Shown here: positions 1 to 64,000 of the stretch, one piece after another | How the letters are laid out: every line of letters starts with the position of its first letter | How positions within the stretch are numbered: position 1 is the stretch's first letter | NCBI RefSeq assembly: GCF_031598375.1 | Contig: NZ_CP123872.1 | Coordinates: 2,166,501-2,230,500, forward strand | Direction of reading: 5' to 3' | Length of the DNA: 64,000 nt | Source of the DNA: Temperatibacter marinus | GTDB lineage: Bacteria > Pseudomonadota > Alphaproteobacteria > Sphingomonadales > Kordiimonadaceae | The notes under the pieces: model-generated | What the model was told of the DNA's origin: nothing | The model's input: only the letters and a program-made list of their open reading frames with translations | The model's database searches: none | Made by a program: the position numbers and the translations under genes

Positions 1-1
1 T

Positions 2-595
2 TCCCTGAAGCTTGATCGAAATGAGACCCATAAAAATAAATATATCATTGCTGTGTTATCTGTAACATTTCTCAGTGCGCATTATGGGTATTATTTTCTA
101 TTAAGTGATGCTCTCAGTCCGCTTAACCCCTTTCCAAAGACAGTTTACGGCGTTTATCCATATTTCTTTATTTTCTATGTGATGATCGACATAATTCTAA
201 TTTGGAGTTTGTGGGCTCGGCTAGGGACATTCAAAATACTAGAAGATAAACCATCAACAGAATTGGAAGATATTATTACTGTTAAAAAGGGCAGTAATAA
301 TATTTTGGTCCGACCGGAAGAAATTCTATGGGTGGCAGCGGAAGACTATTATGCTCGTATTCATATAAAGGCAGATAGTTTTTTAATCCGCGAACCTCTA
401 AAAGTGCTAATCGATCGTTTACCTCAGGATGATTTTGTTCAAATCCATCGCTCAACTCTTGTTCATAAAGGGTTTGTTGAGAGCTATTCCCCTCAGGCAG
501 TCACCCTTAAAAATGGTGAGAGCAGACGCGCATCTAAAGCTGGATTAAAGCGCCTGCAAGAAAAGTTTGAGGCCAGACCTTCCTCTGGGGTGTGA
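2..595 (+). CDS. LytTR-domain regulator with N-terminal membrane part (5' end outside window)
   Basis: The reading frame is open to the window edge (codons from base 2), so the gene is cut at its 5' end; the first internal start is a GTG at 53, but in-frame hydrophobic residues precede it. The visible part has two hydrophobic stretches (about bases 40-130 and 150-220), then a C-terminal LytTR DNA-binding domain: the segments ILVRPEEILWVAAEDYYARI, FVQIHRSTLVH and LKNGESRRASKAG are typical of that fold. Known members are membrane-tethered or response-regulator-type transcription factors; here no receiver domain is seen, so a membrane-bound one-component regulator is inferred. It sits 106 bp before a secreted phosphatase in the same direction; whether it controls it is unknown. 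Confidence 0.8.
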   Translation, partial: SLKLDRNETHKNKYIIAVLSVTFLSAHYGYYFLLSDALSPLNPFPKTVYGVYPYFFIFYVMIDIILIWSLWARLGTFKILEDKPSTELEDIITVKKGSNNILVRPEEILWVAAEDYYARIHIKADSFLIREPLKVLIDRLPQDDFVQIHRSTLVHKGFVESYSPQAVTLKNGESRRASKAGLKRLQEKFEARPSSGV

Positions 596-701
596 GATCG
601 TCGCCATCATTCGCTGCAAATACCTGTACATTCCCTGCAATGACCTTGTAATTCAGGACATTCATGCAACCTTTCCTTATCAAAAAAATGAGGAGATTTA
701 A

Positions 702-2348
702 ATGAAACAGATAACGACAGTCGCTGCAATGGCCTTGATCATGGCAGGCTCTGCCCCAGCTAGTGAACAAGTGAATCAACAAGAAGATCCTAAGCGAGAT
801 GGCAAGTTAATCATCCAGATTACATTGGATCAATTTCGATCAGACTATTTGGTACGCTATAAACAAGCCCTTACAAAAGGCTTTCGAACCATTACCGAGA
901 AGGGTGTCGGAAAAGTTCAGGGATATGTCGATCACGCGATTACCAATAGCCATCCAGGGCATGCCTCTCTAGCGACAGGCGCCTATCCTAGAACTCATGG
1001 ATATTCTGCCAACGAATGGTGGGACTATGTTGACGGAAAGTGGCGTTGGGTTGATGGAGCCATTGATCACAAGACAACGATCATCGGGAACGACAAGCGC
1101 CCGGGGTATTCTCCATTTTCTATGCGAGTGCGGTCTCTATCGGATTGGGTTTTAAAAGCTGATAAAAAAGCAAAGTCTATTGCGCTGAGTTCTAATGAGA
1201 CTGTTGTAAGCTATGCAGGGAAAACCGGGCGAGATGCATTTTGGTATGATCGAGAAGAAGGAAGGTTTATCACCAGCAGTTATTTTAGGCAGGATTACCC
1301 TAAGTGGGTCGAGAAGTTTAACGCCGAGAGTTTAGAAGACTATAAAGCTGAAGAATGGGCTTTGTCTTTGCCTGATAATTTGCAAGGCTTAGCAGATAAA
1401 GACGATCAATCTTATGAAGATTTTGGCAACCATTATGTCTTTCCGCATCGCTTTGCCGACGAGTATAATCCAGAGCATGAAACCCGCAGTCGTCAAACTC
1501 AGTTAGATTATTGGTTCTATGAGATCCCGATGGTAGATTTAGCGGTGTTGGATTTGGCCAAAAAGGCCATCAAGGCAGAAAAGCTTGGTCAGCGAAATTC
1601 AGTTGATTATCTAGCACTTTCTTTAGGGTCTCTGGATAATATAGGTCACATTTATGGAGGCTATAGTCTGGAAACCTTGGAGGCACTTTATCTCTTTGAT
1701 CATGCCCTTGCAGGCTTCATACAGTTTTTAGATGCTTCTATCGGTCGTGATCATTATATCCTCTCATTATCAGGGGATCACGGGGCCCCAGACCCTATTG
1801 AGCGTACCATAGCTAAAGGTGGTGAAGCTTATCGGATTCCACAGGAGGAAATTGAAAATCTTCTGGATCATATTGATGAAATAGGGGCGGCCCATGAAGG
1901 CAGTCAGTCTGCCTTGGTTTCTAAGATTGAATCCGCCTTAGAGAAAGAGCCTTATATCGCAGATGCAGTCACTGAGGCTGAGGTTTATGGTCTTAAACCA
2001 AGTTCAAACCCCTATATGGATCTCTATAGAAAGTCATGGGTGAGAGGGCGTGTGGCTGATTTTCCGTTATGGACGACCAAGCCTCATAGGGACCACCATC
2101 CTGCTCGGTATGGAATTTACGTTCAATATAAACCGAATACGCATTTTGGCTATGGCATGGTTGTGCACGGATCTCCCTATGACTATGACCGCTTAGTGCC
2201 AATTTTCTTTTTTGGGGGTGGGGTTGTTGACCAAAAGCTGAGAGAGGCCCGGACAATTGATGTGGCGCCTACCTTAGCAAAGTGGATGGCTCTTCCTTAC
2301 CCTGAGACTGTTGATGGGAAACCCTTGTTTAAAAAAGAAAGTAACTAA
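702..2348 (+). CDS. Secreted alkaline phosphatase/phosphodiesterase, PafA/NPP-like
   Basis: A 548-residue protein with an N-terminal signal peptide (cut near residue 21) and the alkaline-phosphatase-superfamily metal site: Asp43 in TLDQ, nucleophile Thr81 in AITNSHPG, Asp312 and His316 in SLDNIGH, Asp359-His360 in SGDHGAPD and His489 in VHGSPYDYD. These match the bimetal site of PafA-type, phosphate-irrepressible phosphatases and NPP phosphodiesterases. Asn104 also fits the PafA active-site Asn, but the Lys-x-Arg pair that PafA monoesterases carry is not evident in the segment after residue 160, so substrate class (monoester or diester) is open. The start has a good GAGGAG site 6 bases upstream. 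Likely periplasmic phosphorus scavenging. Confidence 0.88.
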   Translation: MKQITTVAAMALIMAGSAPASEQVNQQEDPKRDGKLIIQITLDQFRSDYLVRYKQALTKGFRTITEKGVGKVQGYVDHAITNSHPGHASLATGAYPRTHGYSANEWWDYVDGKWRWVDGAIDHKTTIIGNDKRPGYSPFSMRVRSLSDWVLKADKKAKSIALSSNETVVSYAGKTGRDAFWYDREEGRFITSSYFRQDYPKWVEKFNAESLEDYKAEEWALSLPDNLQGLADKDDQSYEDFGNHYVFPHRFADEYNPEHETRSRQTQLDYWFYEIPMVDLAVLDLAKKAIKAEKLGQRNSVDYLALSLGSLDNIGHIYGGYSLETLEALYLFDHALAGFIQFLDASIGRDHYILSLSGDHGAPDPIERTIAKGGEAYRIPQEEIENLLDHIDEIGAAHEGSQSALVSKIESALEKEPYIADAVTEAEVYGLKPSSNPYMDLYRKSWVRGRVADFPLWTTKPHRDHHPARYGIYVQYKPNTHFGYGMVVHGSPYDYDRLVPIFFFGGGVVDQKLREARTIDVAPTLAKWMALPYPETVDGKPLFKKESN

Positions 2349-2380
2349 TCGTAAGGTCAATAGTCCGAGACAAGAAAACC

Positions 2381-2417
2381 AGACTCAAACATGGCTGTGA
2401 AGCTGCTGTTTGAGTCT
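2381..2417. other. Long perfect hairpin after the phosphatase gene
   Basis: An 11-bp perfect inverted repeat (agactcaaaca at 2381-2391, tgtttgagtct at 2407-2417) surrounds a 15-base loop that can itself pair (gct/agc). It lies 30 bp after the phosphatase stop but has no T-run, so it is not a classical intrinsic terminator. It may be an mRNA-stability element or a rho-associated structure. Confidence 0.5.
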
Positions 2418-2507
2418 AGCCAAGGTGTCCTTTAGGGCCTTAAAAATATAATGACGTTGCCTTTTCCTGTGCTAAGCTAAGTTCATATCTTGCAGGGAGG
2501 GATAGAA

Positions 2508-4202
2508 ATGGCTGAGTTAAATGGCTTTGAATATGATGTGGTTGTTGTGGGATCTGGTGCTGGCGGCGGCATGGCGGCTTACACGCTTACCAAGGAAGGC
2601 TTGCGTGTCTTAATGCTTGAAGCGGGTCGTGATTATGATCCAATTGAAGAGACGCCCATGTTTCAGACAAATGCCGAAGCGCCCCTCAGAGGCACAAGTA
2701 ATAAAGATAAAAATTTTGGTTATTATGATGCAACTGTAGACGGCGGCTGGCAAGTGCCAGGCGAGCCATATACCATGGCTGAAGGTACAAAATTTATGTT
2801 ATGGCGGGCTCGAATGCTTGGCGGGCGAACAAATCATTGGGGGCGTCTTGTCCCGCGGTTTGGGCCCTACGACTTTAAACCGAAAACCCGAGATGGCTAT
2901 GGTGAGGATTGGCCGATTGATTATGATGAGATTGAACCATGGTATGATAAAACGGATCACCTCATCGGGGTTTGCGGAGATAATCCTGGCGTTGATAATA
3001 TTCCTGACGTGACCGAAGGCGTTATGCAGCCGGCCCCGGAACCAAGGGTTATGGAAATCTTGTTAAAGAAGGCTTGCGAGAGTTTAGATATTCCTGTTGT
3101 GAAAATGAGAAGAGCGGTCATGACAGAAGACAAAGGTGATGGCCGATCTCCTTGTTTCTGGGCTACAAACTGTGGTCGGGGCTGTTCGATTGGTGCGGCT
3201 TTTCAAACCACGACAAGTCTTATTCCTTTTGCCAAGGCAACAGGTCGCTTGAAAGTGGTGACGGATGCTATGGTGAAATGGGTTCATACAGGAGAAGCCG
3301 GTCAGGCAAATGCTGTAACCTATGTGGATCGTCAGACAGGTAAAGATGTAAAACTTAAAGCCCCCCGTGTAGTTTTAGCACCCAGTGCAACTGAAACAGC
3401 TCGTATTCTTTTGAATTCAAAAAGCAAAAAATATCCAAACGGGCTCGCCAACTCTTCGGGGCAGGTTGGTCGCAATTTGATGGATAGTACTGGTGCAGGG
3501 GTTAGCGGTCATGTTCCGGCGATGCAAGGTCGACCGCGCTATAATGAAGACGGCCATACAGGTAATCATTATTATGTACCGTGGTGGGGCTATCAGGATC
3601 AAGCAAAAGGGAAATTGAATTTTCCACGCGGGTATCATTTTGAATTCGGAGGCCGTTTCTCAGAACCGAATATATGGACAGGCGGTGGCGTTGACGGTTA
3701 TGGCAAAAAGGCGAAGCAAGCCGTGAGGGATAAATACGGAAGTTCTATTGGGTTTTCTTTACGCGGTGAGATGGTGCCCAATGAGAATTGCTACTGCGAG
3801 ATTGATTCTGAAGTCAAAGACAAGTGGGGCATCCCTGTCTTGAAATTCCACTGGAAGTGGGCAGAAAGTGAAATCAAACAGGTTGAGCATGGCTTAAAAT
3901 GGGGGGAAAAGATTATTAAAGCCATGGGCGGTGTCGTAACCTCACCAAAGCGAACAGGAGAAGAAGCGATCTTAGCGGGGGGGCAAATCATCCATGAAGT
4001 TGGGACCACCCGTATGGGAGATGATCCTAAAACTTCTGTCACCAATAAGCATGGCCAAACTTGGGATGTTGACAATCTTTTTGTAATGGACGGGGGAGTT
4101 TTTGTTTCAAGCCCTCATCAAAATTGCACTATTACCATCATGGCACTGGCGATGAAGAATGCGACTTGGATGTCGAAACAGATCAAAAGAGGGGTTTTAT
4201 AA
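2508..4202 (+). CDS. GMC oxidoreductase, probable glycoside 3-dehydrogenase catalytic subunit
   Basis: A 564-residue flavoprotein: dinucleotide-binding GSGAGGG near residue 16, the FAD segment MLGGRTNHWG at about 105, and the GMC C-terminal domain with VGTTRMG and the catalytic-His segment SSPHQNCT near 540. It has no signal peptide. The next gene, overlapping by one base (TAATG), encodes a Tat-targeted gluconate 2-dehydrogenase subunit 3-like protein, and the third gene is a DUF1080 lipoprotein. This set is known from periplasmic glucoside 3-dehydrogenase pathways, so oxidation of a sugar C3-OH is inferred. No cytochrome c subunit lies beside it. The ATG at 2508 was chosen because GGGAGGG sits 6 bases before it; an upstream TTG at 2490 has no such site. 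Confidence 0.85.
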   Translation: MAELNGFEYDVVVVGSGAGGGMAAYTLTKEGLRVLMLEAGRDYDPIEETPMFQTNAEAPLRGTSNKDKNFGYYDATVDGGWQVPGEPYTMAEGTKFMLWRARMLGGRTNHWGRLVPRFGPYDFKPKTRDGYGEDWPIDYDEIEPWYDKTDHLIGVCGDNPGVDNIPDVTEGVMQPAPEPRVMEILLKKACESLDIPVVKMRRAVMTEDKGDGRSPCFWATNCGRGCSIGAAFQTTTSLIPFAKATGRLKVVTDAMVKWVHTGEAGQANAVTYVDRQTGKDVKLKAPRVVLAPSATETARILLNSKSKKYPNGLANSSGQVGRNLMDSTGAGVSGHVPAMQGRPRYNEDGHTGNHYYVPWWGYQDQAKGKLNFPRGYHFEFGGRFSEPNIWTGGGVDGYGKKAKQAVRDKYGSSIGFSLRGEMVPNENCYCEIDSEVKDKWGIPVLKFHWKWAESEIKQVEHGLKWGEKIIKAMGGVVTSPKRTGEEAILAGGQIIHEVGTTRMGDDPKTSVTNKHGQTWDVDNLFVMDGGVFVSSPHQNCTITIMALAMKNATWMSKQIKRGVL

Positions 4203-4936
4203 TGACTGCTTTTAGAAAAGATATTGATCGGCGCACCTCTATGAAGTGGATGGCCAGTATGGCAGCAACCGTACTTTCCGCGAGTGCAGGGACCTATGAA
4301 ACACTGGCCGCTGACGCTTACGGGGAAGAAAGTTCAACCTGGCCGGCCTTGACATTAAAGAGGATCACAGGTCCTGGGTATGGAACAGATCCTGATCTTG
4401 TGTCTCCTAAAACGCCGTGGCCTTTGACATTGAGCACAGAGGAGAAGCTCCTGTTAACACGTCTATCGGATTTAATTTGTCCAGAGGATTCAGGGGGGCC
4501 GTCTGCCAGTCACGTCGGAGTTGTTTCAGTCATAGACGAATGGGTCAGTGCACCCTATAGAAGCCAGCAAAATGATCGCATGCTGGTTATTCCAGGCCTT
4601 CAATGGGTAAACGAAGAAGCCCAGCGTCGCAGCGGAAGATCTTTCTTGGATAGTTCGAACAAACAGCAAGAAGCGATTCTTGATGCTATTGCTTATGCCG
4701 ATAAAGGTTTTGGGGAAGAGCTTAAAATGCCGAAAAGATTTTTCTCCAAACTAAGGCAGTTGGTTTTTGGTGCTTATTTTTCAAGCCCTGAAGGGATGAA
4801 AGATATTGGTTATATGGGGAATGTTCCGATAGAAGGACCATGGCCAGGGCCTACACGGGAAGCGTTAGAGCACCTAAACACTGTTTTAGAGAATCTCGGT
4901 TATAAACCGGAACCTATCCCGTTAGTTCAAGAGTAA
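4202..4936 (+). CDS. Gluconate 2-dehydrogenase subunit 3 family protein (Tat hitch-hiker subunit)
   Basis: A 244-residue protein whose N-terminus has twin arginines before a hydrophobic stretch (DRRTSMKWMAS followed by alanine-rich residues), a probable Tat signal. The body fits the Gluconate_2-dh3 family: a helical small subunit that carries the folded, signal-less GMC flavoprotein through the Tat pore and stays bound to it in the periplasm. The start ATG overlaps the stop of the GMC gene (TAATG), implying translational coupling. A longer in-frame version starting inside the preceding gene at 4124 was rejected because it would bury the Tat signal. The third gene follows after 13 bases, so the three form an operon. 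Confidence 0.85.
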   Translation: MTAFRKDIDRRTSMKWMASMAATVLSASAGTYETLAADAYGEESSTWPALTLKRITGPGYGTDPDLVSPKTPWPLTLSTEEKLLLTRLSDLICPEDSGGPSASHVGVVSVIDEWVSAPYRSQQNDRMLVIPGLQWVNEEAQRRSGRSFLDSSNKQQEAILDAIAYADKGFGEELKMPKRFFSKLRQLVFGAYFSSPEGMKDIGYMGNVPIEGPWPGPTREALEHLNTVLENLGYKPEPIPLVQE

Positions 4937-4949
4937 AAGGAAGAAGGTC

Positions 4950-5669
4950 ATGATTAAACGTTTGAAAAAAGTTGGGTGTATTATGGGATTCTGTCTTGCT
5001 GTAGCCTGTGCAGAAGTCTCACTTTCAGAAAAAGAAAAGGGCTCTGAAGATAAGGCCTCAAAAGACAAGGGCTGGATAATCTTATTTGATGGCTCTTCCA
5101 CAGAGCAGTGGCGCACATACCTAAGCGATGATTTGAATAAAGAATGGCAGATTATCGATGGGGCACTGACTTTGACGAAGAAAGGGGGCGGAGACATCAT
5201 TTCGAAAGGCACTTATGGTGATTTTATACTTGAATTGGAGTGGAAAATTTCGGCAGGCGGAAACAGTGGTATCTTTTACCATGTGATTGAAGATGCCAAA
5301 TACAGTAAAGTCTATCTCACAGGGCCAGAATATCAACTGCTCGATAATAAAGGTAGAAGTGAGCCACCTCTTGAGCAAGCAGGATCTCTGTTTGCCCTTT
5401 ATGCTCCGACTACTGATGTCACAAAACCGGTTGGAAACTATAATAAATCCCGGCTCGTGGTGAGAGGTGCAAAAGTTGAGCACTATCTTAATGGAAGCCT
5501 TGTGACGGCTTATGACAGAGAAAGCTCTGACTATCAACAACGAGTGGCAGCGAGTAAATTTGGGAAATGGCCAGGCTTTGATAGTACCAAAACGGGACAC
5601 ATAGCCCTGCAGGATCACGGTGATGTGGTGGCTTTTAAGAATATTAGAATTAAGGACCTTTCAAACTAG
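4950..5669 (+). CDS. DUF1080 lipoprotein (3-keto-disaccharide hydrolase family)
   Basis: A 239-residue lipoprotein: basic N-terminus, hydrophobic stretch and lipobox LAVAC with the lipidated Cys near residue 20, then a Lys/Glu/Asp-rich linker and a concanavalin-like DUF1080 domain (WIILFDGSSTEQWR, the FILELEWKISAGGNSGIFY segment, and GHIALQDHGDVVAFKNIRI at the end). Members of this family have been shown to cleave 3-keto-glycosides or act as their lyases, which fits the 3-dehydrogenase genes just upstream. Outer- or inner-membrane anchored periplasmic location is inferred. It ends 3 bases before the stop of the convergent AraC gene. Confidence 0.85.
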   Translation: MIKRLKKVGCIMGFCLAVACAEVSLSEKEKGSEDKASKDKGWIILFDGSSTEQWRTYLSDDLNKEWQIIDGALTLTKKGGGDIISKGTYGDFILELEWKISAGGNSGIFYHVIEDAKYSKVYLTGPEYQLLDNKGRSEPPLEQAGSLFALYAPTTDVTKPVGNYNKSRLVVRGAKVEHYLNGSLVTAYDRESSDYQQRVAASKFGKWPGFDSTKTGHIALQDHGDVVAFKNIRIKDLSN

Positions 5670-5672
5670 AAG

Positions 5673-6785
5673 TTAGGCTTCTTTTCGATTTGAAGGAGGC
5701 TCAGCCAAGCTTTTCCGGTAAGCGCTAGGTGTGAGGCCAGTTTGGGCTTTAAATGCTCGTGTGAAGGGGCCGATTGATGCGAATCCACTCTCTAAGCTTA
5801 TGGATAGGATTGACATTTTTCTCTTTTCTGGATCTGAAAGCAGACGGCAGGAGTGGTCAATTCTTAGCTGGTTGACATATTGATTGAAATTCCGTGCCGC
5901 TAAGTCGTCTCTTATGGTTTGACTGATAAGATATTCAGAAATGTTTAATTCACGTGCGATATCAGCCACTTTAAGATTTTCATGCAAAAAGAGGGATTGC
6001 TCAATAAGCAGGCTTTTGATTTGATGGGCCAGAGAACCTGGGTTTTCTGTAGCTGACTCTATGTTGGATGCTGTTTTTGCGGCACTATCATTTGCAGCCT
6101 GTTTCATCAGTAATGGATGGGCTGTAATAAAATCAAAGCGGTTGGTATATTTCCAAATCATTAAGATAAAGGTATTTGTCATGACAAAGAGCAGGATTAT
6201 AGCCAATATTATATCAATATCCTGAGCGCCTTCAGGCAGAAGACCTCTTGCTATTTTATTACCGACTAAAGCCACACCAAAGGTCAGGATAAAAAAGATC
6301 CTTTGGGCTTTTCCTTCGTTGGTGTCTTGCGCGAAACCTCTGCAGCCTTCCCAAACGGTAAGAACCAAAATACAAGAGGAGAGTAAGATTGTTAATTCAA
6401 CTACAATATAGATCAGAAAGCCATCATAGTCTGGGTCAATATATCCGAGGCCTTTCATAAGGTGGAATCCCTGATTCATCACCACAAGCAGTGCAATGGC
6501 AACAGCAACAATTATATGTTGTTTTTCTATTGGGTTTCGTCGACGAAAGAAGACTCGAGAGAGTAACCAGTAACCATTGCATATAGCACTAGCCCCCATG
6601 CCAATAATATAGTGATAGGGGGCGATATAGTCAGCAGATAAATATTTGAGGGTCATTATGGCGGACGATAAGCAGAAAATAGCAAAGTATAAGTGCGCTT
6701 TTTGACCTTTGAAGGTCAGTAAGTGAAAGCCTACAAAAAGTAAACTCATAAAAAGGATGAAACTATTTAAGATCGTTAACGTCAT
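5673..6785 (-). CDS. AraC-family regulator with seven-helix membrane domain
   Basis: A 370-residue protein with about seven hydrophobic segments over residues 1-215 and a C-terminal AraC/XylS double helix-turn-helix (LKVADIARELNISEYLISQTIRD, then SILSISLESGFASIGPFTRAFKAQTGLTPSAYRKS). Such proteins are membrane-bound sensors that bind DNA directly. It is convergent with, and 3 bases from, the sugar-oxidation operon, so a regulatory link is possible but unproven. Start ATG has only a weak upstream ribosome site. Confidence 0.85.
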   Translation of the reverse strand: MTLTILNSFILFMSLLFVGFHLLTFKGQKAHLYFAIFCLSSAIMTLKYLSADYIAPYHYIIGMGASAICNGYWLLSRVFFRRRNPIEKQHIIVAVAIALLVVMNQGFHLMKGLGYIDPDYDGFLIYIVVELTILLSSCILVLTVWEGCRGFAQDTNEGKAQRIFFILTFGVALVGNKIARGLLPEGAQDIDIILAIILLFVMTNTFILMIWKYTNRFDFITAHPLLMKQAANDSAAKTASNIESATENPGSLAHQIKSLLIEQSLFLHENLKVADIARELNISEYLISQTIRDDLAARNFNQYVNQLRIDHSCRLLSDPEKRKMSILSISLESGFASIGPFTRAFKAQTGLTPSAYRKSLAEPPSNRKEA

Positions 6786-6882
6786 GATGACTTCATACTC
6801 TAAAGTGGGTTTTTATGCCAGTTGTTCTGTTTTCTCTCGTGAAGTTTTTCAATTATTGCCATAAATGGGTACATTTTTTATG

Positions 6883-6899
6883 CCGAATTCCAAATTCGG
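6883..6899. promoter_or_regulatory. Palindrome ccgaatt-N3-aattcgg between AraC-like and DUF2306 genes
   Basis: A 7-bp perfect inverted repeat with a 3-base spacer in the 260-base divergent region 6786-7045. Position and symmetry suggest an operator for one of the two genes. The rest of this gap is AT-rich and I see no gene in it. Confidence 0.4.
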
Positions 6900-7045
6900 T
6901 GCGCTTTATTTGTGCCTTGCGCATAAGTAGGATCTAAGTGAGCGATCCTTAGATGCCTGAGTCACAATAATGCGTATGACCGTGATTAAGGCAGGCCTAA
7001 ATTCCCTCACCCATAAAAAAAAGAAAAACAGTGAGGAGAAATCCA

Positions 7046-7882
7046 ATGACGAAAGAACGAGAGAAGTTAAAGTCACTAGTAACCCCCGCAGTCGCCAAAA
7101 ATGCGATCGATATGTCAGCCAAATTTTGGTTTTTAACGGTGGTGATCGGGCAAGCAATTTTTTCATATTATATTCTGGCAGTCTATTATACAGCGATTGC
7201 AGCACAGAATACCCAAGATTTTAATATTGTTATGCCAGGAGGGTATGTTGAAGGGGATGTTTGGGGGAATATCGCCGTCGTGGCTCATGTACTTTTTGCG
7301 GCGATCATCACAGTAGGGGGGCTGGTCCAGCTGATTCCAGCTATTCGGAGTAAAGTGCCAGCCCTTCACCGGTGGAACGGACGGCTTTACATCTTAGCTG
7401 CAATGACGATGAGTTTAAGCGGGGCATTTATGATCCTCACAAGAAGTGATGTCATTGTTGGCAATATATTCGGTCATACCACGCTTATGATTAATGGCGT
7501 GATCATTATTGCCTGCGCAATTATGGCCGTTAAGAGAGCCAGGCAAAAACAATTTGTAAAACACCGAGTTTGGGCTCTGCGCTTGTTTATTGCAGTGAGT
7601 GGGGTCTGGATGTTTCGAATTGGCATGATGGCATGGATTACATGGCACGGTAGACCTGTCGGTATAGACACGGCTACATTTACAGGGCCATTTCTAACGG
7701 TCTTATACACATTGGTATACGTCTTTCCGCTTCTGTTTCTTGAAGTTTATTTAAGGGTACAGGCTCGTGGTTCGGCCAACCAGAGGCTCTTCACAGCTGT
7801 CGGGGTCGTGTTGGTAAGTCTGATTTTTGCAGGGGGCATTTTCGGCGCAACAATGGGGATGTGGCTGCCACGAATATCTTAG
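7046..7882 (+). CDS. DUF2306 multi-pass membrane protein
   Basis: A 278-residue protein with about seven hydrophobic segments and the DUF2306 signature: a conserved HVLFAAIITVGGLVQLIP helix, LHRWNGRLY, and VKHRVWALR in the loops. DUF2306 proteins are uncharacterised membrane proteins with conserved His/Arg residues near the membrane surface, suggestive of haem or quinone contact; no function is established. The ATG at 7046 is preceded by GAGGAG at 7033; an in-frame GTG at 7031 overlaps that site and was not used. Monocistronic: a terminator follows at 7919. Confidence 0.8.
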   Translation: MTKEREKLKSLVTPAVAKNAIDMSAKFWFLTVVIGQAIFSYYILAVYYTAIAAQNTQDFNIVMPGGYVEGDVWGNIAVVAHVLFAAIITVGGLVQLIPAIRSKVPALHRWNGRLYILAAMTMSLSGAFMILTRSDVIVGNIFGHTTLMINGVIIIACAIMAVKRARQKQFVKHRVWALRLFIAVSGVWMFRIGMMAWITWHGRPVGIDTATFTGPFLTVLYTLVYVFPLLFLEVYLRVQARGSANQRLFTAVGVVLVSLIFAGGIFGATMGMWLPRIS

Positions 7883-7918
7883 AACTGAAGGGCGGAGAAT
7901 AGCTCAAAAGAAAATACT

Positions 7919-7949
7919 GGAAGGCATAGGCAAAAAGCCTGTGCCTTTT
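7919..7949 (+). terminator. Intrinsic terminator of the DUF2306 gene
   Basis: Stem aaggcataggc / gcctgtgcctt (one T-G pair) with loop aaaaa, ending in a short T-run, 38 bp after the stop codon. Confidence 0.75.
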
Positions 7950-7983
7950 CCATGAAGGAGAGAAGAGTTCCTAAGCTTTTGTT

Positions 7984-8010
7984 AACCTCTTTAACTCTTG
8001 AGTTGAGGTT
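7984..8010. promoter_or_regulatory. Bipartite inverted repeat before the sortilin-like gene
   Basis: aacctc-ttt-aactc / gagtt-gaggtt: 11 paired bases with a 3-base bulge and a 2-base centre, 47 bases before the start at 8058. Could be an operator or a leader hairpin; it has no T-run, so a terminator is unlikely. Confidence 0.35.
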
Positions 8011-8057
8011 ATGCGTAGGGTACAAACTACAAGAACTTGATAAGAGGGGGAATTCTT

Positions 8058-11000
8058 ATGACATCTTTTCGTACTATCTTAAAAGCAGGCCTATCAGCAT
8101 CAGTTGCTCTGATTTTATTTGCCGGCCCATCTGCAGGCGTTTCTGCAAAAGATAAATCTGTTCCTAAAGCGAACCCATTTTCTAATTTGAAGCCACGTAT
8201 GATTGGTCCAGCTCATACTTCAGGGCGTATTTCTGATTTTGCAGTGCACCCACAGAAGAGTAATATATTTTATGTGGCGACCTCATCAGGTGGCATTTGG
8301 AAAACAGTCAATAACGGTATCACTTGGACCCCGATTTTTGATCGATATGGCTCGTATGCTATCGGTAATATTGAAATGGATCCCTCTAACTCAGATGTTC
8401 TCTGGGCTGGAACCGGCGAGAATAACAGTCAACGCTCTGTTGCCAATGGTGACGGTATTTATAAGTCTACAGATGGAGGCAAAAGTTGGTCTCACGTTGG
8501 CCTGAAGAACAGCGGTCATATTTCTACCATCTGGATCAATCCCGAAAATGGGAATCATGTTCGTGTCGCGTCCCAGGGACCCTTATGGAGTAGCGGTGGA
8601 GATAGAGGTCTTTTTGAGACCCATGACGGTGGAAAGACTTGGAAAAATCTTCTGGAAATTGATGAACATACAGGGGTAAATGAATTTGTTGTTGATCTCG
8701 CTAACCCTGATCATATGGTTGTCAGCAGTTATCAAAGGCGCCGCCATGTTTGGACCTTGATAAACGGGGGGCCTGGCAGTGGCATTCACCGTACGACAGA
8801 CGGTGGTAAAACATGGACAAAAGTCCGGTCAGGGCTGCCTGGTGGGGATCTTGGTCGTATTGGCTTAGCAGCGGCGCCTAGTCAACCAGGCTTAGTATAT
8901 GCCATTATTGAAGCCAATAAAGGCAAAGGAATATATGTCTCTGAAAACTTTGGGGTGAGTTGGACAAAGCGGTCCTCCCATATGACAACCAGTCCGCAAT
9001 ATTATAATGAGCTATTTGTCGATCCAAAAGATCCTAACAAAATATATTCAACAGATACGTTCACTCAGGTTTCCAAAGATGGAGGACGGACATGGAAATG
9101 GCTGTCTGTGAGATCCCGTCATGTGGATGATCATGCTTTATGGATTAACCCGAAGAATACTGACCATCTCATCATTGGGGGAGACGGCGGTGTTTACGAA
9201 TCTTATGATGCAGGGGATCAGTGGCGTCATATGGGGAATTTGCCCATAGCGCAATTTTATCGCATTACGCCTGATAATTCTGCGCCCTTCTATAATGTTT
9301 GTGGCGGGACACAGGATAATAACAGCCTATGTGCTCCGAGCCGAACGACAAGTGTTCACGGCATTCTCAATCATGATTGGCAGATCATTTTAGGCGGCGA
9401 TGGCTATAAAGCTGTCTTTGATCCTGAAGACCCTAATATTATCTATACACAGTATCAATATGGTGGATTGGCGCGTTTTGATAAGCGCACATCTCAGAAG
9501 GCTTATATTACACCGCAGCCAGCGAGCGGAGAAAATAAATATAAGTGGAATTGGAATACACCGATTATTGTTAGCCCACATAAATCAACACGAATTTACT
9601 ATGCGGCTGAAAAGCTTTTCAAATCTGATGACCGAGGGGATAACTGGACGGTTGTAAGTCCTGATCTAACACGGCAGTTGGATCGCAATAAACTGAAGGT
9701 TATGGATCGTGTTTGGAGCGTGGATGCTATTGCTAAGAATGATAGTACATCCATCTATGGGAGTATCATTGGATTAAGTGAGAGTTCTTTGAAGGAAGGT
9801 CTTCTTTATATCGGTACTGATGATGGTCTTATACAAATTACAGAAGACGGTGGGAAGACGTGGCGCAAAGTAAGTCAGTTTAAGGGTGTCCCTGATATGT
9901 CTCTTATCGAGGATGTCGTGGCTTCTGTACATGATGAGAACGTTGCATATGCTGCTATAGATAACCATAAACGCGGTGACTATAAGCCTTATCTTCTTAA
10001 AACAACAGATAAGGGTAAGAAATGGAAGCTGATTAGCAAGGGTTTGCCAGCAAGGGGGTCTGTTCATACCATTGCTGAAGACCATAGAGATCCAAATCTT
10101 TTATTTGCCGGGACTGAGTATGGGTTGTTTTTCACTCAAGATGGCGGCGATAATTGGACGCAAATAAAAAATGGTTTCCCAACCATAGCAGTGCGTGATC
10201 TTGAAATTCAACGTCGAGAGAATGATTTAGTCATTGGTACGTTTGGGCGCGGGATTTATATTCTTGATGATTATTCACCACTTCGCCTCAAAGCCGCAGA
10301 CGTTGCTGAAGCGAAAGCGACACTCTTTAGCGTGAAAGATGCTTGGCAATATATACCGTCCACACGTTTTGGAAATAATAGAAGAGGATCAAGAGGTGAT
10401 CAGTTGTTTAGCGCCGATAACCCCGATTATGGTGCAATCTTTACCTATCACTTAGGGCATAGTCTTATGACAGAGAAGGCGAGGCGTATGAAATCGGAAG
10501 GAGAAAAAGCTAAAAAGGGCGAAGATACTCCTTATCCGACTTTTGACGTTTTGCGCCGTGAATCTGTGGAGGAAGCGCCTGCTGTGGAATTTATTATTCG
10601 TGATGAAAAAGGGGCCATCGTAAGAAAACTCAATGGGCGAACAGCAAAAGGTATGCACCGCGTTGCTTGGGACTTACGACATGAAGCGCCTGACTCTGTT
10701 TCATTTGCCAAAAGACGTGAGTTGTTGCCTTGGGAATCGCCGCCACGCGGCGCACTTGTTGTTCCAGGCCGGTATACTGTTGAACTGGGCCTTCGCGAAA
10801 AAGGCAAGCTGGTGATGGTCGAAGATCAAAAGCAGAGCTTTACGGTTAAGGCGCTTGTAAAAAGCCCTGAAGAAACTGAAGATAGAGCAGCGTTAACAGA
10901 CTTTATGCAAAAAACGGTGGATCTAGAAAAGGCCTTACTTTCTGCTACCAGCAGCAGTCGGGCATTTTCAAATCGTCTCCGGTATTTGAAAGCAGCAATT

Positions 11001-11351
11001 CTTAGAACGCCGGCCTTGGATGAAGAGTATGGTGTCCGTTTAAGGGCTGTAGAAGCACGATTGAAGTCTGTGAACGTCGCATTGTTTGGGGATAGTGCCA
11101 TTGCCTCTATCAATGAGCCTACTCCTATGTCGATCCGTCAACGTGTAGGTACGATTACGGGGCATTGGGGGGCTGTATGGAAAGTGCCTGGGGTGCATAA
11201 GCGGGCATATAAAATTGCTGCGAGTGAATTTGCTGGGGCGCAGGCTGAATTGAAAGCTATTTCTGAAGCTCTTTTGACCCTTGAAGCAGAGGCGACAAAA
11301 GCAGGCGCACCGCATACGCCAGGTAGGCTCTCAGACTGGTCTGAGAAATAA
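8058..11351 (+). CDS. Large secreted sortilin/VPS10-BNR repeat protein (copy 1)
   Basis: A 1,097-residue exported protein (signal peptide, cleavage near residue 30) built of beta-propeller repeats carrying Asp-box motifs (STDGGKSW, HDGGKTW, TDGGKTW, DGGRTW, DGGDNW and others), as in sialidase-like BNR and Vps10/sortilin propellers. After about residue 740 a different region follows, ending with an alpha-helical stretch and APHTPGRLSDW. Databases often call such proteins glycosyl hydrolases, but I see no identified catalytic residues. A paralogue on the other strand at 20729-23998 shares the layout, including SGRISD/SGRIAD near the start and the conserved EFIIRDEKGAIVRK-like segment. The ATG at 8058 has AAGAGGGGG 7 bases upstream; a TTG at 8037 was rejected. 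Confidence 0.85.
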   Translation: MTSFRTILKAGLSASVALILFAGPSAGVSAKDKSVPKANPFSNLKPRMIGPAHTSGRISDFAVHPQKSNIFYVATSSGGIWKTVNNGITWTPIFDRYGSYAIGNIEMDPSNSDVLWAGTGENNSQRSVANGDGIYKSTDGGKSWSHVGLKNSGHISTIWINPENGNHVRVASQGPLWSSGGDRGLFETHDGGKTWKNLLEIDEHTGVNEFVVDLANPDHMVVSSYQRRRHVWTLINGGPGSGIHRTTDGGKTWTKVRSGLPGGDLGRIGLAAAPSQPGLVYAIIEANKGKGIYVSENFGVSWTKRSSHMTTSPQYYNELFVDPKDPNKIYSTDTFTQVSKDGGRTWKWLSVRSRHVDDHALWINPKNTDHLIIGGDGGVYESYDAGDQWRHMGNLPIAQFYRITPDNSAPFYNVCGGTQDNNSLCAPSRTTSVHGILNHDWQIILGGDGYKAVFDPEDPNIIYTQYQYGGLARFDKRTSQKAYITPQPASGENKYKWNWNTPIIVSPHKSTRIYYAAEKLFKSDDRGDNWTVVSPDLTRQLDRNKLKVMDRVWSVDAIAKNDSTSIYGSIIGLSESSLKEGLLYIGTDDGLIQITEDGGKTWRKVSQFKGVPDMSLIEDVVASVHDENVAYAAIDNHKRGDYKPYLLKTTDKGKKWKLISKGLPARGSVHTIAEDHRDPNLLFAGTEYGLFFTQDGGDNWTQIKNGFPTIAVRDLEIQRRENDLVIGTFGRGIYILDDYSPLRLKAADVAEAKATLFSVKDAWQYIPSTRFGNNRRGSRGDQLFSADNPDYGAIFTYHLGHSLMTEKARRMKSEGEKAKKGEDTPYPTFDVLRRESVEEAPAVEFIIRDEKGAIVRKLNGRTAKGMHRVAWDLRHEAPDSVSFAKRRELLPWESPPRGALVVPGRYTVELGLREKGKLVMVEDQKQSFTVKALVKSPEETEDRAALTDFMQKTVDLEKALLSATSSSRAFSNRLRYLKAAILRTPALDEEYGVRLRAVEARLKSVNVALFGDSAIASINEPTPMSIRQRVGTITGHWGAVWKVPGVHKRAYKIAASEFAGAQAELKAISEALLTLEAEATKAGAPHTPGRLSDWSEK

Positions 11352-11386
11352 TTCAAAGAGGAATTGATTTTCATTCTATAAACTTG

Positions 11387-11424
11387 AAAGTGCCTGAAGT
11401 GAAAGCTTTAGGCACTTTTATTAT
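11387..11424 (+). terminator. Intrinsic terminator of sortilin-like gene 1
   Basis: Nine-base stem aaagtgcct (11387-11395) / aggcacttt (11410-11418) followed by a T-rich tract, 35 bp after the stop. Confidence 0.8.
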
Positions 11425-11444
11425 AGCATGTGATCTAATAAGGA

Positions 11445-12146
11445 TTATTTTAATGAGGAAACAGGTCTGACATCAGAATAGCGCGACAGGGCAAACCACC
11501 GCGCTGCAGTTTTCATCAGGTAATGATCTCCGGTCAGGGTCATTGCTTGTGAAGCGAGCTCTTCTTTCAATGTGCTATCTCCCATCCATACGGAAACCAT
11601 AGAGATTAGTGAGGATACTATATAAATATCAATATCAAATCCAGGATCCTCTGTGCATAAATCAACAGTGCCATTTTCAATGATGAGCCACCATTTTTTA
11701 TAAGTCTCTTGCTCAGGGAATTGTACAGATAATACTGTTTTACCGTCCGGCAATTCATCAAGATTGAGGGAGCGGTGGAAGTCCCACATGAAGCCTGCTA
11801 CATCAATATCTTCATCTTTAAGGCTTCTGCGGGTCCATCTCAGGCCCCACCTTGAAAGGTGGTCAATGATAGGACCCAATTCTCTACCACTTTTTGTCAG
11901 CCTATATTCGCCACCCTTTTTACCAGAAACTGTTCTTTTTATAAGCAATCCAGCCGTTTCCATGTCTTTTAGACGGCCACTCAGAACCGTTGGAGAGATG
12001 CGTGCAATTGCTTTTTGAAAGTCATTATATCGATGGGCCCCTAGAAATAGTTCTCTCAAAATTAAAAGAACCCATTTATCCCCGATAATGGCAGAGGCCT
12101 TTACCGCAGGACAAAGACTGCCAGACTTATTTTCTGATTTGTTCAT
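11445..12146 (-). CDS. HxlR-family winged-helix regulator, possibly thiol-responsive
   Basis: A 233-residue protein. Residues 1-110 are an HxlR (MarR-like) winged helix (ALIGDKWVLLILRELFLG-type helix, FSPTVLSGRLKDMETAGLL, GEYRLTKSGRELGPII); the C-terminal half resembles the SCP2-like domain found in longer HxlR proteins. Cys12, in SLCPAVKA, is at the position of the redox-sensing Cys of YodB/HypR/QorR. The ATG at 12146 starts at the family N-terminus; an extension to 12191 would run through palindromes and was rejected. It is divergent from osmC-like and mddA-like genes, with repeat operators between, so control of that pair and of itself is inferred. Confidence 0.85.
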   Translation of the reverse strand: MNKSENKSGSLCPAVKASAIIGDKWVLLILRELFLGAHRYNDFQKAIARISPTVLSGRLKDMETAGLLIKRTVSGKKGGEYRLTKSGRELGPIIDHLSRWGLRWTRRSLKDEDIDVAGFMWDFHRSLNLDELPDGKTVLSVQFPEQETYKKWWLIIENGTVDLCTEDPGFDIDIYIVSSLISMVSVWMGDSTLKEELASQAMTLTGDHYLMKTAARWFALSRYSDVRPVSSLK

Positions 12147-12155
12147 ACTCAGGAT

Positions 12156-12172
12156 ACTACACATTCCGTAGT
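12156..12172. promoter_or_regulatory. Candidate HxlR operator 1 (actac-N7-gtagt)
   Basis: Five-base inverted repeat just upstream of the HxlR start, sharing its half-site with the stronger palindrome at 12200-12218 and with the extra actactac run at 12178-12185. Consistent with autoregulation. Confidence 0.5.
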
Positions 12173-12199
12173 GAATTACTACTACTTTCATGGCCCGGT

Positions 12200-12218
12200 T
12201 ACTACGACTGGCGTAGTA
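12200..12218. promoter_or_regulatory. Candidate HxlR operator 2 (tactacg-N5-cgtagta)
   Basis: A perfect 7-bp inverted repeat with a 5-base spacer in the HxlR/OsmC divergent region. Half-site TACTAC/GTAGTA recurs in operator 1; YodB/HypR-type sites have similar TAC/GTA symmetry. Confidence 0.65.
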
Positions 12219-12279
12219 TCATTTTCTTCAGAGTCTGCCTAGTATTTTTCTAGTTTCATTAGATAGAAAGGTCGATAAA

Positions 12280-12876
12280 ATGAAGACACTCGATAGATTT
12301 AAAGATGCAATAACACGCAAATACCGTCAAAGTTTTACCAAACAAATTACGCAGTTGGGGCAGTCCTATCTGGAAGAAAAGGAGAGGGCTATAGTTCGCG
12401 ATTATGCCGCGACAAGTTCCAACTTTGTACCAGCTGATCAAACTCTTTATTCTGCGGTAAAGCCAGGTCAGTATGATCAAGCATATATTCCCATCGGTGT
12501 GCATGAAAAGATCGGAGGGAAGGGTGACTTTCCAAACCCAGGCGAATTATTCTGTGCATCCCTCGCAGCTTGCTTAGACAGTTGCATACGATTAATTTCT
12601 ACCCGCATGGGGGTTGAATTAACTGAATTGAGTGTTGCTGTTGAAGGTGTCGTCGATATCCGTGCAACACTAAGGTTAACTCAAGACGTTCCTGTTGGAT
12701 TTAAGTCCTTAAAGATAAACGTTCTTTTAGAGGCTCATCATGACATCTCTCAGGACATATTAGATGCCATTGTTAAAGCAGCTGAGCATAGCTGTGTTAT
12801 TCTCCAAACACTTAAATCTCAACCCTCTATTGATCTGGAGGTCAGACCAACTTCCAGCAATGCTGAAGCAGCCTAA
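12280..12876 (+). CDS. OsmC-family protein
   Basis: A 198-residue protein with the OsmC/Ohr fold. The two active-site cysteines appear as Cys98 in FCASLAACLDSC and Cys172 in AEHSCVILQTL; the family reduces organic hydroperoxides or handles reactive sulfur through this pair. Two more cysteines (92, 102) flank the first. It is the first gene of a two-gene unit with the MddA-like gene (21-base gap) and is divergent from an HxlR regulator with palindromes between, so induction by electrophile or peroxide stress is inferred. Start ATG at 12280 is preceded by GAAAGG. Confidence 0.85.
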   Translation: MKTLDRFKDAITRKYRQSFTKQITQLGQSYLEEKERAIVRDYAATSSNFVPADQTLYSAVKPGQYDQAYIPIGVHEKIGGKGDFPNPGELFCASLAACLDSCIRLISTRMGVELTELSVAVEGVVDIRATLRLTQDVPVGFKSLKINVLLEAHHDISQDILDAIVKAAEHSCVILQTLKSQPSIDLEVRPTSSNAEAA

Positions 12877-12897
12877 AGAAAGGACAGGAGGTAGAAA

Positions 12898-13665
12898 ATG
12901 TCTATTTTTCATTTAACATTTGGCACGATCACCTATGCGATATTTTGGGGCGTGTTCAGTTACCTTATAATTTTTATGGGGGGCGACTTCATTGGGGTTT
13001 ATGTTCCTTCCCTAGAGGCCCTTGAGCTGAAAACAATTAATTCAGGGACAAGTATTGGGGCTATACCAGGTGTCCCCCCCCTCATGCACAATATAATTTT
13101 GCTTATAGTGTTTGGATTTCAACATAGTCTAATGGCAAGGTTAGGGTTTAAAAATATTGTCACAAAATATATCCCAAAAGAAAGTGAGCGCAGCTTTTAT
13201 GTTTTGACCACCTGTGGCTATTTGATCTGGCTTTATCTTTCTTGGTACCCCTTATCAGACGACATTTGGCATCTTGATGGCCTGTTTCACGGGCTGATAA
13301 CCGCCCTGTTTTTGGGAGGAGCTCTTGTCGCTCTATGGTCTACTTTTCTAATCAATCACTTTCAGCTGTTTGGTATCTCTCAGGCCTGGCATGCTTTTAA
13401 AGGCACACAGCCACTTGCAGATTGTTTTCAAGAGAAGGCTCTCTATAAATATTCACGCCATCCTCTCTATTTAGGCATGCTGACAACGTTTTGGTTCGTC
13501 CCTACGATGACAACAGGACATCTGCTCTTTTCAGCCATCTGGACAGCTTATATCTTTATAGGGATTGGCTATGAGGAAAGAGATTTAATGCACTCTTTAG
13601 GAGATAAATATCGGGAGTATATGATGAGGGTCCCACAGCTAATCCCGCTGGGACGTCGAAAATAG
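12898..13665 (+). CDS. mddA: MddA-like methanethiol S-methyltransferase (NnrU/ICMT superfamily)
   Basis: A 255-residue integral membrane protein with about five to six hydrophobic segments. The N-terminal half has FGFQHSLMAR and ERSFYVLTT, and the C-terminal half has the methyltransferase motif YKYSRHPLYLGM and EERDLMHSLGDKYREYM, as in isoprenylcysteine-type methyltransferases and specifically MddA, which methylates methanethiol to dimethyl sulfide using S-adenosylmethionine. The GGAGG site lies 7 bases before the ATG and the OsmC gene 21 bases upstream, so the two are co-transcribed. Other NnrU-like functions cannot be excluded. A terminator follows at 13674. Confidence 0.7.
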   Translation: MSIFHLTFGTITYAIFWGVFSYLIIFMGGDFIGVYVPSLEALELKTINSGTSIGAIPGVPPLMHNIILLIVFGFQHSLMARLGFKNIVTKYIPKESERSFYVLTTCGYLIWLYLSWYPLSDDIWHLDGLFHGLITALFLGGALVALWSTFLINHFQLFGISQAWHAFKGTQPLADCFQEKALYKYSRHPLYLGMLTTFWFVPTMTTGHLLFSAIWTAYIFIGIGYEERDLMHSLGDKYREYMMRVPQLIPLGRRK

Positions 13666-13673
13666 CTTTATGG

Positions 13674-13698
13674 AGGGAGAGGATAACTCTCCCTTTTT
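13674..13698 (+). terminator. Intrinsic terminator after the mddA-like gene
   Basis: Seven-base G+C stem gggagag (13675-13681) / ctctccc (13687-13693), loop gataa, five Ts. Confidence 0.85.
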
Positions 13699-13735
13699 CT
13701 AAAAAAGTGAATCTCTTCTCTTGTGTTATGAGAAT

Positions 13736-13754
13736 TATGTTACTATATAACATA
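13736..13754. promoter_or_regulatory. Zur-box-like palindrome before the MerC/ABC operon
   Basis: tatgtta-N5-taacata, a perfect 7-bp inverted repeat. It matches the TGTTA...TAACA core of Zur operators known in Proteobacteria (consensus roughly GTTATA-TATAAC). It lies 17 bases before the MerC start, where a bound repressor would block the promoter. A zur gene is present at 34475-34945. Confidence 0.7.
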
Positions 13755-13770
13755 AAAATGGAGGTGAGAG

Positions 13771-14157
13771 ATGATTACAATATCCAAGAATAAAGGCCCA
13801 TTTTTTGATAAAGTAGGTATTCTAGTTTCTACGGTTTGTCTTCTTCATTGCATGATTGTACCTCTTCTTTATCTTATCTTTCCTTTCGCACTTTTTCCTT
13901 TTCTTAGCAGTGAATGGGTTCATCTTACGCTTGCATCCCTAGCGGTTCCCATAGCAATAGCCGCGATGAAAATGGGATATTCTAAGCATGGATCTAAACG
14001 CCCTCTGTACATTGTTCTTTTGGGTATGCTAATGCTGTGGGGGGCACTGTTAGCTCATGATTCACCCTGGCTGGAAACGATAGTTGCTGTGATTGGAGCA
14101 GCAAGCATAGCAATGGCTCATCACCTCAATCACACTTTGATGGGAAAACCGAGATGA
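13771..14157 (+). CDS. MerC-domain membrane protein
   Basis: A 128-residue protein with four predicted membrane helices and the MerC family Cys pair in helix 1 (VCLLHC, residues about 23-28). MerC was first described as a mercuric-ion transporter; most genomic copies are not in mer operons and some lie in zinc-responsive loci. Here it overlaps the next ABC ATPase gene by 4 bases (ATGA) and follows a Zur-box-like palindrome, so a role in zinc movement across the inner membrane is inferred. A GAGGTGAGAG ribosome site precedes the ATG. Confidence 0.8.
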   Translation: MITISKNKGPFFDKVGILVSTVCLLHCMIVPLLYLIFPFALFPFLSSEWVHLTLASLAVPIAIAAMKMGYSKHGSKRPLYIVLLGMLMLWGALLAHDSPWLETIVAVIGAASIAMAHHLNHTLMGKPR

Positions 14158-14858
14158 CTTCAACTGAAATCAAGAGATCTGTTGAAACTGCTGCGCCACT
14201 CATAGAGGTGAGTAATTTAAAGCATGCCTTTCAGGAACAGGTTGTCTTAGATATTCCCCGTTGGCAGATAGAAGATGGTCAGCATAGTTTAATCCTTGGC
14301 CCTTCGGGCAGTGGTAAAACAACCTTACTTTCCATCCTAACGGGTTTATTAAAACAATCTGAAGGGATCGTGACTGTTTTAGGGGAAACTCTAGCGCATA
14401 TCCCCTCTCGTCAAAAAGATCGTTTTAGAGCTCAGCATTTCGGGGTCGTGTTTCAAGATAATCATCTTATATCCAGCTTAACAGTTCGTGAGAATATAGA
14501 AATCACTCAGCAAATTACAGGCGGAAAAGCTGATTGGGAGTGGGCTAAGCATTTACTAAATGAGTTGGGTATTTTCAGCAAAGTGTCTAAGAAACCAAAT
14601 GCACTTAGTCGCGGTGAAGCTCAACGTGTTGCTCTTGTTTGTGCTGCTATGTCACGTCCTCAGATATTGATAGCAGATGAACCAACGTCAGCTTTGGATG
14701 ATCATAATACCGAGAAAGTTATTGGCTTATTCAACAAATTAGCCCGAGAAGTGAATTCAACGTTATTGATTGCCACTCACGATCAAAGATTAAAAAGATT
14801 ATACGATCATCAATTGTCTCTGAACCTTCTTCACACTGAAAAGGGAGAAGTATCGTGA
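14154..14858 (+). CDS. ABC transporter ATPase, MacB/LolD-like
   Basis: A 234-residue ATPase: Walker A GPSGSGKTT near residue 45, Q-loop VVFQDNH, signature in the variant form LSRGEAQRV, Walker B ILIADEPTSALDD, and switch His in ATHDQR. It clusters by sequence with the MacB/LolD group that pairs with FtsX-like permeases, not with importers. Overlaps MerC (4 bases) and the permease gene (4 bases), giving strict coupling. The order ABC ATPase-MacB-like permease-DUF3299 is the same as the Zur-controlled PA4064-PA4066 genes of Pseudomonas aeruginosa, which are induced in zinc starvation. Confidence 0.88.
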   Translation: MTSTEIKRSVETAAPLIEVSNLKHAFQEQVVLDIPRWQIEDGQHSLILGPSGSGKTTLLSILTGLLKQSEGIVTVLGETLAHIPSRQKDRFRAQHFGVVFQDNHLISSLTVRENIEITQQITGGKADWEWAKHLLNELGIFSKVSKKPNALSRGEAQRVALVCAAMSRPQILIADEPTSALDDHNTEKVIGLFNKLAREVNSTLLIATHDQRLKRLYDHQLSLNLLHTEKGEVS

Positions 14859-16147
14859 ACATAATGGTCTTTAAATTAGCTTGGGCAACCATAAAACATA
14901 AGCCGCTTTCTAATTTGTTAACAGTGTTCACTCTTGCGATTGCTGTGGCCCTCATTTCTATATTATTACAATTTAGTGGACATATGGATCAACGCTTGCA
15001 AAAGGACTTTGCTCGAATTGATATGGTTGTAGGGGCGAAGGGCAGTCCAATGCAGATCGTCCTATCCAGTGTTATGCATGTGGATATACCGACGGGCAAT
15101 ATTCCTCTATCTGAAGTGAAGATGATCCGTTCACATCGGTTTGTAGAATCCGCAGTGCCGATTGCTTTGGGGGATAGTTATGCAGGCTATCGACTTGTGG
15201 GCTCTAGTCTCGACTTTTTCAAACTTTATGATGTAGACTATGCGGCAGGATCCCATTGGAATAAGTCTCATCAGGTTGTCATCGGCGCGGAAACTGCCCG
15301 CGTACTTGACCTTCAACTAGGAAGCAAATTTGAAAGCGCGCACGGTGTTACAGACGGCGGGGCGTCCCATGACCATGTTGACTATGAGGTCGTCGGAATT
15401 CTAAAACCAACAGGCAGCATTGTTGACCGATTACTTCTGACTTCAATTGAAAGTATCTGGCTTGCTCATGGTCAAAACACTCATGCTTCTAGCGACCATG
15501 AAGAAAGCCAAACTCAAGGGCATAATGACGACAGGGACCAGCATCATCATGATGAAAACCATTCTGCTGAATTTGATATTTGGTCTGTAGAGGCTAAAGA
15601 CAAAGAAGTTACAGCGCTACTCCTTCAATATCGCTCGCCTGTTGCGGCGATTACCTTACCACAAGTTATTAATAAGCGGCCTGGACTGCAGGCAGCGATA
15701 CCATCTTTTGAAATTGCCCGTCTTTACAATTTATTATCTGGATTTTTCCAAGTTGCAGAATTAATAGGCCTCATCTTGATCCTTATTGGAGGTCTCAGTA
15801 TTTTTACAACACTCAGTCAAACATCGTCACAGAAAATGTATGATATAGCTTTGCTCCGCGCTCGTGGAATGAAAGCATCCTGGGTCTTTATACAGCTTCT
15901 CCTTGAAGGAATAATCCTTGCTTTCTTTAGTGTTTTTATAGGCATTGGGTTGGGTCATCTAGCTACCTTTGCTGCTTTCTATTCTTTTGAAGCCTTTCAA
16001 AATGTTAATATGGATGGCACCACTTTTTATCTTTCAGAAGTGCAGCTCATCGTGGTAACCTTTGCAATTGCTATCGTTGCGGTTCTATGGCCTGCAGTCA
16101 AAGGGTTTAGAGTTGATCCGCAAATTCTTCTTAAGAACGGGAAATAA
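14855..16147 (+). CDS. MacB/FtsX-like ABC permease with His-rich loop
   Basis: A 430-residue permease: helix 1 near residues 15-40, a large extracytoplasmic domain, then three C-terminal helices (about 290-320, 345-375, 395-415) as in MacB/FtsX mechanotransmission permeases. The periplasmic domain carries an unusual His/Asp/Glu insertion at about residues 205-235 (HGQNTHASSDHEES, then HNDDRDQHHHDENH) and an earlier SHDHVDYE. Such clusters bind zinc in other proteins. Together with the Zur-like operator this suggests a zinc-related function. GTG start overlapping the ATPase stop by 4 bases. It is the PA4065-type member of the operon. Confidence 0.87.
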   Translation: MNIMVFKLAWATIKHKPLSNLLTVFTLAIAVALISILLQFSGHMDQRLQKDFARIDMVVGAKGSPMQIVLSSVMHVDIPTGNIPLSEVKMIRSHRFVESAVPIALGDSYAGYRLVGSSLDFFKLYDVDYAAGSHWNKSHQVVIGAETARVLDLQLGSKFESAHGVTDGGASHDHVDYEVVGILKPTGSIVDRLLLTSIESIWLAHGQNTHASSDHEESQTQGHNDDRDQHHHDENHSAEFDIWSVEAKDKEVTALLLQYRSPVAAITLPQVINKRPGLQAAIPSFEIARLYNLLSGFFQVAELIGLILILIGGLSIFTTLSQTSSQKMYDIALLRARGMKASWVFIQLLLEGIILAFFSVFIGIGLGHLATFAAFYSFEAFQNVNMDGTTFYLSEVQLIVVTFAIAIVAVLWPAVKGFRVDPQILLKNGK

Positions 16148-16148
16148 C

Positions 16149-16679
16149 ATGTTTCAGACTGGCCGAAATATAAAACTTTTGGGGCTCATTGCCATTCTAA
16201 TTATGACGTATCCAGTATTTACGGTGGCTAACGCTCAAGACTTCCTTTCTACAGATGAAGAGGGGATTGAAACAGTCTGGAAGCCAGCGGAAGCCATTGA
16301 AGGGTCTATTCCGTGGCATGTCTTTTTAGGTGTGCCATATGAAGAGCAATTGATGAATGACATCCCGATAGCTGTTCCCAAATTCACTCCATCTATCATG
16401 GCCCTAGTAGGGCAAAGGATTAAGGTGAATGGTTATATGGTTCCATTGGAGCCTAGTGACAAGCAAGGACATTTTCTCTTGATGGCTTATACACATTCAT
16501 GCCCATTCCATATGACGGGAGGACCAAATGGTTATATTGAAGTCTATGCTGATTTTCCTGTAACTGTTACTTTTGCCCCTATTTTGATTGAAGGAGTTCT
16601 TACGCTTGAGAAAGACTTTACAAGAGGGGTTTTCTTTAAATTAACGGCATCGCAGCAGGTTGCTAAAAAGAAGAAATAG
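16149..16679 (+). CDS. DUF3299 exported protein
   Basis: A 176-residue protein with a signal peptide (cleavage near ANA-QD, residues 29-30) and a DUF3299 domain: GQRIKVNGYMVPLE, then the FLLMAYTHSCPFHMT segment, whose Cys plus His residues may bind metal. DUF3299 proteins are periplasmic, of unknown activity, and are the last gene of the zinc-starvation operon PA4063-PA4066 in P. aeruginosa. The ATG at 16149 lies right after the permease stop; a start at 16062 inside the permease was rejected because the signal peptide begins here. A lysine-rich tail ends the protein. Confidence 0.82.
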   Translation: MFQTGRNIKLLGLIAILIMTYPVFTVANAQDFLSTDEEGIETVWKPAEAIEGSIPWHVFLGVPYEEQLMNDIPIAVPKFTPSIMALVGQRIKVNGYMVPLEPSDKQGHFLLMAYTHSCPFHMTGGPNGYIEVYADFPVTVTFAPILIEGVLTLEKDFTRGVFFKLTASQQVAKKKK

Positions 16680-16701
16680 CCAGGCGTAAAAATAACCACC
16701 T

Positions 16702-17748
16702 CTACTGTGAGTCAGTGGCAAAAGCTGAATACTCTCGTTTATTTAGGGCAAAGTAGATAGATTGTCCTTCTTGAAAGCTGTCTTTGCTCGTTGGGACATA
16801 AGTGAATAGGCGAAGATCATTGTAAAGTATTTCTAATTTGTAGCGGTCTCCCTGGAAGTGTGCAGAGAGTATCTGTGCCTCACATTCCTTCACACCTAAA
16901 ATGATATCTTCAGGCCTGATATGGACGGCAATAGATTCATCCTTTTTAAATCTTGATGAAATTTTTATCACGCCCAGACTGGTCTGTGCTGTATTTTCAG
17001 TCAGGACCTTGCCCGCAATCCAGTGCCCTTCTCCAATAAAAGAGGCCACTTCTTGAGACATTGGCTGATGATATAACGCTGTCGCTGTATCCCATTGACA
17101 TAACCTTCCTTGATCAAAGACACCAATTTTATCTGCCATGGCAAATGCTTCTTGTTGATCATGGGTAACAAGAATTGCGGACATCTTATTCTTTTTTAGA
17201 ACAGACCTGATATTCTGAGCCAGATCACTCCTAAGAGTACTATCAAGACTAGAAAAAGGTTCATCGAGGAGCAGAAGGGTTGGATTTGGTGCCATCGCTC
17301 TTGCTAGGGCCACACGCTGTTGTTGCCCGCCAGATATTTGATGTGGGTATCTATTTTTTTCCGCAACGAGGTCGACAAGGTCCAAAAGGGCTTGAACTTT
17401 CTCCTCAACGACTTTTCGTTTAACGCCTGCAAGGCCAAATGCGATGTTTTCTGAAACTGTCATATGGGGAAAGAGAGCGAAATCTTGAAAGACCATCCCA
17501 ATTTTTCGGTCTTCGGCTTTGACAAAGGTCTGCTCATTAGCAAGCGGTAGGCCTTTGAGGAGAATTTCTCCTGCAGAGGGTTTTTCAAAGCCTGAGATTA
17601 GGCGTAAGAGGCTGGTCTTACCGCAGCCGCTGGGGCCAAGAAAACAGCCTATCTCACCTGGCATGAGAGAAAAGGAAACATCCTTCACAGCTTTGAGATC
17701 ACCGTAATTTAAAGAAAGTGTCTCAAGAGAGAGGAGGGTGTTAGTCAT
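16702..17748 (-). CDS. fbpC: Ferric-iron ABC transporter ATPase
   Basis: A 348-residue ATPase of the CysA/FbpC/PotA type: Walker A GPSGCGKTS near residue 35, signature SGGQQQRVALARA, Walker B LLLLDEPFSSLD, switch His in VTHDQQEA, and a C-terminal TOBE-like domain with HIRPEDI. It overlaps the permease gene by 8 bases and is the last gene of fbpA-fbpB-fbpC read leftward. ATG at 17748 preferred over 17781, since the protein then begins at the family N-terminus (MTNTLLSLETLSLNYG). Confidence 0.88.
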   Translation of the reverse strand: MTNTLLSLETLSLNYGDLKAVKDVSFSLMPGEIGCFLGPSGCGKTSLLRLISGFEKPSAGEILLKGLPLANEQTFVKAEDRKIGMVFQDFALFPHMTVSENIAFGLAGVKRKVVEEKVQALLDLVDLVAEKNRYPHQISGGQQQRVALARAMAPNPTLLLLDEPFSSLDSTLRSDLAQNIRSVLKKNKMSAILVTHDQQEAFAMADKIGVFDQGRLCQWDTATALYHQPMSQEVASFIGEGHWIAGKVLTENTAQTSLGVIKISSRFKKDESIAVHIRPEDIILGVKECEAQILSAHFQGDRYKLEILYNDLRLFTYVPTSKDSFQEGQSIYFALNKREYSAFATDSQ

Positions 17749-19423
17749 TATCTTTGACCTTTCTGGTCTTGGAAATTGCACGGCTGAGAAGGATTACTGG
17801 AATAATACCAGTTGCCACAATCATTAAAGCAGCAGGGGCTGCTTGTGCTAATTTTTCATCACTAGCGAGCTCATAGGCTCGAACAGCTAGAGTGTTGAAA
17901 TTGAAGGGCCTTAAAATTAGTGTGGCTGGCAGTTCTTTCATCACATCGACAAAAACAATAAGGCCCGCGGTCAAGATGCTGCCTTTCATCATTGGTAAGT
18001 GAACCTTAGTAAGGATGGCCGGAGATCTGTGGCCAAGGGAGGTTGCAGCTTCATCTAATGATGTTTTGATCCGGATTAATCCAGACTCTATAGACCCAAA
18101 TCCAGCGGCCATGAAACGAACTGTATAAGCAAAGACCAAAGCAAAAATGGTACCGCTGAAAATTAAGCCTGTTGATATATCAAAGGTGTCCCGCATAAAG
18201 CGATCAAAAGAATTCTCGACTGTGGTGAAGGTAACCATGACGCCAACAGCAATCACAGTCCCGGGAACGGCATAGCCCATTGTCGAAAGTTTGACGATAA
18301 GCTTTGAAAGGCGGTTCTTATTGTGACGATTGATATAGCCAAAATACAAAGACAGCAGGATACAGGCTAATGCGGCGAGCATACCAAGTTGTAAGCTGTT
18401 CCAAGCTAAGCGCCAAAAAGCAGCATCATAAGAAACATCGGCCTGAAAAATCGCCCAATACAGCAATTGGCAGGCAGGAATTATAAAGCCAAAAACTAGA
18501 GGGCAGCTACAAATGAGCAAAGCAAGAGAGGCTTTAACCCCCCTGAGCTTGATGGGGCCTAGATCTTGGTGCCTCTGGCTTGTGGCATGATACTGTGCGC
18601 CTTTGCGGGATTTGGTTTCCACCCAAAAAAGTATGAGAATGAAGAGCAGCAGAAGTGTGGCCAGTTGCGCTGCTGCTGATAGGCTGTCTAATCCGTACCA
18701 AGTCCTGAAAATACCTGTGGTGAATGTATCAACCCCGAAATATTGTACGGTACCGTAATCAGCAAGAGTTTCCATAAGAACAAGAGCAAGTCCAACGAAA
18801 ATTGCTGGCCGGGCAAGTGGCAGTGCAATTCGCCAGAAACTGCTATACATAGTGTGCCCCAGTGACCGTGAAACGTCTAAGACGCAGATCGATTGGCTTA
18901 GGAATGATGCCCGTGCAGTCATATAAATATAGGGGTATAGAACCAGAGATAACATGATGATTGCCCCCCCGAGGGATCTAATCTCCGGAAAATAATAGGC
19001 CCCATAGCCGAGGCCTGTCATCTCTCTAATGGCTGTTTGTACGGGACCCGCAAAATCTAACAATCCAGTATAGGTATAGGCAATAATATAGGCTGGCATG
19101 GCAATTGGTAATAAGAGGGCCCATTCAAAAAGACGTTTGAGAGGGAAGTCGCACATGGAGACAAACCAAGCAGCAGAGACACCAAGAAGAAGCGAGCCAA
19201 ACCCTACGCCGATCATCAGCAGTAAAGAATTTGAAACATAGGTCCATAAGACGGTTTCTACCAAATGTGAAAAGACGGTATCACTCGGTGAAAAAATATA
19301 ACTGGTGATTACAAGCGTAGGGCTAATAAGGATCAAAGCAATAAAGCACCCTAAAAGCAGTGTTTTATTCTCTGTTAGCATTCTTACGAGTGCACTATCT
19401 TGTTTCTTTTGAAGGTCAGCCAT
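17741..19423 (-). CDS. fbpB: Ferric-iron ABC transporter permease (fused, two-domain)
   Basis: About 560 residues, roughly twelve membrane helices in two homologous BPD_transp halves; EAA-like loops (SRSLGHTMYSSFWRIALPLARPA and DEAATSLGHRSPAILTKVHLP) contact the ATPase. This is the FbpB/FutB permease form for Fe3+. The start is uncertain: ATG at 19438 lies only 5 bases after a strong hairpin (19443-19474), so the second ATG at 19423 was chosen. Overlaps fbpC by 8 bases. Confidence 0.85.
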   Translation of the reverse strand: MADLQKKQDSALVRMLTENKTLLLGCFIALILISPTLVITSYIFSPSDTVFSHLVETVLWTYVSNSLLLMIGVGFGSLLLGVSAAWFVSMCDFPLKRLFEWALLLPIAMPAYIIAYTYTGLLDFAGPVQTAIREMTGLGYGAYYFPEIRSLGGAIIMLSLVLYPYIYMTARASFLSQSICVLDVSRSLGHTMYSSFWRIALPLARPAIFVGLALVLMETLADYGTVQYFGVDTFTTGIFRTWYGLDSLSAAAQLATLLLLFILILFWVETKSRKGAQYHATSQRHQDLGPIKLRGVKASLALLICSCPLVFGFIIPACQLLYWAIFQADVSYDAAFWRLAWNSLQLGMLAALACILLSLYFGYINRHNKNRLSKLIVKLSTMGYAVPGTVIAVGVMVTFTTVENSFDRFMRDTFDISTGLIFSGTIFALVFAYTVRFMAAGFGSIESGLIRIKTSLDEAATSLGHRSPAILTKVHLPMMKGSILTAGLIVFVDVMKELPATLILRPFNFNTLAVRAYELASDEKLAQAAPAALMIVATGIIPVILLSRAISKTRKVKDND

Positions 19424-19442
19424 GCTGCTTCTTACCATAAAT

Positions 19443-19474
19443 AAAAAGGCTCAAAAACTAATTTGAGCCTTTTT
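19443..19474 (-). terminator. Hairpin between fbpA and fbpB, attenuating terminator
   Basis: A 13-bp perfect stem (aaaaaggctcaaa / tttgagccttttt), loop aactaa, giving an RNA hairpin with U-runs in both directions. It sits 20 bp after the fbpA stop and before fbpB, so it should let only part of transcription reach the permease and ATPase genes, keeping binding protein in excess. Confidence 0.8.
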
Positions 19475-19494
19475 TCAATTTCTAGGTTTTTATG

Positions 19495-20520
19495 CTATTT
19501 CCAGCCTGCTTTGTCCAGAGCGATCACAGCGTTCCGGTTACCTTCACCCAGCTTTGAAAGGTTGATGGAATCGGCCTTGAAGGACCCCCATGATTTAAGA
19601 AGATCGCTTGGTTCAACGTCCTTACGTACTGAAAATTCGCCATTCACATCACCGTAAAAGATTTGTGCTTCTTTGCTAGAGAGAAATTCGATCAATTTTA
19701 CGGCATTATCTTTATTCTTCGATGCCTTTGTTACAGCAATTCCTGAAACGTTCACGTGGGTGCCGCGGTTCATCTGGTTAGGCCAAAAGACGGCCACTTT
19801 TTGTGCGGCTGCCACTTGTGTTGCATCTGAAGACCTAAGCATACCAGCAAGATAGTAGGTATTGGCAACAGCAATGTCACATTGGCCAGCGGCAGCTGCT
19901 TTTATTTGGTCTCGGTCTCCGCCTCGTGGAGGTTTTGCAAAATTTGAAACCATGCCTTCAGCCCATTCTACTGTTTTATCCATGCCATTAGTTGCCAGAA
20001 TGCTGGCCACAAGAGATTGATTATAAATATTACTGCTTGAGCGGATACAAATTTTGCCTTTCCATTTCGGATTAGCAAGGTCTTCATAGGTACTAAGCTC
20101 AGACGGATTAACTTTGCCTTTTACATACATGATTGGACGTGCACGTAAACTAAGACCAACCCATTGCATGTCTATATCACGGTATTGTGCAGGGATCGCC
20201 ATTTCAACCTTCTTGGAGACGAGTGTTTGGGTTACGCCGGCTTCCTTAGCACGGTGTAGGCGACCAGCGTCAGTGGTGATCAAAATATCTGCTGGTGAAT
20301 TACGGCCTTCTTGTTGCAATCTTTTTAGAAGAGCATCCGCAGACCCAGAAACAAGATTAACTTTAATTCCCGTCTTTTTCTGAAAAGTTTCAAGAAGAGG
20401 CTTAATCAATTGTTCTTTACGTGCTGAATAGATGTTGACTTCTTCGTCAGCGACAGCTGTATAGCCAAAGCCTGAAAGTGCAAGTGAAGAGGCCAAAATA
20501 CCTTTGATCATGGTTTTCAT
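19495..20520 (-). CDS. fbpA: Fe3+ ABC transporter substrate-binding protein
   Basis: A 341-residue periplasmic binding protein with signal peptide (cleavage near AVA-DE, residues 24-25). Iron-site tyrosines fit the FbpA/FutA type: YSARKE near residue 31 and the twin-Tyr motif NTYYLAG at about 220. Other family segments: AKPPRGGDRDQIKAAAAGQCD and KAGWK at the end. First gene of fbpABC; a palindromic leader lies upstream (see 20547-20598). Family members are often iron-repressed by Fur or RirA/Irr. Confidence 0.9.
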   Translation of the reverse strand: MKTMIKGILASSLALSGFGYTAVADEEVNIYSARKEQLIKPLLETFQKKTGIKVNLVSGSADALLKRLQQEGRNSPADILITTDAGRLHRAKEAGVTQTLVSKKVEMAIPAQYRDIDMQWVGLSLRARPIMYVKGKVNPSELSTYEDLANPKWKGKICIRSSSNIYNQSLVASILATNGMDKTVEWAEGMVSNFAKPPRGGDRDQIKAAAAGQCDIAVANTYYLAGMLRSSDATQVAAAQKVAVFWPNQMNRGTHVNVSGIAVTKASKNKDNAVKLIEFLSSKEAQIFYGDVNGEFSVRKDVEPSDLLKSWGSFKADSINLSKLGEGNRNAVIALDKAGWK

Positions 20521-20546
20521 TATGAATCCTTAACGCGTTCGTCATG

Positions 20547-20587
20547 TGATTGAAGTTAGTGTGATCGTTTAAGGATCACTTCAATCA
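20547..20587. promoter_or_regulatory. Split inverted repeat in the fbpA leader
   Basis: tgattgaagt + gatc (20547-20556, 20563-20566) pairs with gatc + acttcaatca (20574-20587): 14 paired bases around a 7-base loop, with a 6-base bulge on the left. It lies 26 bases before the fbpA start and could be a leader hairpin or an operator. Confidence 0.5.
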
Positions 20588-20598
20588 TTATTAATAAT
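20587..20598. promoter_or_regulatory. Perfect AT palindrome attattaataat upstream of fbpA
   Basis: A 12-base perfect palindrome, part of an AT-rich run with Fur-box-like NAT repeats. Given the fbpA context a Fur-type iron-regulatory site is possible; the match is weak. Confidence 0.35.
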
Positions 20599-20678
20599 AA
20601 TTCTTAACTGAAGTCTTTGTACTTCTAGTATTCGGTTAAATCAATAGAATAATGTGGGAATAGGCGAAAGTTTAGTGG

Positions 20679-20708
20679 TAAAAAAATAAGCGGGGAAACC
20701 CGCTTATT
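20679..20708 (-). terminator. Intrinsic terminator of sortilin-like gene 2
   Basis: Stem aataagcggg (20685-20694) / cccgcttatt (20699-20708), 4-base loop, followed on the minus strand by a U-run; 21 bases after the stop at 20729. Confidence 0.85.
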
Positions 20709-20728
20709 CACTCTTTATGGTATGGCTC

Positions 20729-23700
20729 TTATTGAGCTGCAGGGATCTTAGCCCCAGGTGTCCACGGCGCACCAGCTTCGATCATTGCTTGTTGCAAGGC
20801 TGGCAGTTTAACCTCCTTAAGGCTATTAATCCGCTCAATCGCTGAGTTCAAACCTTCAAGACCATAAGCAAATTGCTCACGATTTTGTTTTGAAGGACCA
20901 TAGTTACTGATCCAATTTGCGCGTTGGATACGTGTTGCAGTGGTTGTCGGCGCCGCGCCTTTGCGGAAACGACTGTCCAACCCATTGATGTCATTATCAA
21001 TAGCCTGAAGTTCACTGCGGATCATGGCATAGGATTTTTCAAGAGAGGAAATGTCGCCTGGTGTTCTGTCCAGAGCTGTTCTGATCAGTTTAAGGTTACT
21101 TTCCATACTTCTTAAAATAGCTGCTGCGGCAGTTGAGCGACGTTTTGCTGCATTTACATCTTTATGATATTGCAAAGTTTCTTCATAGCTAGAACCCTTG
21201 ATAGAGGCTTCATAAATTGGTTTAAGTTCAAACGAAACAGCGTCTGTAAGGCGAGAAATGTCGCTGCCTTCACGCTTGAAGAGTGTTGCAGAATACATGC
21301 CTGGTTTTGCTGGAACGCCAGAAGGACCAAAATTCCATCCGCCGCCACTACTGCGTGTAACAGCATTAGATGAGGCATAGGTCATATTCCATGTCATTCT
21401 GTGGAGACCTTTTTTTGCTTTTGCAGCCACTCGATTAACAAAGTTTCCGTCGGCATCAGTTATTTCCAAATACACTGAAGGTTTTGCTTCTTCAATTTCT
21501 TTTTCTACAGCTTCCCAGCTAGGGTATTTTGGGAATTTGCCGTCTTTAATCATTGCCTTTTCAGCCATCTTGCGTTTTGCCTTAAGCGTTTTCAAGCTGT
21601 CTTTAAGGTAATAGGTAAAGGTGGCACCATGGGCAGGATTTTTCGCAGTATAAGCATCATCCCCGTCTGTATCTGTATGTTGGCCGTCTTGGCGATACCA
21701 TTTGACGGGACGTCCTGGCGCAAATAATAGGGCGTCTTGCTTAAGCGCATCATTAGACATAGATCGTAGCGGTGTATAATCATCTAGAATATAAATGCCG
21801 CGGCCAAATGTTCCGGCCACCAAATCATTTTCACCGCGATGAATTTTTACGTCACGAGTAGAAATGGTTGGGATGCCTCCATTGAGTTCTACCCATTTCT
21901 TACCGCCATCAACTGTAAAGAAGACACCGAACTCAGTTCCTAGGAAGAGAAGATCTTTATTCACATGGTCTTGAACAATACGCCAGACCAGATGTTTCTC
22001 TGGTAAAGATCCCGCAAGAGATGTCCATGATTTACCAAGGTTCGTAGATTTAATCAGGTATGGCTTGAAATCACCTTCTTTGTGATTGTCAAGGGCAACA
22101 TACACAGTGTCACGGTCAAAAAGGTCAGCACGAATGTCGTTCACATAGGCGTTTTCTGGAATACCTTTGATCGTTTTAATATCAATTTTTTTCCAGTTTT
22201 TACCGCCATCTGTTGTGACGTGAATAAGACCGTCATCTGACCCTGTCCATAGAACTTTGTCATCGACGGGGCTCTCAGAAAAGTTCGCGATTGTATGGAA
22301 ATTTGACATGGCATAAATATCCCAGCCAGCCTCTACAGACCAAGTGCGGCCCATCATCGGCATGTGCATGCGATTACCATTTTTTGTTAAGTCTCCTGAA
22401 ATTGCTGTCCAGCTATCGCCGCGGTCGTCAGAACGCCATACTCTCTGAGAAGCATGGTAAATTCTCTTCGGATCGTGGGTAGAGACATTAATCGGGGCAT
22501 CCCAATTGAAACGCTCCGCCGGTTCGCCTGGTTTTGGCTGAGGCTGAATAAATTGAATTTCTTTCGTGCGTGTATCGCGGCGCGTTAAAAACCCTTGTTG
22601 AGACTGAGAGTACATGATGTTCGGATTACCATGCTCGGTCGCGGGTTGGTGTCCGTCACCCCCTTGGGTAAGGAACCAATCTTTATTTTTAATTCCTTCT
22701 GAACGGCCAGTTCTGCTCGGTCCCCCCTGTGTGGAGTTATCCTGAGTGCCGCCGTAAACATTATAGAAAGGCTCTGTCGCATCTACATCAATTTTATAGA
22801 ATTGAGTCAGTGGCAAATTTCTAATGTAGCGCCAATTGCTCATGCGGTCATGAGACATATATATACCACCATCAGAACCGATGAGAACAAAATCCGGATC
22901 GGTTGGATGAAAAGCCATGGCATGATCATCTACGTGTTTCTTCCGTGTATTGATGGGTGTCCATGTTTTACCACCGTCATCGGAAACTTTACTATAGTTA
23001 CTGGCGATGTAGACACGGTCCATTTGATGCTGATCTGCAAAAATTTCTTGGTAATAGTGAGGACCTGTGCCGCCGCCAACTTCATTTGACATTTTCTTCC
23101 AGCTTGCACCGAGATCAGAAGAACGCCAAAAACCACCTTTACGGTTGTCAGTTTCTATGGTTGCATAGACTACATCTGGATTTACAGGCGAGATGGCTAG
23201 GCCAATCTTACCCATATTTCCCTTAGGAAGGCCTGTGGAGAGTTTCGTCCAAGTTTCACCGCCATCATCTGATGTATGAATGCCAGAACCTTTGTTGGTA
23301 CCGACATAATTTGCAATAGTTCTTTGGCGAGACCATGTTGCAGCATAAAGTTTGTCTGGATTACGGGGATCAGCTATGAGAGATCCAATGCCTGTCCATT
23401 CATCTCCCTTTAAAACATTTTTCCAGGTTTTGCCGCCGTCGGTTGTTTTATAAAGGCCGCGTTCTCCGCCGCTGGTCCAAAGTGGACCTTGAGCTGAAAC
23501 CCAAACAATGTTCGAATCTTCCGGATGAATAACAATGTCGCCAATACGTTCCGACTTTGCTAAGCCCATGTTTTTCCAGGTTTTCCCGCCGTCCATAGAT
23601 TTATAGACGCCGTCACCATAGCTGATGTGACGTCCCCCATTGTTCTCTCCAGAACCAACCCAAATAATATTGGAGTTGCTTGGGTCAATGGTTACATCGC

Positions 23701-23998
23701 CTGTTGAGTAGACTTTCTGTTTGTCAAAAATAGGAGTCCATGTCGTACCAGCATTGACGGTTTTCCAGATTCCACCAGATCCCACAGCGACATACCAAAT
23801 ATTTGGATTATTTTGATCGACTTCAATGTCAGCAATACGTCCTGACATATAGGCAGGTCCAATATTGCGCAACTTCATTTCGTTAAAGGTCGCGCTCGTC
23901 ATGGGTCCTTTATCTTTAGAAGATTTTTTTTGAGCTAAAGCTTCGCCGCTAGCAAGCATCATCGATGCAGCAAGAGCAGCCGTCAGTACTGACTTCAT
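20729..23998 (-). CDS. Large secreted sortilin/VPS10-BNR repeat protein (copy 2)
   Basis: A 1,089-residue exported protein, signal peptide cleaving near ALA-QK (residue 22). The repeat layout is the same as in the gene at 8058: MKLRNIGPAYMSGRIADIEVDQNNP, then Asp-box motifs (SMDGGKTW, TTDGGKTW, SDDGGETW, DGGKTW, TDGGKNW) and GTFGRGIYILDDYTPLR near residue 740. C-terminal part ends AGAPWTPGAKIPAAQ, again like copy 1. Beta-propeller stacks of this sort bind peptides or glycans in sortilins; catalysis is not established. Strong GGGGGG ribosome site 6 bases upstream of the ATG. Confidence 0.85.
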   Translation of the reverse strand: MKSVLTAALAASMMLASGEALAQKKSSKDKGPMTSATFNEMKLRNIGPAYMSGRIADIEVDQNNPNIWYVAVGSGGIWKTVNAGTTWTPIFDKQKVYSTGDVTIDPSNSNIIWVGSGENNGGRHISYGDGVYKSMDGGKTWKNMGLAKSERIGDIVIHPEDSNIVWVSAQGPLWTSGGERGLYKTTDGGKTWKNVLKGDEWTGIGSLIADPRNPDKLYAATWSRQRTIANYVGTNKGSGIHTSDDGGETWTKLSTGLPKGNMGKIGLAISPVNPDVVYATIETDNRKGGFWRSSDLGASWKKMSNEVGGGTGPHYYQEIFADQHQMDRVYIASNYSKVSDDGGKTWTPINTRKKHVDDHAMAFHPTDPDFVLIGSDGGIYMSHDRMSNWRYIRNLPLTQFYKIDVDATEPFYNVYGGTQDNSTQGGPSRTGRSEGIKNKDWFLTQGGDGHQPATEHGNPNIMYSQSQQGFLTRRDTRTKEIQFIQPQPKPGEPAERFNWDAPINVSTHDPKRIYHASQRVWRSDDRGDSWTAISGDLTKNGNRMHMPMMGRTWSVEAGWDIYAMSNFHTIANFSESPVDDKVLWTGSDDGLIHVTTDGGKNWKKIDIKTIKGIPENAYVNDIRADLFDRDTVYVALDNHKEGDFKPYLIKSTNLGKSWTSLAGSLPEKHLVWRIVQDHVNKDLLFLGTEFGVFFTVDGGKKWVELNGGIPTISTRDVKIHRGENDLVAGTFGRGIYILDDYTPLRSMSNDALKQDALLFAPGRPVKWYRQDGQHTDTDGDDAYTAKNPAHGATFTYYLKDSLKTLKAKRKMAEKAMIKDGKFPKYPSWEAVEKEIEEAKPSVYLEITDADGNFVNRVAAKAKKGLHRMTWNMTYASSNAVTRSSGGGWNFGPSGVPAKPGMYSATLFKREGSDISRLTDAVSFELKPIYEASIKGSSYEETLQYHKDVNAAKRRSTAAAAILRSMESNLKLIRTALDRTPGDISSLEKSYAMIRSELQAIDNDINGLDSRFRKGAAPTTTATRIQRANWISNYGPSKQNREQFAYGLEGLNSAIERINSLKEVKLPALQQAMIEAGAPWTPGAKIPAAQ

Positions 23999-24075
23999 AA
24001 TTCCCCCCTTAGGATTGAGTATATGTTGAAAGAATAAGGTAGCATTATTTCTTCAAAGTTCAATCGAATAGGTGT

Positions 24076-25548
24076 TTAATGCCTGTTAACAATTAGTTTA
24101 TCTAAGGCGAATATTTTACGGTGAGAATGGCCAGAACTGTCCGTCAGGATGAGAGTGAATGTCTTTGAGGACGATTTCGCTTTTAAACTTAAGCCTTTAC
24201 TGCCCAATTTGAATTTTTTCTTTTCTTCCTGACTAAATCTTCCACGAGGCCAGGAAAGTGATTTTGCACAGAGAGGGTCTATTTTTAGGGTGGCTTTATT
24301 CGAAGTTAATCCCAAAGTCATCTTGCACTTGGCAAGAGAAAATTCTGTAAGTGTGCCGCTGAGTTGGCGCCCGTTGCCTATGGAATCTACGAAATTAGGA
24401 ATTTGAAGGAGCCAATAGACAAGAATGATCAAAGCCCCGTATTTATAGAAACCCATTGCCTTACTCAGGGTTGGATTTTTTCCCGGTGATTGAGCGTTAA
24501 TCCGCTTTGCATAAATATAAAGGCCAGAGAGTGCCAGTCCTGACAAGATACAGCCAAATAGAAAATATAGGATTTTCCCACATAATCCGCCCCAAGTGCC
24601 GAAGTGAAGGAAGTCAGCCATTTCCACAATGCGCTGCAAAGGAGATAGATTTTCACCTTTAATCTCATGTAGAATTTCTCTTGTGCTGCCGGAATAAGCG
24701 TATAGGTTTGCGCGCGGTCTCGTCAGCCAACTCTGTCCTGCTCCCTGAATTTCCAAAGTGTCATCATCTGCGATGGGAAGTTTGATTAGCCGAATTGAAA
24801 AGGCTGGATTTGAAAGAGAAATGCTCTTCTTCAATGCCAGCAATGTTTGGCCGTGGTTTTCAAAAGCCACAGACGGTGCACCTTTTTCATAAACTGAAGG
24901 GTCATCGGCCCATTTTTCTAAGGCTGCCTCTGTTAAATACCAGAGGGAAGTGACACCGATCATGCTGATAAACCACAAGGACCATATCGCAGTTAACCGA
25001 TGCATATCTCCCCAAAAGAGACGGTGAGTTGTGCGGCGGGGTCGCTTAAAAAATCCACGCCAAAACTTCTTATAAACCAGAATGCCTGATATGAGAGAGG
25101 TCATCAGTAAGAGAGAAAGGGAAGAGACAAGCAAGATACCCCAATCATTCATGATGAAGAGACGTCTATGCGTGTCTCTTAAGAAGCGTTGTACATTGAT
25201 CCACGAAGCTTCTCCCTGGATTTGATATGTCTTTGGATGAATGAAAAGCCGTCTTCTTTCGCCGTTAGCAGTAAGACCAATAGCTTCTATAATGCTGTAT
25301 TCATTCAAAGGGGCATGCATTTCTTCGATCATCCAAGCAGGTCTAGCCATCTGTGCAACTTGGATCGCTTTGTCCCACTCTATGTCCTCAAGATTGGATG
25401 GTTTTTCTATTCGGCGTTCATTATCTAGCAGCCAATCAATCTCATGACTGACCGTCGCAAGGGTGCCTGTTATCAAGATGAATGATAACAAGAAAGACAG
25501 TTTTAAACCGGCCCAGTTATGGATAGTATGCCATTTGATTTTTGACAT
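24076..25548 (-). CDS. PepSY-associated transmembrane protein, PiuB-like
   Basis: A 490-residue membrane protein with about five helices (near 12-34, 138-158, 192-214, 330-350, 365-385) separated by periplasmic PepSY-like regions. It begins with WHTIHNWAGLKLSF, has FLRDTHRRLF, and carries conserved His in WGDMHRLTAIWSLWF and DFLHFGTWGG, the pattern of PiuB-type proteins that reduce ferric siderophores or bind haem. The C-terminal 100 residues are not recognised. Gene neighbours give no direct clue, though iron uptake genes lie 4 kb away. I see no gene in 25549-25683. Confidence 0.8.
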   Translation of the reverse strand: MSKIKWHTIHNWAGLKLSFLLSFILITGTLATVSHEIDWLLDNERRIEKPSNLEDIEWDKAIQVAQMARPAWMIEEMHAPLNEYSIIEAIGLTANGERRRLFIHPKTYQIQGEASWINVQRFLRDTHRRLFIMNDWGILLVSSLSLLLMTSLISGILVYKKFWRGFFKRPRRTTHRLFWGDMHRLTAIWSLWFISMIGVTSLWYLTEAALEKWADDPSVYEKGAPSVAFENHGQTLLALKKSISLSNPAFSIRLIKLPIADDDTLEIQGAGQSWLTRPRANLYAYSGSTREILHEIKGENLSPLQRIVEMADFLHFGTWGGLCGKILYFLFGCILSGLALSGLYIYAKRINAQSPGKNPTLSKAMGFYKYGALIILVYWLLQIPNFVDSIGNGRQLSGTLTEFSLAKCKMTLGLTSNKATLKIDPLCAKSLSWPRGRFSQEEKKKFKLGSKGLSLKAKSSSKTFTLILTDSSGHSHRKIFALDKLIVNRH

Positions 25549-25683
25549 GAAACCTTATGAACTTCCTCGACATGATACTGATGGATTTTAGATAAGTTGT
25601 TATCACCCTCATGGCAATAGCCAATTGTACCCTAAAGAAAAGAAGGACTTCAAGTAGCTCTAAAAAGGCTTCAACAGGTTCTC

Positions 25684-27636
25684 TTACTCTTTTTGACGTG
25701 TTGCAATAAGATCTTCAACAATAGAAGGGTCTGCTAGGGTTGAAGTGTCCCCTAGATTGGAGAAGTCTTTTTCGGCAATTTTTCTTAAGATGCGCCGCAT
25801 AATTTTACCAGAGCGTGTCTTTGGCAATCCTGGCGCAAACTGGATGGCATCTGGTGAAGCAATGGGTCCTATTTCTGTGCGGACCCACTTTGTTAACTCA
25901 CTCTTAAGCGTTTCATCCGGTTCAATGTCAGCATTACAGGTGACATACGCATAAATGCCTTGGCCTTTAATATCATGGGGAAAACCGACAACCGCAGCTT
26001 CTGCTATATGGTGATGGGCAACGAGTGCGCTCTCAACTTCGGCTGTGCCCATTCGATGACCAGAGACATTGATCACATCATCCACACGCCCCGTAATCCA
26101 ATAATAGCCGTCTTCATCGCGGCGACAGCCGTCCCCTGTAAAATACATGCCATCATATGTACTAAAATAAGTCTGCACAAAACGCTCGTGATCGCCGTAA
26201 ACGGTTCGCATCTGTCCTGGCCAACTGTCTAATATCACCAGATTACCTGAGGCCGCCCCCTCAAGAATAGTCCCTTCAGCATCCAAGAGTGCCGGTTTGA
26301 TGCCAAATATGGGGCGGGTCGCAGATCCGGGCTTTAAGGCTGTCGCTCCGGGCAGGGGGGTGATCATGGCGCCGCCAGTTTCAGTTTGCCACCATGTATC
26401 GACGATTTGGCACCGCTTATCACCAACAACACTATAGTACCAATTCCAAGCCTCAGGATTAATGGGTTCCCCCACGGTTCCAAGAAGCCTGAGAGAGGCG
26501 CGGCTATGCTGAGTAACTAAGTGATCACCTTCTTTCATGACAGCACGAATTGCAGTTGGCGCTGTATAGAAAATATTGACTTGATGCTTGTCAACAACTT
26601 CCCAGAAACGGCCAGAATCGGGATAATTTGGTACCCCTTCAAAAATCACTGAGGTGGCGCAATTGCTAAGAGGACCATAGACGATATAACTGTGACCTGT
26701 GATCCAACCCACATCAGCTGTACACCAGTAAATCTCCCCTTTTTTATAGTCGAAGACATATTCATGGGTCAGAGAAGCCCATAGCAGATACCCCCCTGTT
26801 GTATGGAGTACACCTTTTGGTTTTCCTGTGGAGCCACTTGTATAGAGGATAAAAAGAGGGTCTTCAGCATTCATAGGTGTACAGGGGCAGTCTGCATCTA
26901 CGGTTTCCAGTTCTTCATGATAGAGAATATCCCTGCCTGAAGTTAGAGGGACAGAGGCATTGGTGTGCGCAATCATCAATACCTTCTTGACCTCTTGCTT
27001 GTATGACTCTTTTAATATCTGAATAGCTTTATCAACATTGGCTTTTAGAGGGATTGTCTTAGCCCCTCGAATGCCCTCATCAGCTGTTATAATGAAGTCA
27101 GATTGGCAGTCATCTAGTCTTCCTGCGATCGCCTCACTTGAAAAGCCACCAAAGATAACGGAGTGCACAGCACCGATCCGCGCGCAAGCGAGCATCGCAT
27201 AGCTTGCTTCTGGGATCATTGGCATATAGAGCGTGACCCGATCCCCTTTTTTTACACCGTTTTTAAGAAGTATATTCGCAAAGCGACAGACATGAGAGTG
27301 CAGGTCTCCGTAAGTGATGGTTGAGGTTACAGAAGGATCGTCACCTTCAAAAATAAAGGCAACTGTGTCGCGATCTGTTTCAAGGTGACGGTCCACACAA
27401 TTATAGCAGGCATTTAACTGGCCGTCATCGAACCAGCGAATTGATACCGGGCCTGAAAAGTTGGTATCTTTAATTTTTGTTGGCACTTTAAACCAGTCAA
27501 GACGATCCTTATGGTCGCGCCAAAATCCTTCTGGATCCTCTACAGATTGCGCATACATTTTCATGTAGCGATCATGATCACACAGAGTATGATCTAAGGC
27601 CGATTGAGGGACGGGGTATAGGGTCGTATCTGTCAT
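25684..27636 (-). CDS. acs: Acetyl-CoA synthetase
   Basis: A 650-residue AMP-forming acetate-CoA ligase: P-loop [11 protein letters not shown], adenylate motif TWWQTETGG, hinge and C-terminal domain with [14 protein letters not shown] and the acetylatable Lys in [14 protein letters not shown]. Length and order match Acs closely. Makes acetyl-CoA from acetate via acetyl-AMP in the cytoplasm. The ATG at 27636 follows a GAGGTTT site; an extension to 27672 has no family similarity. No terminator was evident after the stop. Confidence 0.95.
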
Positions 27637-27744
27637 GGTCAAACCTCTTCTTTCGCGGAGAATTTTAACCACAAGGAAAAGGGGAATGCTAGCAAAAATC
27701 GCTCACCTTTTAGTGATCGGCTCTTAGCGAGTTTTTCGACAAGC

Positions 27745-27779
27745 AAAAAAAAGCACGATGACAGGGCCAGCGTGCTTTT
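27745..27779 (-). terminator. Intrinsic terminator of the SDR gene at 27816
   Basis: Stem aaaagcacg (27749-27757) / cgtgctttt (27771-27779); read on the minus strand it ends in an 8-base U-run. Confidence 0.85.
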
Positions 27780-27815
27780 AGTTTCAGCCTTGTTTCAATC
27801 AGAGCGTTGTGACTA

Positions 27816-28622
27816 TTATGGCATTGCGCTTATGCCGCCATCAATTGGGATAATTGCCCCTGTGATATAGCCGCCGCCTTTTGAACATAAATACCGGATG
27901 ACGCACGTCATATCATCTGGAGACCCTATACGACCGAGCGGAACAGTTTTCCCCATCATATCGCGTTTTTCTTCAGTGTCTGTTGCAAAAGCCATCATTC
28001 TCGATTGAAAAGGGCCGGGGGCTATAGCGTTTACGGTTATATTTTTCTGTGTGAATTCATTGGCAAAAACTTTCGTCAAGTGATGTACCGCAGCCTTTGA
28101 CGCATTATAGCTAAAGACTTTGTTCGCCCCACCAGAAGAGGCCATGGCCCGTGTGCCCATTACAGATCCTGTATTAATGATACGGGACGGATCATCTTTT
28201 GATCCTGATTTTTCCAAGAGGGGCGCAAGTTTGAGCGTTAAATCTCCGACAGCTGTGAGATTAATATTAATAATTTTATCCCAAGCTTCGCGAGGGTAAT
28301 CTTCAGTTGCTGCCCCCCAAGTTGCGCCGCTATTATTGCATAGAATGTCGAGCTTGCTGGTTGCCTCCTTAAGCTGGCTAACCAATCCATTTAAGCCTTC
28401 TTCTGTACTTAGGTCTGCAGTCAATACGTCTACTGTACCAGGCCCGATTGCATTCAGTCGATCTGCGACTTCTTTTAGGGGCCCATATTTTCGAGACGCA
28501 ATGAAGACTTTGCATCCCGCTTCCACAAGAGCTTCGGTCATCATTTCGCCAATTCCGGAACCACCCCCCGTTACTAAAGCTACTTTTCCACTGATATCAA
28601 AGAGTTGTTCAAAATTCGCCAT
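27816..28622 (-). CDS. Short-chain dehydrogenase/reductase, RhlG-like
   Basis: A 268-residue classical SDR: cofactor motif TGGGSGIG (residues about 18-25), NNSG at 93-96, catalytic Ser in NTGSVMG and YNASK near residue 173, and terminal GGYITGAIIPIDGG. Resembles RhlG-type 3-oxoacyl reductases. NADP preference suggested by SRK after strand 2. It is divergent from the aldolase-SDR-APH-ACAD-quinone reductase genes, with a 125-base gap, and probably belongs to the same pathway. Confidence 0.9.
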   Translation of the reverse strand: MANFEQLFDISGKVALVTGGGSGIGEMMTEALVEAGCKVFIASRKYGPLKEVADRLNAIGPGTVDVLTADLSTEEGLNGLVSQLKEATSKLDILCNNSGATWGAATEDYPREAWDKIININLTAVGDLTLKLAPLLEKSGSKDDPSRIINTGSVMGTRAMASSGGANKVFSYNASKAAVHHLTKVFANEFTQKNITVNAIAPGPFQSRMMAFATDTEEKRDMMGKTVPLGRIGSPDDMTCVIRYLCSKGGGYITGAIIPIDGGISAMP

Positions 28623-28747
28623 ACTATATCCCTCCTATAAACTTTGAACGACTATAGATTTTTTTAGACTTGATTCAAGAAAACTCTTTATCACTTCCAA
28701 AAGAGCACTATAACCAATTAAGGGGAAGTTTTTTGAGGGAGAAGGAT

Positions 28748-29527
28748 ATGACACATCCATATGAATTGGAAATTCCATGCGTGAAAGACCAGGTCAGCGC
28801 GGAAGAATGGAAAATCCGCTGTGATCTTGCTGCGGCGTATAGATTGGTAGCTGATTTTGGTTGGGACGACTTGATTTATACGCATTTATCTGCGCGAGTT
28901 CCAGGGTCAGATCATCATTTTTTAATGAATCCTCTTGGTTTGATGTTTGATGAAATCACGGCCTCTAGTCTCGTTAAAATTGATCTGTCTGGTGAAAAAG
29001 TTATGGATAGTCCTTTTGAAGTGAATAGAGCAGGGTTTGTCATCCATAGCGCCATCCACGAAGCGCGAGAAGATGCTCATTGTATTGTTCATTTGCATAC
29101 AGATTACGGGATTGCCGTCTCTAATTTAAAAGAAGGGCTCCTGCCGCTCGCACAGTCTTCCCTCGTACCCTATGCATTCATGTCCTATCACGACTATCAT
29201 GGCTTTGCAGTCAATGACGAAGAAAGAGAAAGTCTTGTTAAAGATTTAGGCGAGGCCAAAGCAATGATTCTTAGAAATCATGGGACTTTGACAGCAGCGC
29301 CAACAGTTGCTGCGGCTTTTGAATTAATGTTTTTCTTGGAAAAAGCTTGCCGTATTCAGATTTTAACTCAAAGCGCAGGCGCGGAAATTCAGGGGATGTC
29401 TCAGGAAGCTTTGCAGCAAGCTTTGAAGGATATGTATGTGGTTCTTAAAGGGGATACAACAGGCAGTATGGTCTGGCCGGCGCTTTATCGTCGCGCTCAT
29501 CGCCTTGATCCTGATTTTGCGACATAG
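28748..29527 (+). CDS. Class II aldolase/adducin-family protein
   Basis: A 259-residue protein of the class II aldolase fold: divalent-metal His pair in CIVHLHTDYG and a third His in LRNHGTL. Family members cleave or isomerise hydroxy/keto compounds through a metal enolate, or do other lyase reactions. First gene of the rightward catabolic cluster, 9 bases before an SDR gene. The ATG at 28748 with AGGGAGAAGG upstream was chosen; the frame is open back to 28670 but without a ribosome site. The substrate is not known. Confidence 0.85.
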   Translation: MTHPYELEIPCVKDQVSAEEWKIRCDLAAAYRLVADFGWDDLIYTHLSARVPGSDHHFLMNPLGLMFDEITASSLVKIDLSGEKVMDSPFEVNRAGFVIHSAIHEAREDAHCIVHLHTDYGIAVSNLKEGLLPLAQSSLVPYAFMSYHDYHGFAVNDEERESLVKDLGEAKAMILRNHGTLTAAPTVAAAFELMFFLEKACRIQILTQSAGAEIQGMSQEALQQALKDMYVVLKGDTTGSMVWPALYRRAHRLDPDFAT

Positions 29528-29536
29528 GAGGGATGA

Positions 29537-30334
29537 ATGGATATTTTAAATAAATGTATCGTCATCACAGGCGGTGCCAGTGGTATCGGTATCGGACTAG
29601 CGAAACAAGCAATGGAAGAAGGTGCATCTAAGGTTGTCCTTCTGGATATTGACGAGGCTCAGGCGAGTAAAGTAGCTCAAGAGATTGGCGCTGTAGCCTA
29701 TGCTCTTGATGTGACAGATGAAGATGCCATTAAAGAGGTCATTGAGGACATTGAAAAAAGTCATGGGCCTATAGATCTATTTTTCTCAAATGCTGGCGTG
29801 ATGTTCCCAGATTATCCGGATTTTAACGCTTATGATTTATCCAATGAAAAGTGGGAGCTTTCATGGCAAGTGAACGTCATGGCTCATGTTTATATTTCTC
29901 GAATTCTTTTCCCCTTGTACAAAAAACGCGGAGCAGGCGGGTTTGTCATCACCGCTTCTGCAGCTGGCTTGTTAAACCAAATTGGGACAGCCAGTTATGG
30001 GGTGACCAAACATGCTGCCGTTGGAATGGCAGAAAATATGGCCTTCACGCATAACGATGAAGGCATTTATGTGGGGTGTATCTGTCCACAAGCCGTAGAA
30101 AGTAACATGCTTGGAGATCACACAGAGTCTGTTGCAGCGATGGACGGTATTTTATCGGCCGAAGAAATGGCAAAGAGAGCCTTTAAGGGCATAAAAGAAG
30201 ACCATTTCATGATTAGACCTCACGGTGTTGTCGTGCAATATTTTCAACAGAAGGCTGCAAATTATGATCGCTGGGTTGGCGGGATGCGGAAACTTCGCCG
30301 CATGCAAATCGCAAAAACAGGGACACCTGTGTAA
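29537..30334 (+). CDS. Short-chain dehydrogenase/reductase
   Basis: A 265-residue classical SDR: TGGASGIG (10-17), SNAGV near 86, TASAAG with the catalytic Ser, YGVTK near 155. Has a Leu-Asp-Ile-Asp after strand 2, indicating NAD(H). Follows the aldolase gene by 9 bases and precedes the APH kinase gene by about 50. In 4-hydroxyacid pathways an SDR converts the keto to the hydroxy form; that role is inferred from context. Confidence 0.9.
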   Translation: MDILNKCIVITGGASGIGIGLAKQAMEEGASKVVLLDIDEAQASKVAQEIGAVAYALDVTDEDAIKEVIEDIEKSHGPIDLFFSNAGVMFPDYPDFNAYDLSNEKWELSWQVNVMAHVYISRILFPLYKKRGAGGFVITASAAGLLNQIGTASYGVTKHAAVGMAENMAFTHNDEGIYVGCICPQAVESNMLGDHTESVAAMDGILSAEEMAKRAFKGIKEDHFMIRPHGVVVQYFQQKAANYDRWVGGMRKLRRMQIAKTGTPV

Positions 30335-30386
30335 GGACACCTGTGTAATAGTCAGTTTATTGGGTCAATGAGAATAGGAATTTATT

Positions 30387-31457
30387 GTGGTAAATATGAA
30401 TAAAACTATAGATGTTCGTACCGGCGAGGATCTTGATGTTTCCGTCGTTAATAAGGTCATGAAAGAAAATATTGAGGGATTAGTGGGCAGTCCTCAAATC
30501 CGTCAATTTGCAAGTGGTCATTCGAATCTCACCTATAGCCTTGACTATGGGACAAGAAAATTTGTTTTGCGGCGTCCCCCATTTGGCACAAAGCCAAAAT
30601 CTGGTCATTCTATGATCCGTGAATATAGTGTTATGAAAGCTTTGAAACCAGCTTTTGGTGCAGTGCCGGAATGTTTTTTCCATATGGATGATGATACAAG
30701 TCCCTTTGGCGCAGAATTTTATGTGATGGAGCAAGTAGAAGGCCGTAAGCTTGAAAAAGAAATTCCTAAAGATTGGGGGTTTGGTCATCAGGAAGGGCGG
30801 AAGCTCTGCCTTTCATTTTTTGAAAAATTAATCGACCTCCATAAAGTTGATTACAAAGCCATAGGTTTAGGTGATTTTGGTAAGCCAGAGGGCTATGTTG
30901 AACGTCAAATTAAAGGTTGGAATGGGCGCTATGAACGTGCATTGACGGATGATGTTGATGCTTTTGAAGATGTTAGAGATTGGCTTGAAAATGTTATGCC
31001 TGAAACTGAGGTAGGACACTCAATTTGTCACGGTGATTTTCGGTTAGATAATGTCATTTTAAACGGCGAAGACCCATATAAAATTGACGCTGTCCTTGAT
31101 TGGGAAATTAGTGCCCTAGGGGATCCTATGATGGATCTTGGTAATACACTTGCTTATTGGGTTCAGGCGGATGATCCAGACACTCTCAAAGTTGCTGCCA
31201 TGCAGCCTTCTCAAGCTGAAGGTATGATGACAAGGGAAGAGATCGTTGAACTCTATGGAGAAGCAACAGGATTTGATATGTCAAAATTTACTTTTTACCA
31301 TGTTTACGGGGTTTTCCGTCTTGTGGTTATTTTACAACAAATCTACTATCGATACTATCACGGACAAACTAAGAATAAGGCTTTCGCCTCCTTCGGGATG
31401 CAGGTGAACGGCTTTGGCAATTATGCTCGGTATCTCATACAGAAATCTAAATTATAG
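30387..31457 (+). CDS. APH-fold phosphotransferase, ACAD10/11- or LvaA-like
   Basis: A 356-residue aminoglycoside-phosphotransferase-fold kinase: SGHSNLTYSL (nucleotide loop), KFVLRRPP with the ATP-binding Lys, catalytic HGDFRLDNVI and metal-binding DWEISALGDP. This subgroup is fused to acyl-CoA dehydrogenase in animal ACAD10/11 and stands alone as LvaA in the levulinate operon, where it phosphorylates 4-hydroxyacyl-CoA. It is 11 bases before an acyl-CoA dehydrogenase gene here, giving the same pair as separate genes. GTG at 30387 has AATAGGAAT upstream; ATG at 30396 is the alternative. Confidence 0.85.
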   Translation: MVNMNKTIDVRTGEDLDVSVVNKVMKENIEGLVGSPQIRQFASGHSNLTYSLDYGTRKFVLRRPPFGTKPKSGHSMIREYSVMKALKPAFGAVPECFFHMDDDTSPFGAEFYVMEQVEGRKLEKEIPKDWGFGHQEGRKLCLSFFEKLIDLHKVDYKAIGLGDFGKPEGYVERQIKGWNGRYERALTDDVDAFEDVRDWLENVMPETEVGHSICHGDFRLDNVILNGEDPYKIDAVLDWEISALGDPMMDLGNTLAYWVQADDPDTLKVAAMQPSQAEGMMTREEIVELYGEATGFDMSKFTFYHVYGVFRLVVILQQIYYRYYHGQTKNKAFASFGMQVNGFGNYARYLIQKSKL

Positions 31458-31468
31458 GGGTTTATACA

Positions 31469-32704
31469 ATGGTTGATTTTACACGAAGTGCTCGTATTGA
31501 AGAGCTGATCGAAAAGGTAACAACCTTCATTGAAGATGAAATTTTACCGCTTGAAGAAGAATATTGGTCTCTTGTTGGTGCTGAAGGCGATCGTTGGTCT
31601 TTAACGTCACGTCAGACTGAAATTTTAGAAAGTTTAAAGGCCAAGGCTAAAGCCAAAAATTTATGGAATTTCTTCTTGCCCGATAGTCAAGGGGGCTATG
31701 GACTGTCAAATGTTGAATATGCCTACCTAGCCGAAGAAATGGGCCGTTCTCACATTGCGTCTGAAGTGTTTAACTGTGCAGCGCCTGACACAGGCAACAT
31801 GGAAGTTTTTGAGCGCTATGGTACACAGGCTCATAAGGATAAATGGCTGAAGCCATTATTGGCCGGAGAAATTCGTTCTGCTTATGTAATGACAGAACCA
31901 GATGTGGCATCCAGTGATGCGACAAATATTGCACTAGAAGCAAAATTAGACGGTGATGAATGGGTTTTGAACGGAGAGAAATATTGGGCTTCGGGTGCTG
32001 GGGATAAACGCTGTAAAATCTGGATTGTCATGTGCCGAACAGCCGATGAAGACACACCGCGCCACAATAGACATACGATGATTCTTGTTGAACCTTCCAC
32101 AGAGGGGGTGGAAGTGTTGCGTCCAATGACGGTGTTTGGGTCAGATGATGCGCCGCACGGTCACATGCATATAAGATTTACAAATGTACGTGTACCTAAG
32201 GAAAATGTTATTCACGGCGAAGGGACAGGCTTTGAAGTAGCCCAAGGCCGCCTTGGGCCGGGTCGTATTCATCACTGTATGCGCTCTATCGGGGCCGCTG
32301 AAAAGGCGTTGGATTTGATGATTAAACGAGCCTTATCCCGAGAAGCCTTTGGTAAGCCGATGGTTAAACTTGGAGCGAATTATGACATCATCGCTGAATG
32401 CCGAATAGAAATTGAAATGGCTCGTCTCTTGTGCCTCAAAGCAGCTTATATGATGGATACAATTGGTGTGAAAGCAGCGTCACCTTGGATCAGTAAGATT
32501 AAAGTGGTTGCCCCGCGTATGTCACTGAAAGTCATTGACGAGAGCATGCAAATGTTTGGAGGTACAGGTGTGTCACAGGATACACCTCTTGCCAGTATGT
32601 ATGCTGCACAGCGAACGCTGCGATTCGCAGACGGACCGGATGCGGTGCACCGAATGGTCATTGCTCGGACAGAGCTGAAAAAATACCGCGATAACAAAGT
32701 ATAG
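31469..32704 (+). CDS. Acyl-CoA dehydrogenase, ACAD10/11-like
   Basis: A 411-residue flavoprotein: N-terminal helical domain, YVMTEPDVASSDATN (FAD/substrate loop), the WVLNGEKYWASGAGD segment, then RALSREAFGKP and QMFGGTGVSQDTPLA. Size and motifs put it with the ACAD10/ACAD11 branch, which removes phosphate from 4-phosphoacyl-CoA to give the 2-enoyl/3-enoyl product. Together with the preceding kinase gene this suggests catabolism of 4-hydroxy acids. Overall order aldolase-SDR-APH-ACAD-quinone reductase, with gaps of 9-50 bases, forms one operon. Confidence 0.9.
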   Translation: MVDFTRSARIEELIEKVTTFIEDEILPLEEEYWSLVGAEGDRWSLTSRQTEILESLKAKAKAKNLWNFFLPDSQGGYGLSNVEYAYLAEEMGRSHIASEVFNCAAPDTGNMEVFERYGTQAHKDKWLKPLLAGEIRSAYVMTEPDVASSDATNIALEAKLDGDEWVLNGEKYWASGAGDKRCKIWIVMCRTADEDTPRHNRHTMILVEPSTEGVEVLRPMTVFGSDDAPHGHMHIRFTNVRVPKENVIHGEGTGFEVAQGRLGPGRIHHCMRSIGAAEKALDLMIKRALSREAFGKPMVKLGANYDIIAECRIEIEMARLLCLKAAYMMDTIGVKAASPWISKIKVVAPRMSLKVIDESMQMFGGTGVSQDTPLASMYAAQRTLRFADGPDAVHRMVIARTELKKYRDNKV

Positions 32705-32713
32705 GATGATTGT

Positions 32714-33691
32714 ATGAAGGCTATAATTTGCTCAACCTTAGACGGGCCTAATGCCTTGACTTATGGTGATTTTGACGATCCTGAGATTTCTGCAGGCATG
32801 GTCAAGGTGGAGATGAAAGCGGCCTCTTTAAATTTCCCCGATGTGTTGATAACATACGGTAAATACCAGATGAAGCCTGAACTTCCTTTTATTCCTGGCG
32901 GTGAAGGCGCTGGGGTTATCACCGAAGTCGGTGAAGGTGTGACCCACTTAGCTGTGGGCGATCGGGTGATGGTTACTACCATGGCAGGGGCTTTTGCGGA
33001 CTATGCTGTTGTCCCCGCTATGATGGCAATGAAAATCCCTGAAACTATGAGTTTTAGCGAAGCTGCAGCCTTTATGATCATTTACGGCACAAGTTATCAT
33101 GCCTTGAAACAGCGGGCTAACATTCAATCTGGGGAAAAATTATTAGTCATGGGTGCTGCTGGCGGCGTTGGTCTTGCAACTATTCAAATCGCTAAGGCCA
33201 TGGGGGCAGAGGTTATAGCGGCGGCATCCAATTCAGAAAAGTTAGCAGTATGTGAACAGAACGGGGCAGATCACTGTATAAATTACTCTGAGGGGGATGT
33301 TAAGGCCCTGTTCAAACAGGCGGCTCCGAAAGGCTTTGATGTTGTTTATGACCCTGTTGGTGGCGACATGAGTGAAATTGCCTTCCGCAATATGGCTTAT
33401 AACGGACGCCACTTAGTGATTGGCTTTGCTGCCGGAGATATTCCCGCGATCCCCGCCAATTTGGCCCTTCTTAAAATGTGTCAACTTGTGGGGGTTTTTT
33501 GGGGAAGTTGGGCTATGAAATTCCCACAAGATCAGATGCGAAATATGAAAGAGCTCTTTGAACTTTATGAAGCAAAAAAAGTGAAACCCCTTGTTGAAAG
33601 CAGCTATAAAATGGCTGACTTTAAAGAAGCGTACGCTTGCTTAACTGAGAGACGTGTTAAAGGAAAAGTTGTCCTTGAGATTGGCTCGTAA
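32714..33691 (+). CDS. NADPH:quinone oxidoreductase-like MDR enzyme
   Basis: A 325-residue zinc-free medium-chain reductase: N-terminal GroES-like half with PFIPGGEGAGVI, Rossmann AAGGVGLATIQIAKAMGA near 150, then a C-terminal half ending GKVVLEIG. The quinone-reductase/enoyl-reductase group reduces quinones or alkenals/enoyl thioesters with NADPH. Last gene of the cluster; its 3' end overlaps the convergent ung gene by 35 bases. In this setting an enoyl reduction step is possible. Confidence 0.88.
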   Translation: MKAIICSTLDGPNALTYGDFDDPEISAGMVKVEMKAASLNFPDVLITYGKYQMKPELPFIPGGEGAGVITEVGEGVTHLAVGDRVMVTTMAGAFADYAVVPAMMAMKIPETMSFSEAAAFMIIYGTSYHALKQRANIQSGEKLLVMGAAGGVGLATIQIAKAMGAEVIAAASNSEKLAVCEQNGADHCINYSEGDVKALFKQAAPKGFDVVYDPVGGDMSEIAFRNMAYNGRHLVIGFAAGDIPAIPANLALLKMCQLVGVFWGSWAMKFPQDQMRNMKELFELYEAKKVKPLVESSYKMADFKEAYACLTERRVKGKVVLEIGS

Positions 33692-34376
33692 CAGAAGGCT
33701 TAAGAGCCCAGTTCACGGGCTCTTTGCCGTTCTCGATTAAATAGTCGTTCGCAAGACCAAAATGGCCGCAGCCTATAAAGCCTTTATGTGCGGATAGAGG
33801 GCTTGGGTGCACAGCTTCCAAGACAAGATGCTTCTTTTTATCAACAAAAGACGCCTTTCTTTGCGCATAGGCACCCCACAACATAAAAACGATAGAGTTG
33901 CCTTGCTCGTTGAGGATCTCAATAACAGCATCTGTGAATCCTTCCCATCCTTTTTTTTGATGGCTGGCGGCTTTTGAATGTTCAACGGTAAGGACGCTAT
34001 TAAGTAAGAGAACCCCTTGATTTGTCCAGTCAGTTAAATTCCCATGATCTGGGGCTTTAATCCCAATATCACGTTCAATTTCTTTATAAATATTTCGTAG
34101 TGACGGAGGGATTTTTACAGCCTCAGGTACTGAAAAGCATAAACCATGTGCTTGTCCTGACCCATGGTAGGGGTCCTGTCCGAGGATGACAATTTTCACT
34201 TCATCGAAAGGAGTGTGATTGAAAGCAGAAAAGATATCCTTTTCACTTGGGTAAATAATTTTCCCTGCTGCTTTTTCTTGGCCAAGAAATTTTTCAAGTT
34301 CAGACAAAGGTGCGGACTTTAAGGTCTCTTCCAGTTGAGTTCGCCAAACAGGCGAGAGTTGTGATGCTATTTGCAT
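33657..34376 (-). CDS. ung: Uracil-DNA glycosylase
   Basis: A 239-residue family-1 UDG: catalytic motif GQDPYHGSGQAHG with Asp68, LLLNSVLTVE, and HPSPLSAHKGF. Removes uracil from DNA in base-excision repair. The 3' end overlaps the preceding convergent quinone-reductase gene by 35 bases, and no shared terminator is visible. ATG at 34376 with a modest ribosome site. Confidence 0.95.
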   Translation of the reverse strand: MQIASQLSPVWRTQLEETLKSAPLSELEKFLGQEKAAGKIIYPSEKDIFSAFNHTPFDEVKIVILGQDPYHGSGQAHGLCFSVPEAVKIPPSLRNIYKEIERDIGIKAPDHGNLTDWTNQGVLLLNSVLTVEHSKAASHQKKGWEGFTDAVIEILNEQGNSIVFMLWGAYAQRKASFVDKKKHLVLEAVHPSPLSAHKGFIGCGHFGLANDYLIENGKEPVNWALKPSVTSQSQGQLFL

Positions 34377-34474
34377 AAAAATATTTCCTCTCGTGCTCTT
34401 GCGTACCTAACAAGACTTTTCTTTTATGATCAATATGTTTATGCTCTAATAATTCGAGGAATAGGAAAACTCAT

Positions 34475-34945
34475 ATGCCACATGACCCTTCTCATGATCA
34501 CGATCATTGTATCGAAGCTGCCCTTAAAGAAGCCGAGCGACTTTGTGCCGAAAAAGGGTTGCGATTCACCCCTATTCGACGTGAGATACTCAAAATGATC
34601 TGGTCCAATCATAAAGCAGTTAAAGCCTATGATCTTTTGGATCGAATTGCGACTGAATCTCCAGTAGGATCTGCTAAGCCTCCTACAGTCTACAGAGCCC
34701 TAGATTTCCTTATGAACGAAGGCTTTGTCCATAAAATTGAAAGCTTGAATGCTTATATAGGATGTCCCCATCCAGGGACTAATCACCTCAGTCAATTTTT
34801 GATATGTGATGCTTGCAGCGACGTTGTTGAAGTTAATATTTCGGCCATTGAGGAAAATATTAAGATTGTATCAAATGACAACGGCTTTCAAGTGCGAGGT
34901 CAAACCATTGAAGTGCATGGACTATGTCGTGATTGCTCTGGCTAA
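34475..34945 (+). CDS. zur: Zinc uptake regulator
   Basis: A 156-residue Fur-family protein. Winged helix with LRFTPIRREIL and KPPTVYRALDFLMNEGFVHKI, then a dimerisation domain with two CxxC pairs (CDAC at 111-114 and CRDC at 151-154) for structural zinc. The His/Asp-rich N-terminus (HDHDH) and GCPHPGTNHLSQFLICD are typical of Zur rather than Fur. It represses zinc-uptake genes when zinc is plentiful. A matching palindrome lies in front of the MerC/ABC operon at 13736. Adjacent hybrid kinase gene follows by 17 bases, likely incidental. Confidence 0.9.
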   Translation: MPHDPSHDHDHCIEAALKEAERLCAEKGLRFTPIRREILKMIWSNHKAVKAYDLLDRIATESPVGSAKPPTVYRALDFLMNEGFVHKIESLNAYIGCPHPGTNHLSQFLICDACSDVVEVNISAIEENIKIVSNDNGFQVRGQTIEVHGLCRDCSG

Positions 34946-34962
34946 GAGTGAAGTGAAGAAAT

Positions 34963-36777
34963 TTGAAGACGCAAGAGAAATTTGATTACCATTTTAGCAA
35001 AGCTATAGAGAATAAAGTAGCGACTTTATCGTCTCGTGAGAAAAGTTATCTGTTTAAGGTCATCTCTGAAAGCGTGACCAGATATACCAGAACCCTAGCT
35101 CTGATCGCAGTCTTCTATTATAGTCTAATTAGCCTGATGCATCCTGTCTTTTTATCTGGTTGGCCAATGAAGATACTGATGACGTTAGGCGTGAGTACGC
35201 TATGCTTTTGCCTCTATGTCTATCTTGGGATCCGAAGCAAGAGAATATCAATATATTTATCCCGGTGGTATTTATGGTTGATCATTGCTGCAGGAATTAC
35301 GAATACCTTCACTCATGTTTTTGTAACTCAAGATCATATTCAATTGTCATTGGCTGCAATCATTCCCATTGTCGTAGGCCTTCTAAGCTTTGACCGCCGT
35401 GGTTTTTTTAGTTTAAATTTCATTAGTTTAGGATTATTTGCCTATGCGATTACTACAGTTGAGGGGGCGTATGGAGCTCATTTCAGCTTTATGTATATTT
35501 TGTCGTTATTCATGTCCTATATAGCCTATGCTCCGCGAATAGATAATCATGTGGGTCAACTTATATTAGGGATTAAAGATAGATCACGATCCATCTTATT
35601 GAAGCTAAGGTCACAAGAGGCAGAAAAGTCAGCAGCGGATGCCAAAAAGTCATCTGAAGTAAAAAGTAAATTCTTAGCGAATGTTTCGCATGAATTACGC
35701 ACACCTCTTACAGGGGTTTCTGGTATGATTGATCTAATAGAGAAGGGGAATAAAGATGCCAGTTTATCCGCTCTTATCTCTCATGCTCACGAAAGTTCCA
35801 GACTGTTGATGACACTCATCAATGATATTCTCGATTTTTCAAAAATGGAAGCTGGAACCTTATCTCTTAATCCTAAGCCTGCATCTTTAAATCAAGTCTC
35901 TATGGCTGTGATTAATATGATGAGTCCAACGGCAAAATCTAAAGCGATCAGCCTGATTTTTGAACAAACTGGCTCTCAGCCAGAGACAGACAGTGTGATG
36001 GTCGACAGCGTAAGGCTGTCTCAAATTCTATTTAATTACGTGGGGAATGCCCTCAAATTCACAGATCAGGGATCAGTTAAAATGATTATGGACATAAAGG
36101 ATCAGAAAGACTCTTTACTTGTGACATGGTCTGTAATTGATAGTGGTGCAGGTATTCATCCTGACGCACAAGCGCTGCTTTTTAAACGGTTTCAGCAATC
36201 CGTCCATGAAAATGAAAGTCAGACGGTCGTTGAAGGTGCTGGGCTAGGGCTTGCGATTTCAAAGGAGATAGCAGAACTGATGGGCGGTGAAGTTGGTGTG
36301 GAAAGTGCACCAGGACTAGGGTCCACATTTAAGTTGCAGGCAACTTTCCAAAAGGCAAAATTAGAGCGACAGAAAGAGATAGATTATCTTGAAAAGCTTC
36401 AAGGGCAGAAGAAACTCAAAATTCTCTTAGCCGAGGATAATCGCATTAATCGGTTGTTGATAGGAAAACTGCTGGCCAATATTAATGTTGATCTGGATGA
36501 GGCTGAGGACGGATCTCAAGCCTTGCAAAAAGTGACAGAGAACACATCCCCTTATGATCTTATTATGACAGATGTTAGAATGCCAGTCATGGGGGGTGTT
36601 GATTTAGCTGTGCAACTTCGAGATAAGGGCATCTCGACGCCGATCATCTTCATCACAGCCAACAGTCAAGAAGATGAAATCAACAGTTACTGGCAGGTGG
36701 GGATGAATGGGTTCATCGGTAAACCAATTGATCCGCATGAGTTTTATAAAGTCATTTATGATAGTATTAAGGAATGA
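34963..36777 (+). CDS. Hybrid histidine kinase with receiver domain
   Basis: A 604-residue hybrid sensor kinase. About six membrane helices (residues 40-190) form the sensing part; a coiled linker (210-235) leads to HisKA with phospho-His243 in ANVSHELRTPLTG, a HATPase domain (NYVGNALKFTDQG, DSGAGI, GAGLGLAISKEIAELMGG), and a C-terminal receiver with phospho-Asp537 in MTDVRMP and Lys587 in IGKPIDP. No Hpt domain, so a separate phosphotransferase is needed for output. The predicted start is a TTG at 34963 with GAAGAA before it; this choice is uncertain. Confidence 0.88.
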   Translation: MKTQEKFDYHFSKAIENKVATLSSREKSYLFKVISESVTRYTRTLALIAVFYYSLISLMHPVFLSGWPMKILMTLGVSTLCFCLYVYLGIRSKRISIYLSRWYLWLIIAAGITNTFTHVFVTQDHIQLSLAAIIPIVVGLLSFDRRGFFSLNFISLGLFAYAITTVEGAYGAHFSFMYILSLFMSYIAYAPRIDNHVGQLILGIKDRSRSILLKLRSQEAEKSAADAKKSSEVKSKFLANVSHELRTPLTGVSGMIDLIEKGNKDASLSALISHAHESSRLLMTLINDILDFSKMEAGTLSLNPKPASLNQVSMAVINMMSPTAKSKAISLIFEQTGSQPETDSVMVDSVRLSQILFNYVGNALKFTDQGSVKMIMDIKDQKDSLLVTWSVIDSGAGIHPDAQALLFKRFQQSVHENESQTVVEGAGLGLAISKEIAELMGGEVGVESAPGLGSTFKLQATFQKAKLERQKEIDYLEKLQGQKKLKILLAEDNRINRLLIGKLLANINVDLDEAEDGSQALQKVTENTSPYDLIMTDVRMPVMGGVDLAVQLRDKGISTPIIFITANSQEDEINSYWQVGMNGFIGKPIDPHEFYKVIYDSIKE

Positions 36778-36914
36778 AGACCTTAGGAAATGTCTTATTT
36801 TTCTTGACATTCCTAGTGTCCACACCTAAGAAGCCCTTGCTTTTCATTAAAGCGGAAAAAATATGTGTCCCACTGAGAGACAAGGGTTCTCCCGTACTGT
36901 TACTCAAGGATATC

Positions 36915-36943
36915 CACCAGTCAGCGAGTTTCGCCCACTGGTG
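36915..36943 (+). other. Two-tier hairpin upstream of ffh
   Basis: caccagt / actggtg (7 bp) enclosing gcga-gtt-tcgc (4 bp, triloop), with 2-base internal loops. It is in the 252-base gap 36778-37029 after the kinase. The T-rich sequence after it is interrupted, so it is at best a weak terminator. I see no gene in that gap; an 82-residue frame there lacks a ribosome site and any recognisable features. Confidence 0.45.
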
Positions 36944-37029
36944 CGTTTCTGCTTTGTGTTTTGAAAAGTTCATAATTAACAGATGGTTACATCTAACTTT
37001 GGATGGTCATATAAAGGATTAACACAGGC

Positions 37030-38391
37030 ATGTTTGATAACTTGTCAGATAAATTAGGCGGTATTTTCGACGGTTTGAAACGTCGCGGCGCCCTTAAAGA
37101 ATCAGATGTTCAGGCAGCGATGCGCGAAGTGCGTATGGCTTTGCTCGAAGCTGATGTTGCCTTGCCCGTTGCCAAAAAATTTATTGCAGATGTTACCAAA
37201 GAAGCTGTTGGTCAAAAAGTTCTGAAATCGGTTTCTCCTGGTCAGCAGGTGGTTAAGATCGTTAATGACGCCATGGTTGAGATGTTGGGGTCTGAAAGCC
37301 AGTCTATTTCAACTGCCTCAGTGCCGCCAGTGCCAATTTTAATGGTAGGCCTACAAGGGTCGGGTAAAACCACATCCACAGGTAAAATCGCCAAGCGTCT
37401 CACAGAAAAAGAGAATAAAAAGGTCTTGATGGCCTCTTTAGATACGCGTCGTCCTGCTGCACAAGAACAACTGAAAATTCTTGGTGAGCAAATTGGGGTT
37501 AAAACGCTTCCAATCATTACGGGTCAACAACCTGTTGAAATTGCACGCCGCGCCATGGATGCAGCGAAACTTCAGGGATTTGATGTCGTCATGCTGGATA
37601 CGGCAGGTCGCCTGCATGTGGACGCAGATCTGATGACTGAAGTGCGCATGGTTCGTGATCTTGTGAATCCTCATGAAACTCTTCTTGTTGCCGATAGTTT
37701 GACAGGTCAAGATGCTGTAAATGTTGCCTCAGAATTTGATAAACAAGTGAATATTACTGGTGTTGTTCTTACGAGAATGGACGGTGATGGTCGTGGGGGT
37801 GCAGCTCTTTCGATGCGCGCAGTGACAGGCAAGCCGATTAAACTTGTTGGGACTGGCGAGAAGATGGAAGCTCTTGAAGAGTTCCATCCAGAGCGTGTTG
37901 CCTCTAGAATTCTTGGGATGGGCGATGTCGTCTCTCTTGTTGAGAAAGCACAAGAAACAATTGACGAAGCAGAAGCTGAGAAAATGGCCAAAAAAATGGC
38001 CAAAGGTACCTTCGATTTAGAGGACATGCGCTCTCAGATCCGTCAAATGGCAAAAATGGGCGGTATGAAGGGTGTTCTAAATCTCCTTCCTGGCGTCGGT
38101 AAAATTAAGCAAGCGATGAATCAATCGAGTGTCGATGACAAAGTTTTTAAGCGTCAGGAAGCGATTATCAATTCAATGACGCCACAGGAACGTGCGAAAC
38201 CGCAGGTTCTTAATGCCAGTCGCAAAAAGCGTATTGCAGCTGGTTCTGGAGTAACAGTAGCTGATGTAAATAAGCTTCTGAAAATGCATAAGCAAATGGC
38301 GAAGACAATGAAGCAAATGACTAAGCTTCAGAAATCTGGCCGGATGCCGAACATGGGGGGCATGCCTCCTGGGTTCGATAAACTATTTTAA
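37030..38391 (+). CDS. ffh: Signal recognition particle protein Ffh
   Basis: A 453-residue SRP54 GTPase: N-domain helices, G-domain with GLQGSGKTTSTGK, DTRRPAAQEQL, LDTAGRLH, TRMDGDGRGG and GTGEK, then Met-rich M-domain that binds the signal peptide and 4.5S RNA (residues 300 onward, ending MPNMGGMPPGFDKLF). Acts in co-translational membrane targeting with FtsY. First gene of ffh-rpsP-rimM-trmD-rplS; the 4.5S RNA gene is not visible in the window. Confidence 0.97.
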   Translation: MFDNLSDKLGGIFDGLKRRGALKESDVQAAMREVRMALLEADVALPVAKKFIADVTKEAVGQKVLKSVSPGQQVVKIVNDAMVEMLGSESQSISTASVPPVPILMVGLQGSGKTTSTGKIAKRLTEKENKKVLMASLDTRRPAAQEQLKILGEQIGVKTLPIITGQQPVEIARRAMDAAKLQGFDVVMLDTAGRLHVDADLMTEVRMVRDLVNPHETLLVADSLTGQDAVNVASEFDKQVNITGVVLTRMDGDGRGGAALSMRAVTGKPIKLVGTGEKMEALEEFHPERVASRILGMGDVVSLVEKAQETIDEAEAEKMAKKMAKGTFDLEDMRSQIRQMAKMGGMKGVLNLLPGVGKIKQAMNQSSVDDKVFKRQEAIINSMTPQERAKPQVLNASRKKRIAAGSGVTVADVNKLLKMHKQMAKTMKQMTKLQKSGRMPNMGGMPPGFDKLF

Positions 38392-38445
38392 TGAAATTCG
38401 GTCTGTTGAATAAGCTGACCAAGCTATAAAGAAAAGGAAAATATT

Positions 38446-38844
38446 ATGGCAACTTCAATTCGTTTGGCCCGTGGTGGTTCTAAAAAACGTCCTTACTACC
38501 GTATCGTTGTAGCTGATTCACGTTCCCCTCGTGATGGTCGTTACATTGAGCGTGTTGGATCTTATAACCCAATGCTTCCTAAAGACAGCGAAGAGCGCAT
38601 TCAATTCGATGCTGATGCTGTAAAAGCATGGCTTGCTAAAGGTGCGAAACCATCTGATCGTGTTTCACGTTTTCTAGAAAACGCTGGCATCCTAGAAGCA
38701 AAATCACGGAATAATCCTTCAAAAGCGAAGCCTGGCCAAAAAGCTTTGGATCGCGAAGAAGAGCGTAAAGAAAAAGCTGAAGCTGCTGCCGCGGCTGCCG
38801 CTGAAGCGGCTGCAGCACCTGCAGAAGAAGCTGCTGAAGAGTAA
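38446..38844 (+). CDS. rpsP: 30S ribosomal protein bS16
   Basis: A 132-residue bS16: [24 protein letters not shown] at the start and GSYNP... [13 protein letters not shown] in the core. The last 40 residues are a Lys/Glu then Ala-rich tail ([20 protein letters not shown]), longer than in E. coli (82 residues) but usual for many Alphaproteobacteria. Ribosome site AGGAAAAT lies 5 bases upstream. Confidence 0.97.
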
Positions 38845-38926
38845 GCTTTACTCTATTGCGTTATCTCTTTCTGTTTTAGGGGGCTTGCATGCAGGTCCCC
38901 TTTGACGCTTTTATAAGGCTAATGTC

Positions 38927-39577
38927 ATGAAAAAGAAGGCAAGTCATACCCCAGAAGCCAGTCGTGAGCAGTTTGGACTTGCGACCGTGGATGAAAATGA
39001 GTGGATCTGTGTTGGTGCTTTTACAGGGGCTCACGGTGTCCGCGGAGATGTGCGCTTGAAATCTTTCACTGAGGACCCTGAAGAATTATTGACTTTCAAT
39101 AGTATACATCGTGGTCCAGGGGGCCCGATCGTAGAATTTAAAGCAAAAAAACACATCAAGGGGGGCTATGCTGTGGCCGTTGAGGGGGTTGCTGATTGCA
39201 ATGCCGCCGAGGCTCAGCAGGGTGTACAGCTTTATGTTTCTCGCGAAGAGTTCAGTGATCTGGATGATGACGAATTTTATCTGGCAGATCTTATTGGAAT
39301 CGAGGCGGTTGATATTGATGCTGAACCAGTTGGATTAATTCGCGCTGTAGAGAATTTTGGTGCTGACGATCTTCTGGAAATCGCTTTATACACTCCTGTT
39401 AAGGGAATCGGAAAGCTTGCGATGATTCCATTTCGAAAGGAATGGGTGCCTCAGTTGGATTTACAAGCAGGGCGTGCTGTTGTTGCTTTCCAAGAGTGGG
39501 TTGATACTCAAGTCGAAGTGCCAACAGATTCGAGTAAGGCGGAAGCTGAAGAAAAGCGTAATACTTCAAAGGGTTAA
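38927..39577 (+). CDS. rimM: Ribosome maturation factor RimM
   Basis: A 216-residue RimM: N-terminal domain with GAFTGAHGVRGDVRLKSFTEDPE and a PRC-barrel domain at about 115-185 (FYLADLIGIEAVD, IPFRKEWVPQLD). Helps mature the 30S head with uS19. The N-terminus extends about 25 residues beyond the usual start and the C-terminus has a charged tail. 81 bases after rpsP; 6 before trmD. Confidence 0.95.
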   Translation: MKKKASHTPEASREQFGLATVDENEWICVGAFTGAHGVRGDVRLKSFTEDPEELLTFNSIHRGPGGPIVEFKAKKHIKGGYAVAVEGVADCNAAEAQQGVQLYVSREEFSDLDDDEFYLADLIGIEAVDIDAEPVGLIRAVENFGADDLLEIALYTPVKGIGKLAMIPFRKEWVPQLDLQAGRAVVAFQEWVDTQVEVPTDSSKAEAEEKRNTSKG

Positions 39578-39583
39578 GAATAG

Positions 39584-40288
39584 ATGGTGTTTCAAGCGAA
39601 CATATTGACAATTTTTCCGGATATGTTTCCGGGATATTTGGGCATGTCGCTGGCAGGAAAAGGTCTAAAAAATGGCCTTTGGAGGCTAAAAACACTGGAC
39701 ATTCGTGACTTTTCTGATAATAAGCACCGCAATGTAGACGATACTCCAGCAGGCGGTGGCCCTGGAATGGTGATGCGGGCCGATATTCTGGCACAGGCAA
39801 TAGATGCAAGTGTTAAGGATTTGGGATCAGAGAAACCAATTGTTTACATGAGCCCCCGCGGTAAGCATTTCAACCAGAAAATGGCTGAAGAATGGTTACA
39901 TGCAGGGGGGGTGTCAGTCTTGTGTGGACGTTTCGAAGGCGTTGATGAACGCGTTCTTGAAGCAAGGAACATACAAGAGGTCAGTTTGGGTGATTTTATC
40001 CTCTCTGGCGGTGAGCCAGCCGCGATGGCAATGCTGGACAGTGTGATCCGAATGATTCCTGGGGTAATGGGAAAACAGGAAACACTTGATGAAGAAAGTT
40101 TCGCTGCAGGGCTCTTAGAGTATCCACAGTATACCAGGCCTAGTGTTTGGGAAGGTCGGGAAATCCCGGAGGTTCTCACGAGTGGGAACCACAAGAAAGT
40201 TGCTGAATGGCGGCTTGAACAAAGTGAAAAAATAACTCGCTTACGCCGGCCGGATCTCTGGTCGACCTATGAGCGGGACAAGAAATAA
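39584..40288 (+). CDS. trmD: tRNA (guanine37-N1)-methyltransferase
   Basis: A 234-residue SPOUT methyltransferase: [26 protein letters not shown] and the knotted SAM site [20 protein letters not shown]. Methylates G37 of several tRNAs, keeping the reading frame. Start ATG 6 bases after the rimM stop; alphaproteobacterial TrmD is typically 230-240 residues. Confidence 0.96.
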
Positions 40289-40302
40289 AAAAGGAAAAGA
40301 CA

Positions 40303-40662
40303 ATGGATATTATCCAGAAGCTTGAGCAAGAAAATATTGCTAAACTGACCGAAGGTAAAGAAATCCCTGATTTTCAGGCTGGCGACACACTAAAAGTCGG
40401 CGTGAAAATTAAAGAGGGCAGCCGTGAGCGTGTACAGAACTATGAAGGTCTCTGCATTGCTCGCTCTAACAAAGGCATCTCATCAAACTTCACAGTCCGT
40501 AAGATTTCATACGGTGAAGGTGTTGAGCGTGTATTTCCACTTTATGGCCCAGCTGTAGATAGCATCGAAGTTATTCGTCGTGGTAAAGTACGTCGTGCGA
40601 AACTTTACTATCTCCGTAGCCGTCGTGGTAAAGCTGCACGTATTAAAGAGCGTCGTCGCTAA
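40303..40662 (+). CDS. rplS: 50S ribosomal protein bL19
   Basis: A 119-residue bL19: [26 protein letters not shown], then [17 protein letters not shown] and [22 protein letters not shown]. Lies at the 30S-50S interface. Last gene of the ffh-rplS block, followed by a strong terminator. Confidence 0.97.
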
Positions 40663-40687
40663 TCAAATTATCCTATATGGATATGAA

Positions 40688-40720
40688 AAAGCTCAGTCAG
40701 CAATGACTGGGCTTTTTTTT
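40688..40720 (+). terminator. Intrinsic terminator after rplS
   Basis: Stem aaagctcagtca (40688-40699) / tgactgggcttt (40704-40715, one G-U pair), loop gcaa, then eight Ts. Confidence 0.9.
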
Positions 40721-40723
40721 ATA

Positions 40724-40750
40724 TAAAAAAAGCAGGACCGAAGTCCTGCT
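40724..40750 (-). terminator. Intrinsic terminator of the TPR gene
   Basis: agcaggac (40731-40738) / gtcctgct (40743-40750), loop cgaa; followed on the minus strand by a 7-base U-run. It lies back to back with the rplS terminator. Confidence 0.88.
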
Positions 40751-40772
40751 GTTAGAGTGAGGGAGCTGTCGT

Positions 40773-41270
40773 TTATTTGGCAGCGAATGATTTCATTTCA
40801 ATTGCAGTGGAGGCTTTGGCAATGAGACGATTAATCGTAGCGACATTCGCTTGTTGCTTTTTCGCTTTTGAGAGATAAGTCATAGCTTTCTCTGGTTGCT
40901 CTAGGATAATGTATATTACTCCTAGATTTAGGTTTGCTCGCCAATTTTGTCTATCGTGTTTAAGGGCTGCCTTGCAGCTGCTAATGGCGTCTTCGAATTT
41001 GCCCAAATTTTGTTCTGCTACACAGAGGTTATTATAAGCGTTCGCTTTATGTGCAGGCGCTAAATTTATACGGCTTGCTCTTTTTAGCTTTGAATAGGCC
41101 TTTTTATAGTCGCCTTTTTGTAAGGCAATAGTGCCGCTTTTAAGATCTGCATTGGGCTGGACTGTTACATGGAGTGAGTTGTCATGAGCAAGAGCTGCAT
41201 TTGTCAAAAAAAGTGAGCCTGAAAGGGCTAGCGTCGTGATGGTGGTTTTTACTGCTGTCAGGGTAAACAT
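40773..41270 (-). CDS. Exported TPR-repeat protein
   Basis: A 165-residue protein with a signal peptide (cleavage near ALA-HD, residue 29) and three tetratricopeptide repeats (GTIALQKGDYKKAYSKLKRA; KANAYNNLCVAEQNLGKFEDAI; WRANLNLGVIYIILEQPEKAM). TPRs mediate protein contacts; the partner is unknown. The ATG at 41270 has GAGGATCT upstream; a longer frame to 41465 would run through a LysR gene's promoter and start, so it was rejected. Divergent from the LysR gene, with two operator-like palindromes between, so regulation by LysR is likely. Confidence 0.85.
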   Translation of the reverse strand: MFTLTAVKTTITTLALSGSLFLTNAALAHDNSLHVTVQPNADLKSGTIALQKGDYKKAYSKLKRASRINLAPAHKANAYNNLCVAEQNLGKFEDAISSCKAALKHDRQNWRANLNLGVIYIILEQPEKAMTYLSKAKKQQANVATINRLIAKASTAIEMKSFAAK

Positions 41271-41321
41271 TTTAGATCCTCTTTCATCTTTGTTGTTGTC
41301 TTCGATATGTCTAACGTATAT

Positions 41322-41335
41322 ATTCAGATATGAAT
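41322..41335. promoter_or_regulatory. LysR-type operator site 1 (attca-gata-tgaat)
   Basis: 14-base palindrome with 5-bp arms. It is repeated at 41364-41377 with one central base changed. Confidence 0.65.
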
Positions 41336-41363
41336 AATAAATAGAATATATTGCATAATAATT

Positions 41364-41377
41364 ATTCAAATATGAAT
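41364..41377. promoter_or_regulatory. LysR-type operator site 2 (attca-aata-tgaat)
   Basis: Second copy, centre 42 bp (four helical turns) from the first, 10 bases before the LysR start. The TTCA-N6-TGAA symmetry fits a LysR dimer pair of sites for autoregulation and control of the divergent TPR gene. Confidence 0.65.
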
Positions 41378-41387
41378 AGGATGGAAG

Positions 41388-42293
41388 ATGGAATGGAACC
41401 ACATTAAATATTTCTTGAAGATGGCCGAAACAGGCTCTCTTCTTTCCGCAGCGAAGGAATTGCAAGTGTCACAGCCTACGCTAAGTCGTCATTTGACTGC
41501 TTTGGAAGATGACTTAGGGACAGCAGTCTTTACCCGAAAAACCAAAGGGCTGGAATTAACAGCAGCGGGTGAGCAATTGCGTGAATATGCAGAACAAATG
41601 AGTGAAAGCGCTATGGCCATAGAGCGGATTGCCATGGGAGCGGATCTCACTCTCGCGGGTCCCGTTACCATTACAGTTGTGGATAGTATCGGGACTGAAT
41701 GGCTGACGGAAAATCTTTTTGCTTTTCATGAAAAATTCCCAGACATAGAGCTTACATTGAGGATCGAGGACAGCAGCGCTGACCTCATGAGGAAGGAAGC
41801 AGATATCGCTATTCGTATGTATCGGCCTGAACAGCCAGATTTAATCGGGAAGAAAGTCGGCGTGATGACCTACGGTCTTTATAGTTCAGAAAAATATCTT
41901 TCCACTGCAGGAGAGCCAAAAAAACTGCGAGATATTCAAGATCATCGCATGGTTCTGGCTACGGGAACAATTCTCAAATTCGTAAAACCGCTCTTAAAGG
42001 AAATGAATATAAAGCTTGGAAAAGTGGCTTTCTCTGCAAATAGTGCGATTGCATTGGCAAAGGCCACAAGAATGGGGTACGGCATTGGTATTCATAGCAG
42101 TTTTTCAGCGCTTAGATACCCAGAGCTAAAGCCTGTTCTTAATGGGCATCAGAAATATTCAGAAATCTGGTTGGTCACACATGAAGATATCCATAGAAGT
42201 GCAAGAATACGGGCGGTGTTTGATTATTTGAGTGAGTTATTTGCAGGCTATATGAAGCAACTGCGAGCAAAAGAGGATTTGTCAGCATTGTAA
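41388..42293 (+). CDS. LysR-family transcriptional regulator
   Basis: A 301-residue LTTR: N-terminal HTH (MEWNHIKYFLKMAETGSLLSAAKELQVSQPTLSRHLTALEDDLG) and a two-lobed effector domain from residue 90. Divergent from the TPR gene with twin palindromic sites. A GGATGG site overlaps operator 2. Effector unknown; no metabolic genes adjacent. A terminator-like hairpin follows at 42368. Confidence 0.92.
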   Translation: MEWNHIKYFLKMAETGSLLSAAKELQVSQPTLSRHLTALEDDLGTAVFTRKTKGLELTAAGEQLREYAEQMSESAMAIERIAMGADLTLAGPVTITVVDSIGTEWLTENLFAFHEKFPDIELTLRIEDSSADLMRKEADIAIRMYRPEQPDLIGKKVGVMTYGLYSSEKYLSTAGEPKKLRDIQDHRMVLATGTILKFVKPLLKEMNIKLGKVAFSANSAIALAKATRMGYGIGIHSSFSALRYPELKPVLNGHQKYSEIWLVTHEDIHRSARIRAVFDYLSELFAGYMKQLRAKEDLSAL

Positions 42294-42367
42294 TTTTATT
42301 GCTTTTTGATGCAAGTCAGTGATCTTTTGTTGCGCTGCATATAAAAGCGGTCTATGTAGCCTAAAAC

Positions 42368-42389
42368 CGCCTGATGTACAGGCGTTTTT
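42368..42389 (+). terminator. Intrinsic terminator between LysR gene and leuC
   Basis: cgcctg (42368-42373) / caggcg (42379-42384), loop atgta, five Ts. No Leu-rich leader peptide was seen before it, so it is taken as the LysR-gene terminator rather than a leu attenuator. Confidence 0.7.
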
Positions 42390-42467
42390 ACCTTACTTAT
42401 TGGTCCTGAAGCTCTCTACACTTGATCAGATGAGAAAGAGAACTATTGAATTGAAATGGAGTCTATG

Positions 42468-43868
42468 ATGACACAGACGATGTATGATAAAATTTGGCAC
42501 CATCATGTTGTAGAAGAACGCGGTGACGGTGTCGCTCTCTTGTACATTGATCGTCAAATTATTCATGAGGTAACTTCCCCACAAGCTTTTGAAGGGTTGA
42601 GACTCGCGAATAGGAAGCTACGTCGTCGAGATGCGAATATAGCTGTGCCAGATCATAATGTACCGACAAAAAATCGCCATCTGCCAAACCCAGATCCAAG
42701 CAGCAAAGAGCAGCTTGAAACGCTTGAGCAAAATGTGGACGCTTTCGATGTGAACTATATTCCTATGGATGATATTCGCCAAGGGATCGTTCATGTGGTT
42801 GGCCCAGAACAGGGCATCACACAGCCAGGAATTACAATGGTCTGTGGAGACAGTCATACGTCAACAAATGGGGCTTTTGGTGCTCTAGCTTTCGGCATAG
42901 GCACCTCTGAAATCGAACATGCTTTTGCCACACAAACTCTGGTGCTTAAAAAGTCTAAAAGTATGCGTGTAAAGATTGAAGGCACACTGCCTTTCGGTTG
43001 CTCTGCTAAAGATATGGCGCTTGCAGTGATTGGAAAACTTGGAACTGCAGGTGGGACGGGATATGTGATTGAGTATGCTGGATCAATGGTTGAAGGCCTG
43101 TCAATGGAAGGACGTATGACATTATGCAACATGTCTATTGAGGCTGGTGCTCGTGCAGGTATGGTTGCACCAGATGAAACAACTTTCAATTACATCAAGG
43201 GGCGCCCTTTTGCCCCCAAAGGCGGACAGTGGAATGCAGCGGTCGCTTATTGGAAATCTCTGGTAAGTGATGAGGGAGCAAATTTTGACAAGGAAGTGAC
43301 ATTAACTCAGGATGATATTGTGCCGCTTGTGACTTGGGGAACCAGTCCGGAAGATGTGATTCCGGTGACAGCAGAAATTCCAGCCCCATCAAGTTTTGCT
43401 GACCCGAATAAGCAAGTCGCAGCAGAAGCCTCTCTTGATTATATGGGATTAGCGGCGGGGACACCGATGCAAGAAGTCTCTGTTGATCGTGTCTTTGTCG
43501 GGTCTTGTACGAATAGTCGTATTGAAGACCTACGGCAAGCTGCGGCTATGATTAAAGGCCGTAAAATCTCGGAAAGTGTGAAAGAGGCGATCATTGTTCC
43601 TGGCTCTGGTCTCGTTAAACATATGGCAGAGGAAGAGGGGCTGGATAAGCTCTTCATAGAGGCTGGTTTTGAGTGGCGTGAACCAGGTTGTTCAATGTGC
43701 TTGGCAATGAACCCTGATAAAGCAGGGCCTGGTGAGCATGTAGCCAGCACGAGCAATAGAAATTTTGTCTCAAGGCAAGGGCCAGGAGCAAGGACACATC
43801 TTGTTTCACCGGCTATGGCTGTGGGGGCTGCAATAGCCGGCCATTTTGTTGATGTCAGAAATTATTAA
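42468..43868 (+). CDS. leuC: 3-isopropylmalate dehydratase large subunit
   Basis: A 466-residue aconitase-family subunit: [19 protein letters not shown], 4Fe-4S ligands in FVGSCTNSR and PGCSMC, and [14 protein letters not shown] at the end. With LeuD it isomerises 2-isopropylmalate to 3-isopropylmalate in leucine synthesis. The ATG at 42468 lies 6 bases after TGGAG; two upstream in-frame ATGs (42456, 42465) are possible. Operon leuC-leuD-leuB-asd. Confidence 0.97.
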
Positions 43869-43883
43869 AAGAGGAGTAAGACG

Positions 43884-44492
43884 ATGAAAGCATTTAAAAC
43901 AGTAACCTCTATTCCTACTCCTTTCCCGCGTGTGAATGTGGACACAGATGTTATTATTCAAGGGCAATTCCTGAAAACCATCAAACGAACCGGATTAGGC
44001 GTGCATGCCTTTAACAGTATTCGATATGATAGGGAGGGTAATCATATTCCTGATAATATCTTCGACAGAGTGCCGTATAATAGCGCTTCAATTCTGGTTG
44101 CGGGGGATAATTTTGGCTGCGGATCTAGTCGTGAGCATGCTCCTTGGGCTATAGGAGATATGGGATATCGCTGCGTAATAGCACCCAGCTTTGCAGACAT
44201 CTTTGCAGGGAATTGCGCAAAGAACGGGATTGTCACTGTTTGTTTGCCACAAGAGCAGATTGACATTTTGGTGGCTGAAGGCCAAGCAGAGCGAGAAATT
44301 ACAGTAGATTTAGAAGAGAAAACTGTAACTATTGAAGGGGATAAGCAATTCTCGTTTGACTATAATGCTGTTCACCGCCATATGCTGTTGAATGGACTGG
44401 ATGAAATTGGTCAAACTCTACAATCCGATGCAGCCATTACGGCCTATGAAAATGAAAGACGCCTTGTAACACCTTGGCTGTTTAGCGAGTAA
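43884..44492 (+). CDS. leuD: 3-isopropylmalate dehydratase small subunit
   Basis: A 202-residue swivel-domain subunit of isopropylmalate isomerase: [16 protein letters not shown] is the family signature. Partner of the LeuC just upstream (15-base gap), followed by leuB after 4 bases. Length is normal. Confidence 0.97.
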
Positions 44493-44496
44493 GATA

Positions 44497-45582
44497 ATGA
44501 CAACATATAACTTAACGGTATTCCCTGGCGATGGTATTGGTCCTGAGATTGTGGACCAAGGCTTGCGTGTTTTAGAGTGGGTTGAAGAGGCTTACGGTGT
44601 AAAATTTGATATACACACGGATCTGCTTGGGGGTATTTCTTATGATACTCACGGCCTGCCTTTGACAGAAGCCGCTCTTGCTAAGGCGCAAGCATCAGAT
44701 GCAGTTCTAATGGGATCAGTCGGCGGGCCTAAGTGGGACGGTAAGACAGATTATGACAAACGACCTGAACAAGGATTGCTAAATCTTCGTAAAGGGTTGA
44801 ATGTTTTTGCAAATCTTCGCCCAGCTTATTGTTTTGATGCTCTTGCTGATGCCAGCAGTCTAAAAAAAGAGTTGGTTGCAGGGCTTGATATGCTCATTGT
44901 CCGCGAGCTTGCAGGCGGCGTCTATTTTGGCGAGCCTCGCGGAATCAATACATTGGAAGATGGAACACGTGAAGGGATAAACACACAGCGGTATCATGAG
45001 AGTGAAATATCTCGCATTGCCCGAGTTGGTTTTGAAATGGCTCAAAAAAGAGGTGGTCGCCTTGTGAGTGCTGAGAAATCAAATGTGATGGAGAGCGGAT
45101 TGCTTTGGCGTGAGGTGGTAACAGCAGTGGCCACAGACTATCCGGATGTTGAGTTGTCTCATATGTTGGCCGATAATTGTGCCATGCAGATTGTTAGAGC
45201 GCCGAAACAGTTTGATGTGATCGTAACAGATAACCTCTTTGGTGATTTATTATCTGATGAAGCTGCTATGCTGACAGGGTCTTTAGGCATGCTGCCATCG
45301 GCTTCTCTCTCTGATGAGGGGCCTGGACTGTATGAGCCTATTCATGGCAGTGCCCCTGATATTGCGGGGCAGGATTTAGCGAACCCAATCGCAACAATAT
45401 TATCTTTTGCCATGGCTTTGCGATATTCGCTTAATCTTGGCGATGCTGCAACGGCAATTGAACATGCCGTTTCAGTAACACTTGATCAGGGATATCGGAC
45501 AGCAGATATTATGTCGGAAGGCATGAAATCTGTCGGAACAAAGGCTATGGGGGATGCTCTTTTGGCAGCCCTTCGCTCATAA
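44497..45582 (+). CDS. leuB: 3-isopropylmalate dehydrogenase
   Basis: A 361-residue NAD-dependent dehydrogenase: [14 protein letters not shown], the substrate loop RREL-equivalent ([16 protein letters not shown]), and [27 protein letters not shown]. Oxidises and decarboxylates 3-isopropylmalate to 2-ketoisocaproate. Directly follows leuD. Confidence 0.97.
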
Positions 45583-45619
45583 AAAAACTAATAATATCGC
45601 ATAATTTGGAGTAATGAAA

Positions 45620-46639
45620 ATGGCATTAGTAGTCGCAGTCGTAGGCGCAACCGGCAATGTAGGTCGGGAAATGCTCAATATTTTGGAAGAGAGAAAATTC
45701 CCCGCCTCTGAGGTTATCGCTGTTGCCTCAAGAAGGTCGCAGGGCTCGAAGGTAGGTTATGGTGAAAAAGAGCTCACTGTAAAAGCGTTGGATAGATTTG
45801 ATTTTAGTACTGTCGACATTGCTCTCTTTGCTTGCGGTGGAAAAGTCACTGCAGAATTCGCACCACTTGCAGCAGAAGCAGGGGCTATTGTAATTGATAA
45901 TTCATCACATTTCCGGATGCATCCTGACGTGCCACTTGTGGTGCCAGAAGTAAATGCTGAAGCTGTGGATGGCTACAAAAAAAAGAATATCATTGCTAAT
46001 CCCAATTGTTCTACGGCTCAGATGCTCGTGGCTTTGAAGCCCTTGCATGATGCTGCAGTGATTAAACGTGCCGTGGTTTCTACATATCAGTCTGTTTCTG
46101 GCTCAGGTTCTGCAGCCATGGATGAGCTTTTCACTCAGACGCGGGCTATTCTTGTGAATGACCCTGTAGAGGCGAATGTGTATCCAAAACAAATTGCTTT
46201 CAATTGTATTCCTCATATCGATGTCTTTATGGAAGACGGGTCAACTAAAGAAGAATGGAAAATGGTTGCAGAAACGCACAAAATGCTGGATTCTGCCATT
46301 GAATTGACGGCAACATGCGTTCGAGTTCCTGTCTTTGTCGGTCATAGTGAAAGCATCAATTTAGAGTTTGAAAAACCACTTTCTCATAATGAAGCCCGAG
46401 AAATACTCTCTAAGGCTCCAGGGTGTTTGGTGATCGACCGCCGCGACGATGGAGGCTATATCACCCCTCTAGAATGTGTTGGTGATTTTAATACTTATAT
46501 CAGCCGTATAAGGGACGATAAGACAGTTAAACACGGATTGAATATCTGGGTTGTGTCAGATAATTTGCGCAAAGGCGCTGCCCTTAATGCTGTACAAATT
46601 GCAGAAACATTGATTGAGCGCGGACATATTACAGCATAA
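45620..46639 (+). CDS. asd: Aspartate-semialdehyde dehydrogenase
   Basis: A 339-residue ASADH: NADP site VVGATGNVGREML, catalytic Cys in NPNCSTAQM (near 131) and the substrate His/Arg region RVPVFVGHSESINLEF. Makes aspartate semialdehyde for Lys, Met, Thr and diaminopimelate. ATG at 45620 (8 bases after TGGAG) is preferred to 45614. The leuB-asd adjacency is common in Alphaproteobacteria. Confidence 0.96.
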   Translation: MALVVAVVGATGNVGREMLNILEERKFPASEVIAVASRRSQGSKVGYGEKELTVKALDRFDFSTVDIALFACGGKVTAEFAPLAAEAGAIVIDNSSHFRMHPDVPLVVPEVNAEAVDGYKKKNIIANPNCSTAQMLVALKPLHDAAVIKRAVVSTYQSVSGSGSAAMDELFTQTRAILVNDPVEANVYPKQIAFNCIPHIDVFMEDGSTKEEWKMVAETHKMLDSAIELTATCVRVPVFVGHSESINLEFEKPLSHNEAREILSKAPGCLVIDRRDDGGYITPLECVGDFNTYISRIRDDKTVKHGLNIWVVSDNLRKGAALNAVQIAETLIERGHITA

Positions 46640-46655
46640 ATATAGGTTGAAAGGT

Positions 46656-46685
46656 AAGGTAAGTCACTGATTTACCTTTCTTTTT
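46656..46685 (+). terminator. Intrinsic terminator after asd
   Basis: aaggtaa (46656-46662) / ttacctt (46672-46678) with a 9-base loop, then a T-rich tract; an alternative 8-bp pairing with aaaggtaa at 46650 also forms. Confidence 0.75.
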
Positions 46686-46695
46686 ATATTTATAG

Positions 46696-46708
46696 TTGAC
46701 TTAGTCAA
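46696..46708. promoter_or_regulatory. Palindrome ttgac-tta-gtcaa over a -35 element of the MarR-GNAT gene
   Basis: Its left arm (TTGACT, 46696-46701) would be the -35, with a -10-like TGTATA about 16 bases on. A MarR-type dimer bound there would block its own promoter. Confidence 0.55.
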
Positions 46709-46745
46709 TTAAATGTATGTATATGGCAAATAAAAAGGATGCGCG

Positions 46746-47666
46746 ATGATCTCTAACTCACAAATATTTTCCATTCGTCGATTCAATAGGTTTTACACTT
46801 ATTTTATGGGGTTGCTGAACAGCTCTATGTACGGAAGTGACTTTTCTTTAACGGAGGGGCGTCTAATTTATGAGCTGGCGAATTCAGGGACAGTATCGGC
46901 AAAGGCGCTCTGCCAAAGGTTAGACTTAGACCCTGGTTATGTAAGTCGTAAACTTAAGGTATTTGAAAAGATAGGCCTGGTCCGTAGGGAGAAAAGCAAA
47001 GGAGATGGGCGCGTTGTTCTTCTGTTTTTGACACCGAAAGGCGAAGAGGTAGCTGCAGAGCTGGCCGTTAAGTCTGCGGAGGATATCCACTCTAAGCTTG
47101 GTCATTTGAATTCTAAAGACTTAGGTGCAGTTGTGGATATGATGGCCTCAATTGAACAAGTGACATCAGGTCAAAAAGCCGCTTCAAAAATACTGATACG
47201 ACCGTATAGAGTAGGAGATATGGGTTGGGTTCTAGAACAACACGGGGTGCTCTATTCTAACGGCTACGGATGGACGAAAGGGTTTGAGGCTTTAACGGCA
47301 AAGATTATTGCAGATTTTATGGAGAATTTTGATCCCGTATGTGAACAGGCCTTTATCGCTGAATTAAATGGGGAGCGTGTTGGAAGTATTTTTCTTGTGA
47401 AAGATCAAGAAGCAGCGACTGCGCGCATTAGATTGTTTTTAATGGATCCAAAGGCCCGAGGGCTAGGTTTAGGACAGGAACTTGTTAAGCAAGCTATTGA
47501 TTTTGCTAGGGATTGTGAATATGAAGAGATTGTACTCTGGACAAATGCTGTGCTTAAAGCAGCCCGTCATATTTATGAAAAAGCAGGATTTACGCTTGTT
47601 CATGAAGAAATGCATACCCAATTTGGCCTTCCAATGCTTGGCCATACATTCCGACTAAAAATATAA
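46746..47666 (+). CDS. MarR-GNAT fusion regulator/acetyltransferase
   Basis: A 306-residue two-domain protein. Residues 1-145 are a MarR winged helix (LCQRLDLDPGYVSRKLKVFEKIGLVRREKSKGDGR); residues 150-306 are a GNAT N-acetyltransferase with acetyl-CoA site (MDPKARGLGLGQELV) and the YEKAGF end motif. Such fusions occur widely but their substrates are mostly unknown. The upstream palindrome suggests autoregulation. AAGGAT site 7-10 bases before the ATG. Confidence 0.9.
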   Translation: MISNSQIFSIRRFNRFYTYFMGLLNSSMYGSDFSLTEGRLIYELANSGTVSAKALCQRLDLDPGYVSRKLKVFEKIGLVRREKSKGDGRVVLLFLTPKGEEVAAELAVKSAEDIHSKLGHLNSKDLGAVVDMMASIEQVTSGQKAASKILIRPYRVGDMGWVLEQHGVLYSNGYGWTKGFEALTAKIIADFMENFDPVCEQAFIAELNGERVGSIFLVKDQEAATARIRLFLMDPKARGLGLGQELVKQAIDFARDCEYEEIVLWTNAVLKAARHIYEKAGFTLVHEEMHTQFGLPMLGHTFRLKI

Positions 47667-47740
47667 AAGGGTGCTTTGATCACTACTAAATATTGTTTAT
47701 AAGATGGGACGCATTGCCATTATAGGGAAGGGGCATATCC

Positions 47741-48583
47741 ATGAAGTTACGACGGTCAGTTTTATTTATGCCTGCGAGCAATGAACGAGCTCTTGAAAAA
47801 GCTAAAACTATTCCTGCAGATGTCCTTGTTTTTGACCTTGAAGATGCTGTTGCTCCTGGTGCTAAAGAAGCTGCCCGTGTTCTTGCCGTTAAGGCTGCAA
47901 ATAGTCGGGAGTATGGTGAGAAAGAAATTTTAATTCGATCAAATGCGCCAGGCACACCTTGGTGGAAAGAAGATTTAAAAGCCATATGTCAGTCTAAGGC
48001 TGATGGTCTTGTTGTGCCAAAAGTTTCTGATGTGGGGGATATCATGGGAATCCAGAACAGTATGTATAATGCTGGCGCACCCTGTGATATGAAGTTTTGG
48101 GCTATGATTGAGACAGCGAGTGCATGCTTAAATATTCGCCAAATCGCAGAATCTGGCCGGCGTCTCGCCGGTTTTATGATGGGGGCGAATGATTTAACTT
48201 TAGAACTACATGCAAAGCGTACCCATAATCGATTACCGATTATGACAGGTATGGGTATGACTATTCTAGCAGCAAGAGCAAATGATCTGTGTGTGCTTGA
48301 TTCCGTTTATAACGACTTTAAAGATATCACTGGGTTTGAGGCGGAATGCCAACAAGCCGAAGAGCTGGGTTTTGACGGCAAAACGTTAATTCATCCTAAT
48401 CAAGTTGCGAGTGCCAATTCAATTTTCAGTCCCACACAGGAAGAAATATTAGAGGCGAAAGCTCTTATAAATACTTTTGCTGAAGCTCAAGACAAAGGGC
48501 AGGGGGTTGCCACATTTAAAGGAAAAATGATCGAAGAACTTCATGTGCGCGAAGCAGAGCGCCTTCTTGCCTTTGACATTTAA
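47741..48583 (+). CDS. HpcH/HpaI-family CoA ester lyase (CitE/malyl-CoA lyase-like)
   Basis: A 280-residue TIM-barrel enzyme with MKLRRSVLFMPASNERALEKA at the start, DLEDAVAP (Mg/CoA Asp-Glu), the substrate Glu in AMIETASACLNI, GANDLTLEL and GFDGKTLIHPNQV. Family members cleave malyl-CoA, citramalyl-CoA or citryl-ACP, or act on other acyl-CoA thioesters. Nothing else of a citrate lyase or ethylmalonyl-CoA set is beside it, so substrate is open. Its stop overlaps the end of the convergent sugar dehydrogenase gene by 4 bases. Confidence 0.85.
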   Translation: MKLRRSVLFMPASNERALEKAKTIPADVLVFDLEDAVAPGAKEAARVLAVKAANSREYGEKEILIRSNAPGTPWWKEDLKAICQSKADGLVVPKVSDVGDIMGIQNSMYNAGAPCDMKFWAMIETASACLNIRQIAESGRRLAGFMMGANDLTLELHAKRTHNRLPIMTGMGMTILAARANDLCVLDSVYNDFKDITGFEAECQQAEELGFDGKTLIHPNQVASANSIFSPTQEEILEAKALINTFAEAQDKGQGVATFKGKMIEELHVREAERLLAFDI

Positions 48584-49707
48584 TTTTCTGGAATAATCCT
48601 CATGATCATACCTGTATCATTGGCAATATAGAGGAAACCATCTGGGCTCTCTTCCACAAATCGAATGCGCCAGCCCGCTTCCTCAAATAGCCTGTTTTCC
48701 TTTGCCATAGTTCTCCCTTTTAGAGTGATGTGATTCAGATGTTGTTTTGCTAAGGCGCCAATGAAAAGATGATTTTTCCACTTTTTCATACGGCTACCAG
48801 AGTAAAAAGTCATTCCGCTAGGGGCGATTGAAGGGGTCCAGAAGTGAAGCGGTTGAGCCATGCCCTCTTTATGTGTTCCTTCTCCTATCTTTCCACCGCC
48901 GTATTCTTCGCCGAAGGTTATGACCGGCCATCCATAATTTGTTCCCGGCCTAAGAATGTTGATTTCATCCCCGCCCTGCGGGCCATGTTCATTGAACCAG
49001 ATTTCCCCGGTATCTGGATGAAGAGCCATACCTTGGGCGTTGCGACTGCCATAAGCATAGATTTCAGGTAAAGCGGTTCCATTCCCTAAAAATGGATTAT
49101 CTTTAGGGATAGTGCCATCTAAATTGAGGCGAAGGATTTTCCCCATGGTATTATCTAATGATTGCGCTAAATCTCTAAAGTCGTAGCCGTCGCCCACAGA
49201 GAGGTAGATGTGGTGATCTGTCAGAACAAGGCGGCCACCAAAGTGCCATTTCCCGGAGCGCTTCGTAGGTGTTTCATAGAGGACTTTTATATCTTTGAGG
49301 TTAGGTCCCTCAAGGCGGGCTTTTGCAACAGCAAGACCACTGGCAGAGTCTGTTCCCACTGCATAAGCAAAATATACCCAATTCCCTTTGATTTTAAGAT
49401 CAAATAATCCTGCACTCAAGCTGGCGCTTCTGACCATTGGCGGGAGGTTTTTGAGTTTCATTTTGTCACCGGTGTTAAGATCAAGAAGTGTTAATGCCCC
49501 TTTAGATCGTTCACCGATTAATGCTTTATCATTTGAGAGAAAGGTCATGCTCCACGGCGTAGAAAATCCGCTGCTCACAAGTTCTAAACGAAATCTTTCA
49601 CCGTGGCTTTCATAGAGTTTAGATATATCCAAACTCTCGTCAGAAGCATATGTCTTATGATAAGATCCTATGTGCAATAGAAGGGCAACGGCAATAAATT
49701 TAAGCAT
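48580..49707 (-). CDS. PQQ-dependent sugar dehydrogenase, YliI/aldose type
   Basis: A 375-residue six-bladed propeller protein with a signal peptide (cleavage near TYA-SD). Family signatures: SPWSMTFLSNDKALIGE-like blade 1, GRLVLTDHHIYLSVGDGYD, HPDTGEIWFNEHGPQGGDE and GTNYGWPVITFGEEY. Members (soluble aldose sugar dehydrogenase) oxidise aldoses with PQQ in the periplasm. No PQQ synthesis genes are in the window. ATG at 49707 has GAGGAGATC upstream. Confidence 0.88.
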   Translation of the reverse strand: MLKFIAVALLLHIGSYHKTYASDESLDISKLYESHGERFRLELVSSGFSTPWSMTFLSNDKALIGERSKGALTLLDLNTGDKMKLKNLPPMVRSASLSAGLFDLKIKGNWVYFAYAVGTDSASGLAVAKARLEGPNLKDIKVLYETPTKRSGKWHFGGRLVLTDHHIYLSVGDGYDFRDLAQSLDNTMGKILRLNLDGTIPKDNPFLGNGTALPEIYAYGSRNAQGMALHPDTGEIWFNEHGPQGGDEINILRPGTNYGWPVITFGEEYGGGKIGEGTHKEGMAQPLHFWTPSIAPSGMTFYSGSRMKKWKNHLFIGALAKQHLNHITLKGRTMAKENRLFEEAGWRIRFVEESPDGFLYIANDTGMIMRIIPEN

Positions 49708-49819
49708 GATTGATCTCCTCAAGAGTAGCCTACCCCATGTTCCTTTAGATGAGGAGAAGAGATCTCTTTTCTAAACCAATTAAATAGGCAGCGGTAAATT
49801 TTTTTGATCAAGAAATGCT

Positions 49820-50296
49820 TTAAATATGACAGCTCGTCATGCCTCGCTTCGCAAGATATTGCTGATGATATTCCTCAGCTTCCCACATCGTTTGTGCTTT
49901 TTCTATAACCGTCACAATCGGCCGTGCAAAGCGCCCACTCTCTTTTAGCTTTGAAAGTTTTTCTTCTGCCACAGCTTTTTGATCTTCCCCGTCAAAGAAG
50001 ATAACAGAGCGATACTGGCTGCCTACATCTGGTCCTTGCATATTTAGCTGTGTAGGATTGTGGTTATCAAAGAAAATATCAACCAAATCGCCATACTCGA
50101 CCTTATGGGGGTTATAGGCAATTTGAACAACTTCAGCATGACCGGTGGTGTCGGTACAAACTGCCTGATACGTAGGATTATCTATATGGCCGCCCATATA
50201 GCCCACACACGTTGCTTCAACTCCGTCTAGGGTGCGGTATAGTTCTTCTACACCCCAGAAACACCCTGCACCAAATGTAGCAGTTCTTGTCGTCAT
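49820..50296 (-). CDS. msrA: Peptide methionine (S)-S-oxide reductase
   Basis: A 158-residue MsrA: catalytic Cys12 in GAGCFWGVEE, then GYMGGHIDNPTYQAVCTDTTGHAEVV and YRSVIFF. Reduces methionine S-sulfoxide in proteins. Like other short MsrAs it has few extra Cys: one in the middle (VCT) and one at the C-terminus (TSCHI). An oxyR gene lies about 600 bp away, divergent, so oxidative-stress context is plausible. Confidence 0.95.
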   Translation of the reverse strand: MTTRTATFGAGCFWGVEELYRTLDGVEATCVGYMGGHIDNPTYQAVCTDTTGHAEVVQIAYNPHKVEYGDLVDIFFDNHNPTQLNMQGPDVGSQYRSVIFFDGEDQKAVAEEKLSKLKESGRFARPIVTVIEKAQTMWEAEEYHQQYLAKRGMTSCHI

Positions 50297-50404
50297 GATT
50301 TCACCTTTATGTCGTCCTATTGGTACCTGAAAGATAATATGGTGCTGACAGGGGTAAATGTCTATGCCATAAAGAGTAATATTTTCTAATGCACAGGTAA
50401 CAAA

Positions 50405-50776
50405 ATGTTGAAGACAGCGTTGATTTTTTCCAGTTTTCTTTTCTCTAGTGGCATCGCTACGCAGGAAATCCCTCAGGAGCTTTATGACTTAGGGATGAAA
50501 GAGTGTACAACCAGTTGTACACCAGCCTTTGGAAAGGCTGTTTGTTTTCAGTTGTGTCAATGTTCCATGAATGAATTTAAAAAAAGATTGCAGTTAAAAG
50601 AATATCTTTCTTTGAAAGCAGCAACCCTTCAAGGAAACATTAGTGTTGATCAGCGCAAAGTTATGGATTCAATAGCAAAGACATGTGATGCAAAGTTGAC
50701 CCTTAAGGTGCCAAAGCCTAAGATCAAAAAGCCAGTTCCCAAGCCTGGCGAATTAAAGAAGCAAGAAAAGAAATAA
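50405..50776 (+). CDS. Small exported Cys-rich protein of unknown function
   Basis: A 123-residue protein with a signal peptide (cleavage near residue 18-20). The mature part has cysteines in CTTSCTPAFGKAVCFQLCQCSM and one more at KTCDAK (about residue 94), so several disulfides are possible in the periplasm; it ends in a Lys/Pro tail (KIKKPVPKPGELKKQEKK). I do not recognise a family. It lies between msrA and oxyR, both thiol/oxidant-related, but no link is shown. Confidence 0.6.
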   Translation: MLKTALIFSSFLFSSGIATQEIPQELYDLGMKECTTSCTPAFGKAVCFQLCQCSMNEFKKRLQLKEYLSLKAATLQGNISVDQRKVMDSIAKTCDAKLTLKVPKPKIKKPVPKPGELKKQEKK

Positions 50777-50909
50777 GCACTCTTAAATTCTACATTTTTT
50801 GGCTCATCTATAATTCTTTATAAAGTTACGCACAGAATTGACTTTATTCTCGTCTGATCTATATATCTGTTTGTTCTATTATTGGAATTAGATTAAATTG
50901 GATTCATCG

Positions 50910-51806
50910 ATGAATTATCCTCCGACATTAAAGCAGCTGAAATATTTAGTGAGTTTGAATAGACACATGCACTTTGGCAAAGCAGCTGAAGAAGCTGGTG
51001 TTTCTCAATCAACTTTGTCATCTGGTATCCAGGAGCTTGAAGCACTCCTTGGCCTTAAGCTCGTGGAGCGAACAAAGCGAACTGTCATGTTTACGCCTTT
51101 GGGGTTGGAGATCGTGGCGCGGTCATCAGATATTTTGAACAAAGTAACAGACCTCACACAGCTTGCTGCACGAGCAAGGGCGCCCCTTTCAGGTCCGATG
51201 GTTATGGGGATTATCCCTACCATAGCTCCTTTTTTGTTGCCTGATATTATGCCTGCCTTGCGGGACTCGTTTCCCGAACTAGAATTGGCTTTGGTGGAAG
51301 GGAAATCTTCAGATCTCTGTAGCAAGCTAAAGTCTGGTGATCTAGATCTGGTCTTATATGCGCTTCCATTCGCGTGCGGCCAATTAGAGGAAATGCCCCT
51401 TTTCGATGATCCTTTTGTGAGTGTTTTTCCAGAAAACAGCTCTATGCCCGCTGAAATAACTTTAGATGATTTGAGTGGGCAATCTGTCTTGCTGTTAGAA
51501 GAAGGACACTGTTTGAGAGACCATGCACTCTCGGCATGTCAACTGACTGGCCGTGACCGAACAGAGCGGGCTTTAGCAGGAACAAGCCTTTATACAATCG
51601 TTCAAATGGTTGCGTCAGGCTTTGGTATGTCTTTACTTCCCGCTATGGCTGTGGATAATGGAATTTTGAATGGAACGAATTTAAAACCAGTCTCATTTAA
51701 AGCACCAGTTCCTAGTCGCAAAATTGGGCTTGTCTGGAGAGAAAGTGATCCAAGGTCAAAAGATTTTGCGAAAATTGGTCATGTGATTAGGGACACTGTT
51801 ACCTAG
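50910..51806 (+). CDS. oxyR: Hydrogen peroxide-sensing regulator OxyR
   Basis: A 298-residue LysR-type protein: HTH at residues 1-60 (FGKAAEEAGVSQSTLSSGIQELE) and effector domain with the redox pair Cys201 and Cys210 in EEGHCLRDHALSAC, the same 9-residue spacing as Cys199/Cys208 of E. coli OxyR. Peroxide oxidises the pair to a disulfide and activates katG/ahp-type promoters. ATG at 50910 is preferred to a TTG at 50898. A 4-TM protein gene follows by 10 bases. Confidence 0.92.
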   Translation: MNYPPTLKQLKYLVSLNRHMHFGKAAEEAGVSQSTLSSGIQELEALLGLKLVERTKRTVMFTPLGLEIVARSSDILNKVTDLTQLAARARAPLSGPMVMGIIPTIAPFLLPDIMPALRDSFPELELALVEGKSSDLCSKLKSGDLDLVLYALPFACGQLEEMPLFDDPFVSVFPENSSMPAEITLDDLSGQSVLLLEEGHCLRDHALSACQLTGRDRTERALAGTSLYTIVQMVASGFGMSLLPAMAVDNGILNGTNLKPVSFKAPVPSRKIGLVWRESDPRSKDFAKIGHVIRDTVT

Positions 51807-51816
51807 GAGATAAGAG

Positions 51817-52206
51817 ATGAAAGACCGATTGACTCAAGCTTTAATTTTACTTGTCGGTCTTATCAATGTTATTCCTGTAATAGGAGCACTGTCAGCAAGT
51901 ATGATACAATCTCTCTATCATATCGATATCTCTGATCCTAATCTTGTTATACTCATGCGTCACAGAGCCATTCTTTTTGGCATCCTTGGGGGGTATATTC
52001 TTTTCTCTTTGATCAGGCGAGACGAACAAAAGCGTGCGCTATTTGTGGGGCTGATCTCAATGGTAAGCTTTGCGGGCATTGCGCTTATGGAAGCGTCGCT
52101 GAATGCTAAACTTTCAATGGTTTTAACAATTGATTATGTGGGAATAGGGGCGGCAGCTGTTGCGTTACTTCTCTTGAGAAGCAAGCCCCAAACTGCGCCA
52201 TCTTGA
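51817..52206 (+). CDS. Small four-helix membrane protein of unknown function
   Basis: A 129-residue protein with four hydrophobic helices (about 8-30, 50-65, 73-92, 100-122) linked by short charged loops (RHRAIL, IRRDEQKR). I do not recognise a characterised family. Ten bases after oxyR, with a GGAGATAAGAG site, so co-transcribed with it. Confidence 0.7.
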   Translation: MKDRLTQALILLVGLINVIPVIGALSASMIQSLYHIDISDPNLVILMRHRAILFGILGGYILFSLIRRDEQKRALFVGLISMVSFAGIALMEASLNAKLSMVLTIDYVGIGAAAVALLLLRSKPQTAPS

Positions 52207-52214
52207 AAAGTTTT

Positions 52215-53339
52215 CTAAAGTTCATCGACTATTTGATAGAGCGCGTCCAAACATTGTCGTCCTAGGTGAACACATCTGTCCGGAGACCAGCCATGATCTA
52301 CATCCGGAAGATCATCATTGTCTTTAAACGGCATTTCTAATGTCATCGCAACACAGTTGAAAGCATGTGCATGATAATTTGTGCCCACGGTTAGGTTTGC
52401 TGTTCCTGGGGCGCTTATTGGATAGCCGTGTTTTTCTTGGAAGTCAGGGCTGATGGTAGCCAGAAGACCTCTGTATTTCCTAAAGAGGGCAATTTTTTCT
52501 TCTTGAATGTCTGGAATGCCTTCAAAACCAGCCAGGAAATTATAGGGCAGAGCCTCATCTCCGTGAACATCCATACAAAAATCCACACCCGTTTCTGCCA
52601 TTTTTTCACGAACGAGATAGACTTCAGGGCTACGTTCTAATGAAGGCTCGAGCCATTCTCTATTTAGATTTGCTCCCGCAGCGTTTGTTCTAAGGTGCCC
52701 GCGTTTGCTGCCATCTGGATTCATATTGGGGACAATATAGAAGTGGACTTTTTCTAACAATCGTCTCGAAACAGGGTCAGATTCGTCTAAGAGGCGTTCT
52801 AGCATGCCTTCCATCCACCATTCTGCCATTGTTTCGCCCGGATGTTGACGTGCCATCAGCCACACGATTTTTCTGTCTTCTGGCCCGTATCCAATTTCAA
52901 GCATATCAAGTGCTTGTTCATCAAGGGTCTGACCAAGAACATGCGTTGTCACCAACGGGTGTTGGGCACTGTCAGCAATCAAATCAGCGTGCTGTTCCAT
53001 AGTGTAGGGTGCAAAATAAGCAAAATAAATATGATCTTCATCTACATCACAGTGCCACTTCAGTGTTTGCCCATCATATTGAGTTGGGATACGAAACCAT
53101 TCCGTGCGATCATACGAGGCGCAGACACTATAATTTTCCCAGCCTTCAGGATAGGCAGCACCCCCAGCATTTTCTATGGAGAAGCCGACATCTTCGTTTC
53201 GGGCACCACTAAGGCGAAAATAAAACCACTGGTAAAAATCTGAGTCGGTATCTTTTCTAATATTTAAACGAATATCGCTTGAATTTGATATATCGAGAAC
53301 CTGAATATTGCCGCTATCAAAAGCACTTGTGATGAGCAT
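52215..53339 (-). CDS. M14 zinc carboxypeptidase, Nna1/AGBL-like
   Basis: A 374-residue protein with an N-terminal beta-sandwich domain followed by an M14B-type peptidase domain. Zinc ligands: His and Glu in RQHPGETMAEWW and His in MDVHGDEALPY; substrate Arg in GANLNREW; catalytic Glu in TLEMPFKDN. Nna1-like enzymes remove C-terminal acidic residues (deglutamylation) in eukaryotes; bacterial roles are unknown. No signal peptide, so cytoplasmic. Convergent with the small membrane protein gene. Confidence 0.9.
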   Translation of the reverse strand: MLITSAFDSGNIQVLDISNSSDIRLNIRKDTDSDFYQWFYFRLSGARNEDVGFSIENAGGAAYPEGWENYSVCASYDRTEWFRIPTQYDGQTLKWHCDVDEDHIYFAYFAPYTMEQHADLIADSAQHPLVTTHVLGQTLDEQALDMLEIGYGPEDRKIVWLMARQHPGETMAEWWMEGMLERLLDESDPVSRRLLEKVHFYIVPNMNPDGSKRGHLRTNAAGANLNREWLEPSLERSPEVYLVREKMAETGVDFCMDVHGDEALPYNFLAGFEGIPDIQEEKIALFRKYRGLLATISPDFQEKHGYPISAPGTANLTVGTNYHAHAFNCVAMTLEMPFKDNDDLPDVDHGWSPDRCVHLGRQCLDALYQIVDEL

Positions 53340-53361
53340 GGGGTATAATCCTTGTTGGATG

Positions 53362-53389
53362 TGACATTATGTTGGAAATGGTGTACACT
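53362..53389 (+). promoter_or_regulatory. Candidate promoter of the 53396-53489 RNA
   Basis: TGACAT (-35, 53362-53367) and TACACT (-10, 53384-53389) with 16 bases between, in the intergenic region 53340-53701; predicted start near 53396. Confidence 0.45.
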
Positions 53390-53395
53390 ATATCT

Positions 53396-53489
53396 ACTTA
53401 CGTTTTCAAGAGCGTGAGAAAATACCACCCATAACTATGGGCGTGAACAAGGCGACCTGACCCAGCCAAGTGCGATCAGGCCGCCTTTT
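53396..53489 (+). ncRNA. Candidate small RNA with two hairpins and intrinsic terminator
   Basis: About 94 bases. Hairpin 1: cacccat / atggg-c-gtg (53426-53445, loop aact, one bulged C). Hairpin 2: ggcg-a-cctga / tcagg-c-cgcc (53451-53485; A-C mismatch, 15-base loop) then four Ts, a terminator. A promoter-like pair precedes it, and no open frame with a ribosome site fills it. It sits between a leftward M14 gene and the ykgO promoter, so the hairpin is not the terminator of any obvious gene. Not matched to a known family. Confidence 0.45.
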
Positions 53490-53577
53490 GTTATGACTTC
53501 ATTCCTGATCTTTGAAGGGGTTATGGCTCAGATTGAATGGATGAAAAAAATAACAGAAAAAGCGCGCGTTTTAGCTG

Positions 53578-53606
53578 TTGACAGATCGAAGGTCCCTCTA
53601 TATGTT
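53578..53606 (+). promoter_or_regulatory. Sigma-70 promoter of ykgO
   Basis: TTGACA (53578-53583) and TATGTT (53601-53606), 17-base spacer. Start near 53613 gives a leader of about 90 bases holding a stable hairpin (53622-53644). Confidence 0.8.
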
Positions 53607-53621
53607 CCGCGTCAAGGATTC

Positions 53622-53644
53622 GGGTGAAAAGTGATTTTCCACCC
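53622..53644 (+). promoter_or_regulatory. Leader hairpin of ykgO mRNA
   Basis: gggtgaaaa (53622-53630) pairs with ttttc-c-accc (53635-53644), nine pairs with one bulged C and loop gtga. It lies before the ribosome site and may mimic rRNA for ribosomal-protein autoregulation. Confidence 0.5.
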
Positions 53645-53701
53645 TGTTTGGTTATTTAGCCAGACATAAATATAACAGAATTATTGTAAGAGAGACGACC
53701 T

Positions 53702-53827
53702 ATGAAAGTCCGTAACAGCCTTAAATCGCTGAAAAATCGCCACCGCGATTGTCGCGTGATCCGCCGTAAAGGCCGTACATATGTAATCAACAAAACTCAG
53801 CGCCGCTTTAAAGCTCGCCAGGGTTAA
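53702..53827 (+). CDS. ykgO: 50S ribosomal protein bL36, YkgO type
   Basis: A 41-residue protein: [20 protein letters not shown] and [21 protein letters not shown]. It is the B-type (C-minus) bL36 with a single Cys and no CxxC zinc ribbon. Alphaproteobacteria mostly carry only this zinc-free form. AGAGAGACGACCT precedes the ATG as ribosome site. Strong promoter and terminator bracket it, so it is a single-gene transcript. Confidence 0.95.
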
Positions 53828-53851
53828 TCCTACATACTGTCCAAGTTTAAG

Positions 53852-53884
53852 AGGCCGCCTGACATTATGTCTGGCGGCCTTTTT
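53852..53884 (+). terminator. Intrinsic terminator after ykgO
   Basis: aggccgcc (53852-53859) / ggcggcct (53873-53880), inner gac/gtc pairing in the loop, then four to five Ts. It lies only 19 bases before the HAD gene start. Confidence 0.88.
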
Positions 53885-53903
53885 ATTTAGGAAGAGAAAA
53901 ATA

Positions 53904-54512
53904 ATGAAAAAAATTTCGGCCGTGATATTCGATGTGGGCAATGTTCTTGTGAAATGGGATCCACGTGTAATTTACGAAAAACACTTTGAAGACAAAACTG
54001 AGCTTGATTGGTTCATGGACACAGTGGTGAACATGGATTGGCATAAACACCATGATGCGGGACGTACTTTTGAAGAGGGTGTGCGAATCAGGTCTGAAAA
54101 ATTCCCTGATTATGCAGATCTTATTAAGCTCTATCATACCCAGTGGGATGATACGATCACGGGGGTTATTCAGCAATCTGTGGACTGCTTAAGAGCTTTG
54201 AAAGCAAAAGGTATCCCTGTCTATGGGCTAACAAATTTTAACGGCCCTCAATTTGATCGGTTTCGACAGCAATTTGATTTCATCGGTCTGATGGACGGTG
54301 TTGTTGTGTCAGGAGACGAAGGGATCATAAAGCCTGATCCTGCAATTTATCACTTGATTCTGGAGCGTTATGGCCTGAAAGCTGAAGAGACATATTTTAT
54401 TGACGACGGCTTGCCCAATATCGTGGCGGCCAGAGCTGAGGGCATCGTAGGTCATCATTTTACCAGCCCCGAAGGGCTGGTAAAAGAGTTGAAAGACTTT
54501 GGCTTAATTTAA
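53904..54512 (+). CDS. HAD-family hydrolase, YihX-like
   Basis: A 202-residue HAD phosphatase: motif I in the form FDVGNVLVKWDP (Asp10; the usual second Asp replaced by Gly, as in YihX-type), LTNFN (motif II), KPDPAIYHLI (motif III Lys) and FIDDGLPNIVAA (motif IV). Cap region of helical type. Such enzymes act on sugar phosphates such as glucose-1-phosphate. The missing second Asp suggests checking catalysis, but other members with this variant are active. Overlaps the convergent pyk stop by 9 bases. Confidence 0.85.
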   Translation: MKKISAVIFDVGNVLVKWDPRVIYEKHFEDKTELDWFMDTVVNMDWHKHHDAGRTFEEGVRIRSEKFPDYADLIKLYHTQWDDTITGVIQQSVDCLRALKAKGIPVYGLTNFNGPQFDRFRQQFDFIGLMDGVVVSGDEGIIKPDPAIYHLILERYGLKAEETYFIDDGLPNIVAARAEGIVGHHFTSPEGLVKELKDFGLI

Positions 54513-55958
54513 CTCGTTGCCGTTAATCCATGCAATATGAAGGACATTTGTGGCCCCGGGTGTTCCAAAAGGAACGCCTGCGGTTACGACGATGCGGTCT
54601 CCCGGAGTTACGAGGCCTGTTCGAAAGGCCATACGCTTTGCTTTTCCGATCATATGTTCAAAGTCGTTAATGTCTTTAGTTTTGACAGTATGTAAACCCC
54701 AAACAAGTGCTAAGCGTCGAGCAATTTCAATACGCGGTGTCAAAACCAGAATAGGGGCTTCAGGCCGTTCTCTGGCAGCTCTTAGTGCTGTTGTTCCTGA
54801 AGACGTGAAAGTGACAATAGCAGAGGCGTGCACAGTGGTCGCTACAGTTCTTGCCGCAGCTGTTATTGCATCACCCGGTGTGCTGTTTGCCATCATCTGG
54901 GAGATGCCAAATTCAGCAATGCTGTTTGTGGGGTCATTCTCGACACGTTCTGTAACACGATTCATCACGCTAACAGCTTCAATGGGGTACTCTCCCACAG
55001 CTGACTCAGCAGAAAGCATGACAGCGTCTGCGCCTTCTAAAACGGCATTGGCTACGTCCGTGACTTCCGCACGTGTCGGTACAGGAGAAGAAATCATGCT
55101 CTCAAGCATTTGTGTCGCAACAATAACAGGTTTTCCTTCAAGCCGTGCGCAACGAACAATTTGCTTTTGAAGGCCTGGAACATTTTCCATAGGCTCTTCT
55201 ACGCCTAAATCACCGCGAGCAACCATAACGCCATCAGCATATTCGACAATTTCACTGAGGCAATCAATCGCGGCAGGTTTTTCAATTTTTGCCATGATGG
55301 CGACACCAGGTCCAGCCAATTTCTTAGCTTCAGCGACATCTGCAGGGCGCTGGACGAAAGACAAGGCAATCCAATCACAGCCAGCTTTTACAGCATAAGA
55401 TAAGTCGGCGCGATCTTTTTCAGTCAATGCAGCAATAGGAAGGACTGTATTAGGGACGTTAACGCCTTTTCTATCAGAAAGTTTACCGCCAACAAGGACT
55501 TTGCATGTGGCATCTTGACCGTCAATGTTCGTGACCTCTAGCTTCACTTTACCATCATCTAAAAGAAGGTGGGTGCCAACATTCATGGCTTCAAATATTT
55601 CTTTATGAGGCAGTGTGACGCGCGAGGAATTGCCGAGCTTGCTGTTCATGTCCAAGTGGAAAATATCCCCATTATTCAGCATGATAGACCCATTTTCAAA
55701 TTGACCAATCCGTAATTTTGGTCCCTGAAGATCTGCAAGAATAGCAATCGGGCGGTGCATCCGTTTTTCGACAGCACGGATATTTGCAATGAGTTCATCT
55801 TTGCCATCACTGCCGCCGTGGCTCATGTTTAAACGAAAGACATCAACGCCAGCAATGAATAATTTTTCAATCATTTCATAACTACTGCTGGCAGGCCCCA
55901 AAGTTGCTACGATACGGGTTTTTCTGTCTCTGACGATTTTTGCCGTTTCACTTGGCAT
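54504..55958 (-). CDS. pyk: Pyruvate kinase
   Basis: A 484-residue PK: RKTRIVATLGPASSSYEMIEKLF, active-site segment VAIMAKIEKPAAID, and MVARGDLGVEEPMENVP plus VIVATQMLESMI. Converts phosphoenolpyruvate plus ADP to pyruvate plus ATP, the last step of glycolysis. TAGGAGACTTTT before the ATG. Alphaproteobacterial pyk often lies near gapR and N-formylglutamate amidohydrolase genes, as here. Confidence 0.96.
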   Translation of the reverse strand: MPSETAKIVRDRKTRIVATLGPASSSYEMIEKLFIAGVDVFRLNMSHGGSDGKDELIANIRAVEKRMHRPIAILADLQGPKLRIGQFENGSIMLNNGDIFHLDMNSKLGNSSRVTLPHKEIFEAMNVGTHLLLDDGKVKLEVTNIDGQDATCKVLVGGKLSDRKGVNVPNTVLPIAALTEKDRADLSYAVKAGCDWIALSFVQRPADVAEAKKLAGPGVAIMAKIEKPAAIDCLSEIVEYADGVMVARGDLGVEEPMENVPGLQKQIVRCARLEGKPVIVATQMLESMISSPVPTRAEVTDVANAVLEGADAVMLSAESAVGEYPIEAVSVMNRVTERVENDPTNSIAEFGISQMMANSTPGDAITAAARTVATTVHASAIVTFTSSGTTALRAARERPEAPILVLTPRIEIARRLALVWGLHTVKTKDINDFEHMIGKAKRMAFRTGLVTPGDRIVVTAGVPFGTPGATNVLHIAWINGNELN

Positions 55959-56063
55959 AAAAGTCTCCTATACCTCTAATAGAGAATAAAAATTATTTAT
56001 TATAGTAACCTCGTGGGACCAAGTGAGGTTGCGCTTGATTAACAGGACTAATGGCACAGTTTT

Positions 56064-56834
56064 ATGACGAATACAAATATTTTACCGCCTGAAGTGATAA
56101 ATCCAGAGAGTGAGTGCGATGTTTTAATTCTCTGTGATCATGCCAGCAATCATGTCCCAAAAGAATTTGACTCTCTGGGGCTTGAGGAAATGTCTCTTGC
56201 AGAGCATATCGCTTGGGATATTGGCGCAGAACAAATTACTCGAAAAATGTGTGATATGATGGGTATGACGGCCGTTATCCAAAGGGTGTCTCGCCTTGTG
56301 ATTGATGTGAATAGAGAGCCAGGTCGCGATAGTTTAATTCCTGTTGTGAGTGATGGAACAGCAATACCAGGAAACAGAAACCTCTCTTTTGAGCAAACAC
56401 AAAACCGTGTTGAAGCTTATTACACACCTTTTCATCAAGTCATTGAAGAGTGTATTGCCCACCGATTAAAACGAGGCCGGACACCATTAATTATTGGAAT
56501 GCATAGTTTTACAGATCGAATGGCTGGCTTTCAAAGGCCGTGGCAGATTGGATTTCTGTGGAATAAAGATCCACGTTTAGCGCAAGCGATGATTGGTATG
56601 CTTGAGCGAGAAACAACTCTAACAATTGGGGATAATGAGCCTTATAGCGGTAAAGATTTATACTATACAATGCAACGCCACGGTGCTGACAATGGATTGG
56701 CACAGACAACCATCGAAATCAGGCAGGACTTAGCAAAAAATGAAAAGCAGTGCACCGAATGGGCTGCACTGCTGTGTGATGTTTTGGAGGAATTATTGGA
56801 GCGCTCTGATTTGATGTCGCTGAAACATTATTGA
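56064..56834 (+). CDS. N-formylglutamate amidohydrolase family protein
   Basis: A 256-residue protein: LILCDHASNHVPKEFDSLG and RLVIDVNREPGRDSLIP are the family motifs, with HSFTDRMAGFQRPW and a later IEIRQDL. Close to the COG3931 group of amidohydrolases annotated for histidine degradation (N-formylglutamate to glutamate plus formate). No hut genes beside it, so the actual substrate may be another N-formyl or acyl amino acid. Ribosome site weak. Confidence 0.85.
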   Translation: MTNTNILPPEVINPESECDVLILCDHASNHVPKEFDSLGLEEMSLAEHIAWDIGAEQITRKMCDMMGMTAVIQRVSRLVIDVNREPGRDSLIPVVSDGTAIPGNRNLSFEQTQNRVEAYYTPFHQVIEECIAHRLKRGRTPLIIGMHSFTDRMAGFQRPWQIGFLWNKDPRLAQAMIGMLERETTLTIGDNEPYSGKDLYYTMQRHGADNGLAQTTIEIRQDLAKNEKQCTEWAALLCDVLEELLERSDLMSLKHY

Positions 56835-56837
56835 TTG

Positions 56838-57134
56838 TTAAGCGGCCAGAGCTTGACTGCTGCTGCTATAATCAGGAGAGAACTTGGTCTCTACCTGTGC
56901 CAGAGACACACAGACGAGGGCGTTTAATTTATTCACTAAACCATTTCTCTCAAGGCTGTTGAGATTTTCGAAAGTTAAAATGACCTTTTGAAAATTATCG
57001 ACACTTTTCGTTGCTGCCATCTCAATAAAAGTGAGGCCGACAACGTTGAAGACGTCCAGAATGCGTGCCAGCGTATCTGAGTCGTGAAGGGCATGAACAG
57101 AAAATGTTGTACGAGTTTCGCTTTTATAGACCAT
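56838..57134 (-). CDS. Lone ACT-domain protein
   Basis: A 98-residue protein with a single ACT-like fold: TFSVHALHDSDTLARILDVFNVVGLTFIEM, then a second half with KVILTFENLNSLERNGLVNKLNAL, like the N-terminal ACT domain of acetolactate-synthase small subunit. Ligand-binding ACT domains sense amino acids. No catalytic partner is beside it; it is divergent from an Lrp/AsnC regulator, also amino-acid responsive, over a 144-base region. Function inferred only as amino-acid sensing. Confidence 0.7.
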   Translation of the reverse strand: MVYKSETRTTFSVHALHDSDTLARILDVFNVVGLTFIEMAATKSVDNFQKVILTFENLNSLERNGLVNKLNALVCVSLAQVETKFSPDYSSSSQALAA

Positions 57135-57278
57135 TTTACTTTCCTTAAGTCGCTATGATTTGTAACTGTGTTCATCATAGTCTAAGGGCAGAGGAAAAGG
57201 GTTCCTAAAAGTATTTGAATATGATATTATATGGGAAATTATTTCGTTATTACTGAATTATGAAGGAAATTGTCCCGT

Positions 57279-57740
57279 ATGATTGATCAATTGGATGTTA
57301 AAATTCTGAATATTCTTCAGGATAGGGCAGATTTGCCATTAAATGAGGTTGCGGACAAGGTTGGATCATCACGGTCGGTGGTGTGGCGCAGAATTCAGCG
57401 CATGCAAGACGAGGGGGTGATCACGAAGAATGTCTCATTGGTTTGTCCTGATAAGGTAGGGTTGGCAGTGATGGTGTTTGCGCATGTGAAGATGCAAGCC
57501 CATAGCCGAGAGAATTTACCTAACTTTATAGATATGGTGCAAACCTTTCCAGAGGTTGTGGAATGTCATACTCTTATGGGGGATATTGATTTTATTCTCA
57601 AAATACGTGTTCAAGATGTTCAAGCTTATGAGAAGTTTTTCTGGGATAAATTATCTCCTATTGAAGGTGTGCGCGAGATAAGTTCATCAATTGCCCTGAC
57701 AGCTCATAAAGATACAACAAAATTATCGATTAATATTTGA
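57279..57740 (+). CDS. Lrp/AsnC-family regulator
   Basis: A 153-residue protein: HTH (LDVKILNILQDRADLPLNEVADKVGSSRSVVWRRIQRMQDEGVI) and RAM effector domain (VVECHTLMGDIDFILKIRVQDVQAYEKFF). Divergent from the ACT gene and likely regulates it or an unlinked amino-acid gene. ATG at 57279 chosen over TTG at 57270. A/T-rich region between the two genes may hold Lrp sites. Confidence 0.92.
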   Translation: MIDQLDVKILNILQDRADLPLNEVADKVGSSRSVVWRRIQRMQDEGVITKNVSLVCPDKVGLAVMVFAHVKMQAHSRENLPNFIDMVQTFPEVVECHTLMGDIDFILKIRVQDVQAYEKFFWDKLSPIEGVREISSSIALTAHKDTTKLSINI

Positions 57741-57805
57741 TGTCCATGAGTTCAGTCGTTAAAGTCTAGCAAAATTGATTCATCTATTAGTTCAGGAGTT
57801 CTGAC

Positions 57806-58093
57806 ATGGTAAATACAGGCGGTATCGCAGGAGAGCAATTACGGTCATTCATCGAGCGCATTGAGCGCTTGGAAGAAGAGAAAAAAGGTTTAGCCGAGGA
57901 TGTTAAGGAAGTCTATGCGCAAGCGAAGGCTACAGGCTTTGATCCTAAGATCATGCGTAAGGTGATTAGCCTTCGTAAGATGGATCAGGCTGACCGTCAG
58001 GAGCAGGAAGCCTTGTTGGATGTCTATCTTCATGCGATTGAGGGCGGAGAGCAAGTTCGGCCGACAGCTGAAGTTGTGGCTATTAACGAATAA
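57806..58093 (+). CDS. gapR: GapR nucleoid-associated protein (DUF2312/UPF0335)
   Basis: A 95-residue coiled-coil protein: [69 protein letters not shown] is the full DUF2312/GapR signature. Known in Caulobacter as GapR, a protein that encircles overtwisted DNA ahead of replication and transcription. Present almost only in Alphaproteobacteria. A terminator follows at 58125. Confidence 0.95.
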
Positions 58094-58124
58094 AGTACTT
58101 TCGAATTTTAAATTTGTAAAAAAG

Positions 58125-58144
58125 CGGCCATGGGCCGTTTTTTT
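58125..58144 (+). terminator. Intrinsic terminator after gapR
   Basis: cggcc (58125-58129) / ggccg (58133-58137), 3-base loop, then seven Ts. Confidence 0.85.
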
Positions 58145-58179
58145 GTTTGAGAAGAATAACTCTGAAAAAATTTACAAAA

Positions 58180-58707
58180 TCACGCCATTTTTGCAAGGGA
58201 AGGCGTAGCCCCTTCCTTCTTCACATAGATTCCTAAGATTTGTGTTATTTGTTGTTGAGTTTCAGAAAAAGGAACAAGAGCAAAATTTCCACCCCAGAAT
58301 GTGTGTTTTCTGTTTAAAATATCTACGGAATAGGTAATAGGCTTTCGCGCCATTACAGCACAATTAACCATAAATAGATGTCGTTCCATTACTTCTTTGT
58401 CAGGTATTTTAGAGATTAGTTTTTGACTATGGGGTGTATAAACCCAGTCGAGCTCAGATCCTTCATATTTTACGAGTGTATCAACAACTATATCTTTCTC
58501 AAAAATAAGGTCAATCAGCATAAGATTGGGTAAAATCTTTTTAAAATCTTTGGGATCAAAGTCTTTTCTTTGTGGTAATTTCCCTTCCTTGTAGAGAGGC
58601 GAAAATTTTTCAAGCAGGCATGTAATTTCTTTGGGGCACTCTTCAATGTCGATGAATTTAGGTGAGCCGTATAAGTTTTTGAATATTTGTTCATCTTTTT
58701 CTAGCAT
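58180..58707 (-). CDS. PAS_5-family (PAS-like) protein
   Basis: A 175-residue protein with the alphaproteobacterial PAS_5 pattern: GKLPQRKDFDPKDFKKILPNLMLIDLIF, then a beta-rich half (VVDTLVKYEGSELDW, FWGGNFALVPFSETQQQITQILGIYV). PAS_5 proteins have a PAS fold of unknown ligand and no fused output domain. The gene has more A/T at third positions than its neighbours. It is divergent from the MFS transporter operon, with a 137-base gap carrying two palindromes. Confidence 0.75.
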   Translation of the reverse strand: MLEKDEQIFKNLYGSPKFIDIEECPKEITCLLEKFSPLYKEGKLPQRKDFDPKDFKKILPNLMLIDLIFEKDIVVDTLVKYEGSELDWVYTPHSQKLISKIPDKEVMERHLFMVNCAVMARKPITYSVDILNRKHTFWGGNFALVPFSETQQQITQILGIYVKKEGATPSLAKMA

Positions 58708-58776
58708 TTTAAAACCTCATGTTTCTTCAAGTTACCCCGTATTAGCGTTTATCAATTATACTATTACCTTGATTAG

Positions 58777-58814
58777 AGTATGAAAGTATACTAAAAAGTG
58801 AGTAAATAGTCACT
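58777..58814. promoter_or_regulatory. Two short palindromes before the MFS-CapA operon
   Basis: agtat-N6-atact (58777-58792) and agtga-N8-tcact (58797-58814). They lie 30-70 bases before the MFS start and 70-110 before the PAS gene, in an A/T-rich region that likely holds divergent promoters. Confidence 0.35.
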
Positions 58815-58844
58815 AAATATAAATTTAAGATAAACTTTATTGCT

Positions 58845-60086
58845 ATGTTGGATGTAAAAAAATACAATAAACAGTATCAAATGCTCGGCCTTTCCTTATT
58901 GGGTATTGTCCTTTGTTATGTAGATCGAATTCTCATTTCAATTGCTGCTATAAATATGAAAGCGGACTTTAATTGGACAGATACGGAGAAAGGCATTGTG
59001 CTTGCGTCCTTTTTTTGGGGGTATTTGATAACACAAGCATTTGGCGGGCTACTCGCAAGAAGGTTTTCGGGGCGCATGGTCTTTGCACTTGCTGTGCTTT
59101 CTTGGTCGTTTTTTACCATCCTAACTCCTACGGCAGCCTACACGAATTCCTTGTTTATACTCGTGATCTGCCGTTTCCTTGTGGGGGTTGGAGAAGGGGC
59201 AGCGTTTCCAGCCGTTTATACTATGATATACAGGCGCATGGAAGTTTCTAAGCAGTCCTTTGCAGTGGGATCTCTCATGTCTGGATCTGCGATCGGAACG
59301 ATCATCGCTTTGTTGAGTGTTCCGACACTGATTATCTATTTTGGGTGGGCAAAAGTTTTCTATCTTTTCGGGAGCTTAGGGCTTGTTTGGGCAGTTTTTT
59401 GGTTTGCTTTGGTTCCGAAGACTATACCAGAAGACGACTCTCTTGATCCGCGAGAGCTATCCCCTACACCTTGGAAGTTGTTTCTTACGAATAAATCAGC
59501 ATTAAGTGTATTCTTCATTACAACAACATGGTCTATTTGCTCCTTTACTACTGTGACATGGTTGCCAAGTTATTTTGTTGATACCTTCGATGTGTCAAGT
59601 CAAGAAGCAGGGCTCTATTCACTGGTTCCATTCCTGTCTCTTCTCATTAGTCCTTTATGGGCCGGGCGATATTCTGCTCAGCTTGAAGAAAGAGGTATGG
59701 ACAAATTAGCCATTCGGAAACTGCTGGTTTACTGTGGGATTTTCAGTGGTTGTTTCTTCCTTTGTACGGTTGCTTTTGTACAGTCTGTCTTTTTGGCTGC
59801 TCTTCTCTTGTTCGCAGCTTTCTTAGGGTTTGGGGTGGCCCAACCAGGTTTTGCAGTCATGTCCAAGGATCTCTTTCCAAATAGCGGTGAGGTGATGTTT
59901 GGAATGACCATTGCATCGGGATCCATCTTTAGCAGTATCGCAATTGCCTTGGTCGGAAAAGCTTTGGACATGACTGGATCCTATACCGTCATGTTCCTCG
60001 GGATCGCCTTCCTCAACATTATTGCCGTTCTTTACTTTCACGTTTTTGCATCCGTTGATCCTTTGGAGAGTCGTTATGAGTCATAG
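58845..60086 (+). CDS. MFS transporter, anion:cation symporter (SLC17-like)
   Basis: A 413-residue permease with twelve predicted helices. Motifs of the ACS/SLC17 branch: FWGYLITQAFGGLLARRFSGR in loop 2-3 and CRFLVGVGEGAAFPAVY in helix 4. This branch carries organic anions such as glucarate, sialate, glutamate or acidic peptides together with protons or sodium. First gene of a run with CapA (overlapping by 11 bases), DUF2817 and M19 genes, so it probably imports their product or substrate. Ribosome site weak. Confidence 0.85.
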   Translation: MLDVKKYNKQYQMLGLSLLGIVLCYVDRILISIAAINMKADFNWTDTEKGIVLASFFWGYLITQAFGGLLARRFSGRMVFALAVLSWSFFTILTPTAAYTNSLFILVICRFLVGVGEGAAFPAVYTMIYRRMEVSKQSFAVGSLMSGSAIGTIIALLSVPTLIIYFGWAKVFYLFGSLGLVWAVFWFALVPKTIPEDDSLDPRELSPTPWKLFLTNKSALSVFFITTTWSICSFTTVTWLPSYFVDTFDVSSQEAGLYSLVPFLSLLISPLWAGRYSAQLEERGMDKLAIRKLLVYCGIFSGCFFLCTVAFVQSVFLAALLLFAAFLGFGVAQPGFAVMSKDLFPNSGEVMFGMTIASGSIFSSIAIALVGKALDMTGSYTVMFLGIAFLNIIAVLYFHVFASVDPLESRYES

Positions 60087-61422
60087 GGTAAGACCTGTAA
60101 ATTTACCGCGAAATTGCCAATTTTTATTTGAGGGATTCAGTGAAGAAATTATGACTGAAATCGAAGGTATTATGAGGTCAAAATCTGAATCAGGGGAGTG
60201 GAGCACTCCTCAAGACCTTTTGTTTGATCCTACAGATATGGAGTTTATGGCATATTGGCTATACAAATCATACTTTCCTTATACGACTGATCGCCCGGGC
60301 AGTAAGATGAAAAGATTGCTAGGCGACACGAAGGGTACAGAATTTACTTTGTTGCCCTCTAACATGCGGGTTGAAGACACTCTTTCCATGAGTGCCGTCG
60401 GTGATTTAATGTTTGCCGTGAACATTGAGCGGTCAAAGGATCGACTCTATCAAGCTGTCAATAAAGTTATTTTTGATCATGACATTCGGTTCGCGAATTT
60501 AGAGTCTACCCTAACGAGTGAAAGTATTAGTGATCGGTCAATGCAGCATGAGGGGGATACGCCGCATATTAATATCACCCAAGATGAATATAAGGCGTTG
60601 GTTCATCACAAAAAAAAGTCTTTTAATCTGCTTCAACTTGCCAATAACCATATCATGGATTGCGGGGAAGAAGGGGCTCGCCTTACACTTAGCCAATTAG
60701 ACAAAGATAACATCCTCGGACTTGGAGTGTTTTTGGAAAAGTCAGAGGCAGATCGCCCACAAATCACTGAGCACAAAGGGGTCAAAATTGGATGGGTTTC
60801 GCATACATTCAGTTTAAATCAGCAGCCAACTCCAGAGGGAAAACCTTGGATGGTGAATGTGACAGATTTCCACTGTGTAGAAACGCCAAACCTTTCCCAG
60901 ATAGACCAACAGATTAAAGCATGTAAAAAAGAGGGAGCGGATTTGGTGTTTCTTTCTCTTCATTGGGGGTTGGAGCATGAATTTTTTCCGCATCCAGATC
61001 AGCAGAAGTGGGCGCATCAATTCGCTGAGTGGGGGGCCGATTTAATCATTGGCCATCATCCCCATGTGATCCAGCCTATAGAGGTTTATCGACCGACTTC
61101 TAGTCCTGACAGGACTGTTCCAATTCTGTATAGTTTAGGCAATTTAACTCCGGGATACGGGGCGGCAGCCACAGTCTTGAGTTTGATTGCCGAAATTGAA
61201 ATTGCAAGAGGGTCGCTTGAAGGGCAGCAAGTGACAAGATTGCAGTCCATCAGACTGACCCCTACGGCCTTTATGGCTGCAGAGGAGGGCGGTGAAGAGA
61301 TCTCTGTTCTAGAAAAGCTGTCTAAGCTTGTTGAGGATAAGGAACTCTGTCCAGACTCAAAGAATTATGTAGAGCAGATGGCTGGCTATGCCGATTTAAT
61401 CTTAGGGGCGTCTTGGCGCTAA
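60076..61422 (+). CDS. CapA-family metallophosphatase-like protein
   Basis: A 448-residue protein with an N-terminal extension of about 110 residues before the CapA/PgsA domain. Domain motifs are complete: MSAVGDLMFAV, RFANLESTL, LANNHIMDCGEEG, HWGLEHEFFPHP and IIGHHPHVIQPIEVY, as in calcineurin-like CapA proteins linked to poly-gamma-glutamate synthesis or release. No membrane anchor or signal peptide is visible, unlike Bacillus CapA, so cytoplasmic. Starts inside the MFS gene (11-base overlap), 11 bases before the DUF2817 gene. Context points to cleavage of an imported acidic compound rather than capsule formation. Confidence 0.88.
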   Translation: MSHRVRPVNLPRNCQFLFEGFSEEIMTEIEGIMRSKSESGEWSTPQDLLFDPTDMEFMAYWLYKSYFPYTTDRPGSKMKRLLGDTKGTEFTLLPSNMRVEDTLSMSAVGDLMFAVNIERSKDRLYQAVNKVIFDHDIRFANLESTLTSESISDRSMQHEGDTPHINITQDEYKALVHHKKKSFNLLQLANNHIMDCGEEGARLTLSQLDKDNILGLGVFLEKSEADRPQITEHKGVKIGWVSHTFSLNQQPTPEGKPWMVNVTDFHCVETPNLSQIDQQIKACKKEGADLVFLSLHWGLEHEFFPHPDQQKWAHQFAEWGADLIIGHHPHVIQPIEVYRPTSSPDRTVPILYSLGNLTPGYGAAATVLSLIAEIEIARGSLEGQQVTRLQSIRLTPTAFMAAEEGGEEISVLEKLSKLVEDKELCPDSKNYVEQMAGYADLILGASWR

Positions 61423-61433
61423 AGAGGTGTGTT

Positions 61434-62549
61434 ATGAGTAATTTGAATATTAATAGTTTATTCTCAGAGAGCTATCAGCAATCACGAGAACGATTTTTAA
61501 CAACAATGAAGGATAAAGGAGCTGAGATTCTTTCCCTATTACATCCAGATGAAGGTCCTAACATGACACCGCTTTATATGGATGTTGCTTCTTTGAAAAG
61601 AGCGGGAAACAAGCAGGGAATTGTCCTCGTTTCAGGTACCCACGGACCCGAGGGATTTTGCGGTGCTGCATGTCAAAATTATATGGTGGAAAGAGGTGGT
61701 TTAGCTAAGCTTTTGGAAACAGTGAATGTCTTCTTCATTCATGGCCATAATCCTTTTGGTTTTGCTTGGAATAGACGTTTTACTGAGAATAACGTTGATT
61801 TGAATAGAAATTATGCAGATTTTGAAGAAAGTCAGTCCTTTCTTAACGTAGATTACTTAGAAATCAGTGATTTAATCCACCCTCATGACCTTACAGAAGA
61901 ATGTTTCGACCAAATAAAATTATGGATCAGTGAGAGGGGGGCTTCGGCTTTTCATCAGGTGGCCTTGAGCGGTCAAAGGGTTGATCCAGACGGCATATTA
62001 TATGGAGGTGTGCACGGGGAGTGGTCAAACACTATGATCAGGTCTGTCTTGCCAGGTCTACTTGGAAATCTTGATGATGTGGTCGTTATTGATATCCATT
62101 CTGGCCTAGGAGATTATGGGGTAGGGGAAATTTTCAGTGTCTACCAAAATCATGATCCGAGACAAGCTGTTCTTGCTCAGTGGTATGACGACTTAATAGC
62201 AAGAAATGATTCAAGCAATGACGCTAATGCAAGCGGGGCTTCGGAACAATATGTTACAGACGGGGATTTTTGCAGTGCCCTCACAGAAATTTTACCTCAA
62301 ACCACAGTCTATGCTTTCGCTTTGGAGTATGGAACTGTTGAGTTTGATCGTGTTTTTCAAGCTTTGGTGCGAGAAAATTTCGCCTACCATAAATACGGCC
62401 TTGACGATGATCGGACTTTAAAGGCAGGGCAAAGGCTTCGTGATTGTTTTTATATCAATAGTCCAGAGTGGAAAGAATTAGTCATCACACGCTTTGAAGA
62501 TATTCTCGTGAAAACACTCAGGGGATTACAGAAGCTTTCAGGGGATTAG
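61434..62549 (+). CDS. DUF2817 (M14-like) peptidase
   Basis: A 371-residue DUF2817 protein related to M14 carboxypeptidases: zinc motif HGPEG (His70, Glu73) in VSGTHGPEGFCGAAC, ENNVDLNRNY for substrate Arg/Asn, VIDIHSGLGDYG for the third zinc His, and ALEYGTVEFDRV near the end. Family is uncharacterised; zinc-dependent cleavage of an amide bond is inferred. No signal peptide. AAAGAGGTG precedes the ATG at 61434; the frame's earlier start at 61413 lacks a site. Confidence 0.85.
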   Translation: MSNLNINSLFSESYQQSRERFLTTMKDKGAEILSLLHPDEGPNMTPLYMDVASLKRAGNKQGIVLVSGTHGPEGFCGAACQNYMVERGGLAKLLETVNVFFIHGHNPFGFAWNRRFTENNVDLNRNYADFEESQSFLNVDYLEISDLIHPHDLTEECFDQIKLWISERGASAFHQVALSGQRVDPDGILYGGVHGEWSNTMIRSVLPGLLGNLDDVVVIDIHSGLGDYGVGEIFSVYQNHDPRQAVLAQWYDDLIARNDSSNDANASGASEQYVTDGDFCSALTEILPQTTVYAFALEYGTVEFDRVFQALVRENFAYHKYGLDDDRTLKAGQRLRDCFYINSPEWKELVITRFEDILVKTLRGLQKLSGD

Positions 62550-62620
62550 AAAAACTTTAAGGGTGGTTTGGTATTTTTATCCAGACACGATCTCTTGGCA
62601 AATCAAGACAAAGGGTAGTT

Positions 62621-63826
62621 ATGACATATTTTTCGAGGCAGAATCTGACACGCCGCACCTTTTTAAAGGTTGCTGCTGCAGGGCTGGTGACAAGGGCTGG
62701 AATAGCAGATAAGGCCGTCGCCTCAGAGGCGGAGAGCGCCGCAGAAACCTTTGAGGATGTCTCAAAAGCACGCGCCATTCTTGCCGCAAGCCCAGTTGTT
62801 GATTTCCATACGCATTTCGGACTATGGCAAACTATGGGGCTGCCAATTTCCTTTGTGGACCCAATGGTGAAACCCATGTCAACCCATCGCCTAGACCGAA
62901 ATATATCTGAGCATCTTGCTGGCGGTGTGAACTGTGTCTATCTCGATATCGTGAGTGATGTTATGCTGACACGCCTTGGCAGGCCTGGGAATAAACTCCG
63001 CGATTTTAAGAAAGGTGAGGCATGGCGGGAATACCTCCGCCAATATGATATTCTTAAGTCAATTTTGAAGAAGGATAGGCTAGAATTTTTGCAAAGTCCT
63101 AAGGATATTCCTTCTGTTTCCAAGCAAGGGAATCTGGGCGTCTTTTTTTCTACTGAAGGCGGCCACATGATTGAAGATGATCCTGAAAAACTGGACGTTA
63201 TGTTCGAACATGGTCTGCGGCGTATACAACCCATTCACTATGTCTCTACAACGATCGGAGATAATCAGACAGATGAGAAAAAATACGGAGGACTCTCAGC
63301 AACGGGTAAAGAGATTATTAAGAGAATTACTGAGAAAGGCATGATGCTCGACTGTGCCCATGCAAGCTTTGCTTGTGCAGCTCAGATGGCAGAGCTCTAC
63401 GGGAAGCCTCTCGCACTCTCGCATACGATGATGCATTACATGAGCCCTCAGTATGGGGCTTTTGGCAAAGCGCAACGGAGCCGATGGATCAGCGAGGACC
63501 ATGCACGAATGATTGCCTCTACAGGGGGGGTGATTGGCACTTTCCCTATTAAAGCCCCTTGGGGAGTAGACACTCTCGACCAATTTGTTGAACTTGTTAA
63601 AGTAATGATGGATACAGTCGGCGAAGACCATGTTTGTTGGTCAACGGATTTAATCGATAGTGCGCGCCCAAATTTTCTCCCTAGTTATAAAGACTTGCCT
63701 TTTATTGCACAGGCTATGCTCAAGTCTGGATTTGACAAACAATCCATACAAAAATTCTTTGGTTACAATGCCTTGCGTGTGCATGAGGCAACTGTTAGCG
63801 AACCTATTTTAGGTAATAGACGGTAA
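62621..63826 (+). CDS. Tat-exported M19 dipeptidase-like protein
   Basis: A 401-residue protein: Tat signal (LTRRTFLKVAAAG, residues 9-21) and membrane-dipeptidase (M19) barrel. Metal site: His63-x-His65 (canonical HxD), Glu179 in STEGGH, His268 in LSHTM, Asp in WSTDLID. The usual HPRN segment with the second-metal His is replaced (AQRSRWI), so the site departs from renal-type dipeptidases and specificity may differ. It would act outside the inner membrane, upstream of the MFS importer. 71 bases after the DUF2817 gene; same operon likely. Confidence 0.85.
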   Translation: MTYFSRQNLTRRTFLKVAAAGLVTRAGIADKAVASEAESAAETFEDVSKARAILAASPVVDFHTHFGLWQTMGLPISFVDPMVKPMSTHRLDRNISEHLAGGVNCVYLDIVSDVMLTRLGRPGNKLRDFKKGEAWREYLRQYDILKSILKKDRLEFLQSPKDIPSVSKQGNLGVFFSTEGGHMIEDDPEKLDVMFEHGLRRIQPIHYVSTTIGDNQTDEKKYGGLSATGKEIIKRITEKGMMLDCAHASFACAAQMAELYGKPLALSHTMMHYMSPQYGAFGKAQRSRWISEDHARMIASTGGVIGTFPIKAPWGVDTLDQFVELVKVMMDTVGEDHVCWSTDLIDSARPNFLPSYKDLPFIAQAMLKSGFDKQSIQKFFGYNALRVHEATVSEPILGNRR

Positions 63827-63998
63827 CGACGATTTTAGGCCCTTTTTGTGCTGCTTTCTTAAAACTTGGTTGGTCGTAAGCATCTCTAGCCCCTGACGTG
63901 CCATAGCCTTCGAGTGGATAATCACCCCTCATGTCTAAGTCATAGTTCTCATTCTCATCATGAAAAAGAACGACAGCGTAAGGCCCTTGTTTAAGTTC
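63804..63998 (-). CDS. DUF2141 protein, C-terminal end only (gene continues beyond window)
   Basis: Sixty-four codons plus stop on the minus strand: GPYAVVLFHDENENYDLDMR, PLEGYGTSGARDAYDQPSFKKAA and a final TVYYLK. This is the C-terminal part of DUF2141, a small exported beta-sandwich family. The stop at 63804 overlaps the convergent M19 gene by 23 bases. The start lies beyond base 64000. Confidence 0.85.
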   Translation of the reverse strand, partial: ELKQGPYAVVLFHDENENYDLDMRGDYPLEGYGTSGARDAYDQPSFKKAAQKGPKIVVTVYYLK

Positions 63999-64000
63999 AG

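Follow-up and report, generated by a model that had tools for sequence, protein, structure and literature searches.

A predicted Zur-controlled zinc-starvation operon encoding MerC, an ABC ATPase, a MacB/FtsX-type permease and a DUF3299 protein in Temperatibacter marinus

Introduction

The routes described for zinc uptake comprise ZnuABC and ZIP proteins, to which a few gammaproteobacteria add ZrgABC. The ZnuB permease has a fold different from that of type VII permeases, whose representatives LolCDE, MacB and HrtBA export or extract their substrates. The systems most similar to the locus analyzed here are ZrgABCDE of Vibrio and PA4063-PA4066 of Pseudomonas aeruginosa, in which an ATPase, a MacB-like permease and a DUF3299 protein are likewise placed under a Zur-type box; Zur control of Zrg operons is experimentally established in Vibrio (PMC9817125, PMC9820375). 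The Zur regulon of Caulobacter (znuGHI, znuK, znuL, znuM and zrpW; PMC4176598) resembles that predicted here in operator sequence type and in its TonB receptors, whereas the accessible part of that report calls znuGHI an ABC-2 type transporter, not a MacB type, and names no MerC.

We analyzed a 64,000-nucleotide stretch of the T. marinus genome (hereafter, the window) carrying an operon with the same ATPase, MacB-like permease and DUF3299 components, which supports the kinship to the Zrg machinery and PA4063-PA4066 proposed in a preliminary description. The operon differs from both described systems in that it has no ZrgA gene, carries a histidine-rich loop in the permease instead of in ZrgA, and is led by a MerC gene. 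It was originally called the alphaproteobacterial version of the Pseudomonas operon; this description is too simple, as the ZrgA type is also found in alphaproteobacteria, and among the best 80 of 588 named relatives 65 are Bacteroidota by record name.

Organization of the operon

The genes are ordered MerC, ATPase, FtsX permease and DUF3299, with a palindrome at the head (Table 1). They are tightly coupled, as first described, by two 4-base overlaps (14154/14157 and 14855/14858) and a final 1-base gap (16147/16149). The palindrome is real too: it was reported in an inner 7-base version (13736-13754), and the full dyad, TTATGTTA-N5-TAACATAA, has perfect 8-base arms. The distance to the MerC ATG (13771), given earlier as 17 bases, is 16 for the inner version and 15 for the full dyad, and a GGAGGT Shine-Dalgarno sequence starts at 13760. 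A simple promoter scan called no promoter at the dyad, which may count against reading the locus as a Zur operon, where operator and promoter should overlap. Iron-transporter-like genes adjoin the operon at 16702-20520. PADLOC returned no anti-phage defence match for the MerC, permease and DUF3299 proteins.

Table 1. Positions of the operon features and of the Zur-type gene within the window.
Feature	Coordinates	Strand	Remarks
Zur-box-like perfect 8-base dyad, candidate operator	13735..13755	.	TTATGTTA-CTATA-TAACATAA; 21 bases
MerC-family membrane protein	13771..14157	+	128 aa; Pfam PF03203, 88 bits (cut-off 27.6)
ABC ATPase, LolD/MacB/ZrgC-like	14154..14858	+	Pfam PF00005 (ABC_tran), 112.6 bits; 4-base overlap with MerC
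MacB/FtsX-type permease, group B of the ZrgB superfamily	14855..16147	+	Pfam MacB_PCD 43.9 bits, FtsX 41.6 bits
Codon of permease His163	15341..15343	+	Invariant in 63/63 aligned permeases; candidate zinc ligand
Codon of permease His172	15368..15370	+	Invariant in 63/63 aligned permeases; candidate zinc ligand
Codon of permease His205	15467..15469	+	Invariant in 63/63 aligned permeases; candidate zinc ligand
His/Asp/Glu-rich periplasmic loop, His205 to Thr253	15470..15610	+	47 residues, 7 His, 13 Asp/Glu
DUF3299 (ZrgE/PA4066-like) protein	16149..16679	+	Pfam PF11736, 28.5 bits, weak (cut-off 22)
Zur-type FUR-family regulator	34475..34945	+	Pfam FUR 48.5 bits; about 18 kb downstream of the operon

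The predicted ABC machine and the absence of ZrgA and ZnuA matches

In a permease tree, group B, which includes the window permease, is separated from the ZrgA-partnered group A with full support (100/100); the Vibrio and Pseudomonas ZrgB sequences were absent from this tree, and the line between the two groups was drawn at a permease score of 200 bits, once DUF2796 had been noticed next to group A. The genome has no match to ZrgA (DUF2796), and such matches occur in none of 22 group B genomes versus all 10 group A genomes. Of the 13 group A genomes in which a permease was mapped, 10 were sampled, without G286, G422 and G001, and the group B sample excludes G322 and G241, which belong to the same genus as G008, as well as G067, G144, G243 and G367, where no ATPase was mapped. 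A search for ZnuA (PF01297) over the same two samples, positive in 11 of 14 control genomes, also gave no match in the genome of the window, and neither ZnuA nor ZrgA was found in the seven genomes of its family that were tested. The operon is predicted to share Zur-controlled zinc acquisition by means of an ABC ATPase with ZnuABC but to differ from it in the lack of a ZnuA match in the genome. In two other group B loci (L088 and L089) a ZnuA gene directly precedes the ATPase gene.

Three periplasmic histidines are invariant in the 63 aligned permeases, which are chosen rows with clean frames, and these residues are common to the window permease and the alphaproteobacterial permeases partnered with ZrgA. 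The His/Asp-rich permease loop noted earlier is also present, at residues 206-240 or so, with low model confidence at residues 218-235. It is not a constant feature of group B, which counts against the proposed reading of the locus: stretches with at least seven histidines in 30 residues occur in 18 of 78 named relatives (from the best 80 of 588), and among 53 group B rows six have a loop devoid of histidine; in four of these six no ZnuA gene was seen in the operon. A histidine-rich loop occurs in 10 of 11 group B genomes without ZnuA (G369 being the exception) and in 4 of 10 with it (Fisher one-sided p 0.02, for genomes that are not independent and a cut-off picked after the data were seen; the contig of G435 carries no permease). 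We considered this loop as a strict marker of a missing binding protein and rejected it as such; the association is suggestive at most.

The DUF3299 assignment is weak because the match reaches 28.5 bits against a cut-off of 22, and similarity to the solved structure 4hsp has an E-value of just 0.008. The protein has, by eye, a signal-peptide-like N terminus and a SCPFH motif whose cysteine is invariant in 20 aligned rows. PF11736 under-calls this family in group B, as illustrated by the Pfam-negative genome G244, where phmmer finds a DUF3299-like gene (77 bits).

Foldseek places the AlphaFold2 model of the permease (mean pLDDT 90.4) closest to LolCDE, MacB and the heme exporter HrtBA, and to our knowledge there is no importer among the top 50, which counts against import. 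It is conceivable, then, although we consider it somewhat unlikely, that the machine is Zur-controlled yet moves a lipoprotein, metallophore or peptide out of the inner membrane and aids zinc supply indirectly; the Vibrio data, in the available portions of the reports (PMC9817125, PMC9820375), show zinc-dependent growth rather than transport direction. The conserved histidines and the histidine-rich loop, however, suit metal binding, and the window permease differs from the type VII proteins that share its predicted fold in these metal-type residues and in its zinc-regulon context. In a weak alignment, which scores 7.3 bits over this part, LolF shows no histidine at the first two of the three positions. 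The operon also differs from the MacB tripartite exporter in that its ATPase gene is separate rather than fused, and its genes include neither a MacA-type partner nor an outer-membrane channel.

Zur-type boxes in the window, the genome and related loci

The zur gene announced in the preliminary description at 34475 is Zur-type: its product scores 144 bits with the NCBIfam Zur model, below the cut-off of 167, versus 46.5 bits with the best Fur model, and its closest solved structures are 7dh7, which carries only the name of a Fur-family regulator, and 4mtd, the Zur protein of E. coli. The pairing of a Zur-box-like site with a Zur-type gene in one window is upheld. Autoregulation of this gene through the same box was considered and discarded, since no such box was found near 34475.

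The dyad has a PWM score of 21.2 bits (maximum 24.2) and matches a Zur-bound Caulobacter site, the zrpW operator listed in Table 1 of PMC4176598, at 15 of 19 bases. Taken within the window only, it does not exceed chance expectation: ATGTTATANTATAACAT with at most three mismatches occurs at least once in 30 of 100 shuffles, and TGTTA-N5-TAACA with at most one mismatch was found twice against 2.03 expected. In the whole genome (3,184,799 bases) the 17-base RTGTTAYNNNRTAACAY is found perfect at two places (reversed control, 0); 29 genomes of the family together have 9 perfect sites versus 1 in the reversed control. With at most one mismatch the genome of the window has six sites, three of them directly before zinc-uptake genes: one heads the MerC operon, one precedes the gene of a ZnuD-like receptor and one that of a ZIP-like transporter. 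The receptor has its one-mismatch site 43 bases upstream, scores 336.8 bits with the NCBIfam ZnuD model (below the cut-off of 950) and matches the ZnuD structure 4rdr with E 3e-44; the ZIP-like protein, with a family score below the curated cut-off, has its one-mismatch site 24 bases before a GTG start. Recurrence before other zinc genes, set in advance as a test of the zinc reading, was thus observed. The genes named for that test, znuA and cobW, are missing or doubtful in this genome because ZnuA has no match and the single cobW match is marginal (21.2 bits, cut-off 20.7).

Several counts go against the Zur reading. With at most two mismatches there are 74 genomic sites versus 95 in the reversed control, so there is no bulk excess, and the second perfect site precedes two amidohydrolases, for which we know of no zinc-starvation role. 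Of the seven perfect RTGTTAYNNNRTAACAY sites in family relatives, none precedes recognizable zinc-uptake genes, except one upstream of a TonB receptor.

Boxes in relatives were scored with a matrix built solely from published sites, four of Caulobacter and one of Vibrio. In the 1.1 kb preceding the ATPase gene, a box scoring 10 bits or more was found at 7 of 18 group B loci, where 1.48 would be expected, and at 5 of 13 group A loci, where 0.54 would be expected, after dropping the same-genus near-copies L069, L081, L092 and L084 and loci without both ATPase and permease matches; the other 11 group B and 8 group A loci have no such box in the tested stretch, which counts against the Zur reading. 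The nearest of the best 80 of 588 named relatives, L116, encodes MerC, ATPase and permease, and its MerC gene has a 16.4-bit box 46 bases upstream. Locus L228, from the same order, encodes in one run a TonB receptor with a 9.9-bit box at its start, DUF1826, MerC, a Zur-like protein, ATPase, permease, DUF3299 and a second TonB receptor; its Zur-like (43 bits) and DUF3299-like (77 bits) genes are phmmer matches unconfirmed by Pfam. Zur-like genes were also found in L071, L080, L081, L083, L088 and L092, of which L080, L081 and L092 represent one genus. On plasmids, boxes precede MerC in Pseudoalteromonas (23.8 bits, 21 bases before), Catenovulum (23.5 bits, 60 bases), Sphingomonas parapaucimobilis (18.3 bits, 18 bases) and Novosphingobium (14.8 bits, about 50 bases).

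That the dyad belongs to another regulator (Fur, ArsR-type or LysR-type) or is a chance palindrome would agree with the chance level in the window, the adjoining iron-transporter-like genes and the amidohydrolase site. The match to the Caulobacter operator, the sites before the ZnuD-like and ZIP-like genes and the recurrence of the box before MerC in other genera and classes make this very improbable.

MerC

An alignment of 18 MerC proteins shows a CxxHC motif near the N terminus and AHxxNH near the C terminus; CxxHC and AHxxN may set the window protein apart from mercury-operon MerC, whose sequences stood outside the alignment, while both belong to PF03203. The original proposal that MerC stands in place of the DUF2796 protein is rejected, with MerC encoded in or beside ZrgA-holding clusters (L073, L098, L100 and L204) and 70 of the best 80 of 588 named relatives lacking a MerC match above 25 bits in the flanking DNA covered. 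In L087 the small protein before the ATPase looks like MerC, but Pfam gives no MerC match.

We mapped 30 loci out of the 45 matches listed in a scan of MerC neighborhoods. In many genomes MerC is accompanied by Zur, CobW, DUF1826, ZrgA or Zur-type boxes, and in several alpha- and gammaproteobacteria it has Zur-type boxes of its own. Although MerC of mer operons is common on plasmids, a protein search with the window MerC over 72,556 plasmids gave just nine records, seven of which were examined (H7 and H8 were left out). Our literature search found no paper linking MerC to Zur and none on PhoX under Zur; two reviews (PMC12193353, PMC12191737), in their available parts, describe MerC just as a mercury transporter. 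The two reviews, the Pfam family name and a Tolypothrix MerC gene found next to a metal P-type ATPase and an ArsR/SmtB regulator would suit a mercury or cadmium uptake or tolerance protein in a toxic-metal operon, a reading made very improbable by the zinc-related company of MerC, its rarity on plasmids and the absence of merR, merA, merT and merP among the annotated neighbors of the operon.

Proposed function of the operon

The zinc reading is well supported, and the locus is probably a Zur-repressed zinc-starvation operon encoding a type VII ABC machine that would work without ZrgA or ZnuA and collect zinc through its permease. Zinc-bound Zur would sit on the dyad and block transcription, and the operon would be expressed when zinc is scarce. 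The ATPase and permease would form a machine of the LolCDE/MacB fold, related as a sister to the ZrgBC core of ZrgABCDE yet distinct from it. It would have neither ZrgA nor ZnuA as a partner; instead, zinc may be gathered by the permease's periplasmic domain, via the histidine-rich loop and the three-histidine site, with assistance in the periplasm from the putatively secreted DUF3299 protein. MerC would be an inner-membrane protein of the zinc regulon, perhaps providing a path or help for zinc across the inner membrane, and zinc would enter through the outer membrane by the ZnuD-like receptor encoded elsewhere in the genome. A bolder version, a zinc ABC importer without any solute-binding protein together with MerC as a general Zur-regulon protein that carries zinc across the inner membrane or hands it on, is tentative and on present evidence unlikely.

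Implications

The operon is part of a large and little-studied branch, sister to a known zinc transporter, in alphaproteobacteria and Bacteroidota. This branch would help explain how genomes without ZnuA and ZrgA are supplied with zinc, and would offer a test of whether ABC import needs a binding protein; if import without a solute-binding protein is true, type VII ABC machines include importers. Many MerC genes would shift from mercury resistance to zinc starvation, and if the zinc reading of MerC holds, the MerC annotations in many genomes name the wrong metal.

A candidate Zur box heads a predicted zinc operon

A Zur-box-like palindrome had been described as heading a MerC-ABC-FtsX-DUF3299 operon, and this description holds: a perfect dyad precedes genes encoding MerC, an ABC ATPase, a MacB/FtsX permease and a DUF3299 protein, joined by 4-base overlaps and then a 1-base gap. 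The DUF3299 match is weak, yet exceeds the cut-off. The dyad is identical at 15 of 19 bases to the zrpW operator of Caulobacter, which is Zur-bound according to the excerpted Table 1 of PMC4176598. The zur gene noted in the same window, one of two FUR-family matches in the genome, is indeed of the Zur type; the Zur model beats the Fur models by about 100 bits, though it falls short of its own cut-off. By sequence, the nearest relatives of solved structure are 7dh7, whose deposition names it only as a Fur-family regulator, and E. coli Zur (4mtd). On the minus strand at 16702-20520, convergent with the operon, are genes for an ATPase, a permease and a binding protein; by eye and by Pfam classes they resemble an ABC importer for iron(III).

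Features of the window, its genome and relatives' loci (L handles)
Feature	Location	Remarks
Perfect dyad TTATGTTA-CTATA-TAACATAA	13735-13755	15 bases upstream of MerC ATG
FUR-family gene, Zur-type	34475-34945	Zur model vs Fur models, solved relatives
ZIP-like transporter gene	G000:C1:1563544-1564734 (L019 7045-8235)	protein ends in SHDHSH
Complete zinc island, genome of the same taxonomic order as the window	L228 994-9218	TonB receptor-DUF1826-MerC-Zur-like-ATPase-permease-DUF3299-TonB receptor
PhoX alkaline phosphatase gene	L072 1837-3213	Pfam
PhoX alkaline phosphatase gene	L071 1650-3047	phmmer, 744 bits
PhoX alkaline phosphatase gene	L065 1573-2952	phmmer, 632 bits
PhoX alkaline phosphatase gene	L128 4931-6388	Pfam

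Recurrence of the box in the genome

In the window alone the box is not found above chance expectation. Across the 3,184,799-base genome RTGTTAYNNNRTAACAY occurs twice perfectly and four times more with one mismatch; with up to two mismatches allowed, the genome has no more matches to the pattern than to its reversed form (74 versus 95). The recurrence before other zinc genes that the preliminary description proposed to look for is seen: of the six best sites, one heads the window operon, one lies 43 bases upstream of a ZnuD-like TonB receptor gene, and one, with one mismatch, 24 bases upstream of a ZIP-like gene with a GTG start. The ZIP-like protein is the sole PF02535 match of the genome (30.8 bits, under the 35.1 cut-off), and the position of its box is a real test because the list of sites was already complete when the gene was looked for by family. 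The second perfect site (G000:C1:1706386-1706402; L018 9387) is 133 bases upstream of the first of two secreted-looking amidohydrolase genes, which flank it together with a POT transporter gene; we know of no zinc-starvation role for this neighborhood. The remaining two sites comprise one within a coding frame and one without a clear target. On the basis of sequence, the zinc/Zur reading of the predicted operon is strong.

Two groups of operons among relatives

The DUF3299 model matches 50 of 385 genomes of the class and 10 of 59 nearer genomes, the window genome being within both counts. We divided related operons by a permease score of 200 bits into group A, beside which DUF2796 (ZrgA) had been seen beforehand, and group B, which includes the window. 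Group A operons carry ZrgA ahead of the ATPase, and none was seen in group B operons, whose permeases share a VVGAKGSPLQL-like motif. Whole-genome searches found ZrgA in 0 of 22 group B versus 10 of 10 group A genomes, and a tree of 63 permeases splits the groups at 100/100. Of these 22 group B genomes 11 lack ZnuA, and they include all seven searched genomes of the window's family. At two loci (L088 2322-5728 and L089 2315-5962) a ZnuA gene stands immediately ahead of the ATPase-permease-DUF3299 genes of group B; L088 also has a zur gene and znuCB-like ABC/permease genes that diverge from one shared strong box.

A matrix built from four Caulobacter and one Vibrio site was used to look for boxes scoring 10 bits or more in the 1.1 kb upstream of the ATPase. 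Such boxes were found at 7 of 18 loci in group B and 5 of 13 in group A, against 1.48 and 0.54 expected from the remainder of these loci; 11 and 8 loci, respectively, had none. The nearest among the best 80 of 588 permease relatives (L116, 47% identity) shows the order MerC-ATPase-permease, and a 16.4-bit box lies 46 bases upstream of its MerC gene. Zur-like genes adjoin the operon in L071, L080, L081, L083, L088 and L092, three of which represent one genus. In the L228 island, whose DUF3299-like and Zur-like genes were missed by Pfam models, the first TonB receptor has a 9.9-bit box at its start. The seven perfect sites in other family members count against this pattern: apart from one upstream of a TonB receptor, they do not precede recognizable zinc-uptake genes. 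In one family member, L115 1501-1517 (G386:C3:555243) matches the central 17 bases of the window box exactly, with no recognizable zinc gene after it. In L082 and L084 the first gene after the box, preceding the ATPase, encodes a 107-aa protein (no Pfam match for the L082 copy), and in L084 a CobW gene also has a box to itself.

Three genomes of the window's family and one from Bacteroidota have a PhoX gene immediately upstream of the zinc operon or close to it, and Catenovulum L236 has alkaline phosphatase D at the corresponding place. Since PhoX is not known to depend on zinc, Zur may exchange one phosphatase for another so that zinc is saved.

MerC as a putative added component

PF03203 matches 38 of 385 genomes in the class, 24 above cut-off. 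Excluding the window, 12 of 23 above-cut-off loci have a zinc-type neighbor (Zur or FUR gene, CobW, DUF1826, ZrgA, DUF3299, ZnuA or a receptor like the ZnuD-like one; two by the receptor alone, one by the longer stretch L228), and six contain a box scoring 9 bits or more; both are raw counts without a random-gene baseline. Among the best 80 of 588 permease relatives, ten have MerC (over 25 bits) in the fetched flanks, seven of them with CobW, Zur or ZnuD-like genes as well. Four of seven plasmid regions carry boxes of 23.8, 23.5, 18.3 and 14.8 bits upstream of MerC, at distances of 21, 60, 18 and about 50 bases, and the other three comprise one with an 8.1-bit box and two with no box before MerC. 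Most of 18 aligned MerCs share CxxHC and AHxxN-like motifs. The proposal that MerC stands in place of DUF2796 was rejected: MerC accompanies the ZrgA clusters of L073, L098, L100 and L204, and is thus, as predicted from gene context, an added zinc-regulon protein and no ZrgA substitute.

Features of the permease

The predicted permease structure, which is of high confidence (mean pLDDT 90.4) except for the loop at 218-235, resembles LolCDE, MacB, HrtBA, YbbAP and FtsX. His163, His172 and His205 are invariant in all 63 aligned permeases (53 from group B, 10 from group A); LolF, weakly aligned, lacks His at the first two of these positions. Between His205 and Thr253 the window permease has seven His residues and relatives have up to 25. 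The loop holds no His in 9 of the 10 rows from group A or in 6 of the 53 from group B, and two of these six have ZnuA in the same operon. This suggests that the permease could collect zinc itself where a binding protein is absent, but loops are short or His-poor in most of 78 named relatives.

Relation to known zinc systems

Vibrio ZrgABC has been shown to acquire zinc, with ZrgA needed there, in excerpts of PMC9820375 and PMC9817125. The claim about PA4063-PA4066 in the preliminary description agrees with a report that, among the zinc ABC systems of P. aeruginosa, this one has the highest expression when zinc is scarce (PMC10393844). The window operon differs from ZrgABCDE in that ZrgA is absent and the permease falls in a separate clade; therefore it is filed as a sister variant, which would work like ZrgABCDE. 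In the open-licence PubMed Central literature, as excerpted, we found no publication on MerC as a Zur-regulon protein. What appears new here is a branch with neither ZrgA nor ZnuA, together with MerC as a putative Zur-regulon protein.
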